Assembly: GCA_015057555.1 (NCBI GenBank)
Contig: SVEC01000012.1
Span: 1-64,000 of the forward strand
Length of the DNA stretch: 64,000 bases
Direction: 5' to 3'
Source of the DNA: Lachnospiraceae bacterium
GTDB taxonomy: Bacteria; Bacillota; Clostridia; Lachnospirales; Lachnospiraceae
In this document: one piece after another, positions 1 to 64,000 of the stretch
Layout: each line of letters starts with the position of its first letter
Position numbering within the stretch: position 1 is the stretch's first letter
Program-made: the position numbers and the translations under genes
The notes under the pieces: generated by a model
Told to the model about the DNA's origin: nothing
What the model saw: only the letters and a program-made list of their open reading frames with translations
The model's database searches: none

Positions 1-2112
1 CATAATGGAGAAGAAATAATAGGATATGAATTAATCAATGCTACCTATAATGAAGAAAATAACACTATAACCTTTGAATCGGACAGTTTTTCGCACTATG
101 CAATCGTATCGAAAGGAATAGGTGAAGACGAAAATGTTTATCACATAGATCTTGGTACCGGCTCCTGGACTGTTGGTGATGTAACCGTTTCTGCGCCTGA
201 AGGTATGAGCGGTGTGGTACCGATACTTGATACAGAACCTATTCCTACGGAAATGTTGGAGAACTTTGATTCCGAGACTATGGATATTACCCTAACAGTA
301 AGTGACGGTTTTGTGATCTATCTGGAAATCGACGAAAACGGCAATACCACATTGGCATCTACCCGTGATGGAGTAGAGCTGCCACCTTACGGAGAGACTT
401 TGACCTTTGCGGTAGTAGCAAAACCCGGAAATATGGAAATCGTTGACAAGACAGAAGAAAATGCCTGCAATACAGACTTGGCAGAACTTGCGGACGATTT
501 GATTAGTAAGTTATTGACAGATGCAGAAAAGACCAAACTTGAAAATGGAGAAGAAGTAAAGGTTTGGTTGGAAGCAACGGACATTTCTGCAAGTGTGAGT
601 CAGACAGATAAAAATTTGATAGATTCCAAGAAAGAAAATGCTACGATTGGAATGTACTTGGATATAGATTTGCTTAAGCAGATTGGCTCAGACAGTCCTG
701 TAAATATTACAGACACGGATGGTGCGGTGACAATTACGCTGAAAGTGCCGAGTTCACTTATGAATTCAAATTCATCCGTAACAAGAACATACCAGATGAT
801 TAGAGTGCACAATGGAGTAGCCACAGTCATTCCTTGTACTTATAATGCAGCAAATCAAACCATCTCTTTTGAAACCGACCAATTTTCAACATATGCTCTT
901 GCGTATGTTGATCAGCAGAATAATTCTGAAGGTGGAAATACCAGTGGCGGAAACACAGATAGTGGAAATACCGGTGGCGGAAGCAACGATGGAGAAGAGG
1001 GTGATTCACAGGTATTCGAAGCTCCAGACATAAAGGTTTCCTACCGTACTCACATCCAGACCTTTGGATGGGAAGGCAAGGAGGACGACATCAAGACCTG
1101 GAAGTCTAATGGTACTATGTCAGGTACCTCTGGCAAGTCAAAGAGACTTGAGGGTATCAATATAGTAGTCAATCCAACAACTGCATGTGAGGATCTAGAC
1201 CTTGGTATTCAGTACACTACACACTGTCAGAGCTATGGCTGGTTGCCTTGGTCAGCAGACGGTGATATGAATGGTACAGAAGGGGAGGCAAAGCGTCTTG
1301 AGGCTATAATGATTCAGCTTACAGGTGAGCATGCCGAATTATATGATGTGTACTACAGAGTTCACGCACAGACCTATGGTTGGCTTGGATGGGCAAAGAA
1401 TGGAGAGCCATCTGGAACAGCAGGCTATGGAAAGCGTCTGGAAGGAATCCAGATAGTGGTTGTTAAGAAGGGTGAAGACTTCGATAGAAATATGGGTAAT
1501 ATAACCTCCAAGAGCTCAAAGGCATTTGAGGCAAAGACAGGTAGCTCGCCTATAGTGAACTACCCAGCTACAAGTAATACAAAGCCAGTGGTACCAGGAG
1601 CAGAGGATGTAAATGTGGCATATCGCACCCACGTACAAAGCTTTGGCTGGCAGGGCTGGAAATATAATGGCCAGATGAGTGGAACCAGCGGACTTGCCAA
1701 GAGACTTGAGGGTATAGAGATAAATATTACCAACAAGGATTATGATGGAGGAATAGCTTATTGTACTCACGTTCAGACTTATGGCTGGCAGGGAGCAAAG
1801 CTAGATGACCCAACAACCTGGAAGCAGGATGGTGATATGGCAGGAACTTCTGGTCAGGCAAAGAGACTGGAAGCAATCTGCATCACACTTACTGGTGAGA
1901 TGGCAGAACACTATGATATCTACTATAGAGTTCACGCTCAAAGCTACGGTTGGCTAGGCTGGGCATCAAATGGCGACCCAGCAGGAACAGCAGGCTATGC
2001 AAAGAGACTTGAGGGAATACAGATAGTTGTAGTTCCAAAGGGCGAGGCAGGTCCAGCTAAAACCTACAAGGGAATAACTTCAGTAAGAACTGAAGCGTAT
2101 GTAGAAAAGTAG
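1..2112 (+). CDS. Secreted/surface protein with C-terminal ChW repeats (5' end outside window)
   Basis: The frame is open from base 1, so the gene begins upstream; about 703 residues are visible. The first 300 residues hold two related beta-rich modules, each ending in a motif of the type FSHYAIV or FSTYALAY, as seen in Firmicutes extracellular proteins. A Gly/Ser/Thr/Asn linker (about 907-1010) leads into six ChW repeats (about 1020-2112). Each repeat has a core GW followed by NG, a G-T-x-G turn and RLE-x-I. The repeats form two triplets separated by a linker containing SSPIVNYPATSNT. No catalytic domain is visible in the part present. ChW repeats are found on clostridial secreted proteins and are thought to mediate surface attachment or protein interaction. 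The role here is inferred from the shared module in the cellulase and protease genes at 49.8-58.6 kb. Confidence 0.85.
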   Translation, partial: HNGEEIIGYELINATYNEENNTITFESDSFSHYAIVSKGIGEDENVYHIDLGTGSWTVGDVTVSAPEGMSGVVPILDTEPIPTEMLENFDSETMDITLTVSDGFVIYLEIDENGNTTLASTRDGVELPPYGETLTFAVVAKPGNMEIVDKTEENACNTDLAELADDLISKLLTDAEKTKLENGEEVKVWLEATDISASVSQTDKNLIDSKKENATIGMYLDIDLLKQIGSDSPVNITDTDGAVTITLKVPSSLMNSNSSVTRTYQMIRVHNGVATVIPCTYNAANQTISFETDQFSTYALAYVDQQNNSEGGNTSGGNTDSGNTGGGSNDGEEGDSQVFEAPDIKVSYRTHIQTFGWEGKEDDIKTWKSNGTMSGTSGKSKRLEGINIVVNPTTACEDLDLGIQYTTHCQSYGWLPWSADGDMNGTEGEAKRLEAIMIQLTGEHAELYDVYYRVHAQTYGWLGWAKNGEPSGTAGYGKRLEGIQIVVVKKGEDFDRNMGNITSKSSKAFEAKTGSSPIVNYPATSNTKPVVPGAEDVNVAYRTHVQSFGWQGWKYNGQMSGTSGLAKRLEGIEINITNKDYDGGIAYCTHVQTYGWQGAKLDDPTTWKQDGDMAGTSGQAKRLEAICITLTGEMAEHYDIYYRVHAQSYGWLGWASNGDPAGTAGYAKRLEGIQIVVVPKGEAGPAKTYKGITSVRTEAYVEK
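1020..2112 (+). repeat. ChW six-repeat module, copy 1
   Basis: About 1.1 kb encoding six ChW repeats in two triplets. It is clearly homologous at the DNA level to 53632-54721 and 57481-58573. This copy is the most diverged; for example the first repeat carries KSNGTMSGTSGKSK where the others have KANGAMSGTSGLAK. Confidence 0.9.
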
Positions 2113-2330
2113 AATATATAAAAGTAGATATAGAAAATGTAACACAAGGGACACAGAAAAACTTTACACTGTGTCCCTTTTTTGATGACTATAATTGTTT
2201 GCTATGGTAAAATAGTAATATGTTGTTTTTGGAAGATAGAGACATTAGTAGATGGGGTTATGATATGCAATTAGTCTACTAAAATCAACGATTTATATAT
2301 TAAATAAGGTGTGTTGTCTTTGAGAAAACT
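2113..2330 (+). repeat. Duplicated intergenic segment, copy A
   Basis: This spacer is collinear with 54722-54935. The same terminator hairpin, the same gaps and the same downstream words occur, for example GAGACATTAGTAGATG and AAATCAACGATTTATATA. Similarity runs to a degenerate start (TTG AGA AAA) that corresponds to the ATG AGG AAA start of the protease at 54926, then stops abruptly. Confidence 0.85.
2146..2183 (+). terminator. Rho-independent terminator after ChW protein
   Basis: An 11-bp stem (AAGGGACACAG with CTGTGTCCCTT) is followed by a T run. The equivalent hairpin lies at 54741. Confidence 0.9.
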
Positions 2331-2833
2331 TACAATATATCCGTAATGTAGTTATTACCCAGAAGGTTGTCAAATATCCGGATAGGGCAGAAGCAGACCG
2401 CTTCTTCAATTATCCGTATGCTGCAATAGAAGAGGCTCTGTCTAATGCTGTTTACCACCGTGCCTATGATGAGCGTGAGCCAATTGAAGTGCGTGTAGAA
2501 AATGATAGAATTGAAATCGTAAGCTTTCCGGGACCAGATCGTTCAGTGACGATTGAAGGTTTGGAGTGCTTGTCTGTTTGTCCTGAATGTGGCTCTGAAA
2601 ATTTGCAAGTATCTATTTTGTCTACGTGGAGAAATGATGCTACAGAACAATTACATAAAGAAGGTAGATTGATATATGTATCTATGGCATATGATAGATC
2701 TGGAACAAGACCAGAAACTCACATATGTCTAGATTGTGGATGTCAATGGCATAATAGTGCAGCGATTTATCAATGGAATAAAATTGTTAGTGAAGGAAGA
2801 CAACTAACAAAAAAAGATTTAGGGTTAAAATAA
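2324..2833 (+). pseudogene. Chimeric remnant: AlbA/ATPase-type regulator fragment joined to a zinc-ribbon segment
   Basis: The frame opens just after a TGA at 2321 and runs to the stop at 2831-2833. The first 65 codons read like the C-terminal ATPase-like region of AlbA_2/HATPase_c_4 putative regulators (RFFNYPYAAIEEALSNAVYH, then EREPIEVRV and SFPGPDRS). The N-terminal AlbA and ATPase portions are absent and no start codon or ribosome site precedes the homologous part. After PGPDRS the match ends and an unrelated segment follows with CPECG and CLDCGC pairs, a probable zinc ribbon. A GTG at 2489 could start a 114-residue product, but it would begin inside a domain. I read it as a recombined remnant rather than a working gene. 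Its left edge coincides with the end of the duplicated spacer. Confidence 0.65.
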
Positions 2834-3068
2834 ATTATGATTTGTAATGTAATAGCATAGCTCTAGTAAAAAAACTTGACTCGGTTATTTTCTGCAAGTT
2901 ATCCTACGGTTGCACTTTGGTTGCAAAAACCATCAAAAAACAAAATAATCTGTAAAAACAACAGAAAAATAGTATTAGAAATAGTGACTGTGGAAGAAGA
3001 AAATTACGAAAAAACATACGCGACGTAGAGTTCGAATAAGATGGATTCCCAATGAAACAAGTTGAACT

Positions 3069-3112
3069 AAAGCTGGAAAATCTTTTTTAAAAAAGGACTT
3101 TTTAGCTTTTTT
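3069..3112 (+). terminator. Strong terminator hairpin
   Basis: A stem of about 19 pairs runs from AAAGCTGG to TTTTTAGCTTT, followed by T-rich sequence. It probably ends transcription from the remnant gene region. Confidence 0.75.
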
Positions 3113-3132
3113 ATTCTCATCACCTCAAAATC

Positions 3133-3177
3133 ACCCTATAGGGTACTATATAAAAGAAATGGTACCCTATGGGTACC
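3133..3177. promoter_or_regulatory. Two tandem palindromes with core ACCCTA/GGGTA, possible operator pair
   Basis: ACCCTATAGGGT (3133-3144) is a perfect palindrome. GGTACCC-TAT-GGGTACC (3161-3177) is a second with the same core. Their centres are about 30 bp apart, near three helical turns, which suits cooperative binding of a dimeric regulator upstream of the SPFH operon. The regulator is unknown. Confidence 0.45.
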
Positions 3178-3240
3178 CCCAATGGTCCTTGACCATAATT
3201 ATTTTACCGTGCTATCCTACCCTTAGAATTTGGCAAGAAG

Positions 3241-3272
3241 CATCAAAATTTACAGTAATGTAAATTTTGATG
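3241..3272. repeat. Perfect 14-bp inverted repeat
   Basis: CATCAAAATTTACA and its exact complement TGTAAATTTTGATG are separated by GTAA. The repeat sits 55 bases before the SPFH gene start. It may be an operator or a 5' leader hairpin; no T run follows, so it is not a classical terminator. Confidence 0.6.
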
Positions 3273-3327
3273 AGCACAGCTGAAAATGATGAAAAACCAT
3301 AAAATAAACAAAAAAAGGAGAAGAAAT

Positions 3328-4671
3328 ATGGGATTAATAAAAGCGGCTTTTGGTGCGGCGAGCGGTGTTCTCGCTGATCAATGGAAAGATTATTTTTACT
3401 GTGAAGCTCTTCCTGAGAATGTTTTAGCGGTAAAAGGAAAGAAAAAAACATCTGGAGGTGACAACATCATTTCCAATGGTTCTGTTATTGCAGTTGCAGA
3501 CGGACAGTGTATGATTATTGTGGAGCAGGGCAAAATTGTTGATGTTTGTGCTGAACCAGGAGAATATACATACGATATGTCTTCGGAACCATCCATTTTT
3601 AGTGGGGATTTAGGTACAAGCATTCATGATGTGTTCGCAAATATTGGAAAGCGTTTTACTTTTGGTGGGGAAGCGCCTAATGATCAGAGAATATACTACT
3701 TTAATACCAAGGAGTTAATGGGTAACAAATACGGAACACAAAGTCCGGTGCCATTCCGTGTAGTGGATAACAATATTGGTTTAGATATGGATGTGTCCAT
3801 TCGTTGTTTTGGTGAATATAGCTATCGTATAACAAACCCAATTTTGTTCTATACAAATGTATGTGGAAATGTGGAGCAGTCTTATACTAGAGATAAGATA
3901 GATAGTCAGCTTAAATCTGAATTGCTGACAGCCCTTCAGCCAGCCTTTGCAAGGATTTCAGAGATGGGAATCCGTTATAGCGCACTTCCAGGACATACTA
4001 TGGAAATTGCCAATGCTTTAAATGATATACTTTCTGCAAAATGGGCAAATCTTCGTGGCGTGGAAATTGTTTCATTTGGCCTTTCAAGTGTGAAGGCATC
4101 AGATGAGGACGAGGCTATGATTAAAGAACTACAGAGAAATGCAACATTTAGAGATCCTACTATGGCGGCAGCCCATATGGTTGGTGCTCAAGCATCTGCT
4201 ATACAGTCTGCTGCAGCTAATCAGACTGCAGGTCCTGCTATGGCAATGATGGGAATGGGCATGGTACAAAATGCTGGAGGAATAAATGCACAGAGCTTGT
4301 TTGCTATGGGACAGCAGGCACAGTCAGCACCACAACCAATGCAGCCAGCACAACAGGCACATCCAATACAACAGGCGACACCACAACAAACCCAGTCAGC
4401 TGATGCATGGCAATGTAGCTGCGGAGCAGTGGTAACAGGAAAATTCTGTGCAGAATGCGGAAGTAAGAAGCCAGAAGTAGAAGGTTGGACATGTAGCTGC
4501 GGAGCTGTAAATAAAGGAAAGTTCTGTCCGGAATGTGGAAGTAAGAAACCAGCAGGAGTACCACAGTATAAGTGTGACAAATGTGGTTGGGAGCCTGAAA
4601 AGGGTGTGAAGCCACCAAAGTTTTGTCCAGAGTGTGGAGACCCATTTGATGATGGAGATTTAGTTTACTAG
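3328..4671 (+). CDS. SPFH (band 7) domain protein with C-terminal zinc ribbons, YdjI-like
   Basis: 447 residues from ATG 3328, chosen because AAAGGAGAAG sits seven bases upstream; an in-frame ATG at 3286 lacks a ribosome site. Residues about 1-300 resemble the SPFH/virion-core family of Bacillus YdjI (MGLIKAAFGAASGVLADQWK start, VEQGKIVDV and YFNTKELMGNKYG segments). A Met/Ala/Gln/Pro-rich linker follows. Three short zinc ribbons then end the protein, with paired cysteines WQCSCG...CAECG, WTCSCG...CPECG and YKCDKCGW...CPECG. SPFH proteins assemble on membranes and are often tied to envelope stress. The partner at 4689 starts 17 bases downstream, so the two are probably co-transcribed. The family call is firm; cellular role is inferred. 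Confidence 0.85.
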   Translation: MGLIKAAFGAASGVLADQWKDYFYCEALPENVLAVKGKKKTSGGDNIISNGSVIAVADGQCMIIVEQGKIVDVCAEPGEYTYDMSSEPSIFSGDLGTSIHDVFANIGKRFTFGGEAPNDQRIYYFNTKELMGNKYGTQSPVPFRVVDNNIGLDMDVSIRCFGEYSYRITNPILFYTNVCGNVEQSYTRDKIDSQLKSELLTALQPAFARISEMGIRYSALPGHTMEIANALNDILSAKWANLRGVEIVSFGLSSVKASDEDEAMIKELQRNATFRDPTMAAAHMVGAQASAIQSAAANQTAGPAMAMMGMGMVQNAGGINAQSLFAMGQQAQSAPQPMQPAQQAHPIQQATPQQTQSADAWQCSCGAVVTGKFCAECGSKKPEVEGWTCSCGAVNKGKFCPECGSKKPAGVPQYKCDKCGWEPEKGVKPPKFCPECGDPFDDGDLVY

Positions 4672-4688
4672 GAAAAGGGGAGTTAATA

Positions 4689-5459
4689 ATGGGATTATTT
4701 GGTAAATTATTTGATAAAAAGGAATGTGCTTTTTGCGATAACGAGATTGGACTTTTTGGCAATCGTAAATTAGAGGATGGTAATATGTGTAAGGAGTGTG
4801 CAAAAAAGCTATCACCATGGTTTAGTGAACGCAGAAGTAGCACTGTTGCACAGATTGAAGAACAGCTTGCATACCGTGAAGAGAATAAAAAGGCAGTGGA
4901 AGCATTTAACGTTACATATTCCTTGGGAACTGATATGAAAGTACTTATGGACGAGGATGCTGGCAAATTCATGGTAACAAGAGAGAGAAATCTTATGGAG
5001 GCAAATCCTGATGTTCTTGATTTTTCTCAGGTAACAGGCTGTATCCTTGACATTGATGAGCATCAAACAGAGGAGATGAGAGAAGATAACGAAGGAAATC
5101 AAGTTAGTTTCCGTCCACCACGTTATTTTTATAGCTACGATTTCCGTATGATAATTAAGGTTAATCATCCATATTTTGATGAGATTTCCTTTAACCTTAA
5201 TACATCTGATGTTGAAATCAATCCACATAACGGAATGACAACAAGACCAAATCCACAGTCTAATCCAGACTACAGAGAATACGAGGATATGGGTAGAGAA
5301 ATTAAGGAGATTTTGACTCAGGCTCGCAGACAGGTTAGAGAGGATGCAAGAGCAGCGGCAGCGCCAAAGACAGCGGTAATATGTCCATGCTGTGGTGCAA
5401 CAACTATGCCAGATGCAAATGGATGCTGTGAGTACTGTGGCGGCGCATTAAATGGATAA
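4689..5459 (+). CDS. DUF4428 domain protein with C-terminal zinc ribbon
   Basis: 256 residues, started by ATG 4689 after AGGAAAAGGGGAG. The N-terminus has a four-cysteine zinc finger (CAFCDNEIGLFGNRKLEDG, then CKEC) typical of DUF4428. The middle is a soluble alpha/beta region with no motif I recognise, and the C-terminus is another zinc ribbon (CPCCG ... CEYCG). It follows the SPFH gene by 17 bases and ends at a terminator, so the two form a two-gene unit. A shared role at the membrane is an inference from linkage. Confidence 0.75.
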   Translation: MGLFGKLFDKKECAFCDNEIGLFGNRKLEDGNMCKECAKKLSPWFSERRSSTVAQIEEQLAYREENKKAVEAFNVTYSLGTDMKVLMDEDAGKFMVTRERNLMEANPDVLDFSQVTGCILDIDEHQTEEMREDNEGNQVSFRPPRYFYSYDFRMIIKVNHPYFDEISFNLNTSDVEINPHNGMTTRPNPQSNPDYREYEDMGREIKEILTQARRQVREDARAAAAPKTAVICPCCGATTMPDANGCCEYCGGALNG

Positions 5460-5505
5460 ATGTTGCGCGTGATACTTTAAGTAAGGCTACAAATTAAGGA
5501 ATTAT

Positions 5506-5556
5506 AAAAAGGAGAACATCGAAGAAAGTTGACTTTCGTGAGATGCTCTCCTTTTT
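5506..5556 (+). terminator. Terminator after DUF4428 gene
   Basis: AAAAAGGAGAACATC pairs with GATGCTCTCCTTTTT with one mismatch, with an AT-rich loop that itself contains GAAAGTTGACTTTC. Confidence 0.8.
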
Positions 5557-5578
5557 CATTCATATATGGCGACAGCCA

Positions 5579-5617
5579 CTCGTCTTATCAGCGAACAAAG
5601 TGAGCTGGTAAGACGAG
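5579..5617. repeat. 14-bp inverted repeat forming a stable hairpin
   Basis: CTCGTCTTATCAGC and GCTGGTAAGACGAG pair with one G-U. No T run follows, so it is not a standard terminator. It may be part of a small structured RNA or an intergenic repeat. Confidence 0.5.
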
Positions 5618-5797
5618 GCATTGCGAGTGTCAGAGCTGCTCTTGCTCCATAACCATCATGTAGCCTTCATTCAATTAATGAAATAAACAAATTGCTATGA
5701 TATAATCTTTTGTATGAGAAAACACAAATTATTGTTAGATATACAATCAGGCTTACGTCTTATTAGGTGAACGCATAAAACGTAAGAGGAGGAAATC

Positions 5798-6355
5798 ATG
5801 GAAGACAAAGGAATTATTCAGTTGTTTTGTGACAGAAACGAGAAGGCAATTAGCTGCATTTCGGAAAAATACGACAAGTACTGTTTTAGCATCGCACAAA
5901 ATATTTTAGGTGACCGTGAGGATGCAGAGGAATGTGTGAATGATACATGGTTTAAGGTATGGAATTTAATTCCACCGACCATACCTACCTATCTGCGAGT
6001 ATTTGTAGGTAAAATTGTCCGAAATTTATCTTTTGATAAGTACCGTTCAAACCACAGTGTGAAAAGAGGTGGAGGAGAAATACCGGTGGTTTTGGATGAA
6101 TTGTCAGAGGTGCTTGCTGGTTCTGATACCGTGGAAGCGGAATGTGAACGAAAAGAATTGGTTGCAGCCATTAATGAGTTCTTATATTCCGTGTCGGAAC
6201 GAGATAGAGATATTTTCGTAAGAAGATATTTTTATGTGGAGGGTACGGCTGGTATCGCAAAAAGTCACAATATTACTGAAAAGAATGTTTTAATGATTTT
6301 GTCCAGAGTAAGAAGTAAGTTGCGTTCATATTTGATCGAAAGGGAGTATATCTAA
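5798..6355 (+). CDS. ECF-type RNA polymerase sigma factor
   Basis: 185 residues, ATG 5798 after AAGAGGAGG. Residues about 19-53 match sigma-70 region 2 (YDKYCFSIAQNILGDREDAEECVNDTW), and about 122-180 match region 4 with a helix-turn-helix (AGIAKSHNITEKNVLMILSRVRSKLR). Regions 1 and 3 are missing, as in ECF factors. Its stop overlaps the next start (TAATG), so expression is probably coupled to the downstream membrane protein, a usual arrangement for a sigma/anti-sigma pair. Target promoters cannot be read from this window. Confidence 0.9.
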   Translation: MEDKGIIQLFCDRNEKAISCISEKYDKYCFSIAQNILGDREDAEECVNDTWFKVWNLIPPTIPTYLRVFVGKIVRNLSFDKYRSNHSVKRGGGEIPVVLDELSEVLAGSDTVEAECERKELVAAINEFLYSVSERDRDIFVRRYFYVEGTAGIAKSHNITEKNVLMILSRVRSKLRSYLIEREYI

Positions 6356-7995
6356 TGAAGGTAGAAGAATTATTCGAGGCAATCGGTGAGATTGATGCTG
6401 AGTTAGTATTATGCAAAACTAGTAAAAAGAAGAGTAAATTAAAAAGTTTTATTATTCCAGTTATGGTTAGTGCAGCATGTCTTGCACTGGTTATAGGGGT
6501 AGCAGGGCTACTTAATAAAAAGGAAGGAGCTGTAAAAGTTCCTACCACAAGCGAATCAGAATTGCAGATGTTTGTTATCAATGAAGAAGGAGAATATAAG
6601 GTTCCTTCCCTTGATGGTGGATTCGGCTGTGACGAAAGTGCAGATATTGAATCTGCTGAATACACTGATTTGAATCAGGCAGGTATTGCACCATTGTCTG
6701 ATGCAAATAGCGATGATGGAATTAATTTTGGACCTCTTATGCCTATGACTTTTACGGAAGCTAACGGCAGTATTACTGCAGACAGAGATATTACCTATGA
6801 TTTTACAGACAGTCCTGCTAATGGTATTGTATCTATTTCAGATGAATATGTAATTACTAATACTTCAGGTGAAGCACAGACATTGACCTATCTGTATCCA
6901 TATATTGGATATCGCTATGAAATCCTTGAGAATAAGCCTGTGGTAACAGTGGACGGCGTGGAAAAAATGCCTGCTATCCATAACGGTATCTATAAGGATT
7001 ATATATCATATGGTGAGGCAACTTCATATTTACAGCTTTCTTCAACAGATGACTATGGCATTATGCTGAAGGATGGTGTGGCAGGTACTGCACCTAAGAT
7101 AGATGAAAATATTATAAATGATAAGGTTACAGTCTATGAGTTTGGATATCCATTTGAAGTAGAAGCCGAATATCCTTCTAAAATGTGTGCAATGTTTAGA
7201 GTGGAAAAAGAGTATATGAGTTCGGTCTACTGTGTCAATATGTCTTTGTTATACGAGGATGAAACATACGTGTATTATGGATATTTGTATGAGCAAGAAG
7301 AGAATTTTAAGGAAACATGCCTACTATACCATAAGCCTATGTTGATTTTTGTGGATGAAGCACCTGAGAATATCACAGCATTCAATGGTTACTTAAATGA
7401 GGATAATTGGGAATATGTTCCAGATGATGAAATCAGTGTTGAATCAAATGTGTATGAGTGTAGCTACAAAGAGCTTGCCACTGAACTTGCTAATACCAAG
7501 CTAGAAGGAACTCAGTATGCATCGGATGAAGAGTATAAGGAATTATTCTTAGATAAATTATTGATTATGATCTCAGATTCTGTTACATACAGAAAAAACA
7601 GTGATGATTTGGATACAGAATATTATATGGTTGGACCAAATAATGATTTGGCATGGTTTGTATATGAAGCTTGGAGACCGTACGGATTCTACCTGCTACA
7701 AGATACTATTACCGTGGGTGCAGGTGAAAGCATTACCATTAAATTTGACTATGACAGAATCGGTAAATATTGGGAAGAACCAGAAGAAAAGTATAAGGGT
7801 ATTTTCGGATATGATAATATCCCTAATCTTGGAACTAATATTACATTTACAGGACAGAGTGCAGCTATTGCTGACAATGGAAATATTGAAATTATAGAGC
7901 AAAACTATGGTTTTGATTTAGCGAACAATATTAGACAGGTGGAGCTAAAAATAGATGCAGAAAGTTATTATATGTATATACGGTTTATAGAATAA
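6355..7995 (+). CDS. Membrane-anchored partner of the ECF sigma factor, probable anti-sigma factor
   Basis: 546 residues. A short charged N-terminal cytoplasmic segment (MKVEELFEAIGEIDAELVLCKT) is followed by one transmembrane helix at about 36-53 (VSAACLALVIGVAGLL) and a large extracellular region without a motif I recognise. The N-terminus resembles those of anti-sigma proteins linked to ECF factors in Clostridia, but no zinc-binding HxxxCxxC motif is present. The ATG overlaps the sigma stop by one base. The extracellular domain may sense an envelope or substrate signal; this is inference from topology and coupling. Confidence 0.65.
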   Translation: MKVEELFEAIGEIDAELVLCKTSKKKSKLKSFIIPVMVSAACLALVIGVAGLLNKKEGAVKVPTTSESELQMFVINEEGEYKVPSLDGGFGCDESADIESAEYTDLNQAGIAPLSDANSDDGINFGPLMPMTFTEANGSITADRDITYDFTDSPANGIVSISDEYVITNTSGEAQTLTYLYPYIGYRYEILENKPVVTVDGVEKMPAIHNGIYKDYISYGEATSYLQLSSTDDYGIMLKDGVAGTAPKIDENIINDKVTVYEFGYPFEVEAEYPSKMCAMFRVEKEYMSSVYCVNMSLLYEDETYVYYGYLYEQEENFKETCLLYHKPMLIFVDEAPENITAFNGYLNEDNWEYVPDDEISVESNVYECSYKELATELANTKLEGTQYASDEEYKELFLDKLLIMISDSVTYRKNSDDLDTEYYMVGPNNDLAWFVYEAWRPYGFYLLQDTITVGAGESITIKFDYDRIGKYWEEPEEKYKGIFGYDNIPNLGTNITFTGQSAAIADNGNIEIIEQNYGFDLANNIRQVELKIDAESYYMYIRFIE

Positions 7996-8002
7996 AATTC
8001 AT

Positions 8003-8040
8003 ACAGGGAGCACATCCTTCGATGTGCTCCCTGTTGCTTT
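8003..8040. terminator. Hairpin between convergent genes
   Basis: A perfect 14-bp stem, ACAGGGAGCACATC with GATGTGCTCCCTGT, has loop CTTC. It lies between the convergent anti-sigma and MATE genes. The T tract is weak on both sides. Confidence 0.75.
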
Positions 8041-9379
8041 ATCTCGAAACCCTCATCTTTTTACTCAGATTCACCTCAAATGCCACAAAGTTTAGTACCA
8101 GCGCCCCTAACCAAGCAACGGTATTTGCCCATGCAGTTGCCACAAAGCCCATTTCAGATACGAACAGTATAATAACCATAACACGAATAACCATCTCAAG
8201 CACACCTGAAAGCATAGGCACAAACGGATGTCCCATAGCCTGGCAGCCACTTCGATATACGAATAAGAAATTGATAAATATCATAGTATATCCGCAGATA
8301 GGCATAAATTCAGCCACTAAGCTAATTGGCTTTTCTCCGGTGAGCATAAAGCCGGCTAAGGTTCGTGGAATAAGAACCATGGCAGCTCCAAGCACTACGT
8401 ATGCGATGGTGACAATGATAAGACTAACCTTAAGTCCCTCGCGAATTCGCTTGTACTTTCCGGCACCATAATTCTGACTGGTGAAAGCGGACATTGCGAT
8501 TCCTGTAGAACAGCCTGGCTCGATAAACAGGTTTATATATTTGCCACATACAGAGTAGGCTGAGGTAAAGGCAACGCCTAAACCATTTACAAAATATTGG
8601 ATAACCATAATACCTATGGAGGTAATGGAATTCATAAGAGCCATAGGAACTCCATTTTTTAGCAGGTCTAACACCATGCGAAAACTTCTTCTAAAGTCTC
8701 TTCTTTCAAGCTGAATAATATCTATCTTCTTTAGCTTTCTAAGACACACCAGTATGGAAATAAACTGGGATATAATAGTAGCTATAGCTACTCCGAAAAC
8801 CCCCTTATCAAATACAAATATAAATACAAGATTAAGCACAATATTTATTACAGTAGATATAACAATTGCCACAAAAGGTGTCTTACTGTCCCCTAGGGAG
8901 CGAAGAATAGCGCCACATAGATTGTAGCCTATGGTTACTATAAGACCGCCGAATATGACATATCCGTAGGTTAAGCTATCATTTATTATAAGCTTAGAGG
9001 TCTGCATAAGCTTAAGAACAGGCTTTAGGGCTATAATACTACCGGTAGTAAGCACTATGGTTATAAAAAGGCAAAGCTTCATAGCAGAAGCTATGGAACG
9101 TCGTAGGTCATCGTATTTATTTGCACCGTAATGCTGGGCGAATATTATGGAGAAACCTCCTGCTAAACCATTTGAAAAACCTATAACAAAATAAGTCAGG
9201 GAAGACATATTTCCCACTGCGGCAAGTGCATTGTCTCCTAAGCCCTTTCCCACGATGACTGTGTCAGCCACATTATATATCTGCTGAAGCATATTGGTAA
9301 AAAAAACAGGGAAGAAGAATCTAAGTATTAACGTGGAAACCTTTCCCTCTGTTAAGTTGTAGGTCTGTTGCTGCTGCAT
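8039..9379 (-). CDS. MATE family efflux transporter
   Basis: 446 residues with about 12 hydrophobic segments. The family start is clear: LTEGKVSTLILRFFFPVFFTNMLQQIYNVADTVIVG, with the two-fold repeat recurring near residue 230. MATE proteins export cationic drugs or metabolites using Na+ or H+ gradients; the substrate cannot be told. The start at 9379 is preceded by GAGG on the minus strand. It is one of three MATE genes here, with those at 30679 and 40532. Confidence 0.9.
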   Translation of the reverse strand: MQQQQTYNLTEGKVSTLILRFFFPVFFTNMLQQIYNVADTVIVGKGLGDNALAAVGNMSSLTYFVIGFSNGLAGGFSIIFAQHYGANKYDDLRRSIASAMKLCLFITIVLTTGSIIALKPVLKLMQTSKLIINDSLTYGYVIFGGLIVTIGYNLCGAILRSLGDSKTPFVAIVISTVINIVLNLVFIFVFDKGVFGVAIATIISQFISILVCLRKLKKIDIIQLERRDFRRSFRMVLDLLKNGVPMALMNSITSIGIMVIQYFVNGLGVAFTSAYSVCGKYINLFIEPGCSTGIAMSAFTSQNYGAGKYKRIREGLKVSLIIVTIAYVVLGAAMVLIPRTLAGFMLTGEKPISLVAEFMPICGYTMIFINFLFVYRSGCQAMGHPFVPMLSGVLEMVIRVMVIILFVSEMGFVATAWANTVAWLGALVLNFVAFEVNLSKKMRVSR

Positions 9380-9590
9380 ATTAAACCTCGTAGTTAATCT
9401 GTGTATTTTATAATTGAAAATTTTATCCTAGATAGAAAAAATATATCATAGAGTCTGATAATGTTCACTCTTTTTTTGTGTGAAAAAATATATGTGCAAT
9501 AATAAACTATCGCTTTGATAGATCCTTTTTGGTTGCACAAGTATATGCTATAATACCTAATATAACTACCGAGAAAGGAACATCACACAT

Positions 9591-10706
9591 ATGAAAAATA
9601 TACCTTTATCAATATACCTATTATTCTTGCTTGTTCTACTAATCTCAGGTTGCAAGCTGGCCAAGAAGAGAACCCATCACGAGGATTTTCTGGATTACTC
9701 TGTCATGAAGGGTATACAGGGATTCGCTGCTATGGCAGTTATCCTGCATCACGTTACCCAGACGGTTACCCAGTATGGACAATACAACAAGGGACTAATC
9801 AATATACTTGTAGATGCAGGGGTGCTATTTACAGGACTATTTTTCTTCTGCTCAGGTTATGGGCTTATGACTAGTCTTCTGGAGAAGGATAATTACTTAA
9901 ATGGATTTATACGTAAACGTCTTCCGGCTATAGTGGTGCCATTCTTTATATGTAATTGGCTGTTTATAGCTGTAAATCTTGCCACAGGCTACAGTGCCAA
10001 ACCGCTGGCGCTGGTTGCTTTCATAAGTGGATTCATTCTTATGAACGACCAGATGTGGTTTATCGTAGAGCTGGCAGTGCTTTATATTGCATTTTACTTA
10101 ATCTTTAGAAAAAGAAAATCCCATAAAAATGCCTTGATTATAATGGCAATATTTATAGCCCTTATGACGGTGATAAGCCTGCTGCTAGGACACGACAATC
10201 TCCCAAGCACATTAGGATTGTGGTTCCATGGGGAATGGTGGTATAACACTACCTGGCTGTTCTTCATAGGACTTCTGGTGGCAAAATATAAGGAAAAGAT
10301 AGTGGGGTTTGCCAAGAGAAACTACTCCTGGCTCCTACCTGTGATGATAGTGCTGAATGCTCTAATAAGCATAGCTGCTACATACGTGCTTCACAGCTTC
10401 GGATATTACACCGGCTCAAATCTAGATAAACTGGTTACCGCAGTGGCTCAAAGTGCCATGGTAATAATATTTGTCTTGAGCTTCTTCCTAATTACCATGA
10501 AGCTTCGCTTCAAAAACCCGGTGCTTGACTTCGTGGGTAAGCGAGCATTGGAGATATATTTGTTGCAGAATATATTTATCACAAAGCTGCATCCTATTAT
10601 AGAAAACGACCTGTTATTTTATCTGGCTGTTTATGTGAGTACAATCCTGCTTGCTATAGGGGTGAACTGGATCGACCAGAAAGTGATAGCTAAGCTTAGA
10701 GGGTAA
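9591..10706 (+). CDS. Acyltransferase 3 family membrane protein
   Basis: 371 residues, ATG 9591 after GAGAAAGGAA. The N-terminal helix contains LLISGC but the protein is polytopic, not a lipoprotein. The family hallmarks are SVMKGIQGFAAMAVILHHVTQ at about 37-57, with the conserved His pair, then FTGLFFFCSGYGL and about ten membrane segments. Members O-acetylate or otherwise acylate surface polysaccharides or membrane molecules. The nearest downstream gene is unrelated, so the acceptor is unknown. Confidence 0.85.
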   Translation: MKNIPLSIYLLFLLVLLISGCKLAKKRTHHEDFLDYSVMKGIQGFAAMAVILHHVTQTVTQYGQYNKGLINILVDAGVLFTGLFFFCSGYGLMTSLLEKDNYLNGFIRKRLPAIVVPFFICNWLFIAVNLATGYSAKPLALVAFISGFILMNDQMWFIVELAVLYIAFYLIFRKRKSHKNALIIMAIFIALMTVISLLLGHDNLPSTLGLWFHGEWWYNTTWLFFIGLLVAKYKEKIVGFAKRNYSWLLPVMIVLNALISIAATYVLHSFGYYTGSNLDKLVTAVAQSAMVIIFVLSFFLITMKLRFKNPVLDFVGKRALEIYLLQNIFITKLHPIIENDLLFYLAVYVSTILLAIGVNWIDQKVIAKLRG

Positions 10707-10798
10707 AGTTCAGCTTATAACATTTTAATTCGTCATACATACTTTCCCCATATCCTGGCAAAATATAAGTTAGAAAATATTATGCCGGAGGTTAAGGT

Positions 10799-11932
10799 AT
10801 GCTTTTAATAAAAAATGGAACTCTATATACCATGGAAAAGGACGAGGCAATCCGAGCAGACTTGCTGATAGATAATGGCAAGATTGCTCGGATTTCTTCG
10901 GATATAGAACCTACTGAGAAGATGGAGGTTATTGACGCAACCAATAAGCGAGTCTATCCAGGCTTTATAGATGCCCACAGTCATATAGGAATTTCGGAGG
11001 AGAAGAAGACTCCTATAGGGGATGAGTGCAATGAGGGAACCACACCTATAACTCCTCACATAAGGGCTATAGATGGAGTAAATCCTATGGACAGCGCATT
11101 TCACAATGCACTTGCTGCGGGAATTACAGGAGTTATGGTGGGGCCGGGTAGTGCAAATCCTATCGGTGGCCAGTTTGCATTTATCAAGACATACGGTAGA
11201 AAGATAGATGATATGGTGGTGCTGGCGCCGGCGGCTATTAAGATTGCCTTTGGTGAAAACCCTATGAACAACTATGGTCCAAATGGAAATATACCATCCA
11301 CCCGTATGGGAATTGCGGCGCTGATTAGAGAGGAGCTAAGCCTGACCAAGGCATATTTTGAAGATGAGAATTCCGGTGGAGATGCATTTCACATGGAGTG
11401 CTACAGGGAGCTGTTCGAGGGAAATATACCACTTAAGGCTCATGCTCACAGGGTGGATGACATATATACGGCTATGCGTATAGCCAAGGAGTTTGGATTG
11501 AAGATTACATTGGACCACTGCACAGAGGGACACCTGATAGCTGAGGATATAGCGGAGAGCAGATTTCCAGCAATAGTTGGACCATCCCTGGCATCTCGCA
11601 ACAAGGACGAGGTTAGCCTTATGGATTTCAAGACACCGGGAATACTCCAGAAGGCAGGAGTGCTGGTGGCACTTACCACGGACCACCCGGTATCACGAAT
11701 TCAGTATCTGCCACTATGTGCAGGTCTTGCCGCCAAGGAAGGAATGGGTGAGTGGGGCGCACTTCGTGCCATAACCATAGACGCAGCCCGTATCTGCGGA
11801 GTGGATAATCGTTTGGGAAGCTTGACTGAGGGGAAGGATGCTGACATAGTAATCTACGATGGGAATCCACTTGAAATTGCGCCCTCTGTGGTGGCTACCA
11901 TTGTAAATGGAAAGGTTGCGTGGAAACCGTAA
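10799..11932 (+). CDS. Imidazolonepropionase-like amidohydrolase
   Basis: 377 residues, ATG 10799 after CCGGAGG. Composite amidohydrolase fold: N-terminal beta sandwich (MLLIKNGTLYTM), the metal-binding HxH in FIDAHSHIG, a later KAHAHRVDD and DHCTEGH for two more His ligands, and the catalytic Asp in TTDHPVSRI. The C-terminus closes the sandwich (GKDADIVIYDGNPL). Such enzymes hydrolyse cyclic amides or remove blocked groups from peptides; the substrate is not determined. It stands alone, ending at a terminator at 11960. Confidence 0.85.
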   Translation: MLLIKNGTLYTMEKDEAIRADLLIDNGKIARISSDIEPTEKMEVIDATNKRVYPGFIDAHSHIGISEEKKTPIGDECNEGTTPITPHIRAIDGVNPMDSAFHNALAAGITGVMVGPGSANPIGGQFAFIKTYGRKIDDMVVLAPAAIKIAFGENPMNNYGPNGNIPSTRMGIAALIREELSLTKAYFEDENSGGDAFHMECYRELFEGNIPLKAHAHRVDDIYTAMRIAKEFGLKITLDHCTEGHLIAEDIAESRFPAIVGPSLASRNKDEVSLMDFKTPGILQKAGVLVALTTDHPVSRIQYLPLCAGLAAKEGMGEWGALRAITIDAARICGVDNRLGSLTEGKDADIVIYDGNPLEIAPSVVATIVNGKVAWKP

Positions 11933-11959
11933 TTTTACAATTCAAAGCTACATTGACCA

Positions 11960-12006
11960 AAGTCTGCTAATTAGTTATAATTTTAACAGTTAGTAGACTT
12001 TTTTGG
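11960..12006 (+). terminator. Terminator between amidohydrolase and histidine kinase
   Basis: AAGTCTGCTAA pairs with TTAGTAGACTT with one G-U, followed by TTTT. Confidence 0.7.
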
Positions 12007-12020
12007 TATTGAGGGAACAT

Positions 12021-14402
12021 ATGAAGAATAGAAAAATGAGTACAACTATAACATTGTCCATACTGTTGGTAATAACCATATGTATAGCCTTGTTATATAT
12101 AATTGCAAATAAAAGCATGACCTCTGAGATGAAGGAATCAGAGATGGAGGCATTGCATAATTCCTTAAGCGTGGAGACCAGCATTATCAAGGAGTATATC
12201 TATCATCAGGAGGATATGCTTATAGCCTTCAGCAATGAAGTGGAGGTAATAGAATTCCTTAAGGATCCTAATAATGAGGAGAAGAGGCTTCGGGCTCAGA
12301 AGCACACAGAGGAATACTATGGAAGACTTAAGAATTGGGAAGGTCTATACATAGGCGAATGGAATACCCACGTCATAGCCCACTCTGATGAAAATATAGT
12401 TGGAATGACCACCCGTGAGGGAGAGCCCCTCAAGGAACTGCAGGATGCTATGCTTGAAAGAGGCGGACTTTATAACGCAGGAATAATAGTATCACCGGCA
12501 TCGGGGAAGCTTATACTATCACTGTATTGCCCAGTGTATGATTATGATGGAGAGACTATTCTTGGCTATGTAGGCGGTGGTCCCTTTGTGGAGGAATTAA
12601 AGGGCTTGCTGGCACCTGCGGAGAAGCAGGGCGCAAGCTACTATATGATAAATGTAAATACAAATATGTGCTTGCTGGCTCAGGATGAAGCTATGATAGC
12701 TACAGAGATACAGGACAAGCTGCTCCTTTCTGTGGTTCAAAGGATTAATGAAGGCCAGGGTGAACAAATAGGCGATATAGAATATTATGATGATGAGCAG
12801 GGAGCTTCTGTAGCTGCCTACCAGTACATTTCCGATTATGGATGGGCATTAATATCCTGTAACAGCGAGGCGGATATTTATGCGGACATTAATCAGAATA
12901 TGGACATGTTGGCATATATTTGTGTAGCAGCAGTTATAATCATCGTAATTCTGTGTTGGGTGGTTATAAGGGTAAGCACAAGGCCCCTTAAGCACGTGGA
13001 GAAGGCCATAGTTCAGCTAGAACAGATGAACCTGGAAAAGGACCCTATGCTGGACAAATACATAGATGGTAAAAGTGAAGTAGGGCAGATAGCAACTGCC
13101 ATAGATTCACTATATGATTCCATAGAGGATTTGCTTAAGGCGGAGTCAGATAAGCAGGCTGCCATAGCAAAGAATGAATCCAAGGACAGATTCTTGGCAA
13201 ATGTATCCCATGAGATTCGTACACCTATGAACGTAATAATGGGTATGAATCAGATGATATTGCTGGAAAACAAGGACCAGGGAATTCAGGATTATGCTAA
13301 TAGCATAAAGAACTCAAGTCAGCACCTTATGGAGATAATCAACGATATACTTGATTTTTCCAAGATAGACTCTGGTAAGCTTCAGATAGTGGATAAGGAA
13401 TATGAGGTGTATCCATTATTGCAGGAGATTACTATGGGCATGGATGCCATTATGAAGCAAAAGAATTTGGAGTTTGTTGTTACTATAGATGAAGTATTCC
13501 CTAAGGTATTAAAGGGTGATAAGAAACGTATAAAGCAGATATTAAACAACCTTTTGTCAAATGCGGCAAAATACACCGACCAGGGAAAGGTTACATTTAC
13601 AGCAAAGGGTCTTAAGTCTGAGGAAGGATTCGCTCTGGTGATATCTGTAGAAGATACAGGAATAGGAATTAGGCCAGAGGATATGAATAAGGTATTCGAT
13701 AGCTTTGCCCGAGTGGAGATGAACAAAAACCACTACAAGGAGGGTACCGGTCTTGGGCTTCATATAACCAAGGAATTGGTGGAATGTATGGGAGGTAGGA
13801 TAGAGCTTACCAGTGAGTACGGAAAGGGCAGCTGCTTTACAGTAACTCTGCCACAGGAGGTAATAGATGAGTCTGGTGAAGAGTCGGTTGTTATGGAGAC
13901 GGTGGCTGAGGAGAGAGAAGAGCTGGAGGAGAGAGTTCAGCAGTTGGAGGAGAAACAACTAGAAGATGGAGTTCTGCAACCAGAGAATTTGTCTCCGCTG
14001 ACAGCTTCCGAACCAACAGATACCCCACCAACCGCCAAGCTTCTGGCAGTAGACGACAATGATATGAATCTCAAGATAATAACTGTATTCTTAAAGAATT
14101 CGGGGATTCAGGTAGACACGGCTTCAAGTGGCCAAGAGGCCATTGATATGACCAAGACTACCACCTATGATCTAATCCTTATGGACCACATGATGCCAGA
14201 GGTGGACGGTGTGGAAACCTTGCACAGGATACGTGAGGATGAAGAAAACCTTAACCGTCAGACTAAGGTAATAGTCTTAACTGCAAATGCCGTTGCAGGC
14301 GCCAGAGAGGATTATCTGAAGGAAGGATTTGAAGAGTACCTGACCAAGCCAGTGGTGAAGGAGAAGCTGGAGGAAGTGGTTGGAAGGTATGTGAATACGT
14401 GA
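12021..14402 (+). CDS. Hybrid sensor histidine kinase with receiver domain
   Basis: 793 residues from ATG 12021; GAGGGA is the nearest ribosome site. Transmembrane helix at about 9-29, an extracellular dCache-type sensor region to about 295, second helix at about 300-320, then a HAMP-like linker. The kinase core has phospho-acceptor H397 in SHEIRTPMN and an ATPase domain with DTGIGI and GTGLGLHI boxes. A Glu-rich linker leads to a receiver domain whose phospho-acceptor is D722 in LMDHMMP, with the KP motif near the end. Signal and output are unknown: there is no separate response regulator beside it, so phosphorelay to a distant Hpt or regulator is likely. Confidence 0.9.
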   Translation: MKNRKMSTTITLSILLVITICIALLYIIANKSMTSEMKESEMEALHNSLSVETSIIKEYIYHQEDMLIAFSNEVEVIEFLKDPNNEEKRLRAQKHTEEYYGRLKNWEGLYIGEWNTHVIAHSDENIVGMTTREGEPLKELQDAMLERGGLYNAGIIVSPASGKLILSLYCPVYDYDGETILGYVGGGPFVEELKGLLAPAEKQGASYYMINVNTNMCLLAQDEAMIATEIQDKLLLSVVQRINEGQGEQIGDIEYYDDEQGASVAAYQYISDYGWALISCNSEADIYADINQNMDMLAYICVAAVIIIVILCWVVIRVSTRPLKHVEKAIVQLEQMNLEKDPMLDKYIDGKSEVGQIATAIDSLYDSIEDLLKAESDKQAAIAKNESKDRFLANVSHEIRTPMNVIMGMNQMILLENKDQGIQDYANSIKNSSQHLMEIINDILDFSKIDSGKLQIVDKEYEVYPLLQEITMGMDAIMKQKNLEFVVTIDEVFPKVLKGDKKRIKQILNNLLSNAAKYTDQGKVTFTAKGLKSEEGFALVISVEDTGIGIRPEDMNKVFDSFARVEMNKNHYKEGTGLGLHITKELVECMGGRIELTSEYGKGSCFTVTLPQEVIDESGEESVVMETVAEEREELEERVQQLEEKQLEDGVLQPENLSPLTASEPTDTPPTAKLLAVDDNDMNLKIITVFLKNSGIQVDTASSGQEAIDMTKTTTYDLILMDHMMPEVDGVETLHRIREDEENLNRQTKVIVLTANAVAGAREDYLKEGFEEYLTKPVVKEKLEEVVGRYVNT

Positions 14403-14440
14403 TAATAATTGGTCTAGAGGGGAAATCTTTGGACCACCGT

Positions 14441-14473
14441 AGGCGGGAAGAATTTCCCGCCTGTTTATTTGTT
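14441..14473 (+). terminator. Terminator after histidine kinase
   Basis: AGGCGGGAA pairs with TTCCCGCCT around loop GAAT, followed by a T-rich stretch. Confidence 0.8.
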
Positions 14474-14487
14474 AACTGGTGAAAAAA

Positions 14488-14516
14488 TTGACATTTGATC
14501 AAATATAATGTATACT
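14488..14516 (+). promoter_or_regulatory. Sigma-A-type promoter for the hicA operon
   Basis: TTGACA at 14488-14493, a 17-base spacer and TATACT at 14511-14516 give a near-consensus promoter 41 bases before hicA. Confidence 0.8.
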
Positions 14517-14536
14517 GCAACTAAGAATTAGTTGCA
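14516..14536. promoter_or_regulatory. Perfect palindrome overlapping the -10 end, likely HicB operator
   Basis: TGCAACTAA-GAA-TTAGTTGCA has exact 9-bp arms and starts at the last base of the -10 box. HicB antitoxins with ribbon-helix-helix domains autorepress through such sites, so binding by the downstream HicB is the likely use. Confidence 0.6.
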
Positions 14537-14556
14537 AAGAGGTGAGGCCATATATA

Positions 14557-14814
14557 ATGAGCAAAGTGGATAAGGCAAAGGCTAGAATAAAATCTAAGCC
14601 AAAGGATTATACTTATACAGAAGCAAAAACATTATTATCTCAGTTGGGATTTGAAGAGTATAGTAAAGGAAAAACATCAGGTTCGAGAGTTAAATTTTAT
14701 AGAAAAGAAGATCAAAAGGTAATATTGCTACATAAACCTCATCCTGGAGATGTAATGAAGTTAGGGGCAGTAAAAGAACTAGTGGATTTTTTGAGCGATT
14801 TAGGAGAGATATAA
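14557..14814 (+). CDS. hicA: HicA family toxin (mRNA interferase)
   Basis: 85 residues from ATG 14557, chosen over the in-frame GTG at 14542 because AAAGAGGTGAGG lies directly upstream. The dsRNA-binding-like fold is recognisable in TYTEAKTLLSQLGFEEY, KTSGSRVKFYR and the terminal HKPHPGDVMKLGAVKELVDFL. The catalytic His of HicA is most likely in the LLHKPHPG motif. HicA cleaves mRNA when free of HicB. It overlaps hicB by one base (TAATG) and opens the operon. Confidence 0.9.
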   Translation: MSKVDKAKARIKSKPKDYTYTEAKTLLSQLGFEEYSKGKTSGSRVKFYRKEDQKVILLHKPHPGDVMKLGAVKELVDFLSDLGEI

Positions 14815-15311
14815 TGAATAATATATTAGAATATAAAGGGTATCATACAAAAGTAGAATTTGATTCACATGATCTAGTACTAAGAGGAAAAATTGAAGGA
14901 ATTAATGATTTAGTAAATTTTGAATGCGAAAATATTAATGATGTGAAGAATGCATTTGAGGAAGCAGTTGATGATTATTTGGAGTTTTGTAAAGAAGTAG
15001 GCAAGGAACCAGAGAAAGAATATAAGGGAACATTTAACATAAGAATAGAGCCTGAATTACATAAGAAGATAGCAGTTTTGGCAAGTAAAAGAGGAGAAAC
15101 ATTAAATTCAACTGTACAGAGAGCCATAGCGGAATATGTACTAAGTGAAAGTACGAAGGATAGGGTGTTAAGAACTACAATAAAAATATTAGCAGAAGCA
15201 ATGAAAACAGAAACTAAATACGAATATGAAAAACCTGCAAAAAAAGCAGAAGGAAACATACTTATGTTTCCAAATGTTAAGATGGAATACAGAGAGGAGA
15301 TGGTGAATTAA
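14814..15311 (+). CDS. hicB: HicB family antitoxin with long C-terminal extension
   Basis: 165 residues. The partial RNase-H-like domain is present (LEYKGYHTKVEFDSHDLVLRG, then AVDDYLEFCKEVGKEPEK), followed by a ribbon-helix-helix DNA-binding segment (GTFNIRIEPELHKKIAVLA). HicB proteins of this type usually end near residue 110-125; this one carries about 45 more residues, finishing with a hydrophobic patch (NILMFPNVKMEY). Such tails act as chaperone-addiction regions in toxin-antitoxin-chaperone systems, and the next gene looks like a SecB-type chaperone. Starts and ends with one-base TAATG overlaps, implying tight coupling. Confidence 0.85.
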   Translation: MNNILEYKGYHTKVEFDSHDLVLRGKIEGINDLVNFECENINDVKNAFEEAVDDYLEFCKEVGKEPEKEYKGTFNIRIEPELHKKIAVLASKRGETLNSTVQRAIAEYVLSESTKDRVLRTTIKILAEAMKTETKYEYEKPAKKAEGNILMFPNVKMEYREEMVN

Positions 15312-15730
15312 TGATTAGTAATTTTGCAGAGTGTTTTGTACCAGAGCAGGAGTTTTATTTAGATAAAATATCATATAATAGAATAGAAAAGAATGAAGAG
15401 ACACAAGAATATTTATTGAATTGCATAGATAGCCTAGAAGCAACAGTGATTGAGGATAAGGTTAATTTAATTGTAAGACGTACAGTTAGATTTGAGCCAC
15501 AAGAGATATTTGAATTAACAATTTCGTTTGGCGTTGTGTTAAAGATTAAAGAAGAAAAACAAGTTGAATATGATTGGAATTCAATTAATTTAGCAGATGA
15601 ATTTCAAATGAATGGAAATTTTGTTCTAGATAATATTATGAGTAGAATTTCATTATTAGTGGCAGAAATAACATCTTCATTTGGGCAAAATCCAATTATT
15701 GTACCACCGATGATTGCGCAGAAAAACTAG
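15311..15730 (+). CDS. SecB-like chaperone, candidate third gene of the HicAB module
   Basis: 139 residues starting inside the hicB stop (TAATG). The layout suggests a SecB fold: an early strand (FYLDKISYNRI), a central strand pair (FELTISFGVVLKI), and a C-terminal helix followed by a proline motif (ISLLVAEITSSFGQ, then IIVPPMIAQ) that matches where SecB has its helix and LAPVNF-like end. SecB-like chaperones in TAC systems bind the antitoxin tail and control toxin release. The identification is by pattern only and no search was run. An unrelated hypothetical protein is the main alternative. Confidence 0.6.
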   Translation: MISNFAECFVPEQEFYLDKISYNRIEKNEETQEYLLNCIDSLEATVIEDKVNLIVRRTVRFEPQEIFELTISFGVVLKIKEEKQVEYDWNSINLADEFQMNGNFVLDNIMSRISLLVAEITSSFGQNPIIVPPMIAQKN

Positions 15731-15746
15731 GGCGAGGAAAAGAAAG

Positions 15747-15986
15747 ATGAAAACATTGAATGAATATCTTGATTTACCGTATCGTATGGAGATAGCTGAG
15801 GATAAATATGAGGGCGGATTTGTGGTTTCCTTCCCTGATTTGCCAGGCTGCGTGACTTGTGGTGAGACTATTGAGTCTGCAATTGCAAGTGCGATGGATG
15901 CTAAGAGAGCATGGCTCGAAGCTGCTATAGAAGATGGAATAGAAATATTTGAGCCAGATAGTTTAGAGGCTTTTGAAGGTGATTAA
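15747..15986 (+). CDS. Second HicB-like protein (no adjacent HicA)
   Basis: 79 residues from ATG 15747, with GAGGAAAAGAAAG upstream; the longer frame from 15714 overlaps the previous gene and has no site. The HicB-like fold is clear: YRMEIAEDKYEGGFVVSFPDLPGC, then GETIESAIASAMDAKRAWLEAAIEDG. It lacks a DNA-binding domain and no second hicA is nearby. It follows the SecB-like gene by 16 bases, so it probably rides in the same transcript, as an orphan antitoxin or a regulator. Confidence 0.8.
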   Translation: MKTLNEYLDLPYRMEIAEDKYEGGFVVSFPDLPGCVTCGETIESAIASAMDAKRAWLEAAIEDGIEIFEPDSLEAFEGD

Positions 15987-16040
15987 GGAATGATTAAGGA
16001 ATTGTAATAAATTATTGCTGTAAATATGCGTGTAAATTTG

Positions 16041-16069
16041 TTGTATAATTTATCGCGATCGTGTATAAT
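16041..16069 (+). promoter_or_regulatory. Promoter for the Phd/RelE-ParE pair
   Basis: TTGTAT at 16041, a 17-base spacer and TATAAT at 16064-16069. The spacer carries the GC-rich near-palindrome TCGCGATCG, a candidate antitoxin site. Confidence 0.55.
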
Positions 16070-16100
16070 ATAATTAGTTAAAAAGAAAGGTGGTATGATT

Positions 16101-16361
16101 ATGCCAAATATAAAACCAATATCAGATTTGCGAAATTATACATCGGTTATAAATGAAGTTGCATATGGGAACAGAGTATATCTTACCAGGAACGGACATG
16201 GGCAGTGTGCCATTATAGATATGAAAGAACTTGATGAATTAGATAAGCTCAAAGCACTTTCACAGTTAATGGGTAAATTAAGTGAGGCCGAATTATCTAT
16301 ACGTAACGAAGGCACTATATCTGCAGATGAATTAGAGGCAGAATTGGGGGTAGCAGATTGA
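16101..16361 (+). CDS. Phd/YefM family antitoxin
   Basis: 86 residues from ATG 16101, which has AAGGTGG seven bases upstream; the in-frame ATG at 16095 is too close. The N-terminal DNA-binding fold is typical (IKPISDLRNYTSVINEVAYGNRVYLTRNGHGQCAIID), followed by an acidic toxin-binding tail. It pairs with the toxin at 16358, whose TTG start overlaps this stop by four bases. Confidence 0.85.
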   Translation: MPNIKPISDLRNYTSVINEVAYGNRVYLTRNGHGQCAIIDMKELDELDKLKALSQLMGKLSEAELSIRNEGTISADELEAELGVAD

Positions 16362-16705
16362 AAAAGCTTGAATACTCACAAATTGTAAGACGCAAACTTA
16401 AAAAACTGAGATTGCAGTTGAACAGTGAATTTGGTGCAGAAGTATCAAAAAGTGCTATAAAAAAGATAACTGACGCAGCAAGAGGTCTTGAAGAGTTTGC
16501 GGAAAAGGGAGTATCTGTATCTGCAATGTATGGAATAGATTGTGACTATAGGTATTTGTATGTGAGTCATAATTACTTGTTCTATATAATTGAAGAAAAT
16601 AGAATCATAATTGCAGAAATGTTTGACGATAGGGAAGATTTTATGTATAAATTGTTTGGGGTAAAAACGACTACAGAAGATGTAGAAGAATATTGGGATG
16701 AGTAG
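16358..16705 (+). CDS. RelE/ParE family toxin
   Basis: 115 residues with a TTG start overlapping the antitoxin stop (TTGA). The RelE/ParE layout is visible: N-terminal helices (YSQIVRRKLKKLRLQL), then the antiparallel sheet (DYRYLYVSHNYLFYIIEENRIIIAEMFDDREDF). The last strand and ERD-like residues resemble members that cleave mRNA, but ParE-type gyrase poisoning cannot be excluded. The acidic C-terminus (TTTEDVEEYWDE) extends beyond the fold. Confidence 0.8.
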   Translation: MKKLEYSQIVRRKLKKLRLQLNSEFGAEVSKSAIKKITDAARGLEEFAEKGVSVSAMYGIDCDYRYLYVSHNYLFYIIEENRIIIAEMFDDREDFMYKLFGVKTTTEDVEEYWDE

Positions 16706-16803
16706 AAATAATTGAAGATTAGATAGTATGTGATAAGAAAGGGTATTTGCACCATCCTTTTTATTGCATTTTGTCGCAATGTAACAAAATGTAACGATTT
16801 CTC

Positions 16804-16835
16804 TTGACGGGGAATACAGTCGGTGTTATACTGTA
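16804..16835 (+). promoter_or_regulatory. Promoter with overlapping TACAGT-N9-ACTGTA dyad
   Basis: TTGACG at 16804-16809, a 17-base spacer and TATACT at 16827-16832. TACAGT (16815-16820) and ACTGTA (16830-16835) form a dyad across the spacer and -10, a likely repressor site, perhaps for the XRE regulator that follows. Confidence 0.6.
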
Positions 16836-16887
16836 CTCATAAAAAGAGGTTTATTCGCTCTTTGAGTCGAGGACTTGGGAAGGAGGC

Positions 16888-17622
16888 ATGATGGTGGAAG
16901 CTACTATCGAGAATAAGCTTCATACGGATACACAAAAGGAATTGTTATACAAACTTATAACAAAAGCTTGTGGTCCGAGAAGCCTATCCGAATTTGCTAA
17001 ATCTTGTGGTATTTCTCCAGCGCATGTATGTCGTATTAAGAATGGTATGAAACCAACAAAAAAGATAATTATGCGTATGCTTAGCGATGCTTATGTTAAG
17101 GATATTGGAATGACATACGAGGAATTTTATATAGCGGCAGGCATTGATGATAAAGCAGAAGTAGAAGAGGCACAAAGATTTGAAAAAGTGGTTTCAAAAC
17201 AAAGGAACACAAAGGCTCTTGGTATGGTTGCAAAAAAACTCATGGGAAGTGATTTAAAGTATCAGTTGCTTTCTATGAACGATAATCATGATGTTGACTT
17301 CGCATTTATGATTATTCAAGGTCGTAAAAAAACAAAATGGAACTTTGTAATGAATTATGAGAACCTGAATTCGTGTGATAATCGAAGCGTAAACGCTATC
17401 TATTACAATTTGGGTAGATTACTCTCATTCCCTTATGCTAAAGATGAACAGTATACTATGCTGTTCGATAGTGAGAGTGAATACGAAAGAATGATAAAAT
17501 TAGTCAACAATGAGCAGGTTCTAGCAAAGCTTTCAGTTGTTTTACTTGACGATGAAAATATGCAAATTAAGAAGGAGGCTTTTTTTGGCCCGGAAAAGAT
17601 AGAGATGTCTCTATCTGATTAA
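16888..17622 (+). CDS. XRE-like helix-turn-helix regulator
   Basis: 244 residues, start taken as ATG 16888; ATG 16891 and GTG 16894 are equally near the GGAAGGAGG site. The DNA-binding domain is at about 23-60 (SLSEFAKSCGISPAHVCRIKNG). The rest is soluble with no recognised motif. Families with this N-terminus and a long C-terminal domain are common in mobile elements and gut Firmicutes genomes. The gene has its own promoter and dyad, so self-regulation is plausible. The small gene at 17671 is 48 bases downstream. Confidence 0.75.
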   Translation: MMVEATIENKLHTDTQKELLYKLITKACGPRSLSEFAKSCGISPAHVCRIKNGMKPTKKIIMRMLSDAYVKDIGMTYEEFYIAAGIDDKAEVEEAQRFEKVVSKQRNTKALGMVAKKLMGSDLKYQLLSMNDNHDVDFAFMIIQGRKKTKWNFVMNYENLNSCDNRSVNAIYYNLGRLLSFPYAKDEQYTMLFDSESEYERMIKLVNNEQVLAKLSVVLLDDENMQIKKEAFFGPEKIEMSLSD

Positions 17623-17670
17623 AATGGAATAACCACAATTGAATAAAAAAATAATAAAGGAGCTTCAGCT

Positions 17671-17931
17671 ATGAGAGTGATTAATGAAAAGCTTCTTGAA
17701 ATAGTATTTGATAAATTAAGTGATGTGGAGGTAAATACTATTAATGGAGCAAATTATCAGGCGAAGGCGAAGCTGCTAGAACAACTTAAGAAAGAACTCA
17801 TTTATGAGGATAATATCGAGACTAGAAAGGTCTTGGTTGAAAAAATGGATGATCTTAAAGAAGAATTATCTGCAATAAGAGAAATAGCGAATATAGAGTC
17901 TATCTTAAAGATGGATTTCTTTTTTGAATAA
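17671..17931 (+). CDS. Small hypothetical coiled-coil protein
   Basis: 86 residues, ATG 17671 after AAAGGAGC. It is charged and largely helical, with a probable coiled coil (LEQLKKELIYEDNIETRKVLVEKMDDLKEEL). No family recognised. It follows the XRE gene closely and may be its partner. Confidence 0.6.
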   Translation: MRVINEKLLEIVFDKLSDVEVNTINGANYQAKAKLLEQLKKELIYEDNIETRKVLVEKMDDLKEELSAIREIANIESILKMDFFFE

Positions 17932-18060
17932 GAAACCATAGTTGGTTCTAGCACATCTCGTGCTTCCATCCGTGCAGAGGTGCCATGTAAATTATGGCAC
18001 CTTAACCTGCAAGGATAATTAAGGAGATGAGCTAGATATGAAAAGAAGGAGGTATATTAT

Positions 18061-18221
18061 ATGTCGTATGGTCAAAAAATTCAGAAACATTTCAATTGGA
18101 AGCCACAATGATTTGAATTGATGAAATTGTTGAAACGTTACTCGAAAAAATAGACATACTCGTTTGTGTCACGAAGGTTAATTTAAAAATTTTTTCACTG
18201 ATTGTGAGTCGAGCCCCGTGA
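18061..18221 (+). pseudogene. Possible small gene broken by a frameshift
   Basis: ATG 18061 has a strong AAGAAGGAGG site and begins MSYGQKIQKHFNWKPQ, then stops. The other frame continues as IDEIVETLLEKIDILV to a stop at 18219. The two halves would make one small protein if a single base were restored. Family unknown; low confidence. Confidence 0.25.
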
Positions 18222-18331
18222 TGAATATGAAATTAAAGCGTAATTAAATGGTGTCTAATGTAACATCCTTTGTTATCCGAAATTACTGGGTGTAACATAG
18301 ACATATCGATACAATTTTGAAATTTTATATA

Positions 18332-18383
18332 AAGACCAGATAGTAATCAAAAACATGATGCTATCTGGTCTTATTGTTTTTTT
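18332..18383 (+). terminator. Rho-independent terminator
   Basis: AAGACCAGATAG pairs with CTATCTGGTCTT, followed by ATTG and a T run. Confidence 0.85.
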
Positions 18384-18414
18384 GTTAACAATCTATGTGG
18401 TGAAAAACAAATTG

Positions 18415-18443
18415 TTGACAAGAGCGTTATTAAATGTTATATT
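18415..18443 (+). promoter_or_regulatory. Sigma-A-type promoter for the DUF6076-like gene
   Basis: TTGACA at 18415-18420, a 17-base spacer and TATATT at 18438-18443. Confidence 0.75.
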
Positions 18444-18500
18444 GTGTTTACAATCAGTAATACAGGTTATCAAATGTTAACTAAGAAAAAGGAGGGTTTT

Positions 18501-19442
18501 ATGAAACAACGAACTATAGATGGGTTGGCAGTTATATATGATGGTAAAAGAAATTATGTCCTATATAAAGATATGAAAAAGATGTATGAGCCGGGGGCAA
18601 TGATATGTGAGTATTTGAGATTTTCTCCATACTCTTTAAAAGAAACTATCGATAATGTACCACACTTTTATGACGAATTAAACAAGGCGAATCTTGATGA
18701 AGCTGTATGCTGGCTAAATGATGTTGTATTTGAAAATTATCCGTTAGTAGTTGCAGGTATGATTATTGGTGAAATTGTTGATGGATTAAATCGAGATTAC
18801 AGGAATAAAATAGATGCTGAAAAAAGTAATGAGAGTACGGTAGGGGAAATTATAATAGATTTGTATGATATGTTTATTCAGAGCTATTCACAGTTTGAAG
18901 ATGCCTTTAAAAGATATCTTGAAAATAAATGTGAAGAGGATATCAAAAAATTCCCTTGGCAACTATATGGAGATTACTCCCATTATCAAAATATAAGTTT
19001 TAAGATAATCCGTGATGAAGATAAATTTCAATCGGTTTATACATTTTATTCATCGATGTCATTGTTGCTATTTGAAATAGCTCATGTGATTGACAATAAT
19101 TCGTCTATAGTAAAATGTCAAAATTGTGGATTTTACTTTGTGCCTGAGACAAGAGTTGACACACTATACTGTAGTTATGAATCTCCTCAAAAGCCGGGTA
19201 AGACTTGTAGGAATGTAGGGGCTCAAATAGCGAGAGCTGATAAGGAGAAAAATGATGTAGTAACTAAGGAATACAGGAAAATATACATGAGGTATGTGAT
19301 GCATAATAATCGGCACCCAGACGATGAAGAAAAACAAAAAATGTTTGAAAAACTTACAACTGAGATTAAAATGATGCGAAATAAACTAGCTCATCATGAA
19401 ATAACAATAGATGATTTTTTTGAATGGCTGGACCAGTTTTAG
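18501..19442 (+). CDS. DUF6076-like protein with a zinc-finger segment
   Basis: 313 residues from ATG 18501, set by AAAAAGGAGGG; the frame opens upstream at 18444 without a site. Largely helical, with a four-residue metal site in VKCQNCGFYFVPETRVDTLYC and another Cys (KTCRN) just after. The C-terminal helix (EITIDDFFEWLDQF) is conserved in the DUF6076-like proteins I know from gut Firmicutes. Function is unknown. It is followed by a small zinc-ribbon gene. Confidence 0.6.
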   Translation: MKQRTIDGLAVIYDGKRNYVLYKDMKKMYEPGAMICEYLRFSPYSLKETIDNVPHFYDELNKANLDEAVCWLNDVVFENYPLVVAGMIIGEIVDGLNRDYRNKIDAEKSNESTVGEIIIDLYDMFIQSYSQFEDAFKRYLENKCEEDIKKFPWQLYGDYSHYQNISFKIIRDEDKFQSVYTFYSSMSLLLFEIAHVIDNNSSIVKCQNCGFYFVPETRVDTLYCSYESPQKPGKTCRNVGAQIARADKEKNDVVTKEYRKIYMRYVMHNNRHPDDEEKQKMFEKLTTEIKMMRNKLAHHEITIDDFFEWLDQF

Positions 19443-19453
19443 GAGGTGGAGTT

Positions 19454-19630
19454 ATGAAGATACCAGTGATATGTCCCGCTTGTGAAAAAGCAAGAATTGC
19501 GGATAGAGATGAAGATGTAAAAAATATTGCAGTTCCAAGTAAAGATTTAAGTAATTATAATTGGAAACCAGATTGTTATATTAAGTGTTGGAGATGTAAA
19601 AGAGAGATTGCTCTTAAAAGAGTAGGTTAG
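19454..19630 (+). CDS. Small zinc-ribbon protein
   Basis: 58 residues from ATG 19454 after AGGAGGTGGAG, 11 bases past the previous stop. Four cysteines in two pairs (CPAC and CWRC) form a zinc ribbon; the rest is short and basic. Such small proteins travel with accessory genes. The role is unknown. Confidence 0.65.
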   Translation: MKIPVICPACEKARIADRDEDVKNIAVPSKDLSNYNWKPDCYIKCWRCKREIALKRVG

Positions 19631-19664
19631 GATTGCACTGAGCACGCTGCAAATTAGACAGACG

Positions 19665-19707
19665 AGCCGGGCAAGTAGTTAATTAACTATTTGCCCGGCT
19701 TTTTTTA
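19665..19707 (+). terminator. Terminator after zinc-ribbon gene
   Basis: AGCCGGGCAAGTAGTTAATT pairs almost perfectly with its complement, followed by seven T. Confidence 0.9.
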
Positions 19708-20243
19708 TTTTACGAATTCAATCTATTACATATATGAATTCTGTCTGAAAATTTTAATGATGAAGAAAATCGTTATACCATTATGTAGAGTAATTGTTAT
19801 GCCTACTTACAGATATACATGAGCTCAATTATGAAAACACAATGGTTACCGTTGATTATGGTGGTGGATTTTATTTTTGAGATTTTTCGTCTGATAAAAG
19901 TAGAAAGCGGTTTTTAAAAAAATTTTGTAAAAAAAATATCAATCTAGTCTTAGAGAGATTTTTTATTTCGTCTTACTTAGACTGTGAGATTATTCTCTGC
20001 AAAAATTCTGCCGAGGGGTATGTGTTATACAATCATAGAAACAGTTAAGGTAAGGACCACGTTACCGTTACAAATCATCACAAATTGATGATTGAGAGGG
20101 TTAACATATTTTATAGTCATAAAGTTGTAGCACGACTTAGAAAAATATTTTTTGAAATAATTTTTTTAATTATGCAAAAAACTTGCAGAATTAAAAATTA
20201 TCATGTGTTTACAAAGTAGAGAAAGGGAAGGAGGTGTGTAAGC
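19708..20243. other. AT-rich intergenic region without a gene
   Basis: About 535 bases. No credible frame on either strand, only A/T runs and a short dyad (ATCATCA...TGATGAT near 20080). The last 30 bases hold the ribosome site of the next gene. Confidence 0.6.
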
Positions 20244-20573
20244 ATGGAAGGTAAATTAAGACCAAATGAGCGTCGTGAAGAGCTGATATATGCTCTTTGT
20301 AAAAGACGTAAAGATAAAGTTAAAAATTTAGCATTTGAGTTTAATGTATCTGTTCGAACCATGGAGGACGATATTAAAATTCTTTCGCTTACACACCCAA
20401 TCATAACGCATACAGGCAGATATGGTGGTGGAGTAGAAGTGGCTGATGGATATTACGTTGGTCGTAAATATCTAAAACCAAGTCAGAAAGACCTGTTGGA
20501 AAGATTGTCTGAAACGTTGTCAGGTGACGATTTGGCAACAATGAAGAGCATTTTCTATGACTTTACTTTGTAA
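20244..20573 (+). CDS. HTH regulator, DeoR-like (HTH_11) type
   Basis: 109 residues, ATG 20244 after GGGAAGGAGG. The first 65 residues form a winged helix-turn-helix (RREELIYALCKRRKDKVKNLAFEFNVSVRTMEDDIKILS) with a wing GRYGGGVEV. The ligand domain of full-length WYL/DeoR regulators is absent. Small stand-alone members are common in integrative elements. It precedes a decayed cluster. Confidence 0.7.
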   Translation: MEGKLRPNERREELIYALCKRRKDKVKNLAFEFNVSVRTMEDDIKILSLTHPIITHTGRYGGGVEVADGYYVGRKYLKPSQKDLLERLSETLSGDDLATMKSIFYDFTL

Positions 20574-20630
20574 AAAAATAATAACGAGACCCCCACAGTT
20601 ATCGGAACCGAATGAAGAAAGGATGATTTT

Positions 20631-21021
20631 ATGAAGAAGATATTTATCTGCTCCCCATTCAGGGGAGACATCAAGGTTAATACGGAGAAGGCAAAGCTCT
20701 ATGCTGGCATTCTTGCTAAGGCAGGGAACATACCTATTGCCCCGCATCTTTATTTTCCACAGTTCCTTGATGAGAGTTCAGCAGCAGAGAGAATGCTCGA
20801 TCGAAATGGGTATTCAGCTAATGAATATGTGCGATGAAGTAAGTGTATATGGCTTCAACATAACTGAGGGTATGCACTTTGAACTAAATCATGCAAAAAA
20901 GAAGGGCATACCGATTCGTTTTTATGATGATGAAATGAATCTAGTTAATACAAGTATGTTGCCACTTGATGACAGAGCTACTACAGACTATATAGTTGTG
21001 GTTGAGAGTTTACATCTATAG
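20631..21021 (+). pseudogene. DUF7768/DUF4406-like protein, frameshifted
   Basis: The first frame from ATG 20631 reads KKIFICSPFRGDI and APHLYFPQFLDE, then loses the family at 20795-20801. The family resumes in the next frame as IEMGIQLMNMCDEVSVYGFN and RFYDDEMNLVN to the stop at 21021. One extra base in the CTCGATC segment explains both halves. Family members are nucleoside 2-deoxyribosyltransferase-like and common in mobile elements. A sequencing error would restore a 130-residue gene. Confidence 0.8.
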
Positions 21022-21037
21022 AAGGGAGAAATGATAT

Positions 21038-21502
21038 ATGGTATATGCATTATTAAAGGTTACTGAAGGAGATAAGCTTATTGCTGTCGGGTTAAGAATT
21101 GGTATCAAAATTGTAGTATGGGTTTGCAGGATAGGAGGCTTTATGGATAGGTTTTTAGGAGGCTTTGATGATTATCTCCATGCCCTCGTTGCATTTGTGA
21201 TGATTGATTATATCACGGGATTTATGGCGGCATTTTTTACAAAGAAGCTATCAAGCGAAACAGGATTCAAAGGGATATGTAAGAAGGTAGTCATTTTCTA
21301 TTTGGTAGGTATAGGTCACATAATTGATGCACAAGTTATCGGAAATGGAAGTGTACTTAGAACAGTGGTTATACTTTTCTATCTCTCAAATGAGGGCATT
21401 TCCATCATTGAAAATGTGACCATAATCGGACTCCCTGTTCCCAAAAAGTTGATTAAGGTGTTAGAGCAATTACACGATGATGCAGAAGAAACAGATGAGT
21501 AA
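21038..21502 (+). CDS. Phage-type holin (toxin secretion/lysis holin family)
   Basis: 154 residues; ATG 21038 lies 17 bases past the previous stop with GAAGGGAGA upstream. The sequence DYLHALVAFVMIDYITGFMAAFF starts the family core, followed by two more hydrophobic segments and an acidic tail. Holins of this family are about 140 residues and permeabilise the membrane to release endolysin. The N-terminal 30 residues are longer than usual, and an ATG at 21144 could be the ancestral start. No endolysin follows, so it is probably a relic of a prophage or a mobile element. Confidence 0.75.
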   Translation: MVYALLKVTEGDKLIAVGLRIGIKIVVWVCRIGGFMDRFLGGFDDYLHALVAFVMIDYITGFMAAFFTKKLSSETGFKGICKKVVIFYLVGIGHIIDAQVIGNGSVLRTVVILFYLSNEGISIIENVTIIGLPVPKKLIKVLEQLHDDAEETDE

Positions 21503-21859
21503 GAAAGAGAGGTAGTATTATGAGATTATTAGAAAAACTTTGTACTTAAAGTATATGAAGAAATTGCGACGGAAATAGTGAGAAGAACTATAAATAGTTG
21601 GTTGTACGAAATGTCCACAATAGAGGTTGTATTAAAACTAGAAAAAAATGATAAGAATTGGCTTACGGGAGTTAAAGGGATATTTGAAACAAGACTATCT
21701 TGTTAAACGTATATAAACATAAGAGAATTTTAATTCTAGTATTGATTTTTATGAAAAGGAGAATAAGATAGCAAAGATATACTATGTGTTAAATTATACT
21801 GATAAGAACGGTGTACATAAACATCTAGACATATTCCTGATACCTTGGTGCTAATATTT
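21503..21859. other. Stretch of broken small frames
   Basis: Apart from the fragment at 21520-21706, the region contains only short frames, for example one reading IYYVLNYTDKNGVHKH near 21776. It resembles eroded coding sequence between the holin and the holA fragment. Confidence 0.4.
21520..21706 (+). pseudogene. Small broken ORF downstream of holin
   Basis: ATG 21520 has an AAAGAGAGG site but the frame stops after nine codons. The next frame then runs EEIATEIVRRTINSWLYEM to a stop at 21704. The two parts fit a single small gene with a base missing near 21545. Family unknown. Confidence 0.3.
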
Positions 21860-22381
21860 ATGGAAACTGTTGCAGTTAGACTTCTTTTAGAAAGCGTTAA
21901 TCAGGATATGAATAACATTTCAAATGAAGTGGATAAGCTTATAATTTATTGCAAGGATAGAGGTGCAATAATTACAGCTGACGTAGAGAAAATGTGTGTA
22001 AGTCAGGTGGAAGGTAAGATACTTGAGATGATAGATGCTCTATCAGCAAAGGATGGTAGAAGAGTAATGGCTCTATACGAAGACCTGGTTTATCTAAAGC
22101 ATCCATATAGGGTAATGCTGGCAAATGTAATATCTAACTATAGAAGAACCCTAAAGGTTAGAATGTGTATGGATGAGGGTAAAAGCTTTGTCGATATAGT
22201 TAGTATACTTGAAATTAAGGAATACCCAGCTAAGAAAAATATGGGTTTGGCTAAGAAGTACGATTACAACAGGCTTAAGGAATATGTGGAGAGATGCAAT
22301 CTGGCAGATACCCAGATAAAGACATATGTAATGAATGAAAAGATGGCTATGGATATGCTTTTGACGGACTTGCTGAAATAG
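21860..22381 (+). pseudogene. DNA polymerase III delta subunit C-terminal fragment (holA-like)
   Basis: About 173 residues from ATG 21860, without a ribosome site. It aligns by eye with domains II and III of the delta subunit: NQDMNNISNEVDKLIIYCKDRG, the CVSQVEGKILEMIDALSAKDGRRVMALYEDLV helix pair, and the final KTYVMNEKMAMDMLLTDLL. The N-terminal AAA+ domain (about 150 residues) is absent and the upstream frame shows none of it. It cannot be the cell's clamp-loader delta as such. A duplicated fragment or an element insertion that removed the 5' half explains it. Confidence 0.75.
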
Positions 22382-22428
22382 AATTTCTAGTAACGAAAAA
22401 AGAGACGATGTACTCTTTATTACTTTGC

Positions 22429-23475
22429 CTAGTAATCCCCCTTTATAGCCTTTCTATTCACATATTCCACAAACTTTTCTACCTTCTCCATATCAGGATT
22501 ATCAGGTAGAGATGTAGTCTTAGAAACACGCTCCAGCTCACTCTCATAATGAGCCAGTATATCATAGAACTCCGCTGTAAATGTATGGTCCTCCTTCTGG
22601 AAACCACCATTTCTAATCTTCAGCAAAAGCTCCAAATCATCCACACGATGAGTCTTAATAACACCCTTATCCAAAATATCAATAGCCATCATAAACAAAC
22701 GAATAAGGTGCATAGCATGCTTATTTAGATGGTTATCATCCTTCTTCTTGTTGCGCTTGCCCATGCGGTCATACTCTCTGATAACATTTGTAAGAGTAGA
22801 GAACAAGGTCTCATAATTCCTAAGAGGGTAATGAGTATAGTTAGTGTCAATGAAAATCTCAGTCTCAAGGCCAGGAGTAACAGCCTGGTCAATGTAAAGC
22901 TTCATAGAGCCATATTCAAAATGAGCATGCTTCCGGTTAAAGTCATCCAGAGCATTCTGCACAGACTTCAAAATGTGCTGCTCACGTTCCGCAAGTGGCA
23001 TAGAATCCCTGGCAATAGCGTTCTGCAATCTGCGAAGCTGAGCTCCCGCATACCCACCAAATGACTTAGCCGCCCTCTTAGACAGGAATAAATGGGTGTT
23101 GTCGATTATTTCTTGACCCAGCTTAGTTTTAATCAGATACTGGTCTTCATCCAGCCCCAGAATCTCGCAGGTATTAGGATTACATTCTAAGAGTAGCTTG
23201 ATGATTTTGTTAAATGAGTAGATTACGGTGTCGGCTACTCTGTCCTCAAATTGCTCGAATTCGGTAAGACCGAGAAGGTCGGATGGACGGTTTAGGGTAA
23301 TGCCACGGAAGTCAATATCGCTGTTTTCGTTGTTGGTGCCGTAAGCGTGACTGCCGCCGAGACACAGGAGGATAATGCGGTCTCCTAGGTGTGGGTCGGT
23401 GCGAAGGAAGTCGTAGGCGTGGGTGGACATGAGGTGGGTGAAGTCTGGGGTGTTTGGTTTGGACAAGGGTGTCAC
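22429..23475 (-). CDS. Nucleotidyltransferase of the RlaP-like family
   Basis: 348 residues. GGSHAYGTNNENSDIDFRG near residue 40 is the DNA polymerase beta-type motif G-x-S ... D-x-D, and the C-terminal helical half fits PF10127-like proteins. These transfer nucleotides to an unknown acceptor, and some neighbour RNA ligases, none of which is seen here. The start is uncertain: GTG 23475 is just after AAAGGAA, and TTG 23466 has the more usual spacing. The gene is convergent with the holA fragment. Confidence 0.75.
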   Translation of the reverse strand: MTPLSKPNTPDFTHLMSTHAYDFLRTDPHLGDRIILLCLGGSHAYGTNNENSDIDFRGITLNRPSDLLGLTEFEQFEDRVADTVIYSFNKIIKLLLECNPNTCEILGLDEDQYLIKTKLGQEIIDNTHLFLSKRAAKSFGGYAGAQLRRLQNAIARDSMPLAEREQHILKSVQNALDDFNRKHAHFEYGSMKLYIDQAVTPGLETEIFIDTNYTHYPLRNYETLFSTLTNVIREYDRMGKRNKKKDDNHLNKHAMHLIRLFMMAIDILDKGVIKTHRVDDLELLLKIRNGGFQKEDHTFTAEFYDILAHYESELERVSKTTSLPDNPDMEKVEKFVEYVNRKAIKGDY

Positions 23476-23662
23476 TTCCTTTCTGTGGGGTAGTTTTGTT
23501 CTTAAGGTGATTATAGCATAGAAAGGATGAAATTGGGAAGTTAATAGGACAAGGCGCTTGATAATAGGACAATGTAATGAGTGAAAGCTAGCAGGTATGG
23601 GTGTATAATTTAATTATAAATTGTCGGATAATGTAATTTGTATAGCATAAGTGAGGGTAAGA

Positions 23663-24193
23663 ATGCCAAATATTCTACAGAAGATAGTATATAATTTATC
23701 GATAATAGCTCCACTGTTGATAATGACGTCGATAGTTTGGATTATTCAAAATAATACTTATTGTATTCCAATACTACTAATATCAATAAGTATTTCAATT
23801 ATAATAGGATTTAAAGTTTCGTTTAGATATGCTATGAAACATATGGCTCCAATTATAATAAGAACTGAACAAATTTCGCCACATGATGAGAAGGCATTCT
23901 CGTATTTGCCTACATATCTTCTACCATTTGCCAGTATTGTAATAAAAGAATTTAATCTAATTATACTTTTTTGTATATCTTTACTGATCATATGTGGAAT
24001 GATATTTTGTAATACTGCATTTCCAAATCCTGTATTAATGTTAGGTAGGTATCACTTTTATCAAGTGTCTGCAAATAATGGAGTATCAAATTATTTGTTG
24101 ATATCAAAACAAAAATATAGAAGTAAAAAACAATTAAATTCAGTGTATAGAATGATGGAATTTTTATTAATCGATTCAGAGGAGGTAGAATAA
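23663..24193 (+). CDS. Four-helix membrane protein, possible Kiwa KwaA homologue
   Basis: 176 residues from ATG 23663 after GTGAGGGTAAG. Four hydrophobic helices lie at about residues 10-28, 33-51, 81-95 and 100-117. A conserved-looking tail follows: FPNPVLMLGRYHFYQV, then NYLLISKQKYRSKKQLNSVYRM. This topology and tail are what I expect for KwaA, the membrane subunit of the Kiwa antiphage system. The next start, 1 base after this stop, begins a broken frame whose N-terminus fits KwaB (DUF4868). The assignment is from memory of the family and not searched, so a generic membrane protein remains possible. Confidence 0.45.
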   Translation: MPNILQKIVYNLSIIAPLLIMTSIVWIIQNNTYCIPILLISISISIIIGFKVSFRYAMKHMAPIIIRTEQISPHDEKAFSYLPTYLLPFASIVIKEFNLIILFCISLLIICGMIFCNTAFPNPVLMLGRYHFYQVSANNGVSNYLLISKQKYRSKKQLNSVYRMMEFLLIDSEEVE

Positions 24194-24194
24194 T

Positions 24195-24293
24195 ATGTTT
24201 GAAAATTGCTCAATTATGATTATAGGAACAGGCCATAATGTAGATGAAATTTATAGATTGGATATGAATGAAAAAACACAGCAAGACATTTAA
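24195..24293 (+). pseudogene. Truncated, frameshifted KwaB-like (DUF4868) start
   Basis: ATG 24195 has a good GGAGG site and reads MFENCSIMIIGTGHNVDEIY, then RLDMNEKTQQDI, then stops. With one base added at about 24289 the frame would continue FKDEISIAKNPP until the terminator. The N-terminal layout (short strand, Y-R-x-D, hydrophilic Q-x-D-I) fits a KwaB start, but the other 280 or so residues are missing. Identification depends on its neighbour. Confidence 0.35.
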
Positions 24294-24312
24294 AGATGAG
24301 ATTAGCATAGCA

Positions 24313-24346
24313 AAAAATCCACCCTAATGAGTAGGGTGGATTTTTG
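24313..24346 (+). terminator. Terminator after the KwaA-like region
   Basis: AAAAATCCACCCT pairs with AGGGTGGATTTTT around a short loop (AATGAGT), with A and T runs on both flanks. Confidence 0.85.
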
Positions 24347-24384
24347 TGTTTATTGAGATTATTCCTTTTTGATTAATGGGAGCT

Positions 24385-25563
24385 TTATATAATTTCAAAC
24401 GATTTCATGATTTGTTCTTGGGAAGCCTCCACACTTCCCTGTATCATAACCTTATTACCACCACACTTAGCCCCAAGCTCATTCCTAAGCTTTTGTGCCA
24501 GCTCGCTACAATCTAACTCCTTGCTTCCAACCACGAATCTATACGAACCAGTCCCATTGCCACCAGCCCCATCACCACCAGCAAACACCGCACTATATCC
24601 ACTATACTTTTCCATCAGCTCATTCACAGCATTTCTTATAGCCACATTATCAGTAATATCCGTAAAAAGCACCGCATTATCACTTTCATATGGACTAGGG
24701 AGAGCATCCAAGCTCATACTAAGGCACCTTGCCTGAAGCTCATTTACCTTTGACTTAAGAGTCTGACATTCATCCTTTAATCTCTCATAGCCCTCAACCA
24801 CCTGCTCCTGCTTTGTGGACATGTCCTGAGCTATTGCGCTAACGCTATCAAATTTCTCACTATAATCTCGAAGAGCTCTTTCGCCACATAATATGTTAAG
24901 TCGAACACCGCCCTTGTAGCTTTGAACACCCACGATTTTGATTATGCCAATCTGGCCTGTTGTTGCCACGTGTGGTGCACAGCAGGCACACATATCCACT
25001 CCAGGAATTTTAACGATTCTAACCTGACCATCTATCTCTATCTTGCTGCGGTACTCCATGCTAACTAATTCTTCTGAGCTAGGATAAAGTATCTCCACAG
25101 GAAGATTCTGGTACACAATCCTATTGGCTTCTAGCTCTATCTCTCTAGCCTGCTCCCAGGTAAGAACTCCGTTAAAATCCATAGTCACGTCATTAGTGCT
25201 AAGGTGGAATCCCACATTGTCATATCCGTATCTGGTGTGTGTGATTCCTGACAGGATATGCTCTCCAGAGTGCTGCTGCATAAAGTCAAAGCGCTGGTTC
25301 CAGTCTACATGGCCGGATACAGTGGTACCTACCTCCAGTGCATTTTCCGCATAATGGTATACCATATCATCTTTAATCTGCACATCCATAACTCTTTGTC
25401 CGCCTAAGGTACCTACATCAGCTGACTGACCCCCCTCCTCAGGGAAGAAAGCAGTGGCGTCAAGGAGTACCTTGTATAGCTTTTTTGCTTCGTCATATTC
25501 ACAGGAAACAACCTTTCCATCAAACTCTGTTATATTTATATCCTCATAAAATATTTTTCTCAT
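24385..25563 (-). CDS. Alanyl-tRNA editing protein, AlaX type with DHHA1-like C-terminus
   Basis: 392 residues. The N-terminal beta-barrel and editing core match AlaRS/AlaX: PEEGGQSADVG, the first zinc motif HSGEH near residue 97, and the second CACCAPH near 193. A coiled-coil segment (about 235-275) leads to a DHHA1-like end with GGDGAGGNGTGSYRFVVGS and CGGNKVMIQG. It lacks the aminoacylation domain, so it probably hydrolyses mischarged Ser- or Gly-tRNA-Ala in trans. It stands alone between intergenic regions. Confidence 0.9.
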   Translation of the reverse strand: MRKIFYEDINITEFDGKVVSCEYDEAKKLYKVLLDATAFFPEEGGQSADVGTLGGQRVMDVQIKDDMVYHYAENALEVGTTVSGHVDWNQRFDFMQQHSGEHILSGITHTRYGYDNVGFHLSTNDVTMDFNGVLTWEQAREIELEANRIVYQNLPVEILYPSSEELVSMEYRSKIEIDGQVRIVKIPGVDMCACCAPHVATTGQIGIIKIVGVQSYKGGVRLNILCGERALRDYSEKFDSVSAIAQDMSTKQEQVVEGYERLKDECQTLKSKVNELQARCLSMSLDALPSPYESDNAVLFTDITDNVAIRNAVNELMEKYSGYSAVFAGGDGAGGNGTGSYRFVVGSKELDCSELAQKLRNELGAKCGGNKVMIQGSVEASQEQIMKSFEII

Positions 25564-25885
25564 AATATATCCTCGCTGTACAATTTTGTATCAAATATTT
25601 ACTGAAACCATTTTATACTTTAATTATCTAATCAGCAAGAGCCTAATTACAAATTTGCTGGCAGAACATCACACGTTAGATGCTTGGGCAAGCTACATGC
25701 TAATAGTAGCTATAGCAGATAGATTTATACAATTTTTTGATAGGAATGTTATAGTAAATATTTTGCCTGAATGATTACATATATGCAGGCTGTATGTATA
25801 GTAAATTATCATTAACTTATACTTGTTGAAAATCTATATATACTGTAAAATCATAACTAGAGAATATACACCAAGGAGGCACCAT
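25564..25885. other. Divergent intergenic region without a supported gene
   Basis: About 320 AT-rich bases between divergent genes. An open frame (25586-25774) lacks a ribosome site and a family. Promoter-like TATACT at 25839 may serve the ROK kinase. Confidence 0.5.
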
Positions 25886-26869
25886 ATGTACCTAGTTTTT
25901 GACGTTGGAGCAACCACAATAAAATATGCTCTTATGACAGGTGAGGGAGACATTACAGAGAAGGGTAAGGTCACCACGCCCGTAGCCAAGGGACAGGGAG
26001 TAGATGATTTCGTATCAGCTATTGGAAACATATATGACAGCTATAAGTCTAAGCTGGGAATCCTTGAGGGTATCGCCATGGGTCTGCCAGGCCAGATTGA
26101 TGTGAAGAGAGGAATCGTCTACAATGGTGGCGGTATCCAGTACCTTCATGAGGTTCATCTTCAGGAGCTAATCCAAAACCGCTGTGATAACACCCCAGTA
26201 TCCATAGAAAACGATGGCAAATGTGCTGCCCTAGCCGAAATCTGGAAGGGCAATGCCAAGGATGTTAAGGATGCTTGTGTTCTTGTATTTGGCACAGGAA
26301 TCGGTGGCGGAATTATACGAGGCAGAAAGGTAATTCATGGAAAGCATTTACTGGCAGGGGAGATGTCATTTATAATAGATGAGATGGAGCGTTCGGATTT
26401 GGACAAGCTTCCACCGGGAGAGAATCTTATGGAGACTATAAGAATTCCTAGCATGGTGCAGGCCCTTCCTTATACCTGGACCACAAAGCACTCTGCTGTA
26501 AATATGTGTATGCGTATAGCCGTTGCAAAGGGTCTTCCTAAGGAGGAGGTTACTGGAGAGAAGGTTTATCAGTGGGTTCGTGAGGGTGATGAGCTGGTTA
26601 CAAATATGCTGGAGGACACCTACTTTAGCATAGCGAAAATGTGTCTCAGCCTATTCGTTATACTAGACCCGGAGATTATTCTTATCGGCGGCGGTATTAG
26701 CGCAGAACCGGATTTTATAAAGGGTATCAAGAAGTACGTGACACAGCTAAAACGCCTGTCAAATGTATATAGTAACATTAAGCTAGATACCTGCAAATTT
26801 TTGAATGACTCCAACTTGCTTGGAGCGCTATATAACTTTAAACAGAAGTACAATTTGTTGGATGATTAA
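25886..26869 (+). CDS. ROK family sugar kinase
   Basis: 327 residues from ATG 25886 with AAGGAGG upstream. The ATP-binding start DVGATTIKYALM, GLPGQIDV, and FGTGIGGGIIRG are characteristic ROK signatures. The usual cysteine-rich zinc motif after the catalytic Asp is not present: the corresponding segment reads HLLAGEMSFIIDEMERSD. It is 90 bases before a GH1 enzyme, so the natural substrate is probably glucose or another product of beta-glucoside breakdown. Substrate is not shown by sequence. Confidence 0.85.
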   Translation: MYLVFDVGATTIKYALMTGEGDITEKGKVTTPVAKGQGVDDFVSAIGNIYDSYKSKLGILEGIAMGLPGQIDVKRGIVYNGGGIQYLHEVHLQELIQNRCDNTPVSIENDGKCAALAEIWKGNAKDVKDACVLVFGTGIGGGIIRGRKVIHGKHLLAGEMSFIIDEMERSDLDKLPPGENLMETIRIPSMVQALPYTWTTKHSAVNMCMRIAVAKGLPKEEVTGEKVYQWVREGDELVTNMLEDTYFSIAKMCLSLFVILDPEIILIGGGISAEPDFIKGIKKYVTQLKRLSNVYSNIKLDTCKFLNDSNLLGALYNFKQKYNLLDD

Positions 26870-26893
26870 GTACGCACAGACTAGTTTGATTGA

Positions 26894-28396
<1,503 letters not shown>

Positions 28397-28427
28397 AAAA
28401 TATATAATGTAAAGGAGATTTTAACTT

Positions 28428-29612
28428 ATGGAGAATTTTAATTTTTACAGTCCTACAGAATTTATCTTCGGTAAGGACAGAGAGCTTGAGGTAGCAACCT
28501 ATGTGGCAAAGCATGGCGGAACTAAGGTGCTTATTCACTACGGTTCAGGTTCGGTGGTTCGCTCAGGTCTTTTAGACAGAGTTAAGAAGTCTCTTGATGA
28601 GGCAAATATACCATACGTAGAGCTTGGTGGTGTTAAGCCAAATCCTAGAGACACTAAGATTTACGAGGGTATCGAGCTTTGCCGTAAGGAAGGTGTAGAT
28701 TTCATCCTTTCAGTAGGTGGTGGCTCATGTATTGACAGCTCAAAGGGTATAGCAATCGGTGTGCCATACGACGGAGATTTCTGGGATTTCTACACTAGAA
28801 AGGCAGAGATTAAAGAGGCTCTTCCTATAGGAACAATTCTAACAATTGCTGCAGCAGGTAGTGAGGGCTCACCAGGAACAGTAGTAACTAAGGAAGAGGG
28901 AATGTTAAAGAGAGACGCAGGCTCTGATTTAATTAGACCTAAGTTCTCTATCTTAAATCCAGCTCTTACCTGCACACTTCCAGCATATCAGACAGCTTGC
29001 GGTGCAACAGATATAATGGCTCATGTATTTGAGAGATACTTTACTAATACAACTGAGGTTGAGATAACTGACAGACTCTGTGAGGCAGTGCTTATGACTA
29101 TGGTTAAGGAAACTCCACGAGTTATTGCAGATCCAAATAACTACGAGGCACGCGCAAATATTATGTGGGCAGGTATGGTTGCACACAATGATATCGTAGG
29201 CGTAGGACGTTCTCAGGATTGGAACAGCCATATGATAGAGCATGAGCTCTCAGGACTGTATGACTGTGCCCACGGTGCAGGTCTTGCAGTAGTAATGCCA
29301 TCCTGGATGGAATACGTTATGAACCACAATGTTATGAGATTCGCACAGATGGCTGTAAGAGTATGGGGCTGTCAGATGAACTTTGAGAACCCTGAAGCTA
29401 CAGCTAAGGAAGGAATCAATTGCTTCCGTAAGTTTTTAAAGACAATCGGAATGCCAATCAACTTCACTGAGCTTGGAGCTAAGGAAGAGGATATCCCTTA
29501 CCTTGTAGACACCCTTGGTGTGGGCGATGGAGTACGCGGCGGCTTTATGGAGCTTCGCAAGGATGATGTAACTAACATCTTGAAGATTGCAGTGGATGCG
29601 AAGATATACTAA
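28428..29612 (+). CDS. Iron-containing alcohol dehydrogenase (butanol dehydrogenase-like)
   Basis: 394 residues, ATG 28428 after AAAGGAG, 31 bases after GH1. The NAD(P) loop GGGSCIDSSKGIAIG and the metal-binding His residues in SHMIEHELSGLYDCAHGAG are visible. Iron dehydrogenases of this type interconvert aldehydes and alcohols for NAD(P)H balance in fermentation. Its operon with GH1 suggests coupling of sugar breakdown to fermentation, but direct substrates are not shown. A terminator follows. Confidence 0.9.
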   Translation: MENFNFYSPTEFIFGKDRELEVATYVAKHGGTKVLIHYGSGSVVRSGLLDRVKKSLDEANIPYVELGGVKPNPRDTKIYEGIELCRKEGVDFILSVGGGSCIDSSKGIAIGVPYDGDFWDFYTRKAEIKEALPIGTILTIAAAGSEGSPGTVVTKEEGMLKRDAGSDLIRPKFSILNPALTCTLPAYQTACGATDIMAHVFERYFTNTTEVEITDRLCEAVLMTMVKETPRVIADPNNYEARANIMWAGMVAHNDIVGVGRSQDWNSHMIEHELSGLYDCAHGAGLAVVMPSWMEYVMNHNVMRFAQMAVRVWGCQMNFENPEATAKEGINCFRKFLKTIGMPINFTELGAKEEDIPYLVDTLGVGDGVRGGFMELRKDDVTNILKIAVDAKIY

Positions 29613-29613
29613 T

Positions 29614-29652
29614 AAAACAGGCACAGGGCAATTTGCCCTGTGCCTGTTTTTT
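29614..29652. terminator. Bidirectional terminator between dehydrogenase and AraC gene
   Basis: AAAACAGGCACAGGGCA pairs with TGCCCTGTGCCTGTTTT around AATT-type loop bases; T run follows. Confidence 0.9.
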
Positions 29653-29663
29653 GGATATGATTA

Positions 29664-30533
29664 TTACACTCCACCCTTCCTTCGAAACTGCTTCGGCGTA
29701 ACTCCTCTATACTTCTTAAACTGCTTAATCATATGACTGCAATCAGCATATCCGGTTTCCTGTGCAATATAATTCAGATCAAAATCTGTAAACAACAGAT
29801 AATCCTCCACCTTAAATATCTTAAACCTCTCGATATATTCCTTGCAGGAAAATCCATACATTCTCTTGAATTTCTTAGCAAAGCAAGAATAACTTATTCC
29901 GCAAAGCTCAGCTATATCAGCAACCTCTAGATGCTCATTAATGTGCTGGTCAATGTATTCAGTTATATTATCGATATCATAGGAGGTGTCCTTCTTATAG
30001 ATATCATTTTCGAAGGAGAATCCATTTTCCTGCCACTTTCTTATTATAATCATCATAATATTATACAGATTTGCTTGAATAATCAGGTCATATCCGTAGT
30101 TCTTTTTCTCCAATTCCTCAATACAATTTAAGAATAGTTTTTTACAATTAATTCCTTCAAAGGATTCTGGAGGAAAATATATCTGCATCTGATTATCCGC
30201 ACCACTTTTTATAATGTTAGTAAGCTTAGGTGAATATGATGGTGTGGCAGACAGGCGATTAATATCAAGCTTGATTACCGCAGATCTAATTGGCTTATCG
30301 TCTACCCCGTATATAGAGTGAATAGTTTTTGGATGCAGGAAAATAAAACCGCCCGCAGGTACCTCGTAGCTTATGTGGTTATCGAAAACCTGGGCTGTTC
30401 CCTCCAGCACATATATCATTTCCGCAAAGTAATGCCAATGAGGACGTATAGGGAAGGTCCCCTTGGTGGAGTCGGATATAAAGCATTCAAAAGGCATATT
30501 AAGGGTATCACTAACTTCAAATAATGCGTGCAT
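29664..30533 (-). CDS. AraC family transcriptional regulator
   Basis: 289 residues, start ATG 30533 after AGGAGGAC. An N-terminal cupin (HWHYFAEMIYVLEGTAQVF, then AGGFIFLHPKTIHSI) is followed by two helix-turn-helix units at about 190-289 (VADIAELCGISYSCFAKKFKRMYG, then YIAQETGYADCSHMIKQFKKYRG). Cupin AraC regulators respond to sugars. It converges with the GH1/dehydrogenase cluster and may control it or the divergent MATE gene at 30679. Confidence 0.9.
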   Translation of the reverse strand: MHALFEVSDTLNMPFECFISDSTKGTFPIRPHWHYFAEMIYVLEGTAQVFDNHISYEVPAGGFIFLHPKTIHSIYGVDDKPIRSAVIKLDINRLSATPSYSPKLTNIIKSGADNQMQIYFPPESFEGINCKKLFLNCIEELEKKNYGYDLIIQANLYNIMMIIIRKWQENGFSFENDIYKKDTSYDIDNITEYIDQHINEHLEVADIAELCGISYSCFAKKFKRMYGFSCKEYIERFKIFKVEDYLLFTDFDLNYIAQETGYADCSHMIKQFKKYRGVTPKQFRRKGGV

Positions 30534-30678
30534 GGTAGTCCTCCTTAGTTATAAAGCAAAGAGATTTGTACAATTTTTATATAGGTACATTATATCATAT
30601 ATTTTTGAAAAGTGGTTTAATATGTTACGGTAAATGAATATTTACTACACGGATTTACACTTTAAGGAGGTAAAAGCT

Positions 30679-32046
30679 ATGGCTAAGACATCAGTGGTAA
30701 AGGATATGACCACAGGTAATGAAACTAGGCTTCTAATTAATTTTATGCTACCTATGCTGGTAGGTAATATTTTTCAGCAGCTTTATAACATTGCAGACAG
30801 TATAATAGTAGGACAGCACGTGGGCTCGGATTCATTAGGAGCCATAGGTTGCACCGCCCCGATTACATTCTTGTTTTTTTCTATATGCCATGGTCTTGGT
30901 ATGGGAGCAGGAATAATGGTTGCTCAGTATTTTGGAGCAGGTAATGAGGAGAAGGTGAAGAAAACTCTTACTAATTCATTTTACATGGTAGCACTGTTAG
31001 GAATACTTTTAAGTGTGCTTGGTGTTGTATTTACCAGACCAGTGCTTGAACTGCTTGGAACACCTGCTAACCAGCTAGAGGACGCTGTAAAATATATGCA
31101 CATCACCTGTGCAGGAACCATTGCAGTTGCCATTTACAATTACGCATCACAGGTAATGAGAGCTCTAGGAGATGCTAAGACTCCACTGTACTTTATATTT
31201 GTGGCAACCATACTTAATATATTGTTAGATTTATATTTTATTATTGACCTTAATATGGGTGTTGAGGGTGCAGCCTATGCAACCATTATCGCTCAGGGAA
31301 TATCAGCTGTAGGTAGTCTTATAACTGCAGCAATTATCAATCCATACTTTAAGCTTAAGTGGTCACATTTTGCAGTGGATGCTGGTCTCACCAAGCTTTG
31401 TCTTAAGGTAGGACTTCCCCTTGGTATGCAGGGCTTTGCCATCGCCGTATCCTGCGTAATTCTTCAGGCATTTGTAAATAGCTTCGATGAAAATGTAGTT
31501 ACAGCATTTACTGTAACCAGTCGAGTTGAGCAATTTGTTCAGCAGCCTTATTCATCCCTTGCTATGGCGATTTCCACATTTACAGGACAGAATATGGGAG
31601 CTGGTCAGGAGCACCGTGTAAGAAAGGCGCTTCATAGCTCCATAGCCATCTGTGGTGTAATAAGTGTGGTTATGTTAGTTGCCTGCTTCGGAGCGGGAGA
31701 ACTTATAGTAAGATGCTTTGTAGAGGATTTGGCGGTTATTAAGATAGGAACTATGGGACTTATGATTATAAGCACTATGTTCTTCCCTCTTGGAATCATC
31801 TACGTAACCAGAGGCCTTCTTAATGGGGCAAATGATTCCGCCTACGCATTTATCAATGGTGGTATCGAGGTAACTGGAAGAATTCTTTTCTCGGTGCTTA
31901 TGGTATTCGTAGTAGGCGCCGGACAGTGGTCAGTATGGCTTGCAACAGGACTTACATGGCTTTTAGCTGGCTCTGTAGGAGTAATTCGTTACAAGCAAAA
32001 TATCTGGGTGGAAAAGAGTATAACCAGAGAAAAAATATGCGCATAA
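30679..32046 (+). CDS. MATE family efflux transporter
   Basis: 455 residues from ATG 30679 (TTAAGGAGG nine bases upstream); the in-frame ATG at 30634 lacks a site. Twelve hydrophobic segments, with the start TRLLINFMLPMLVGNIFQQLYNIADSIIVG and the repeat at about 235. Divergent from the AraC regulator, which may control it. Substrate unknown. Confidence 0.9.
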   Translation: MAKTSVVKDMTTGNETRLLINFMLPMLVGNIFQQLYNIADSIIVGQHVGSDSLGAIGCTAPITFLFFSICHGLGMGAGIMVAQYFGAGNEEKVKKTLTNSFYMVALLGILLSVLGVVFTRPVLELLGTPANQLEDAVKYMHITCAGTIAVAIYNYASQVMRALGDAKTPLYFIFVATILNILLDLYFIIDLNMGVEGAAYATIIAQGISAVGSLITAAIINPYFKLKWSHFAVDAGLTKLCLKVGLPLGMQGFAIAVSCVILQAFVNSFDENVVTAFTVTSRVEQFVQQPYSSLAMAISTFTGQNMGAGQEHRVRKALHSSIAICGVISVVMLVACFGAGELIVRCFVEDLAVIKIGTMGLMIISTMFFPLGIIYVTRGLLNGANDSAYAFINGGIEVTGRILFSVLMVFVVGAGQWSVWLATGLTWLLAGSVGVIRYKQNIWVEKSITREKICA

Positions 32047-32090
32047 ATGTAAATATAAAAGCATAAAAATATATTGTGATTTCAATTCCC

Positions 32091-32174
32091 TAACCTGCTA
32101 AGAATATGGTGCGGTCTGATAGTAAATATCTTTACATTTTACTGGATTTTTCGTAAAATATTATTAGCGGGTTA
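32091..32174. promoter_or_regulatory. Possible leader stem before deoD
   Basis: TAACCTGCTAA (32091) and TTAGCGGGTTA (32164) can pair over 11 bp with one G-U, and AAAATTTTTTT follows, giving an attenuator-like shape 20 bases before the deoD ribosome site. Speculative. Confidence 0.3.
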
Positions 32175-32199
32175 AAATTTTTTTAGGGAGGTACAACTT

Positions 32200-32916
32200 A
32201 TGAGCAATATTCCAACACCACATATAAAAGCCACAGCGGATCAGATTGCAAAGACTGTTCTTATGCCAGGTGACCCACTTAGAGCAAAGTATATAGCGGA
32301 GACATTTTTAGAGAATTATGAGTGTGTAAACACAGTTAGAAATATGTTAGGCTTCACAGGAGAGTACAAGGGCAAGAAGGTAACAGTATTCGGAAGTGGT
32401 ATGGGTATGCCATCCATTGGTATTTATTCCTACGAGCTTTTTAACTTTTATGGGGTAGAAAATATCATTAGAATTGGAACAGCTGGAACCATCAGTGATA
32501 AGGTGAATCTTAGAGATGTGGCAATAGGTATCGGTGCTTGTACAGATTCAAATTTTGCACATCAGTATAACCTTCCTGGTACATTTGCACCAACTGCAGA
32601 TTTTGGACTAGCCAGAGCAGCAGTAGAGGCAGCAGAGAAGCTGGGAATTCCTACAGTTTGTGGAAATATCCTCTCATCAGATGTATTCTATGATGACGAT
32701 GCTACAGCCTTTGACAAGTGGAGAAAGATGGGAGTTCTTGCAGTTGAGATGGAGGCAGCAGCTCTTTACATGAATGCAGCCAGAGCAGGTAAGAAGGCAC
32801 TTTGTATGCTTACTATTTCAGATGATATCTACGGTGGCAAGAAGCTTTCTGTAGAGGACAGGCAGACTGGATTTACGGATATGATGAAGATAGCATTAGA
32901 GGTTGCTGCGCGTTAA
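32200..32916 (+). CDS. deoD: Purine-nucleoside phosphorylase (DeoD type)
   Basis: 238 residues, ATG 32200 after TTAGGGAGG. Family landmarks are HIKATADQIAKTVLMPGDPLRAKYIAE, GSGMGMPS, GTAG and the catalytic-loop VEMEAAALYMNA with the purine-binding Asp in TISDDI. It phosphorolyses purine (deoxy)nucleosides to base and (deoxy)ribose 1-phosphate. It opens a deo cluster with deoB (33066) and deoC (34302), all in one direction, for deoxynucleoside breakdown. Confidence 0.95.
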   Translation: MSNIPTPHIKATADQIAKTVLMPGDPLRAKYIAETFLENYECVNTVRNMLGFTGEYKGKKVTVFGSGMGMPSIGIYSYELFNFYGVENIIRIGTAGTISDKVNLRDVAIGIGACTDSNFAHQYNLPGTFAPTADFGLARAAVEAAEKLGIPTVCGNILSSDVFYDDDATAFDKWRKMGVLAVEMEAAALYMNAARAGKKALCMLTISDDIYGGKKLSVEDRQTGFTDMMKIALEVAAR

Positions 32917-32924
32917 AATGAGCC

Positions 32925-33046
32925 ATGCGCAGATGAACCGAATTGTTTGATGTGAGCTAGCTCACAGGAAAACATATTCGAGTTCGTCTGCATACGGCGA
33001 ATGCCGCGACACCGAGCAAACTTGTTTTGCGAGGCTGTCGGCATGG
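32925..33046. repeat. Structured deoD-deoB spacer with two hairpins
   Basis: ATGC-AGATGAAC...CGAAT pairs with ATTCG...GTTCGTCT-GCAT, enclosing the perfect palindrome TGTGAGCTAGCTCACA. A second hairpin (ATGCCG/GACA to TGTC/GGCAT) follows. These could stop RNase decay or attenuate expression between genes. Confidence 0.5.
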
Positions 33047-33065
33047 AGAATATAGGAGATAAAGT

Positions 33066-34253
33066 ATGGGAAAATATAAAAGAATCTTCCTGATAGTCAT
33101 TGACTCACTAGGAATCGGAGCTGCTACAGATGCAGCAAAGTACGGAGATGAGGGTACTAATACCTTGGGCCACATTTCCGAGCGAATGAATGAATTTAAT
33201 ATGCCAAACCTACAGAAGCTGGGATTGGCGAACTTATGTAAACTTAAACAAGTGCCACCAGTGGACAATCCATTGGGAAGGTGCATGACTCTTAAGGAAA
33301 AAAGCTTAGGCAAGGATACTATGACAGGACATTGGGAGATGATGGGACTTCATATAACCAAGCCATTTAAGACCTTTACAGATACCGGTTTTCCACCAGA
33401 GCTAATTAAGGAACTGGAGGAGAGAACAGGTCACAAGGTTATAGGTAATAAGAGTGCCAGTGGCACAGCTATCTTAGATGAGCTAGGAGAGGAACAGCTT
33501 GCCACAGATTCTATGATTGTATACACCTCATCTGACTCTGTTTTACAGATATGTGGACATGAGGAGGTATTTGGCTTACAGGAGCTATATCGCTGCTGTG
33601 AGATAGCCAGAGATATTACTATGAAGGATGAGTGGAAGGTTGGTAGAGTTATCGCCAGACCTTACTTAGGTGATAAGGCTGGAGCGTTTACTAGAACCAG
33701 CAACCGTCACGATTACGCCATCAAGCCATTTGGAGTAACTGCCCTAAATGCTATGAAGGACGCAGGCTTTGATGTAATATCCGTAGGCAAGATTAGTGAT
33801 ATATTTGTAGAAGAGGGAATTACTGAGAGCCATCGTTCTAAGACCTCTGTACATGGTATGGAGCAGACCATAGAGATAGCTGATAAGGACTTTACAGGAC
33901 TTTGCTTTGTGAACCTGGTTGACTTCGATACTAACTGGGGACATAGGAGAAATCCTATTGGCTACGGTGAGGAGATAGAGCGCTTTGATGTGAAGCTGGG
34001 AGAACTTATGGAAAAGCTTGGTGAGGATGATTTACTTATTCTTACAGCGGACCACGGCAATGACCCAACCCACGTAGGCACAGACCACACTAGAGAAAAT
34101 GTATTCTTAATCGCATACTCACCATCTATGGAAGGTGGGATGAAGGGAGATGCGGATACATTTGCAGTGCTTGGGGCAAGTATTGCAGATAACTTCGGTG
34201 TGAAGATGCCAGAAGGTACTATCGGATATTCTGTGCTGGATAAATTAGCATAG
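33066..34253 (+). CDS. deoB: Phosphopentomutase
   Basis: 395 residues, ATG 33066 after TAGGAGAT. Alkaline phosphatase-fold metal sites are visible: [13 protein letters not shown] at the N-terminus, [11 protein letters not shown] (with the catalytic Thr), and the C-terminal [18 protein letters not shown]. It converts (deoxy)ribose 1-phosphate to 5-phosphate, feeding deoC. It is in line with deoD and deoC. Confidence 0.95.
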
Positions 34254-34301
34254 TTATGTAAACTAAATGGAGGATGGCGAACCACGCCACATTGAGATAT
34301 T

Positions 34302-34949
34302 ATGGACAAGACAAAGATATTAAATATAGTAGACCACACATTATTAGCCCAGACAGCAACCTGGGATGAGATTAAAGTAATATTAGACGATGCTATGAAA
34401 TATGATACAGCTTCAGCCTGCATCCCAGCATCCTACGTAAAGCAGGCAGCAGATTATGTAGCTGGTAAGCTCACTATCTGTACAGTAATAGGATTTCCTA
34501 ATGGTTACTCCACCACAGCTGTAAAGGTAGCAGAAACAGCGGACGCAGTGGCAAATGGGGCAGAAGAAATAGATATGGTAATCAACATAGGTTGGGTAAA
34601 GGACGGTGGCTATGATGAGGTTCTTGCAGAGATAAAAGCCATCAAGGAGGCATGCCAGGGCAAGCTCCTTAAGGTTATAATAGAAACATGTCTTCTTACA
34701 GAAGAAGAGAAGATTAAGATGTGTCAGGTGGTGACGGAGTCTGGTGCTGAGTATATTAAAACTTCAACCGGGTTCTCAACATCAGGCGCAACCTTCGAGG
34801 ATGTAGCGCTCATGAAGAAGTATGTAGGTCCGGATGTGAAGATTAAGGCTGCTGGTGGAATATCATCCTTTGATGACGCTGAAAAGTTTATTGAACTTGG
34901 GGCTGATAGGTTGGGAACAAGTAGGCTGATAAAATTGATTAAGGCATAA
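34302..34949 (+). CDS. deoC: Deoxyribose-phosphate aldolase
   Basis: 215 residues, ATG 34302. The Schiff-base lysine K153 is in EYIKTSTGF and a second lysine is in KIKAAGG. It cleaves deoxyribose 5-phosphate to acetaldehyde and glyceraldehyde 3-phosphate. It lies 48 bases after deoB; its ribosome site is weak (TTGAGAT), while a better GGAGG sits 30 bases upstream, which may reflect coupling through a local hairpin (GGCGAACCACGCC). A bidirectional terminator ends the cluster. Confidence 0.95.
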
Positions 34950-34987
34950 AAAAAACGCTAGGGCAAATGCCCTAGCGTTTTTTATGC
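34944..34987. terminator. Bidirectional terminator between deoC and purC
   Basis: GCATAAAAAA...CGCTAGGGC pairs with GCCCTAGCG...TTTTTTATGC, with A and T runs on both sides. Confidence 0.95.
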
Positions 34988-34994
34988 TTTATGA

Positions 34995-35678
34995 TTAACG
35001 GTTATTAATAATCTTAGTAAGCTCTACAGGATCTACAATCTTTCCATCCTTGTAAACTCTCATGTTACCTGATGCGATCTCATCGATAAGAATAACCTCA
35101 TCATTGTTGTAACCGAACTCGAACTTAATATCCCAAAGGTCAAGACCAAGAGTCTTTAAGTCATCAGCAACAATCTTAGTAATCTTAAGAGTCTGCTCCT
35201 TCATGCTCTTGAACATATCCTCAGTCATAACACCAAGAGCTGCAAGACCCTCACTTGTTACAAGTGGATCACCTAAAGCGTCATTCTTGAATGTACACTC
35301 TACATAACCACCCTCTAAAACAGTACCGTCCTGGATATACTCGCCGTATCTACGGATGAAGCTTCCTGTAGCAACAAGACGGCAGATAACCTCAAGACCG
35401 TGACCAAATACGGTAGCTGGAAGAACCTCCATAGTTGCCTCGTCAAGATTAGCACTTACGTAATGAGTCTTAATACCAGCAGCCTTAAGTAACTCGAAAT
35501 AGTGGATAGATGTCTGAAGGTTTGCTTTACCAATACCCTCGATAGTAAGACCTACTGAATTCTCACCTGGATCGAAAACGCCGTCCTTACCAGTACAGTC
35601 GTCCTTGAACTTTAACATTACGTTGCCATTGTCAAGACTATAAACGTCTTTTGTCTTTCCTTCATAAACTTTCTTCAT
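34995..35678 (-). CDS. purC: Phosphoribosylaminoimidazole-succinocarboxamide synthase
   Basis: 227 residues, start ATG 35678 after AAAAGGGAG. Start [23 protein letters not shown] and the later [21 protein letters not shown] match SAICAR synthetase. It joins aspartate to CAIR using ATP in purine synthesis. Other pur genes are not in the window, so it is detached from a purine operon here. Confidence 0.95.
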
Positions 35679-35836
35679 TATTTTATTCTCCCTTTTATAA
35701 AAATAATAAGTTTGGTGAAAATGCTACCAAAGATAATTTAACACAAAATTACTATGTTGACAATTTACTTTTTACTGAAAATATGTAAAAATTTTGTAGA
35801 TTTTTTGTTTATATTTTCATGCCTAAAGTAAGTGAC

Positions 35837-38776
35837 CTAATCTAGCTTATATGGAACACTTTCCTCATTAATCATTTCAAGCATAATTGCCACGAATTCC
35901 GGATCTAACTGAGTGCCTGCTGCATTTTCTAACTCGGAAATAATAACCTCTGTTGAGAGGGCCTTTCTGTAGCAACGGTCACTAGACATAGCATCGTAGG
36001 TATCGGCCACACCGATAATTCTTGCCACCACAGGAATTTCCTCACCCTTCTTGCCCTCACAATAGCCGGTTCCGTCATATCTCTCGTGGTGATATCTTGC
36101 ACCATCCGAGATGCCGGGGATTGCATTGAAATCTGCCAGTATATCACCGCCGATAGCCGGATGTGTCTTAATAATATCCATTTCCTTATCAGTGAGTTTG
36201 TCTTCCTTGTTAAGAATGCCATCTGGGACTCCAATCTTACCTATATCGTGAAGTAGTCCCATATAGTAGATTCTTTCTTGCTCGTAATCAGACATGCCAT
36301 ATCTCTTAGCAATCTCTCTTGCGTACATAGCAACTCGTGTAGAGTGACCATTAGTGTATGAATCCTTTGCATCTATGGTCTTTGCAAATGTAAGCAGGGA
36401 TTGCTCTACAATACCTTGATATTCCTTACGCCTAGCCTCAAGCTTTTTAATCTTTTGCCTTGAGATGAGATGAAGTATCAAAGCGGTAATAACCATCAGC
36501 ATAAGTCCTACAAATACCCAGAATGAAGGAATCTCAATAAGCTTCTTCTCCTTATGAATAGTGACAGTGTATCTCTCCTTCATATTTGGATTATGAGAAT
36601 CGTATATATAAAGCTCAAATGTGTAATCTCCACCAGGAAGATTTGTATAGCTTAAGCTTTCTGTGTGCGTTGAATCAAGCACAGTTTTATGAGTGTCAAA
36701 GCCCTTTAGCATATAGGACATCTTAAGTGTAGATGTACCAGAGAAGGATAATGCGGAAAATGTGATAGTAATACGGTTGGCATCACTTCCTATGGTGATT
36801 TCACTAGGGTTATCATACACCACATCATCTACAGTTACGTTATTTATAATACCCTTAGGCTCTGAGTTCTTAATCTCTGTAAAATAGAATACGCAGACAC
36901 CATTTCTTGTTACAATATAAAGGTCTTCATCATTTTCCAGATAGTTCCATGTGTTGGCGTTAAGAGAGCCTGTAAGTCCGTGACTGTCACTATAGGTTAT
37001 GGTCTCCGCTGGAATATCGTGGATTAACTGTTCCTTGTTAACCGCAAGGATTCCTTTGTTTTGAAATACCCATAGATAGCCTTGTTTATCATACATATCA
37101 AATACGCTTCCGGCACCCTTAGACCAGTTGTCAAGCTTTCTAAAGCCTGTGTCATCCCAGTAGTATAGACTACTTCCTGCACTTATGAAGAATCCAGGGT
37201 CATCTGCATTCTCTATCATTCTGAGGACAACACCTTCTTCAAGACCATCGTCAAAGCCATAGTTTGTTATATTTCCTTCTTTTAAGGCATAGATACCACC
37301 ACCGTCACTTCCGGCGTAGAGGGTTCCATCATCAGTTTGAAGGAAGCATAGAATAGAAGGTACCGTAAGACCCTCATCATGACCGTAGTTGGAAAGAACC
37401 TTTCCATCTCCTATGAAGCTGATGCCAGATTGGGTACCAGCTGCTATATTGCCATCGGCACACTGGTAAATTGTTCTAACCTTGTCGCTTAGTAATCCAT
37501 TTTCAGAATTATAATTATTTATCTCTTCAGTATTTGGATTGTAGCAAAATACACCAGAATATGTGGCAAACCATACATTACCACTACTATCTGTAATAGC
37601 TTGTCTTACACGGACTCCGTCAAGTGCTTCAGTTAATTCGTTGTGAAATTGGTTCCAATTTTTATCACAAATATAAAGCTTTTCGTCGGAGCCAATATAG
37701 TAGTACTCGCCGGCTTTTGTTATTGTATTAAGTGAAATGTTTTCTAGTCCTGCATTAGAATTATTGTTATAAAAGTATCCCTTAGCATATTTTGTAACAC
37801 CAGTGTCCGAAGAGGCAAGCCAGATATCACCTTCATAATCAATGATAGCATTGTTAACAGAATAAGCAGAATCGGATTCGTCAAACTCTAACACAGTTCC
37901 ATCGGTGTATTTTATATAAAGACCAGTAAGACCACAGATTAGTAAATCACCATTATTGGAAATGTTTATATAATTATGCGTTAAAACATTATTTGTTGAG
38001 TGATAGGACACTTCAAATGCGTCTTTTGTAGTTTTGTCTGATAGAAGAGTTATCTCTGCGTACAGATTATGGCTGGAACCTAAATATAGCTTGTTTCCTG
38101 AACAGGCTAAGCTATACACATCATAATCCCTGAAAAATGTACCTGTCTCAAATAGATGTACGCTGTGGTCCTCATCAATCAATCCACAGACACCATTATC
38201 CATAGCACACCAGATTCTTCCGTAGCTGTCTGCTCCAAGGGTGTAGACAGTGTTTTCGTATATTTTTTCATCCATAATAGGAGCAAGACAGTAATCTTCC
38301 ACTCTAGCAACACCTGAGTTAGAGGATACATATATTTTTCCATCCTCAGTTTCCACAAAGTCTCTAATACACAAAAATGAGTGGTCATCTGGACCTGATA
38401 TGGTCTTGAATTCATTGTCCATATGGACTATAACACCCTTATCATTAGTTCCTATCCAAAGTCTTCCCTGACTATCTTCATATAAGGAACGTATGGAAGA
38501 GGAATTCACAGCCCCTTCTAGGCTGTAATTTCTAAATGTGGTACCGTCATATTTTATAAGTCCGCCGTAGCTTCCTATCCAAATGTAGCCATCCCTTGTT
38601 TGAAGTATGGTATTTGCCTCACCTGTTGGCAAACCATTTTGATCGTTATATACAGTTGTGACAAATGTGGTTTCTTTTTCCTCCCAGAAAGCATAAGCAG
38701 AGGAGCTATTAAGTGAAGTTAATAGCAGGATAAATGCCATAATAATGGTGCATAGATATTTTTTTGTTCTGTTCAT
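35837..38776 (-). CDS. Beta-propeller sensor with HD-GYP output
   Basis: 979 residues from ATG 38776, chosen because AAGGGG and a signal peptide (MNRTKKYLCTIIMAFILLLT) follow; the longer frame to 38875 has no signal. An extracellular two-component-type propeller (repeats like YIWIGSYGGLIKYDG, LWIGTNDKG) covers about 35-640, then a Y_Y_Y-like sandwich (YTNLPGGDYTFELYIYD). One membrane helix near 755-775. The HD-GYP domain has HDIGKIGVP and a final GTGYCEG where the family usually has GYP: the Pro is Cys. Such proteins sense outside sugars and hydrolyse cyclic di-GMP. Confidence 0.85.
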   Translation of the reverse strand: MNRTKKYLCTIIMAFILLLTSLNSSSAYAFWEEKETTFVTTVYNDQNGLPTGEANTILQTRDGYIWIGSYGGLIKYDGTTFRNYSLEGAVNSSSIRSLYEDSQGRLWIGTNDKGVIVHMDNEFKTISGPDDHSFLCIRDFVETEDGKIYVSSNSGVARVEDYCLAPIMDEKIYENTVYTLGADSYGRIWCAMDNGVCGLIDEDHSVHLFETGTFFRDYDVYSLACSGNKLYLGSSHNLYAEITLLSDKTTKDAFEVSYHSTNNVLTHNYINISNNGDLLICGLTGLYIKYTDGTVLEFDESDSAYSVNNAIIDYEGDIWLASSDTGVTKYAKGYFYNNNSNAGLENISLNTITKAGEYYYIGSDEKLYICDKNWNQFHNELTEALDGVRVRQAITDSSGNVWFATYSGVFCYNPNTEEINNYNSENGLLSDKVRTIYQCADGNIAAGTQSGISFIGDGKVLSNYGHDEGLTVPSILCFLQTDDGTLYAGSDGGGIYALKEGNITNYGFDDGLEEGVVLRMIENADDPGFFISAGSSLYYWDDTGFRKLDNWSKGAGSVFDMYDKQGYLWVFQNKGILAVNKEQLIHDIPAETITYSDSHGLTGSLNANTWNYLENDEDLYIVTRNGVCVFYFTEIKNSEPKGIINNVTVDDVVYDNPSEITIGSDANRITITFSALSFSGTSTLKMSYMLKGFDTHKTVLDSTHTESLSYTNLPGGDYTFELYIYDSHNPNMKERYTVTIHKEKKLIEIPSFWVFVGLMLMVITALILHLISRQKIKKLEARRKEYQGIVEQSLLTFAKTIDAKDSYTNGHSTRVAMYAREIAKRYGMSDYEQERIYYMGLLHDIGKIGVPDGILNKEDKLTDKEMDIIKTHPAIGGDILADFNAIPGISDGARYHHERYDGTGYCEGKKGEEIPVVARIIGVADTYDAMSSDRCYRKALSTEVIISELENAAGTQLDPEFVAIMLEMINEESVPYKLD

Positions 38777-39022
38777 GTGTAACCCCTTATGTAAAATGTA
38801 ATTCTTTTTGCAACAACATCCCCATAAACCCCAATGTGTCAAGGTGGGTGTCTGTAAATCGACACAATTTGACATAGTAATATTTTAACATATTAAAGTG
38901 CTGATGACAATTCATAAGTGGGGCAGTTTTTCTTTAAATAATCAAGGTTTTATGATATTATTATCTACAGTGTAATTAGAATTACGTATATTAAACAATA
39001 ACGAAAGAAAGGTAATAAAATT

Positions 39023-40330
39023 ATGTACGAAACATCAATTAATTCACCTAAGCCAAGAGCTATTGCATTATTACCGATATTGGTATTTTTGGTAATATTT
39101 ATAGGCTCAGGAATTGTAACAGGAGACTTTTATGCTATGCCGGCAATAGTTGCATTTCTTATAGCACTTTGTGTGGCATTTGTTCAGAACAGAGACTTGA
39201 AATTTGACGATAAGATTAAGGTCATCGCAAAAGGAGTGGGTGATGATAATATTATCACCATGTGCCTTATCTTCCTTTTAGCAGGTGGTTTTTCTGGAGC
39301 AGTTAGTGCGGCGGGAGGAGTAGAAAGTACAGTTAATCTTGGACTTTCCATACTTCCACCATCAGTTGCAATAGTTGGTTTATTTGTTATCGGATGCTTT
39401 ATATCAGTTTCTATGGGAACCTCTATGGGAACTATTGCAGCTCTTGCTCCAATAGCAGTGGGAATTAGTGAGAAGACAGGTTTTGGTATGGCTATATGTA
39501 TCGGAGCAGTTGTCTGTGGAGCTATGTTTGGTGACAATTTGTCTATGATATCAGATACAACAATTGCGGCAGTTAAGACTCAGGGCTGTGAAATGAAGGA
39601 CAAGTTTAAGGAGAATTTCTTTATAGTTCTTCCAGCAGCTATAATCACTATAGTAATTTTATTTGTTATCACCATGGATGGTGGAGAGGTGACTACTGAT
39701 TCCTTAGATTATGATGTGGTCAAGGTGATTCCTTATCTATTGGTTTTAATCGGAGCTCTTATTGGTATCAATGTTTTCGTTGTGCTTATAGGAGGAATAA
39801 TAGTCTCATTGATAGTTGGTGTTGCTACAGGTGCTATAGCACCAGCAGATATGTTTACAGCAGTTGGTGGTGGAGTTACTGGTATGTATGACATTACAGT
39901 AATCTCTATCGTAGTTGCTTGTATCGTTGCACTTATGAAGGAATATGGTGGAATAGAATTTATTCTCAAAATATTTAAGAAGTTCATCAAGGGACCTAAG
40001 GGTGCAGAGGTAGGAATTGCAGGTCTTGCTCTTGCGGTAGATTGTTGTACTGCCAATAATACTGTAGCCATCGTTATGGCAGGTCCTATAGCAAAGGAAA
40101 TTAGCACTGAGTACGGAGTTAATCCTAGACGCTCTGCATCCTTGCTTGATATATTTGCATCAGTAGGTCAGGGACTTATCCCATATGGCGCACAGCTTCT
40201 TTCAGCAGCAACCCTTACAGGACTTACACCATTTGATATAATTCCTTATATGTACTATCCAATACTTATGGCGATAAGCGCATTTTGCTTTATAGCTTTT
40301 AGAAAGAGACCTGAAATGGATGTGGCGTAG
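39023..40330 (+). CDS. Na+/H+ antiporter, NhaC family
   Basis: 435 residues, ATG 39023 after AGAAAGG. Around ten to twelve hydrophobic segments; NhaC features are FLLAGGFSGAVSAAGG, SMGTSMGTIAALAP and CGAMFGDNLSMISDTTIAA. It exchanges Na+ for H+ for pH and salt balance; some members prefer malate and lactate. A palindrome (GTAATT-AG-AATTAC) lies 40 bases before the start. Confidence 0.85.
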   Translation: MYETSINSPKPRAIALLPILVFLVIFIGSGIVTGDFYAMPAIVAFLIALCVAFVQNRDLKFDDKIKVIAKGVGDDNIITMCLIFLLAGGFSGAVSAAGGVESTVNLGLSILPPSVAIVGLFVIGCFISVSMGTSMGTIAALAPIAVGISEKTGFGMAICIGAVVCGAMFGDNLSMISDTTIAAVKTQGCEMKDKFKENFFIVLPAAIITIVILFVITMDGGEVTTDSLDYDVVKVIPYLLVLIGALIGINVFVVLIGGIIVSLIVGVATGAIAPADMFTAVGGGVTGMYDITVISIVVACIVALMKEYGGIEFILKIFKKFIKGPKGAEVGIAGLALAVDCCTANNTVAIVMAGPIAKEISTEYGVNPRRSASLLDIFASVGQGLIPYGAQLLSAATLTGLTPFDIIPYMYYPILMAISAFCFIAFRKRPEMDVA

Positions 40331-40353
40331 TAGATTTTGTGTGATTTAATATT

Positions 40354-40388
40354 AAAAGAGCCCTTGACACAGTGCCAAGGGCTCTTTT
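40354..40388 (+). terminator. Terminator after NhaC gene
   Basis: AAAAGAGCCCTTG pairs with CAAGGGCTCTTTT around ACACAGTGC. Confidence 0.85.
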
Positions 40389-40531
40389 GGGTCATAGAGT
40401 CGGAAAAACAGAAAAATCAAGCTGACTTACAACTGTACAAAAATAGTTGGAATTCAGCTATTTTTTTGGTAATTATTGATGTTGAATTATTTTGCCAAAA
40501 GGAGTAAAACATTTGAAAAGAGGTGATTGAT

Positions 40532-41908
40532 ATGCTTAGTTTAAGTAAGAAGAAAACCAAATACGAGATGGATATGTGCTCAGGCTCCATAATGAAGAAG
40601 ATGCTTGTGTTTGCAGTGCCACTTATGTTCTCAAGTATATTGCAGCTTCTCTTTAATGCGGCAGATATAGTTGTTGTAGGTAGATTTGCTGGAGATAACT
40701 CTCTGGCAGCAGTTGGTTCTACATCATCACTTATTAATCTTCTGGTTAATCTTTTTGTAGGACTTTCTGTAGGTGCAAATGTACTGGTAGCCCATTATTT
40801 TGGTGCAAAGGAATTTGATGACCTTAAAAGAGCAGTTCACACTGTAATCACCATAAGTATAATCAGTGGACTTATAATGACAGTAATAGGTATATTAGGC
40901 GCCAGACAGTTCCTTATATGGATGGACACTCCAGGAAAGGTTTTAGATCTTGCCACTACCTATCTTAGAATATATTTTGCCGGAATGGTTGCAAATATGG
41001 TATATAACTTCGGCGCTGCTATACTTCGTGCAGTGGGAGATACTAAACGACCATTGTACTATCTTATAATTGCAGGAGTGGTAAATGTAGTTCTTAATCT
41101 TGTGTTTGTTATAAAGTTTGATATGGATGTGGCTGGTGTTGCCATTGCCACAGTTATATCTCAGTGTATATCAGCTATATTGGTTGTAAGATGCTTGATT
41201 AAGGAAACTGGTGGAATACACCTGGATTTAAGATGTCTTGGAATAGATAGAGGAAACCTAATAAAAATTCTTCAGGTGGGCCTTCCTGCAGGCTTTCAGG
41301 GAATGCTGTTTTCATTGTCGAATGTAGTAATTCAGTCAGCTGTAAATGGCTTTGGAGAAATTGTGGTAGCAGGAAACTCTGCAGCGGCAAATATAGAGGG
41401 CTTTGTGTATGTGGCTATGAATGCATTTCATCAGGCGGCCATATCATTTACTAGTCAGAATGTGGGAGCAGGAAGATATGATAGAATCAACAAGATTCTA
41501 TACACTGCTCAGCTTTATGTGTTCCTAGTAGGACTTGGACTTAGCGTGCTTGTTATAGCTTTAGGTGAGCCACTTCTTGGACTTTATACTAACAGCTCGG
41601 TGGTAGTGGACGCGGGCTTAGTCAGATTAAAATACATAGTAAGCTTATATTTTCTATGTGGTATGATGGATACCATGGTTGGTTCACTTAGGGGACTTGG
41701 CTATGCCATAATGCCTATGATAGTATCACTAATCGGTGCTTGTGGACTTAGATTAGTGTGGATTGCCACAGTATTTCAGATACCAGAGTTTCACAGTATT
41801 GAGATGATATATGTAACCTATCCTGTGTCATGGTTTTTAACCTTTATGGCTCATGTGGTGTGTTTTGTGGTGGTTAGAAGGAAACTGCCAAGGGAAGCAA
41901 TGAGATAA
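40532..41908 (+). CDS. MATE family efflux transporter
   Basis: 458 residues from ATG 40532 (AAAAGAGGTGATTG upstream); GTG 40523 is less likely. Start SIMKKMLVFAVPLMFSSILQLLFNAADIVVVG and the two halves of the MATE fold are clear. It is closest in kind to multidrug exporters, but the substrate is not shown. It precedes the zinc-ribbon pair without a terminator. Confidence 0.9.
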   Translation: MLSLSKKKTKYEMDMCSGSIMKKMLVFAVPLMFSSILQLLFNAADIVVVGRFAGDNSLAAVGSTSSLINLLVNLFVGLSVGANVLVAHYFGAKEFDDLKRAVHTVITISIISGLIMTVIGILGARQFLIWMDTPGKVLDLATTYLRIYFAGMVANMVYNFGAAILRAVGDTKRPLYYLIIAGVVNVVLNLVFVIKFDMDVAGVAIATVISQCISAILVVRCLIKETGGIHLDLRCLGIDRGNLIKILQVGLPAGFQGMLFSLSNVVIQSAVNGFGEIVVAGNSAAANIEGFVYVAMNAFHQAAISFTSQNVGAGRYDRINKILYTAQLYVFLVGLGLSVLVIALGEPLLGLYTNSSVVVDAGLVRLKYIVSLYFLCGMMDTMVGSLRGLGYAIMPMIVSLIGACGLRLVWIATVFQIPEFHSIEMIYVTYPVSWFLTFMAHVVCFVVVRRKLPREAMR

Positions 41909-41983
41909 GGATGTATTGTTTTGAAAAATATACTGTGTTAAAATGCAAACATAAATGTACGAAGGATTACTGGAGGGCGTTTT

Positions 41984-43135
41984 ATGAAATACTGTGAGGA
42001 CTGTGGATACCAGTGTTCAGATGATGCTAAGTATTGTGGATTGTGTGGGTTAGCTTTTGGTGAGATGACAGTGGAATCTGTGGATACAGAGGAGCCAGAG
42101 AAGGCTGAGAAACTTGAAGAATCTGAGGAAACTGAAGAAACTGGAGAATCTGGAGAAACTGAAGAAATAGAGCAGTTGGTGGAAGTTGATAAGCTGGTTG
42201 AGGCTGACGAGGAGAAACCAGAGGAAGAGAAACCAGAGGAAGAGAAACCAGAGGAAGAGATTGGACTGGTTGAGACAGAAGATACAACTGAGACTGGGGA
42301 AAATGAGGAAGCAGAGGAATCAGCAGAAACTGACACTAAGGAATACTATAAACAGCAGATGCTCCAGAACAAGAAAATGATAGATGATTTGATGGAGCAA
42401 CAACGCCAGATGAAGCTCCAAATGAAAACTATGCAGCAACAGCAATGGAATCAGACTCAGCAACAGCAGAGACAACAAAAGATGATTAATTATTATAATA
42501 ACCAGATTTCCAAGCAGAGGATGCTAGCGCAGGCTCAAAGTAAGGGAGTAACTATAAGAAATATATGGTCTTTGGTTGCGGCTGTGGTTTGTTTGTTACC
42601 ATTTTTTATTAACAGCTTTATAAAGTTTAATTTGAAATATTATGATGGTAGAAGCGGATTTGTGGAATATTGTAGGGAAGTGACTTATGGTAGCGTTGAT
42701 ACACTTTCAGAGTGGATTACATCTATGCTTCCTATATTTGTATTAGTTTTAGTAGTGATTTTAATAATAGGGACATATAAAGCTGTATATAAGGTTAGAG
42801 GATGGGTAGTGGTTATAAATATTATAGCTATTATAGTCACTTTCTTCTATGTAAAAAGTGAAGAAGGTTCTAGTACTTCTTTCGGAATATCATTTTGGAT
42901 TTTGACCCTAGGAATAGGTTTGGCTGCATATAGCTGCTGTACTGATAATCCGGAAGTAGATACACGCACCGGAGCTTTAAGCTATGACGATATACAGGGA
43001 ACTGCCTATAGCTTAAGTATGCTTGCAGCAGACTCCTCACTAGAATTAAAGCAGGAGTGGAGATGCCCAAAGTGTGACGCTAAAAATCTTATTGACTATA
43101 AGTATTGTAGAATTTGTAGTACTTCTAGAAGATAG
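41984..43135 (+). CDS. Zinc-ribbon membrane protein with acidic repeat linker (paralogue 1)
   Basis: 383 residues, ATG 41984 after GGAGGG. An N-terminal zinc ribbon (KYCEDCGYQC ... YCGLCG) is followed by a Glu-rich linker with EEKPEEEKPEE repeats (about 60-115). A Gln-rich coiled segment (QMKLQMKTMQQQQWNQTQQ) comes next, then three to four membrane helices (about 185-325), and a C-terminal zinc ribbon (WRCPKCDAKN ... CRIC). The helices and end are homologous to the gene at 43194. No known function; likely a membrane adaptor using zinc ribbons for contact. Confidence 0.75.
   Translation: MKYCEDCGYQCSDDAKYCGLCGLAFGEMTVESVDTEEPEKAEKLEESEETEETGESGETEEIEQLVEVDKLVEADEEKPEEEKPEEEKPEEEIGLVETEDTTETGENEEAEESAETDTKEYYKQQMLQNKKMIDDLMEQQRQMKLQMKTMQQQQWNQTQQQQRQQKMINYYNNQISKQRMLAQAQSKGVTIRNIWSLVAAVVCLLPFFINSFIKFNLKYYDGRSGFVEYCREVTYGSVDTLSEWITSMLPIFVLVLVVILIIGTYKAVYKVRGWVVVINIIAIIVTFFYVKSEEGSSTSFGISFWILTLGIGLAAYSCCTDNPEVDTRTGALSYDDIQGTAYSLSMLAADSSLELKQEWRCPKCDAKNLIDYKYCRICSTSRR
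42212..42256 (+). repeat. Three 15-base tandem repeats in linker
   Basis: The unit GAGAAACCAGAGGAA is repeated exactly three times, encoding EKPEE. Such repeats can change copy number by slippage without frameshift. Confidence 0.9.
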
Positions 43136-43193
43136 ACAAAGTAGGTGCTGTATTTAGTTATTTTAGTGGATATTAACATAGGGAGAAAATATT

Positions 43194-43895
43194 ATGAAAT
43201 ATTGTCAAGAATGTGGTTATGAGTGTGCAGATGAAGTGAGATTTTGTGAGATGTGTAGGTATGAATTTAAAGTTTTGCCAGCTACTGAACCTGTAAAACA
43301 ACAGATGCAAGCAAATAATTTTTATAACCAGAACACTGTGCAACAACCGCAACAACCAGTAAGCACATTGTGTGTTAAAAATATAATGGCAATGATTGCT
43401 GCTGTAGTATGTTTTATACCATTTGCTATGGATGAATTTGCATATATAGGTGTGTACAGCTATAAACGTACCTTTGGGTTTATAGAGTTTTGTCAATTAT
43501 TCGGAGATCCTTCCTATTGTACTTCACTGCCGGAAAAAATGGTTGCTTGCATTATATATATATTGCCATTGCTTATATTTACATCATTTGTACTTTTGGT
43601 AATTAGTGCGTTTATGCCTATAATCAAACCTAAAAGATATTTGATAATTGCTAGTATATTGGACACTCTTATAATGGTTGTATATTCCTCGGGTGAAAGT
43701 GGTGGACTCTCCTTTAAGGGAGCCTTTGTAGTTTTGATAATGGGTCTAGTTCTAGCGGTCATTAGCTGTGTATGGGACAAACCAGAATCACATTCACGCG
43801 TGGTATATAATGGAGATTGGAGATGCCCAAAATGTGATACTAGAAATTCAGCGGAGCAAAAGGTTTGTAAGGCATGCAGAGTTAGTAGACCATAG
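43194..43895 (+). CDS. Zinc-ribbon membrane protein (paralogue 2)
   Basis: 233 residues, ATG 43194 after AGGGAG. Same plan as the gene before it but shorter, lacking the acidic linker: N-terminal ribbon KYCQECGYEC, four membrane helices, and C-terminal WRCPKCDTRN ... CKAC. Segments align with paralogue 1 (MIAAVVCFIPFAMDEF with LVAAVVCLLPFFINSF, and FGFIEFCQ with SGFVEYCR). Gap is 58 bases. A tandem duplication with divergence. Confidence 0.75.
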   Translation: MKYCQECGYECADEVRFCEMCRYEFKVLPATEPVKQQMQANNFYNQNTVQQPQQPVSTLCVKNIMAMIAAVVCFIPFAMDEFAYIGVYSYKRTFGFIEFCQLFGDPSYCTSLPEKMVACIIYILPLLIFTSFVLLVISAFMPIIKPKRYLIIASILDTLIMVVYSSGESGGLSFKGAFVVLIMGLVLAVISCVWDKPESHSRVVYNGDWRCPKCDTRNSAEQKVCKACRVSRP

Positions 43896-43978
43896 ATTAG
43901 GGTATTAAGTAAAAACATTTAATTATATGTAAAAAAAGGCTTTTGGAGAATTGAGAAGATCTTTATGTGTAATAAAAA

Positions 43979-44006
43979 CAGGCCGGGTGCTTTCGCACCC
44001 GGCCTG
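43979..44006. terminator. Terminator of carB (minus strand) and hairpin after zinc-ribbon gene
   Basis: CAGGCCGGGTGC pairs perfectly with GCACCCGGCCTG around TTTC. Read on the minus strand it is followed by TTTTTATT, so it mainly ends carB. Confidence 0.85.
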
Positions 44007-44030
44007 ATCTATTCTATAAACTCTATCTAA

Positions 44031-47000
44031 TTACTTATCACTAATCTCAGCATGAAGCTCCTGAAGACTCTTAACCTCTCCAGCCTCGTGAGTCTTAACA
44101 TACTTGATACCTTCAGCAGTTGCCTTTGCAGCAGCGATAGTAGTCATATAAGGAACCTTAGCCTTAATAGCTGCCTTTCTAAGATAACTGTCATCACTTA
44201 CGCTATCCTTACCAACTGGGGAGTTGATAATAAGGTCGATGTTACCATTTGTGATAACGTCAAGTGTATTAGGACGACCCTCTGAAAGCTTCTTAATCTT
44301 CTCTGCTGGAATACCAGCTCCACTAATTAACTCATAAGTGTTGCCAGTTGCAATAATCTTGAATCCAATCTCGTGGAACATAGCTGCAACATCAACGATT
44401 TCTTCCTTATCCTTACGGTTAACTGAGATAAGAACTGTTCCGCCAAGAGGAAGCTTAGAACCGATACCCTCCTGAGCCTTGAAGAATGCCTCACCGTATG
44501 ATGATGAAAGTCCGAGAACCTCACCAGTTGAACGCATTTCAGGTCCAAGTACAGGGTCAACCTCCTGGAACATATTGAATGGGAATGCAGCCTCCTTAAC
44601 ACCGTAGTTAGGAATGTTCTGCTCCTTAAGTGCAGGAACTGGTGAAGGCTTACCAGTAAGCTCTGAAGTAATAATCTCAGTAGCAAGTGGCACCATTCTA
44701 ATGTTACATACCTTAGATACAAGTGGTACTGTACGTGATGCTCTTGGGTTAGCCTCAAGCACGTATACTTTACCGTTCTCGATTGCGTACTGCATATTCA
44801 TAAGACCCTTAACATGCATCTCCTCAGCAATCTTTCTAGTGTATTCCTTTATAGTCTTAACATTATCCTCAGTAATGTGTACTGAAGGAATGATACAAGC
44901 TGAATCACCTGAGTGAACACCTGCAAGCTCGATGTGCTCCATAACAGCTGGAACAAATGCATGTGTACCATCGCTGATTGCATCAGCCTCACATTCAAGA
45001 GCGTGGTTAAGGAATCTGTCTATAAGGATAGGTCTGTCAGGTGTAACACCAACTGCAGCTGCCATATATCCCTTAAGAGCTTCCTCATCGTACACAACCT
45101 CCATACCACGTCCACCGAGAACGTATGAAGGACGAACCATAACAGGGTAACCGATCTTATTAGCAATATCTCTAGCTTCCTCGAAGTTAACAGCCATGCC
45201 TGACTCTGGCATAGGAATCTCAAGCTTCTCCATCATCTCACGGAATAAGTCTCTATCCTCTGCAAGATCGATAACAGAAGGTGAAGTTCCAAGAATCTTA
45301 ACACCGTTCTTCTCAAGGTCTGCTGCAAGATTAAGTGGAGTCTGACCACCGAACTGTGCGATAACACCAAGTGGCTTCTCCTTATTGTAAATACTAAGAA
45401 CATCCTCAAGTGTAAGAGGCTCGAAGTATAACTTGTCTGAAGTATCATAATCAGTTGAAACTGTCTCTGGGTTACAGTTAACAATGATTGTCTCAAATCC
45501 AAGCTTCTTTAAAGCAAGTGCTGCGTGTACACAGCAGTAGTCGAACTCGATACCCTGACCGATACGGTTTGGACCACCGCCAAGAATCATAATCTTCTTG
45601 TTATCTGATACTGGGTTCTTATCCTCTGCGTTGTAAGTTGAGTAGTAGTAAGCGCTATTCTCAGTACCACTTACATGAACACCTTCCCAAGCTTCCTCAA
45701 CACCAAGAGCGATACGCTTATTTCTAATATCATCCTCTGAAATCTCAAGGAGCTGGCTTAAATACTTATCTGAGAATCCATCCTTCTTAGCCTGGATAAG
45801 AAGCTCATCTGCTGGTAAGCTACCCTTAGACTTGAGAATTTCCTCCTCTAACATAACAAGCTCTCTCATCTGGTCGATGAAGTAACTCTTAACCTTAGTG
45901 AGCTCGTGAATCTCCTCATTTGTAGCACCCTTTCTAAGAGCCTCGTACATTACGAAATGTCTCTCACTTGAAGGAGTGATTAGGAGCTTTAATAACTCAT
46001 CCTTAGAAAGTGTATCGAAGTTCTTAGCGTGACCGAGACCATAACGGCCAATCTCAAGACTTCTGATAGCCTTCTGGAATGCTTCCTTATAATTCTTACC
46101 GATACTCATAACCTCACCTACGGCACGCATCTGAGTACCAAGCTTATCCTGAACGCCCTTGAACTTTTCAAAAGCCCAACGAGCAAACTTAATTACAACA
46201 TAATCGCCATCTGGAACATATTTGTCGAGAGTACCGTACTTACCACAAGGAATATCCTTAAGTGTAAGACCTGCTGCAAGCATAGCTGAAACTAAAGCGA
46301 TTGGGAAACCAGTTGCCTTAGATGCAAGTGCAGAGGAACGTGAAGTACGAGGATTAATCTCGATAACAATAATTCTGTCTGATACAGGGTCATGAGCGAA
46401 CTGTACGTTAGTACCACCGATAACCTCTACAGACTCTACAATCTTATATGCCTGCTCCTGAAGTCTCTTCTGACATTCCTCGGAGATAGTAAGCATAGGA
46501 GCTGAACAGAATGAATCTCCTGTATGAACACCAAGTGGGTCAATGTTCTCGATGAAGCAAACGGTAATCATGTTACCTTCTGCATCACGAACGATTTCAA
46601 GCTCAAGCTCCTCCCAACCAAGGATAGACTCCTCAACAAGAACCTGTCCTACAAGTGAAGCCTGAAGACCTCTAGCACATACAGTCTTTAACTCTTCCTT
46701 ATTATATACCAGACCACCGCCGGCACCACCCATAGTGTATGCTGGACGAAGAACTACAGGGTAGTTAAGTCTGTCTGCAATAGCAAGTGCCTCCTCAACA
46801 GTATAGGCAACCTCACTTCTAGCCATCTCGATTCCGAGAGCATCCATAGCCTTCTTAAACTCGACTCTGTCCTCTCCACGCTCGATGGCGTCAACCTGTA
46901 CACCGATAACCTGTACATTATATTTATCTAAAACTCCTGCCTTGTTTAACTCCTCACAAAGATTTAAACCTGACTGTCCTCCTAAGTTTGGAAGAAGAGC

Positions 47001-47252
47001 ATCTGGACGCTCCTTCGCGATAATCTGCTCAAGTCTCTCTACATTAAGTGGCTCAATGTAGGTAACATCAGCAGTTTCTGGATCAGTCATAATAGTTGCA
47101 GGATTTGAATTAACTAAAACGATCTCATAACCAAGCTTACGAAGTGCCTTACAAGCCTGAGTACCTGAGTAGTCAAATTCACATGCCTGTCCAATTATGA
47201 TAGGACCGGAACCAATAATGAGTATCTTATTAATATCTGTTCTTTTTGGCAT
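44031..47252 (-). CDS. carB: Carbamoyl-phosphate synthase large subunit
   Basis: 1073 residues, ATG 47252 after AAGGAGGA. Full-length enzyme with two ATP-grasp halves: [22 protein letters not shown] at the start, [21 protein letters not shown] at about 550, and [15 protein letters not shown] in the second ATP-grasp domain. The C-terminal MGS-like domain is present ([19 protein letters not shown]). It makes carbamoyl phosphate for pyrimidine and arginine with the glutaminase subunit CarA, which is not adjacent here. Confidence 0.95.
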   Translation of the reverse strand: [1073 protein letters not shown]

Positions 47253-47598
47253 AGTTATGTCCTCCTTATATTCTCATAATATTATATAGAAAATGAGGAA
47301 AATAACAAGAGATTTTTTAAGGTTTTTTTGAAAAAATATATACAAAAAAATCTACATATTTATATTAGTTGTTGTGAAATTGTAGGTATGGGTGGAAAAA
47401 GGAGGAAAAATAGTGTATAATTGCCCTTGGTGCAGCTTCTGCTACAAATGAATACATGCATATGGTTATCGTTTACACTTTGAACTTTAAAAATACAAAA
47501 AACCCTATATTGTATGATTTTTGTAATATATTATTGTAATAAGCTGTGTTAGAATGAATGCATAATCAAGGAGGTTTTCCTTGATAGAGGAGGGTTAT
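47253..47598. other. Divergent intergenic region without a gene
   Basis: About 345 AT-rich bases between carB and the Dabb gene. Contains A/T runs and a promoter-like TAGAAT near 47550 ahead of the Dabb gene. I saw no riboswitch or PyrR-type structure by eye. Confidence 0.5.
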
Positions 47599-47895
47599 AT
47601 GATAAAGCATATTATACTTTGGCAGTTAAAGGATGAGTTATCTGAGGAGGAGAAGGTTCAGGTAAGAGCAGGAATTAAGGAAGGTCTTGAAGGCTTATTA
47701 GGTAAGATTCCAGGACTTACAGAGATTCACGTACAGACAGATTTTCTTCCAAGCTCAAATGCGGATGTAATGCTAGACTCCACCTTTGAAAGTGAGGAGG
47801 CGCTTAAGGCCTATGCAGTTCATCCAGACCACGTAAAGGTGGCAGATGAGAAGGTAAGACCATATACTAAGAATAGAGTATGTATGGACTTTTAA
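47599..47895 (+). CDS. Dabb family (stress-responsive A/B barrel) protein
   Basis: 98 residues from ATG 47599; GAGGAGGG upstream decides the start over TTG 47581. The fold signature is IKHIILWQLKDELSEEEK at the N-terminus and PHVK-type His motif HPDHVKVADEKVRPY at the C-terminus. Dimeric alpha-beta barrels of this kind are small enzymes or binding proteins of mostly unknown role. It heads a cluster with DUF3137 and LemA genes, though these may be separate units. Confidence 0.85.
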   Translation: MIKHIILWQLKDELSEEEKVQVRAGIKEGLEGLLGKIPGLTEIHVQTDFLPSSNADVMLDSTFESEEALKAYAVHPDHVKVADEKVRPYTKNRVCMDF

Positions 47896-47912
47896 TTAAA
47901 TAGGGGGAGAAG

Positions 47913-48968
47913 ATGATGAGTACTATTGATATTATGAGGGACTTAGAGCAACGAAGGAAAAAAATCCAGTTTATGACAGTGGTTCCTTTAATTCTATTCT
48001 TTGGTTTGTTTTTTGGATTTTTTGCATACTCAACCAGTCCATTTGCACCGCTTATTATGTTCGGCGTGGTGATAGGAATAGCATTAGCTGGTTTCAAAAC
48101 AAATAAAGAGAGAAATGAATTCAAAAGAATTTACAAGGAAAACTTCGTGGTGGGAGCCCTTAAGGAAATATTGGGAAATGTAACATACGACCCAATGCAT
48201 GGTTTTAGCGAGCATGATGTTGCTAGAACTGGCGTTATCCAGATGGGTAACAGATTTTCTTCAGAGGATTTTATAGAAGGCTACTGGGATGGAGTACATT
48301 TTAGGCAGTCTGATGTTGTTGTAAAAAGAGTTGTAAGAAGTGGAAAACACACTCATACATATATACATTTTAGCGGTAGATTGTTTGAGTTTGACTGTCC
48401 GTTAGATGGCAATGTATCTACACTTTTGTTCTCTAAGAATTATCAGTATCCAGGTCATGGCTTAGGACTTAGATACGAGAAGATAAAGATGGAGAATGAA
48501 GCCTTTAATAAGAGATTTAAGATAAAGGCAGCCAGAGACATAGATGCATTCTATATTTTGACGCCACATATGATGGAGTGTGTAGATAATATTCTGGTAA
48601 AGGCTAAAAGCGTAGGTTTACATTTTGCAAATAATAAGCTATATCTGGGAATTAACTATGGTGGCAAGGGTGCATTCGATGCAAATATGAGCAGACCGCT
48701 GGTGTACGCAAATGAAATTGCAAAGATTAAAGCAGATACACAGGTGATTATTGATATAGTTAAAACCTTAAAGCTTGACCAAAATGCCAGAGAAGACCAG
48801 ATTCGAAAGCATGGAGCGGTTATGGATCCTATAGCACAGCTTAATCAGTCATCAAGTCAGGTGGGAGGTCAAATGAATGGCCAGATGGGAAACCAATCAC
48901 AAACTGAAAATACATATTTTAATCAGCAACCAACTGAGAGCAAGTATGGATTTACGCTGAAACAATAA
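47913..48968 (+). CDS. DUF3137 domain membrane protein
   Basis: 351 residues, ATG 47913 (or 47916) after AGGGGGAG, 17 bases past the Dabb stop. Two hydrophobic helices (about 24-57) follow a short cytoplasmic head, then a soluble domain with KNERNEFKRIYKENFVV-like start, GYWDGVHFRQSDV, and HTHTYIHFSGRLFEFD. The C-terminal 40 residues are Gln/Asn/Ser-rich. DUF3137 genes are commonly beside lemA, as here. Function unknown. Confidence 0.8.
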   Translation: MMSTIDIMRDLEQRRKKIQFMTVVPLILFFGLFFGFFAYSTSPFAPLIMFGVVIGIALAGFKTNKERNEFKRIYKENFVVGALKEILGNVTYDPMHGFSEHDVARTGVIQMGNRFSSEDFIEGYWDGVHFRQSDVVVKRVVRSGKHTHTYIHFSGRLFEFDCPLDGNVSTLLFSKNYQYPGHGLGLRYEKIKMENEAFNKRFKIKAARDIDAFYILTPHMMECVDNILVKAKSVGLHFANNKLYLGINYGGKGAFDANMSRPLVYANEIAKIKADTQVIIDIVKTLKLDQNAREDQIRKHGAVMDPIAQLNQSSSQVGGQMNGQMGNQSQTENTYFNQQPTESKYGFTLKQ

Positions 48969-49041
48969 GAGTCTAACAAGACTTTAATATATAAGACATA
49001 TAAAAACTGTTAACATTTATAATATGAAGGAGGAAATGAAA

Positions 49042-49584
49042 ATGACAGCAGTATACATAATAATAGGAATCGTAGTAGTATTAGTTTTATGGTACATTGG
49101 AACAAGCAATGGTATCAAGAGATTGGACCTTAAGGTGCAGGAGGGTAACTCAAGTATAGAGGTTGCTCTTGAGAAAAGATATGATGTTCTTACTAAGATG
49201 CTTGATGTAGTTAAGGGTTACCAGAAGCATGAGAAAGAGGTTCTAACAGAGGTAATCGCTCTTCGTAGAGGAATGTCTATGAGTGAGATGAATCAGGCTA
49301 ACAAGAGCATGGATGATGCATTTGGTAAGATTAGCGTTCTTGCAGAGAATTATCCAGAGCTTAAGTCAAGCAACAACTTCTTACAGCTTCAGGCGACTAT
49401 CACTGATGTTGAGGAGCACCTTCAGGCTGCAAGACGTCTCTACAATGCAAACGTTAATGCTTACAATGCAAAGATTGTTGTATTCCCTAACAGTATCGTT
49501 GCAGGCGCTATGGGTGCAGTTCAGAAGCCATTCTTCGAGGCATCAGAGGGTAAGAGACAGGATGTTAAGATGAGCTTTAATTAA
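49042..49584 (+). CDS. LemA family protein
   Basis: 180 residues from ATG 49042, seven bases after AAGGAGGA; ATG 49036 is too close. One N-terminal membrane helix (YIIIGIVVVLVLWYIG) and a helical body typical of LemA (SNGIKRLDLKVQEGNSSIEVALEKRYDVL, SNNFLQLQATITDVEEHL, ARRLYNANVNAYNAKIVVFPNS). Its role is not established. It is linked to the DUF3137 gene and ends at a terminator. Confidence 0.9.
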   Translation: MTAVYIIIGIVVVLVLWYIGTSNGIKRLDLKVQEGNSSIEVALEKRYDVLTKMLDVVKGYQKHEKEVLTEVIALRRGMSMSEMNQANKSMDDAFGKISVLAENYPELKSSNNFLQLQATITDVEEHLQAARRLYNANVNAYNAKIVVFPNSIVAGAMGAVQKPFFEASEGKRQDVKMSFN

Positions 49585-49622
49585 GCCGATAATTAGATAG
49601 TGATTTAATATTAACATAAGGG

Positions 49623-49668
49623 AGAGTTCCGAAGGTGAAGTGCCATACCTTTGGAACTCTTTCTTTTT
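49623..49668 (+). terminator. Terminator after LemA gene
   Basis: AGAGTTCCGAAGGT pairs with ACCTTTGGAACTCT with G-U pairs, followed by TTCTTTTT. Confidence 0.85.
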
Positions 49669-49807
49669 GCGGAGGTAAATTTAAGCGAAGGTTTGAATTT
49701 CTTGAAGAAAAAGGGTTGATATGGTAAAATACTAGGTATTATGTAACATGATAAGTTAGTGGTAATACTGGTGGGGGAGTAAACTTAGGAAGAATAAGGA
49801 GGTTAAA

Positions 49808-52800
49808 ATGAACAAGAAACGTATGATGAAAAGGGTGTTTGCCGTACTATTAGCATTTGTGCTAGTGATTACAGGTGTTAATATTCCGAAGCTGACACCA
49901 AGGGCGGCAGAGGTGACAGAGATTGATTTGTCGCCATATATTACTATGAGCGGGACTACTGCTGGAGCCGTGGATAATGGCCAAGGTTTGGGAATTATGA
50001 TTACGGAAATATTATTTTCCATGCCAAGTCATTTGGATTCTAAGGATGAGTGGGCGGCAAATAATGCAAACAGTCTAATCATAGACATTTCCATTACAAA
50101 TTTTTCGGGAGCAGATGGAAAAAATCCAGGCGTTATGCCAATGTTTATGTCAAATAGCTGGGTGTGGAATCAAGGAACCTATGGAGACCTTGCTACAACC
50201 ACAGATTTTCAACTAACTATGGATATAGCCTCACTGGATTGGGGTAGCAGTAATAGCATTTCTAAGTTTGGATTACAGTTTGCTAATTTAGTTGAAGGGT
50301 CAACCGTTACCTACACTATTAACTCTGTTAAGTTCTCTAGCGAGACAGTGTCATCAGGTGATTCTGGCAACAGTGGAGAGTCAGGCACTGTAACTATTCC
50401 ATCAGGTAATTTAATAGACTACAACTATGATGATATAGATTACAACTACGCAAAGCTTCTTCAGTATTCACTATATTTCTATGACGCAAATATGTGTGGT
50501 GATGAGGTAGGAGAGAAGTCACTTCAGAACTGGAGAGATGACTGCCATACATATGATAAATATAATTACACAAGAAGTGATGGTACAGTTGCAAATGTTG
50601 ATCTTACAGGCGGGTTCCATGATGCTGGCGACCACGTAAAGTTCGGTCTTCCTGAGGCTTACGCTGCATTTACCCTTGGTATGAGCTATGATACAAATAA
50701 ATCAGCTTATCAGGCAGCAAAGCAGGAGGAACATCTAGAGACTATAACAACGCATTTTGCTGACTATCTGGTGGACTGCACAGTATTAAATGCGAGTGGA
50801 ACAGCAGTGGAGGCCTTCTGTGTACAGGTTGGAAATGGTGGTGGAGGCTATGACCATGGATATTGGGGAGCACCGGAAAACCAACCACAGAATAATAGAA
50901 CAGCTTATTTCTCAAGTGCATCAGCACCACATACAGATATAGTTTCACTTTCTGCTGCGGCACTTGCTATGCAGTATAAGAACTTTGGTGGAGATGAATA
51001 TTTGGATACAGCTAAGCTTCTCTTTGCCTATGCTAAGAATAATTCCAAGTCAGTCGGAACTACAGCTGGTGAATTTTACACATCCTCTAACTGGGAGGAC
51101 GATTATTGTCTAGCAGCATTACTGCTTTACAAAATTACTGGTGATTCAACCTACCAGACAGAGTATAACAATTACAAGAGTATTGACGCTTCTATGAAGC
51201 CATATTGGCCACTGGGCTGGGATAACGTAGGACCAGCAGTTGCATATTACGATAATAATACAAGCAAGCTGGCAACTCTTATGGCTATATCTGATGGAAA
51301 TAGCACATATGGTGGATACAGATGCGTAAGCAACTGGGGTTCTGCAAGATACAATACATCTATGCAGTACACTGGATTGATGTATGACAAATTAACTAAC
51401 ACAGATACATATAGAAGCTGGGCAGAGGGACAGATGAAATACCTTTTGGGTAACAACTCAGCTAAACAGTGTTACGTGGCTGGATATAATGATTATGGTC
51501 CAAAGTATCCACACCACAGAGCTGCATCAGGATATACCGGTGGAGACCAGGGAACAAAGACTCAGGCAAATGTACTTTTAGGTGCATTGGTTGGTGGACA
51601 AAAGATTGATGGTACATATACCGATTCAGCCAGTGACTACGTATGTAACGAGGTTGCTATAGATTACAACGCAACCCTTGTTGCGGCAGCAGCTGCTATA
51701 TACGATAAATATACAACTGATACTACTAATCAGTTTGTGGATAATGATTATCATGTGGATTCAAATAATGGGTCCGTTGTGGAACCTGGAGAGACCGTTA
51801 ACTTGTCCATTACAGGTACATTTGATTATAATCAGGCATATGAAATATTAAGACTTACTAATGAAGAAAGAGCAAAGCAGGGTCTTTCTCCTCTTACTAT
51901 GGACAAGGATTTGCTGGATGCCGCTATGATTCGTGCTGCGGAAACAGCTATAAATTTTGACCATACCAGACCTAATGGAGAACAGTGGAGAAGCTTGTGT
52001 AGTAAAATGTACGGTGAGAATATCGCTGTAAATAGTGCTAATGCTGCGGCGGCTATGAGCCAGTGGATGAATTCTACATCGGGCCACAAAGAAGCTATAT
52101 TAAACGAGAGCTATAAATCCTTAGGAGTTGGAGTATTTTACCAGGATGGATATATGTTCTATGTTCAGTGCTTTGGCTTGGATAATGCAACAGCTGTTAC
52201 ACAGCCAAGTAATGTAAATAAGACTATTGATGTTGAAATATTAAAGAGTAGCTTAAATAATGCAACATTGGCATTTGATTCTACTAGCTATATGCTTGAA
52301 CCAAATACAACTAGAACAACATCTGTGAAAATGACTAATCTGGATTGGGATCCTGCTAGAGTTAAGCTAGACTCATCAAACTTTACATATAGCCTTAATC
52401 CTACAGGGGTGGCGACTATTGAAGATGGCGTAATAACACCAAAGGCAAATGGAACCACAACTCTTACAGCGAAGCTTAATTCCCTTACTTCAAAGCAAGT
52501 AACGGGCATAGTAACAGTAAGTGGTTTTGTGGAGAGTGTAACCTTAGATAAATCAACATTAAAGCTTGAGATGGATGGAACTACGACAGCAACATTTGTA
52601 GCAACAGTAAGTCCTTCCACAGCAACAGATAAGACAGTAAGTTGGGAATCATCTAATACTTCAGTAGCTACTGTAAGTACATCAGGTGTAGTTACAGCTG
52701 TTGCCCCTGGTACAGCAACTATTACAGTAACTACTAATTCTGGTAGCAAGACAGCAACCTGTAATGTTGAAGTATGGGGGACTCATCCTACACCAGGTAA

Positions 52801-54721
52801 GCCTGAGCTTGGAGCTTATGGCCCTTATTCTATAAACTTAGTTAGTAAGTCAGGCTACCTTTACCGTATAGAAGGTGGTGAGTGGACTAGTAGCTATGAA
52901 TTTAAGAATCTCAAACCTAACACAGAGTATACATTTTATCAAAAGCGAGCAGCATCCGGCTATTATTATGAAAGTGCATCAAGTGAAGGTGCAACATTTA
53001 AGACACAGCCAGTGAATGCTTCGTCAGTTGTACTAGATAAGACAGAGCTTGAGTTTGAGATAGGTGGGGCAAATGAGGTTACTACGGCAACATTAAATGC
53101 TACAGTATCTCCTTCGGATGCCTCATATAAGACAGTAACCTGGACAACCTCTAATGATAAGGTTGCTACAGTTGATTCAACAGGTAAGGTGACAGCGGTA
53201 GGACCTGGAGAGGCCACAATTACTGCAAAGATAAATGAAGGTGCGAATAAACCAAGCGCAACATGTACAGTAACAGTTTGGAAGACACCAGATGTACCAA
53301 CTCAGACTCCAAGTACAAGTACGACACCAACTAAGGATACCATAACTCTTACTCCTTACGAGGGATGCGAGTATAGAATTGCACCAGATGGACAGTGGCA
53401 GGATTCAAATATATTCACTGGTCTTGAACCAGGCACAGAGTATACATTTGAGATAAGAGTTAAGGGTGATGAAGATAATAACGTACATCCGGGAGAAGTT
53501 GTAACCATTAAGGTTAGTACAGGCAACACAGGTGGAACAACAGGCGGAGATACAGGTAACTCAGGCGGTACAGCTGGAGGAAATACTGGCAACGATGGTA
53601 ACGATGCAGGAACTGCAATTCCATTTGTAGCTCCAGATATTAAGGTGTCCTATCGTACCCACATTCAGACCTTTGGTTGGGAGGGTAAGGCTGATGATAT
53701 TAAGACTTGGAAAGCAAACGGAGCCATGTCAGGAACCTCAGGTCTTGCAAAGCGACTTGAAGGTATAAATATAGTGGTTGCACCTACAACTACTTGTGAA
53801 GATTTAGACCTGGGAATTCAGTATACCACACATTGTCAGTCCTATGGTTGGTTGCCATGGTCAGCTGATGGTGATATGAATGGAACTGAGGGCGAGGCGA
53901 AACGTCTTGAAGCCATTATGATTCAGCTTACAGGCGAGCATGCGGATTATTATGATGTATATTACAGAGTTCATGCACAGACCTACGGATGGCTTGGATG
54001 GGCGAAGAATGGAGAGCCATCAGGTACAGCAGGGTATGCTAAACGTCTAGAGGGAATCCAGATTGTTGTGGTTAAGAAGGGTGATAGCTTTGATAAAAAT
54101 ATGGGTGGTATAACCTCTAAGAACTCTAAGCCTTTTGAGGCAAAGGCTGGCAGCTCACCTATAGTTAATTACCCTGCAACTAGCAACACCGCACCTGTGG
54201 TACCAGGCGAGGATATGGTTAATGTAGCTTACCGCACTCACGTACAATCCTTTGGCTGGCAGGGCTGGAAATATAACGGTCAAATGAGCGGAACTAGCGG
54301 TCTTGCAAAGAGACTTGAGGGTATTGAGATAAACCTTACCAATAAGGATTACGATGGCGGAATAGCTTACGCAACTCATGTTCAGACCTATGGCTGGCAG
54401 GGAGCTGATTTAAATAAACCATCAACCTGGAAGCATGATGGTCAGATGGCTGGAACCTCTGGTGAGGCAAAGCGACTTGAAGCTATTTGCATTACCCTTA
54501 CAGGAGATATGGCTGAACATTATGACATTTACTACAGAGTACATGCCCAGTCCTATGGTTGGCTTGGTTGGGCAAAGAATGGAGCTCCGGCAGGAACAGC
54601 AGGCTATGCAAAGAGACTGGAAGGAATTCAGATAGTTATTGTTCCGAAGAACAGTGGTGCACCGGGCAAGACCTATATGGGGGTTACATCGGTTAAAGAC
54701 CAGGCATATGTAGAAAAGTAG
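49808..54721 (+). CDS. GH9 cellulase fused to CAP domain, Ig-like domains and ChW repeats
   Basis: 1637 residues, ATG 49808 after AGGAGG. Signal peptide (1-34), then a beta-sandwich resembling a carbohydrate-binding module (about 40-180). The GH9 (alpha6/alpha6 barrel) catalytic domain spans about 205-636: catalytic D272 and D275 in FHDAGDHVKF, H569-H570-R571, and acid E615 in NEVAIDY. A CAP/SCP domain follows (about 672-790), with LRLTNEERAKQGL and GHKEAI. Then three BIG2-like Ig domains alternate with shorter modules reading YRIxxDGxWQxSN and ending TYTF, a Gly/Thr linker and six ChW repeats (about 1276-1637). No dockerin is seen, so ChW repeats probably replace cellulosome anchoring. It endo-cleaves cellulose outside the cell. 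Confidence 0.9.
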   Translation: MNKKRMMKRVFAVLLAFVLVITGVNIPKLTPRAAEVTEIDLSPYITMSGTTAGAVDNGQGLGIMITEILFSMPSHLDSKDEWAANNANSLIIDISITNFSGADGKNPGVMPMFMSNSWVWNQGTYGDLATTTDFQLTMDIASLDWGSSNSISKFGLQFANLVEGSTVTYTINSVKFSSETVSSGDSGNSGESGTVTIPSGNLIDYNYDDIDYNYAKLLQYSLYFYDANMCGDEVGEKSLQNWRDDCHTYDKYNYTRSDGTVANVDLTGGFHDAGDHVKFGLPEAYAAFTLGMSYDTNKSAYQAAKQEEHLETITTHFADYLVDCTVLNASGTAVEAFCVQVGNGGGGYDHGYWGAPENQPQNNRTAYFSSASAPHTDIVSLSAAALAMQYKNFGGDEYLDTAKLLFAYAKNNSKSVGTTAGEFYTSSNWEDDYCLAALLLYKITGDSTYQTEYNNYKSIDASMKPYWPLGWDNVGPAVAYYDNNTSKLATLMAISDGNSTYGGYRCVSNWGSARYNTSMQYTGLMYDKLTNTDTYRSWAEGQMKYLLGNNSAKQCYVAGYNDYGPKYPHHRAASGYTGGDQGTKTQANVLLGALVGGQKIDGTYTDSASDYVCNEVAIDYNATLVAAAAAIYDKYTTDTTNQFVDNDYHVDSNNGSVVEPGETVNLSITGTFDYNQAYEILRLTNEERAKQGLSPLTMDKDLLDAAMIRAAETAINFDHTRPNGEQWRSLCSKMYGENIAVNSANAAAAMSQWMNSTSGHKEAILNESYKSLGVGVFYQDGYMFYVQCFGLDNATAVTQPSNVNKTIDVEILKSSLNNATLAFDSTSYMLEPNTTRTTSVKMTNLDWDPARVKLDSSNFTYSLNPTGVATIEDGVITPKANGTTTLTAKLNSLTSKQVTGIVTVSGFVESVTLDKSTLKLEMDGTTTATFVATVSPSTATDKTVSWESSNTSVATVSTSGVVTAVAPGTATITVTTNSGSKTATCNVEVWGTHPTPGKPELGAYGPYSINLVSKSGYLYRIEGGEWTSSYEFKNLKPNTEYTFYQKRAASGYYYESASSEGATFKTQPVNASSVVLDKTELEFEIGGANEVTTATLNATVSPSDASYKTVTWTTSNDKVATVDSTGKVTAVGPGEATITAKINEGANKPSATCTVTVWKTPDVPTQTPSTSTTPTKDTITLTPYEGCEYRIAPDGQWQDSNIFTGLEPGTEYTFEIRVKGDEDNNVHPGEVVTIKVSTGNTGGTTGGDTGNSGGTAGGNTGNDGNDAGTAIPFVAPDIKVSYRTHIQTFGWEGKADDIKTWKANGAMSGTSGLAKRLEGINIVVAPTTTCEDLDLGIQYTTHCQSYGWLPWSADGDMNGTEGEAKRLEAIMIQLTGEHADYYDVYYRVHAQTYGWLGWAKNGEPSGTAGYAKRLEGIQIVVVKKGDSFDKNMGGITSKNSKPFEAKAGSSPIVNYPATSNTAPVVPGEDMVNVAYRTHVQSFGWQGWKYNGQMSGTSGLAKRLEGIEINLTNKDYDGGIAYATHVQTYGWQGADLNKPSTWKHDGQMAGTSGEAKRLEAICITLTGDMAEHYDIYYRVHAQSYGWLGWAKNGAPAGTAGYAKRLEGIQIVIVPKNSGAPGKTYMGVTSVKDQAYVEK
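53632..54721 (+). repeat. ChW six-repeat module, copy 2
   Basis: Matches copy 1 (1020-2112) and copy 3 (57481-58573). Copies 2 and 3 share long identical stretches, such as a 40-base run from GATGGTGATATGAATGGAAC on, in the second repeat. Confidence 0.9.
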
Positions 54722-54935
54722 AATATAGAAAATGTAACACAAAGGGACACAGGAAAAAACTTCACACTGTGTCCCTTTTTTGATGACTAAATCTGCTTGT
54801 TATGGTAAAATAATGATATGTTATTTTGAAAAATAGAGACATTAGTAGATGAATTTTATGATATGCAATTAATCTGTTAAAATCAACGATTTATATAAGA
54901 AATAATATGTAAGGTGGTGTTGCCCATGAGGAAAA
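54722..54935 (+). repeat. Duplicated intergenic segment, copy B
   Basis: Collinear with 2113-2330, including the terminator and the AAATCAACGATTTATATA word. Here it runs into an intact gene start (ATG 54926). Confidence 0.85.
54741..54781 (+). terminator. Terminator after GH9 gene
   Basis: AAAGGGACACAG pairs with CTGTGTCCCTTT, followed by T run. Same hairpin as at 2146. Confidence 0.9.
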
Positions 54936-57900
54936 AAATATTAACAGGAATTACAATTTTTGCTCTTTGCTTTGGAATGACCGGAGGACCAATTTTGTCT
55001 GCGGAGGATGAACAGGAAGAAATTAAAATAAGAGGCTATGAGATTGTGGAAACAGAGGGAGAAAATTATGGACACATTCCTATAAGCTATACAGTACCTG
55101 TGTCAGAAAGTGATTCAGACGTATTAGATAATTATAATACGGGATTACATGGAAGTGGCACTCTGCCGGCTAGATATGATGCAAGGGATTATGGTTATGT
55201 AACAGCGGTGAAGGATCAGGGATATTATGGTACATGCTGGGCATTTGCAGCTATTAGTTCGGCGGAAAGTGATGCTATTATAGATGGACGTAATTCAAAT
55301 CCTGACTATTCAGAGGCGCAGCTTGCATTTTTTACATATAATCGTGTGGCAGATCCATTGGGAGGTACAACAGGAGATAAGGTCGAGGTAATTGCAGATG
55401 GCGAAGATTATTTATCTATAGGTGGTAACAATTATTATACAACCATGGCATTGGCAAGCTGGATTTCCCCTGCTGATGAGACTACAATGGATTATGATGA
55501 TATAGCTACAAAGTACACAGGTATAACCTCTGTGGATGAAAGCTATGACTATGAAGCCTGTGTGGCACATTTGCAGAATTCTTATTGGATATCTATGAGT
55601 GATCCGGATAGCATTAAGCAGATGATTATGGAATATGGTAGCTTGGATTCCTCCTTATATTACAGTGACGATTATCTGGAAGAGGTTACTGTGGGAAATA
55701 CAACCAAGTGGTTGTTTTATAATCCAGAGGAGTACATACAGAATCATGAGATATCTCTTGTGGGATGGGATGATACCATAGATGCGGATTTATTCTCTAA
55801 AACTATAGACAATGTGGAGTATACACCAGCCGGAGATGGAGCGTGGCTTGTTAAGAATAGCTATGGCGACTATTATCATGATGAAGGTTACTTTTGGATT
55901 TCTTATTATGATACAAGCTTGATGTATACTAATTCATCTTACAATGTTGCCACAGCCTATGACTTTGAGGCAGTGGATAATTACGACTACAATTATCAGT
56001 ATGATGGTTCATATGCTACCTTTGAGGTATATGATGATGATTATAATGAGAGTATATATACTGCAAATGTATTTACAGCTAAGAATAGTGCTCAGCAATT
56101 AGAAGCAGTAGCTTTTTATACAACCTTGCCTAATATGAAGTACAGCATTCAGGTTTACAAGGTGGATGAAGCTGGTACACCTGTGGGAGAAGCACTTCTG
56201 ACAAAGGCCGTAGAAGGCTTGGAGCCTTATAGTGGATACCACACAGTTAAGCTTAATGAGAGAATTATACTTAATGAGGGAGAAAAATTCTCAGTTGTTG
56301 TCAAAAATACAATTACCACAGATGGTTATGTGGGAATAGGAGCCACAGCATTTTTAGATGCCTCTAATGACGATGGTTATCTAAGATACACCTCCTCAGG
56401 TGAATCAGGGCAAAGTTATCTTAGCTTTGATGGTGTTAATTGGGAAGACATGTACGATAGATACGGAGCAAATCTTAGAGTAAAGGCATTTACCAACTAT
56501 AGACCTGTGGAGTCTGTTGCTGTAGAGGAAGACACATATACTATAGGTGTGGGAGAGCAGCTTCAACTATTCGCTACCGTCTCTCCTGAAAATGCAACTG
56601 TTCAGAGTGTGACTTGGTCAGGACTTAATGATATGGTGTTAAGTGTCAGCAAGGATGGAATTGTAACAGGACTTGAGGCTGGAAGTGCCACAGTTACGGT
56701 CAAGACTGTTGATGGAGGAAAGACAGCTAAGTGTACTGTTATAGTAAAGGATAGATACATTACCCCTGACAAGCCAGTATTAAAATCTAGAACAGAGGAC
56801 ACCATAACTGTTGAAGCTGTGGCAGATTGTATCTACTCTTTGGATGGCATTGATTGGCAGGATAGTAATGTATTCACAGATTTGGAGCCGGGTACAGAAT
56901 ATAGTATATATGCCATGATTCCAGGGGATGAATACTATTATCAAAGTGAGCTTAGTGAACCTTTAGTGGTCAGTACATACGATATCATTGAAGCTGTGAA
57001 GCTTAATTACACAGATATAGCCCTTGTGATAGATGAACAGGATACTATTCAACTCAAAGCAACTACTGTTCCGGCTGATGTAAAGGTGGGTACAGTTACT
57101 TGGAAATCTGAAGACGAAAATATTGCAATAGTAGATGAAAATGGTTTGGTAACTGGATTGTCTATGGGAGAGACAAATATAGTGGCCACCTCTGATGCAG
57201 ATGAGCAGATATCTGCTATTTGTAAGGTTGGAGTATACAAGAGATATGCCACACCAAGTGCACCAACATTAGCGTCTAAGACCCATAGCTCCATTACACT
57301 TAGTAAGGTATCTGGGGCAGTGTATTCGAAGGATGGAAAAACTTGGCAGAGTTCAAATGTATTTACGGGACTTAACCCAGAAACAACTTATACATTTTAT
57401 GTGAAGCTACTTCAAAATGGATATTATATGGAAAGCAAAGTTAGCGCGGGCTTAAAGGTGACTACTGCCGAAAAACCATTCGTAGCCCCAGATATCAAGG
57501 TTTCCTATCGTACACACATCCAGTCCTTTGGTTGGGAATATAAGGAAGACGAAGTGACCAAGTGGAAAGCTAACGGAGCTATGTCAGGTACATCAGGTCT
57601 TGCTAAGAGGCTTGAGGGCATCAATATAGTAGTTGCACCTACAACTACCTGTGAGGATTTAGACCTTGGAATTCAGTACACCACACACTGTCAGTCTTAT
57701 GGTTGGTTGCCATGGTCTGCTGATGGTGATATGAATGGAACTGAGGGCGAGGCGAAACGTCTTGAGGCTATTATGATTCAGCTTACAGGCGAGCATAAGG
57801 AACTTTATGATGTATATTACAGAGTTCACGCACAGTCATACGGATGGCTTGGATGGGCGAAGAATGGAGAGCCATCAGGTACAGCAGGGTATGCTAAACG

Positions 57901-58573
57901 TCTAGAGGGAATCCAGATTGTTGTGGTTAAGAAGGGTGAGAGCTATAACCAGAAGATGGAAGGTATCACCTCTGCAAGAACTGAAGCCTTTGTGGCTAAA
58001 GCAGGTAGCTCACCTATAGTTAACTATCCAGCAACAAGCAACACTAATCCGGTGGTGCCTGGAGCGGATGATGTAAATGTAGCCTACCGTACTCACGTGC
58101 AAAGCTTTGGCTGGCAGGGCTGGAAATATAATGGCCAGATGAGTGGAACCAGTGGCCTGGCTAAGAGACTTGAGGGTATCGAAATAAACCTTACCAACAA
58201 GGATTACGATGGCGGAATAGCTTACGCAACCCACGTCCAGACCTACGGCTGGCAGGGAGCTGATTTAAATAAACCATCAACCTGGAAGCATGATGGTCAG
58301 ATGGCAGGTACCTCTGGTGAAGCGAAGCGATTAGAAGCTATTTGCATTACTCTTACAGGAGAGATGGCTGAGCACTATGACATTTACTACAGAGTACATG
58401 CCCAGTCTTATGGCTGGCTTGGATGGGCAAAAAATGGAGAGGCATCAGGAACCGCAGGCTATGCCAAGAGACTTGAGGGGATTCAGATAGTTATTGTACC
58501 AAAGGGTGGAAAAGCACCAACCAACCATGGTGGAATAATATCTAATGATACAAGAGCGTATATAGAAAAATAA
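54926..58573 (+). CDS. Secreted papain-like C1 protease with Ig-like domains and ChW repeats
   Basis: 1215 residues from ATG 54926 with AAGGTGG upstream; GTG 54914 is inside the site. Signal peptide at 1-29 (RKKILTGITIFALCFGMTGG). The C1 peptidase core lies at about 75-350: nucleophile C104 in GTCWAFA, H274 in QNHEISLVGWDD, and N311 in WLVKNSYG. A lectin-like beta region follows (about 370-520), then two BIG2-like domains alternating with fibronectin-like modules (YSLDGIDWQDSNVFTDLEPG), and six ChW repeats from about 855. It may process or tether surface proteins or degrade plant protein. The same tail links it to the GH9 protein. Confidence 0.9.
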   Translation: MRKKILTGITIFALCFGMTGGPILSAEDEQEEIKIRGYEIVETEGENYGHIPISYTVPVSESDSDVLDNYNTGLHGSGTLPARYDARDYGYVTAVKDQGYYGTCWAFAAISSAESDAIIDGRNSNPDYSEAQLAFFTYNRVADPLGGTTGDKVEVIADGEDYLSIGGNNYYTTMALASWISPADETTMDYDDIATKYTGITSVDESYDYEACVAHLQNSYWISMSDPDSIKQMIMEYGSLDSSLYYSDDYLEEVTVGNTTKWLFYNPEEYIQNHEISLVGWDDTIDADLFSKTIDNVEYTPAGDGAWLVKNSYGDYYHDEGYFWISYYDTSLMYTNSSYNVATAYDFEAVDNYDYNYQYDGSYATFEVYDDDYNESIYTANVFTAKNSAQQLEAVAFYTTLPNMKYSIQVYKVDEAGTPVGEALLTKAVEGLEPYSGYHTVKLNERIILNEGEKFSVVVKNTITTDGYVGIGATAFLDASNDDGYLRYTSSGESGQSYLSFDGVNWEDMYDRYGANLRVKAFTNYRPVESVAVEEDTYTIGVGEQLQLFATVSPENATVQSVTWSGLNDMVLSVSKDGIVTGLEAGSATVTVKTVDGGKTAKCTVIVKDRYITPDKPVLKSRTEDTITVEAVADCIYSLDGIDWQDSNVFTDLEPGTEYSIYAMIPGDEYYYQSELSEPLVVSTYDIIEAVKLNYTDIALVIDEQDTIQLKATTVPADVKVGTVTWKSEDENIAIVDENGLVTGLSMGETNIVATSDADEQISAICKVGVYKRYATPSAPTLASKTHSSITLSKVSGAVYSKDGKTWQSSNVFTGLNPETTYTFYVKLLQNGYYMESKVSAGLKVTTAEKPFVAPDIKVSYRTHIQSFGWEYKEDEVTKWKANGAMSGTSGLAKRLEGINIVVAPTTTCEDLDLGIQYTTHCQSYGWLPWSADGDMNGTEGEAKRLEAIMIQLTGEHKELYDVYYRVHAQSYGWLGWAKNGEPSGTAGYAKRLEGIQIVVVKKGESYNQKMEGITSARTEAFVAKAGSSPIVNYPATSNTNPVVPGADDVNVAYRTHVQSFGWQGWKYNGQMSGTSGLAKRLEGIEINLTNKDYDGGIAYATHVQTYGWQGADLNKPSTWKHDGQMAGTSGEAKRLEAICITLTGEMAEHYDIYYRVHAQSYGWLGWAKNGEASGTAGYAKRLEGIQIVIVPKGGKAPTNHGGIISNDTRAYIEK
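57481..58573 (+). repeat. ChW six-repeat module, copy 3
   Basis: Third copy of the 1.1 kb module, closer to copy 2 than to copy 1. Confidence 0.9.
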
Positions 58574-58579
58574 ATTATT

Positions 58580-58620
58580 AAGAAGCTTATAGGTATTCCA
58601 AGCTATAAGCTTCTTTTTTT
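58580..58620 (+). terminator. Terminator after protease gene
   Basis: AAGAAGCTTATAG pairs with CTATAAGCTTCTT, followed by seven T. Confidence 0.9.
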
Positions 58621-58824
58621 CTTTGAAGAAAACAAATAAAAATAATAATTATTATCAATATTTCTCTAGACAATATATTTTACAAGTGTTATTATATTAT
58701 AAAATATAATATGCACCATATATAGGTATAAGCATAAGATATAATAACGCGATATTTTGGAAGATTATTCCTTAAATTGTGGATATGGACGTGATAAAAA
58801 TAATAACTGAAGGGGAGTGTGATT

Positions 58825-59610
58825 ATGAGAGATGTATTATTAGCTATCTGGGTACCATTTTTAGGAACTATGCTTGGCTCAGCCTGTGTGTTCTTTATGA
58901 AGGGTGCACTAAATGATAAGGTTCAGAAAGCCTTGTCTGGTTTCGCGGCAGGCGTAATGATTGCTGCCTCAGTATGGTCCCTTCTTATTCCAGCAATTAA
59001 TATGGCTGAGGAAAATGGAATGGGTAAAAGGTCATTCGTGCCAGCGGCAGTAGGATTGTTGTTAGGTGTAATATTCTTATTATTACTGGATAAATTGATT
59101 CCGCATTTACATCTTGCAGATGAGCAGGCAGAGGGACCTAAGGTTAATCTTAAAAAATCTACCATGCTTATTCTGGCAGTGACACTACATAATATTCCAG
59201 AGGGAATGGCGGTAGGTGTTACATTTGCAGGTATGCTGTCAGGAGAAGCAAATATTACATTTATGGGAGCTATGGCCCTTACTATAGGTATAGCCATACA
59301 GAATTTCCCAGAGGGAGCCATAATCTCTATGCCAGTGTGTGCAGCTGGTGAGGGCAAGAAGAAAGCGTTTTTGTATGGAACCCTTTCTGGAGTTGTAGAA
59401 CCATTAGGAGCCATCGTGACCATATTATTGTCATCCTACCTGATAGGTGCTATGCCATACCTTCTGGCATTTGCAGCAGGAGCCATGATATATGTGGTGG
59501 TTGAGGAGCTTATACCAGAGTCGGCAGCGGGGGAGCATTCTAATATTGGAACAATTGGCTTTGCTGTGGGCTTTGTGATTATGATGATTCTTGATGTAGC
59601 ACTTGGATAA
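58825..59610 (+). CDS. ZIP family metal transporter (ZupT-like)
   Basis: 261 residues from ATG 58825 after AAGGGGAG. Eight hydrophobic segments with the two ZIP metal-site motifs HNIPEGMAVG and NFPEGAIISMP in helices four and five. Members import Zn2+, Fe2+ or Mn2+; the exact ion is not shown. It stands between the protease and the flavin reductase gene. Confidence 0.9.
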   Translation: MRDVLLAIWVPFLGTMLGSACVFFMKGALNDKVQKALSGFAAGVMIAASVWSLLIPAINMAEENGMGKRSFVPAAVGLLLGVIFLLLLDKLIPHLHLADEQAEGPKVNLKKSTMLILAVTLHNIPEGMAVGVTFAGMLSGEANITFMGAMALTIGIAIQNFPEGAIISMPVCAAGEGKKKAFLYGTLSGVVEPLGAIVTILLSSYLIGAMPYLLAFAAGAMIYVVVEELIPESAAGEHSNIGTIGFAVGFVIMMILDVALG

Positions 59611-59693
59611 ATTTTTTAAATGCTGGTTATGATATGGATGGAATATGGGAAGAATAATTCTAATTATTTCCCTAGATGAGAAGGAGGAAGGTT

Positions 59694-60344
59694 ATGGATA
59701 CTAAGGTAATGAACAATTTAAGCTATGGAATATTTGTATGTACTGTCAGGGAGGGCGATAAGGATAACGGATGTATTATCAATACGGTTACTCAGGTAAC
59801 AGCTACTCCAAATGTTGTTTCCGTGGCAATTAACAAGACCAACTATACCCACGATATGATACTTAAAACAGGAGAGTTAAATGTATCTATCATTAATGAG
59901 GATTGTGAGTTTGATATGATAAAGCATTTCGGATTTCAGTCGGGTAGGGATGTTAATAAGTTTTCTGTTGATTCCGGTGAGTGGATGAAGGAGAACATAG
60001 ACTCCTGCAAGAGAAGCGCAAATGGACTTAAATACATCACCAAGGGTGTTAATTCTTATATATCCTGCAAGGTGAAGGAAAGAGTGGACCTTGGTACACA
60101 CACTCTCTTTATCTGTGAAGTTACAGGAGGAGAAATCCTTAACGATGTTCCATCAGCAACCTATGCATACTATCATCAGCACATCAAAACACAGGTGGAG
60201 AAAGTGGGAACCACACCAGAAGGCAAGACTGTCTGGAAGTGTAAAATTTGTGGATACATTTACGAGGGTGACCCAATACCAGATAACTTTATCTGCCCAT
60301 GGTGTAAGCATCCTGCTAGTGACTTTGAGAAGGTGGTGGAGTAG
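59694..60344 (+). CDS. Flavin reductase-like protein fused to rubredoxin
   Basis: 216 residues from ATG 59694 with GAAGGAGG upstream. Residues 1-160 match flavoredoxin-type FMN-binding proteins (NNLSYGIFVCTVREGD, GCIINTVTQVTATPNVVSVAI). Residues about 174-216 are a rubredoxin with iron ligands in CKICGYIYEGD and CPWCKH. Such fusions, once called high-molecular-weight rubredoxins, pass electrons to oxygen-detoxifying enzymes in anaerobes. Confidence 0.9.
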   Translation: MDTKVMNNLSYGIFVCTVREGDKDNGCIINTVTQVTATPNVVSVAINKTNYTHDMILKTGELNVSIINEDCEFDMIKHFGFQSGRDVNKFSVDSGEWMKENIDSCKRSANGLKYITKGVNSYISCKVKERVDLGTHTLFICEVTGGEILNDVPSATYAYYHQHIKTQVEKVGTTPEGKTVWKCKICGYIYEGDPIPDNFICPWCKHPASDFEKVVE

Positions 60345-60374
60345 GAAAAAACTTCATTATAGAAATATATATCG

Positions 60375-60407
60375 ACCGACACATGGTAAGCTATGTGTCG
60401 GTTTTTT
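60375..60407 (+). terminator. Terminator after rubredoxin fusion gene
   Basis: ACCGACACAT pairs with ATGTGTCGGT, followed by T run. Confidence 0.85.
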
Positions 60408-60598
60408 GTGTGTATAATTATGTGATGGGGTACATAGTTCGTTGATAAAAAAGTACAATCTTTTTCGAAGAAATTGAGTACTGAAATTATTATTTTTTAC
60501 ATCTACGGGGGGTATTTTTTACATGTGAGAAAAATATAAGGATAGTTATGTTATAGTGAATGTGAAAATTACCAATAAAAAACGAGGAGGATTCTATA

Positions 60599-63500
60599 AT
60601 GAACAAAAGAGTAACACGAAAACGAATGTTAGTATTGTTATTAACATTAACTATGGTGCTAAGCTGTGTGAATCTAGGTGGCTATGGTAGGTATTCGGGT
60701 GTCACAAATGCCCAAGAACTTGCCACAGCTACAGACAGTGAAGAATCTATTACAGAAGCAGGGGAGAATGAAGGAGAAGAATTTCAGTATGAGGATACCT
60801 ATAGCTCAGAGAATTTTGATGTAAACTTTAAGCTGGACAATGTGTGGGACACAGGCTATAACGCTACCATCACTATAACTAATACCAGTGACAGCATTAT
60901 AGAAAACTGGTGTCTCACATTCCCACTTAGCGAGAATATATCTAATATCTGGAATGCAACTGTAAGCAAAACACATGAGGATTTTTATGTAGTTAAAAAT
61001 GCTGGGTGGAATCAGGACATAGCAGTAGGGGGAAGTGTATCTTTTGGTATGACTGTATATGAACCATTTACTGAGTTCCCAGAGTATTATACAATTATTG
61101 GCAATCAGGTGGAGACTAAGAGTGAGGATTACACTATAGATTACAAGATAACAGAAGACTGGGGAGAGGGTTATAAGGCTGAGGTAACTATTACAAATAA
61201 TAAGGATACTGCTATAGAGGATTGGCGATTATCATTTGAATATGGTGATAATCTTATAACACAGATATGGAATGCAGAAATTGTAGATAATACTGATGGT
61301 AAGTATGAGCTTAGCTGCGAAAGCTATAATCAAAATATTGCAGTTGGGGAAAGTGTGAACTTTGGATTTATGGTTGAGCCGGGATGCTCTGGTAAGCTGA
61401 TGGAGAATGTGGTGCTGAGGGAGTATGTATTTGGCAATAGAAATCAAGGACAAGAGGATGAAGATTCTGACGACGAGGATGAAGAGGACACAATAAGTGA
61501 TGCAGAAGCTATCATATTCGGTATGCTTGACGAAGATGATAATAAAACCCTATATCTTAGCATGATGGCATCAGTTGATGTTGAAAGATATGAGATATAT
61601 GTGTCATGGGATGGAAAAGATTATATTAAGCTTGGTGAAACTAGGGAGGCAGAATACCAGTACATAATAAAGGATGATTTTTCCAGTTCGGAAATATATG
61701 CTGTGGGATATGATGAAAATGGTGAGTCAGTAGAGACAAATCACATATTTTTAGAAAATACAGATGGAATTTGTGCAGTAATTCTTCCAGATACAGACGG
61801 TGATGGATTAGAGGATGTATATGAGGTATATTATGGCAGCGATATAAACCTAACAGATACAGACGGTGATGGATTAGGTGATTACTATGAGGTATACACA
61901 TCATCTACTTATCCTAGCTTAAAGGATTCTGATGAAAATGGTATTATGGATGGTGACGAGGACTATGACGGAGATGAATTAAGTATTATAGAAGAGTGTA
62001 AATATGGTACTGATCCCTTAAATCCAGATACGGATTACGATAACCTATTAGATGGAGATGAAATAAATGTATATGGAACTAATCCACTAGCTTCAGACGA
62101 AGACCAGGATGGCTTAGTGGATGGTGATGAAGTAGAAGTGGGAACAAATCCACTAAATCCAGATACCGATGGTGATGGAGTTCTAGATGGAGATGAAAAG
62201 TTCTTACAGACATTTACATATGAGGTAGAGAAGGAAGAGTGTGTGATAAAAGAGGTATCCATAACCTTAGAAGGTACAGGTAATCTACAGAGTACAACTA
62301 CTATTGAAAGTATTATGGATAAGGATGTGTTATGCTCAGGTGTTGTAGGCCTGGTGGGTGAGCCCTTTGAGATAGAAACTGATTCGGAATTTGAAAGTGC
62401 GACTATTACATTTAAGGTTGATGTTGATAGATTGGAAAGTCAAAGCTTTTCAAATCTTGTGATTTTATGGTATGATGAAGAAAATAATGATTTTGTAGAG
62501 TTAGATACGATTTTGGAGGAAATAACAGGAACCGTGAGTGTGGAAACCACACATTTTAGTAAGTATATGCTTGTTAATAGAATGGACTGGTTGAGTGGAA
62601 ACGAGAGAGAAAAAAACTATTATAAGGAGTATGAAGAAGCAAAGTATGAAGGAGAAGTAGGTCAATATACATATATTATTTTGGACTCATCAGAGGCAAT
62701 AAATAACTATGATCCAACAACTTATGTTTGTGAAGTGGATTCGATGCTGGGGTATCCATACAGATTAAGGGATTTTCGTAGAGATTTTGTGTATGAGTAT
62801 TTGCTGAGTGCGCCTGAAACAGAACAGATATATGTTGGTTATGCATATACAGGATTAGAATTTTATGTGAGTAGATTAAAAAAATGGAAAATGGTTGTTG
62901 ATGGGGTAGGAGACAAGTTTGACTTAGATCATATGGCGATATATTCTTGTTATAATTATTTAGATAGTAAAGGAATATTAGAAAAACAAGTAAGCAAAAA
63001 AGTAATTATAATTACATCCTCAGAACGTGAAAATGAATATATTGATATGGAAAAATTGACTAAAAAGTATGTAGATGCAGGTATAATTGTAGATTTATAT
63101 ATTATAGGTCCTGATACACAAGTACCAGGGTTAGAGGCACTGAGCAATGCTACAGGTGGAACAATTTGGAGAGCAGATAGTGGGGAACAGGCTTCGGCGA
63201 TGTATATATATCCGGATGAATGGGAAAGAATTGACAAAACAGATACTGATAAAGATGGTTTGTTTGATATATTTGAAAAAAATGGAATGGTACTAAATAC
63301 TGGTCAGATAATATATACAGAATGGGATAACTCTGATACGGATGGAGATGGATTGTTAGATGGAGAGGAAATAAATCCTGCCCCAGTCTATGTAAATATA
63401 ACGATAGATTGTGGAGCGGTGATGATAAAAAAGGCAGGCTGGCGATTTAAAATGAATTCAGATCCAAATAACCCTGATACTGATGGGGATGGATTGAAGG

Positions 63501-64000
63501 ATAAAGTGGATAATAGGCCGTGTCAAAAGGGCATTTTCTCGAAAAAAACAGGAAAGATTGTTGTTGGTGAAGTAAGCTTGGTCTCTAGTGCGTATGGACT
63601 TGCAGGTCATTCATATATGCTATACAAAAGCTATATAGAAGAAGAACTTTCGTTATATGGACTTGAAGGAGGATATAAGATTAATATTAATACTGATGGT
63701 TCGTATGGTTATGAGTATGTTGAAGCTACCTCTGCTTATATGAGAATTGGAGATTATATGACATTAGGAAACTCAAGCTGTACGATTGGTTCTAATATTC
63801 AAATGTTTGAATCAGATGATGATATTAATGACAGGGATAGCGCGGGTGTATATTATAATAGGGAAGTCGCAGGAGACATAGAAGAATACAAGGCAAAAGG
63901 TAGAGAGAAATATGTAAATAATGCAGCAATAGCAATGGAACTAACGGAATCTGATTTGAATTATTTGATTTATTATCATACAAATAAGAATTATTATAAT
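60599..64000 (+). CDS. Large secreted CBM2 / TSP3 / vWA-like protein (3' end outside window)
   Basis: Open from ATG 60599 (GAGGAGG upstream) to the window end, 1134 residues with no stop. Signal peptide at about 1-40 (RKRMLVLLLTLTMVLSCVNLGG). Two CBM2-type domains at about 71-155 and 177-279 (WDTGYNATITITNTSD ... WNATV, and WGEGYKAEVTITNNKD ... WNAEI, each with a later conserved N-Q-x-I-A-V-G). Thrombospondin-3-like calcium repeats (DTDGDGL) at about 399-530 and again near 881-970. A vWA-like region at about 687-877 has TYIILDSSEAI and KKVIIITSSERE, so its MIDAS looks incomplete. A HFSKYML motif resembles that of the first protein. It carries no ChW repeat in the visible part. Confidence 0.85.
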   Translation, partial: MNKRVTRKRMLVLLLTLTMVLSCVNLGGYGRYSGVTNAQELATATDSEESITEAGENEGEEFQYEDTYSSENFDVNFKLDNVWDTGYNATITITNTSDSIIENWCLTFPLSENISNIWNATVSKTHEDFYVVKNAGWNQDIAVGGSVSFGMTVYEPFTEFPEYYTIIGNQVETKSEDYTIDYKITEDWGEGYKAEVTITNNKDTAIEDWRLSFEYGDNLITQIWNAEIVDNTDGKYELSCESYNQNIAVGESVNFGFMVEPGCSGKLMENVVLREYVFGNRNQGQEDEDSDDEDEEDTISDAEAIIFGMLDEDDNKTLYLSMMASVDVERYEIYVSWDGKDYIKLGETREAEYQYIIKDDFSSSEIYAVGYDENGESVETNHIFLENTDGICAVILPDTDGDGLEDVYEVYYGSDINLTDTDGDGLGDYYEVYTSSTYPSLKDSDENGIMDGDEDYDGDELSIIEECKYGTDPLNPDTDYDNLLDGDEINVYGTNPLASDEDQDGLVDGDEVEVGTNPLNPDTDGDGVLDGDEKFLQTFTYEVEKEECVIKEVSITLEGTGNLQSTTTIESIMDKDVLCSGVVGLVGEPFEIETDSEFESATITFKVDVDRLESQSFSNLVILWYDEENNDFVELDTILEEITGTVSVETTHFSKYMLVNRMDWLSGNEREKNYYKEYEEAKYEGEVGQYTYIILDSSEAINNYDPTTYVCEVDSMLGYPYRLRDFRRDFVYEYLLSAPETEQIYVGYAYTGLEFYVSRLKKWKMVVDGVGDKFDLDHMAIYSCYNYLDSKGILEKQVSKKVIIITSSERENEYIDMEKLTKKYVDAGIIVDLYIIGPDTQVPGLEALSNATGGTIWRADSGEQASAMYIYPDEWERIDKTDTDKDGLFDIFEKNGMVLNTGQIIYTEWDNSDTDGDGLLDGEEINPAPVYVNITIDCGAVMIKKAGWRFKMNSDPNNPDTDGDGLKDKVDNRPCQKGIFSKKTGKIVVGEVSLVSSAYGLAGHSYMLYKSYIEEELSLYGLEGGYKININTDGSYGYEYVEATSAYMRIGDYMTLGNSSCTIGSNIQMFESDDDINDRDSAGVYYNREVAGDIEEYKAKGREKYVNNAAIAMELTESDLNYLIYYHTNKNYYN

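Follow-up and report, generated by a model that had tools for sequence, protein, structure and literature searches.

In the genome of a gut-type anaerobe of the Lachnospiraceae, three overlapping genes very probably form a tripartite HicAB toxin-antitoxin-chaperone (TAC) module, composed of the likely RNase HicA, the likely repressor and antitoxin HicB, and a third protein with the predicted fold of SecB, on which a disordered tail of HicB would depend. This reading, which had originally been predicted from the sequence, is supported by the structure model of the third protein, by the co-occurrence of the HicB tail and the chaperone gene, and by their apparent joint loss.

According to the mechanism that we propose, HicA would be an RNase toxin that is blocked by the N-terminal domain of HicB, and the ribbon-helix-helix (RHH) domain of HicB would repress the operon at a palindrome over the promoter. 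An added disordered, partly hydrophobic tail would make HicB depend on the third protein, which would bind the tail and thereby keep HicB soluble and protected from proteases. Once the chaperone was titrated away (e.g., by unfolded or phage proteins) or its synthesis stopped, HicB would be degraded and HicA freed. That HicB should need a chaperone on its tail to fold and survive is drawn from the Methylomonas methanica HicAB-TAC (Mmet-TAC) and the M. tuberculosis HigBA-TAC, as described in the accessible parts of PMC5105189 and PMC6377645.

Operon layout and upstream signals

The window (the whole stretch of 64,000 nt that was analysed) is part of a 2.5 Mb assembly which is 87% complete. On its forward strand it carries hicA (14557-14814, 85 aa), hicB (14814-15311, 165 aa), and the third gene (15311-15730, 139 aa), which codes for the putative TAC chaperone. 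As had been predicted, the open reading frames overlap by a single base at each junction, and both junctions read TAATG. Upstream, a terminator-like hairpin on the same strand (14439-14464; 11-pair stem, T-rich tail) follows the upstream histidine kinase gene and sets the operon apart from it; three terminator-like sites were found in the scanned region versus a mean of 0.5 in shuffled sequences. A search of 21 same-genus genomes with the kinase protein, aimed at an empty site, found such kinases in all 21, with no more than partial matches among the rows listed for the other genomes. A sigma-70-type promoter-like site on the forward strand (14488-14516) consists of TTGACA (14488-14493), a 17-nt spacer, and TATACT (14511-14516), and matches the consensus at 11 of 12 positions; such sites number 6 in the region versus 8.5 in shuffles, so that the class as such is not enriched. 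There was no Rfam match at the gathering threshold in 11900-24000, and a tRNA scan of the window found none.

The palindrome TGCAACTA-N5-TAGTTGCA, a putative HicB operator, occupies positions 14516-14536 and starts at the last base of the -10 element. It was found within three mismatches upstream of hicA in all 23 intact loci tested (0.03 expected; L018, with its short HicA frame, was left out of this count). Among other loci it was detected in 13 of 19, namely in 3/3 with a truncated chaperone gene, 7/13 two-component loci, and 3/3 of a second tailed lineage (see below); some of the misses, L068 and L091 among them, have the same arms but are separated by a shorter spacer. The palindrome is exact in the two-component locus L059 and has one mismatch in L090. 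In its own genome, the exact palindrome occurs at one place only, upstream of hicA. One further match in the window, with three mismatches, lies at 57617-57637 (0.40 expected by chance). An RHH-type HicB from B. pseudomallei binds a single palindrome that overlaps the -10 element, as stated in the accessible text of PMC11594946. This precedent and the conservation of the palindrome make autorepression by HicB at 14516-14536 likely, and the palindrome offers a direct handle on the regulation of the operon.

Toxin and antitoxin

HicA was assigned to the HicAB family toxins by Pfam (PF07927, 34 bits, cut-off 27). A TSGSRV motif with Arg44 (codon at 14686-14688) is invariant in the seven aligned HicAs, i.e., that from the window and six relatives, and SGSR is also present in HicA of the two-component loci L059, L064, and L090. 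By eye, Arg44 sits at what we take to be the position of the catalytic His in other HicAs. His59 and His62 are likewise invariant across the seven sequences and might stand in for the canonical catalytic residue.

HicB comprises an N-terminal domain (residues ca. 1-60), the RHH region (ca. 70-108), and a tail (109-165; codons at 15138-15308 on the forward strand) which we consider a putative chaperone-addiction (ChAD) region. The assignment as antitoxin is based on Pfam (residues 55-105, PF05534, 69.6 bits, cut-off 21). The predicted structure has a mean pLDDT of 71. A fold search against the PDB gave no match at E 0.001 or better; the best match, to B. pseudomallei HicB (6g26, E 2.8e-3), agrees weakly with the fold expected of HicB antitoxins (partial RNase H fold plus RHH or HTH domain). 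The pLDDT falls below 50 at residues 132-153 and 155-165, and disorder is predicted from about residue 132. A hydrophobic stretch (ILMFPNVKMEY) lies near the end of the tail, and the protein terminates in ...NILMFPNVKMEYREEMVN. The long tail with a hydrophobic patch that had been proposed is thus confirmed. According to the alignment, the tail varies in both length and sequence among relatives, many of which show a loose (I)IPF...K..Y near its end.

Distribution of the three-gene unit

A scan of genome contigs revealed 26 relatives of the third gene. The three-gene order is intact in 17 of them (including L018 with its short HicA frame), HicB is cut by the contig end in two (L015, L016), the chaperone gene is truncated in four (L030, L032, L033, L034), two are devoid of HicAB (L031, L035), and one is a contig-end fragment (L036). 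In 23 of these 26 loci, the chaperone gene or what remains of it is immediately preceded by at least part of hicB. HicAB also directly precedes the third gene in all five viral loci, and in L008, a plasmid of E. callanderi that also carries holin and phage tail-type genes. Seven of 299 family genomes have a match to the third gene, six of them with HicAB (the window and five others). The seventh (L007, E 1.2e-4) was rejected as a relative: the match lies inside a 556-aa frame, dynamin-type GTPase-like by eye, in a locus devoid of HicAB.

Once duplicates had been removed, 24 intact loci were retained, including the window, with a few rows being near-copies; a gene order recurring in so many loci is more than chance. 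Dropped before counting were the window's own copy L001, the rejected L007, and L031 and L035 (no HicB); L002-L005 (the same contigs as L013, L017, L021, and L023) and L010 and L011 (the same as L039 and L040); L039, which nearly duplicates L040 but lies on a different viral contig; L054, L055, L057, L058, L060, and L062 as TAC loci already counted; and the contig-end fragments L015, L016, and L036. L020 and L040 were both kept despite their identical HicB cores.

The window lineage was thus found in Clostridia-type genomes, on viral contigs, and on one Eubacterium plasmid. The viral relatives come from IMG/VR only and were retrieved by alignment queries; a single-protein query matched none there, and the third protein had no match among the INPHARED phage records.

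Genomic setting and relation to phages

The three genes have a GC content of 29-33%. They lie at one end of a stretch from ca. 14.5 to 22.5 kb with 31-38% GC, as opposed to 41-45% in the 2.5 kb upstream and 39% for the window as a whole. Within this AT-rich stretch, a DUF7768 gene and a phage holin gene are found side by side (20701-21502; holin at 21038-21502, PF05105, 1.2e-41), a pair that resembles a phage lysis module and suggests a decayed phage-like element. The phage relatives L041 and L038 also have DUF7768-like genes (by eye), and that of L041 lies next to the TAC and a holin-like gene. The window copy was probably acquired together with a phage-like element which has since decayed.

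Several additional genes were noted in the AT-rich stretch. A HicB-like gene (15747-15986, PF15919, 51 bits, 79 aa) starts 16 bases 3' of the chaperone gene; no hicA was seen beside it, and it was unmatched in the 25 TAC loci checked. At 16095-16705, a Phd/YefM-like antitoxin gene (23.5 bits, below the Pfam cut-off and above the NCBIfam phd_fam cut-off) overlaps the gene after it, for a 115-aa protein which is RelE/ParE-like by eye and lacks a credible family match. The right end of the stretch (21845-22381) encodes DNA polymerase III delta (holA) as its C-terminal half only, and no other holA copy was matched in the 87% complete assembly.

Other copies of the module are found on phage contigs and on a plasmid. 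They are encoded near lysis genes on the phage contigs L009 and L041 (by eye), after phage holin and peptidoglycan-binding genes on the plasmid L008, and just upstream of terminase genes in L010 and L038 (by eye; with an intervening HNH-like gene in L038). Together with the AT-rich setting of the window copy and the holin gene there, this carriage would fit a phage-derived anti-phage or superinfection-exclusion system of the TAC type, in which the chaperone senses a phage protein and frees HicA. A precedent exists in CmdTAC, where CmdC senses capsid: the newly made capsid protein competes for the chaperone (accessible text of PMC11618068). However, the PADLOC models match none of the six proteins tested, and addiction of a plasmid or prophage would result in the same placement. 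We regard a defence function as possible but rather doubtful; it would refine the trigger of the chaperone-dependent HicAB module and is not opposed to it. Its carriage by phages offers a testable connection between the TAC and phage sensing of the CmdTAC type.

Co-occurrence and apparent joint loss of tail and chaperone gene

In a joint alignment of 55 HicBs, the part past the RHH domain (which ends at residue 108 in the window protein) measures 36-63 residues in the 24 loci that have the chaperone gene, as compared to 2-25 residues in 23 loci without it. The latter are 21 of 30 loci fetched from a larger number of family matches, plus the plasmid loci L090 and L091, and "without" means that the chaperone profile had no match at E 1e-3 in the fetched locus. 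Four tailed HicBs with a different third gene (L065, L067, L070, L089) were set aside from this comparison. Except for these, long HicB tails are found only where the third gene follows in the sets examined. HicB thus has what characterises a TAC antitoxin, a variable C-terminal extension that is absent from two-component relatives. A tblastn search of plasmids with HicB matched 1118 records, none of which covers 80% of the query, and the best 20 of these 1118 matches end at residues 105-114. Because of short or undetected HicA frames (e.g., L056, L061, L063, L069), some chaperone-less loci are perhaps remnants rather than working pairs.

The loci with a truncated chaperone gene point in the same direction. 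Compared with the intact loci L022 and L027, the sequence of L033 and L034 passes from the first part of the HicB tail directly into the middle of the chaperone gene (junction read by eye and counted as one shared event). L030 carries a second deletion, located further down the tail, and L032 has a HicB that stops at the RHH domain, together with no more than the 3' part of the chaperone gene. The end of the tail and the 5' part of the chaperone gene have thus apparently been lost jointly in four loci by three events, which is no proof, as there are only four such loci and the search reached only those with some chaperone sequence left. Once the tail end is gone, the chaperone can go, so that joint loss would be the natural counterpart of the addiction logic.

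These patterns bear on whether the third gene might encode an independent SecB-like export or general chaperone which rides along with an ordinary HicAB pair, the HicB tail being incidental. Its homologues in L031 (3977-4390) and L035 (3995-4405), both from Clostridia, are encoded after a peptidase-like and an AlaX-like gene (by eye) without HicAB; they are possible free-standing relatives of the TAC chaperone, so that TA operons are not the only place where the family is found. According to the accessible text of PMC4257090, there are also solitary SecB sequences among the Firmicutes. Against this stand the upstream position of hicB in the contig and viral loci counted above and the fact that long tails and third gene co-occur and go missing together. 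We consider an independent chaperone improbable and retain the tripartite TAC module.

In a tree of the HicB core, most TAC loci fall into a set of 28 rows (starred), which also holds the two-component loci L056, L059, L061, and L064 and the four truncated loci. The plasmid TAC L008 is placed on the other side, among two-component rows. The starred branches force at least four changes of the TAC label on this tree, which is rooted at midpoint, has L064 as a long branch, and includes the partly decayed-looking L056 and L061. The end of hicB in L064 overlaps with a holA-like frame of 331 aa.

The predicted SecB fold of the third protein

The third protein has no credible match in Pfam or NCBIfam, and a PDB sequence search did not link it to SecB. 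The SecB profile PF02556 had no match in its own genome, none for the window protein and six homologues with E values of up to 1 admitted, and none for the homologues L031, L035, L008, and L041 with values of up to 5. HHalign gave a probability of 8.8% for the window lineage versus 11 clostridial proteins matched by PF02556. A profile-only search would thus miss the window lineage.

The structure, predicted as a monomer, points to SecB (the structure alignment did not include L027, whose sequence contains N). VIA-align ranked SecB-TA, the TAC chaperone of M. tuberculosis, first and level with E. coli SecB to within 1 Z. Foldseek gave modest query-normalised TM-scores of 0.54-0.62 at 9-14% identity, values that indicate a shared predicted fold and leave homology to SecB unproven. 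With both aligners, SecB chains are well ahead of other folds, and nearly the whole protein is covered. The comparison with SecB that had been proposed as a check therefore went in favour of the fold; the SecB-like pattern once read from the sequence stands as a predicted fold and is not detected by profile search. The third protein is outside the PF02556 family as defined, though its predicted fold is that of SecB, and with its one-base overlap it would be the SecB-like gene in the operon that is typical of TAC systems. Given the lead of SecB chains in two aligners over nearly the whole protein, it is very unlikely, even in view of the lacking profile similarity, that the third protein merely resembles SecB (four-stranded sheet plus helices), e.g., as a HicB stabiliser without chaperone activity.

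A second tailed HicAB lineage

The four loci that were set aside, L065 (1486-2335), L067 (1501-2347), L070 (1501-2341), and L089 (1501-2354, from Rahnella), have HicB tails of 44-52 residues. In each, hicB is overlapped at its end by a different small gene (coding for 121-131 aa), and the window chaperone has no homologue there. These third proteins have no SecB match in Pfam. With three of them, HHalign gave a probability of 24% to clostridial SecB (104 columns), which is suggestive at most of a relationship to SecB; the probability against the window lineage was 0.6%. A query with the L070 third gene found one copy among 250 family genomes (L067 in G110) and none in phage records; the one from Rahnella (L089) matched only its own record among plasmids. 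The four loci possibly represent an independent TAC lineage.

Taken together, chaperone addiction may be a detachable add-on, consisting of tail and third gene, of one HicAB family. It would have been gained and lost as a unit several times: in the window lineage, in at least one further tailed lineage whose third gene looks unrelated (L065, L067, L070; Rahnella L089), and in repeated reversions to two components, partly by deletions of tail end and chaperone start. Many such TACs, some of them phage-borne, would be invisible to SecB profiles, and the chaperone might be a phage sensor. We put this forward tentatively, as a proposal that could well turn out either way and toward which we lean slightly less than against it.

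Comparison with known systems

The original prediction had regarded a HicAB version of TAC in an anaerobe as worth study. As a kind, a HicAB version is not new: TACs are known with three TA families, HicAB among them, and Mmet-TAC is functional in E. coli (both from the accessible text of PMC5105189). Mmet-TAC resembles the window module in its HicAB pair, its C-terminal antitoxin extension (residues 119-159 there, ca. 109-165 here), and its SecB-like chaperone gene. The Mmet-TAC chaperone is ca. 53% identical to the V. cholerae TAC chaperone, whereas the window lineage has no PF02556 match (compared by published description, PMC5105189). The window TAC is a far-diverged version of the known HicAB-TAC.

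In M. tuberculosis HigBA1-SecB-TA (5mtw), the pair is HigBA rather than HicAB (accessible text of PMC6377645); the chaperones share 9% identity in the aligned part. CmdTAC from E. coli likewise combines a toxin and a SecB-like chaperone with an antitoxin whose C-terminal part is long and unstructured. However, its toxin is an mRNA ADP-ribosyltransferase, and phage sensing has been demonstrated for it (accessible text of PMC11618068).

Two-component RHH-type HicAB pairs, such as that of L059 from the same family and those of the plasmid loci L090 and L091 (Leptospira and Acinetobacter), have HicA and HicB cores resembling those of the window module (L059 HicB 63% identical). HicB ends 15 residues past the RHH domain in L059, and 10 and 6 residues past it in L090 and L091; no homologue of the window chaperone was found in these three fetched loci.

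A survey of TAC chaperones used PF02556 plus a second approach for those missed by the profile, and the occurrence of SecB-like genes in Gram-positives as well as in phages and plasmids was pointed out in 2014 (both according to the accessible text of PMC4257090). A word search of the accessible text of the HicAB review PMC11594946 found no mention of SecB or chaperone, and we recognised no description of the window lineage within the literature searched. Within that literature, three things seem to be new: a profile-invisible lineage from Lachnospiraceae and phages, the conservation of its operator, and a pattern of tail and third gene being gained and lost together. The naturally broken copies, in which the 5' part of the chaperone gene is lost and the end of the antitoxin tail is gone too, are ready-made tests of chaperone addiction.
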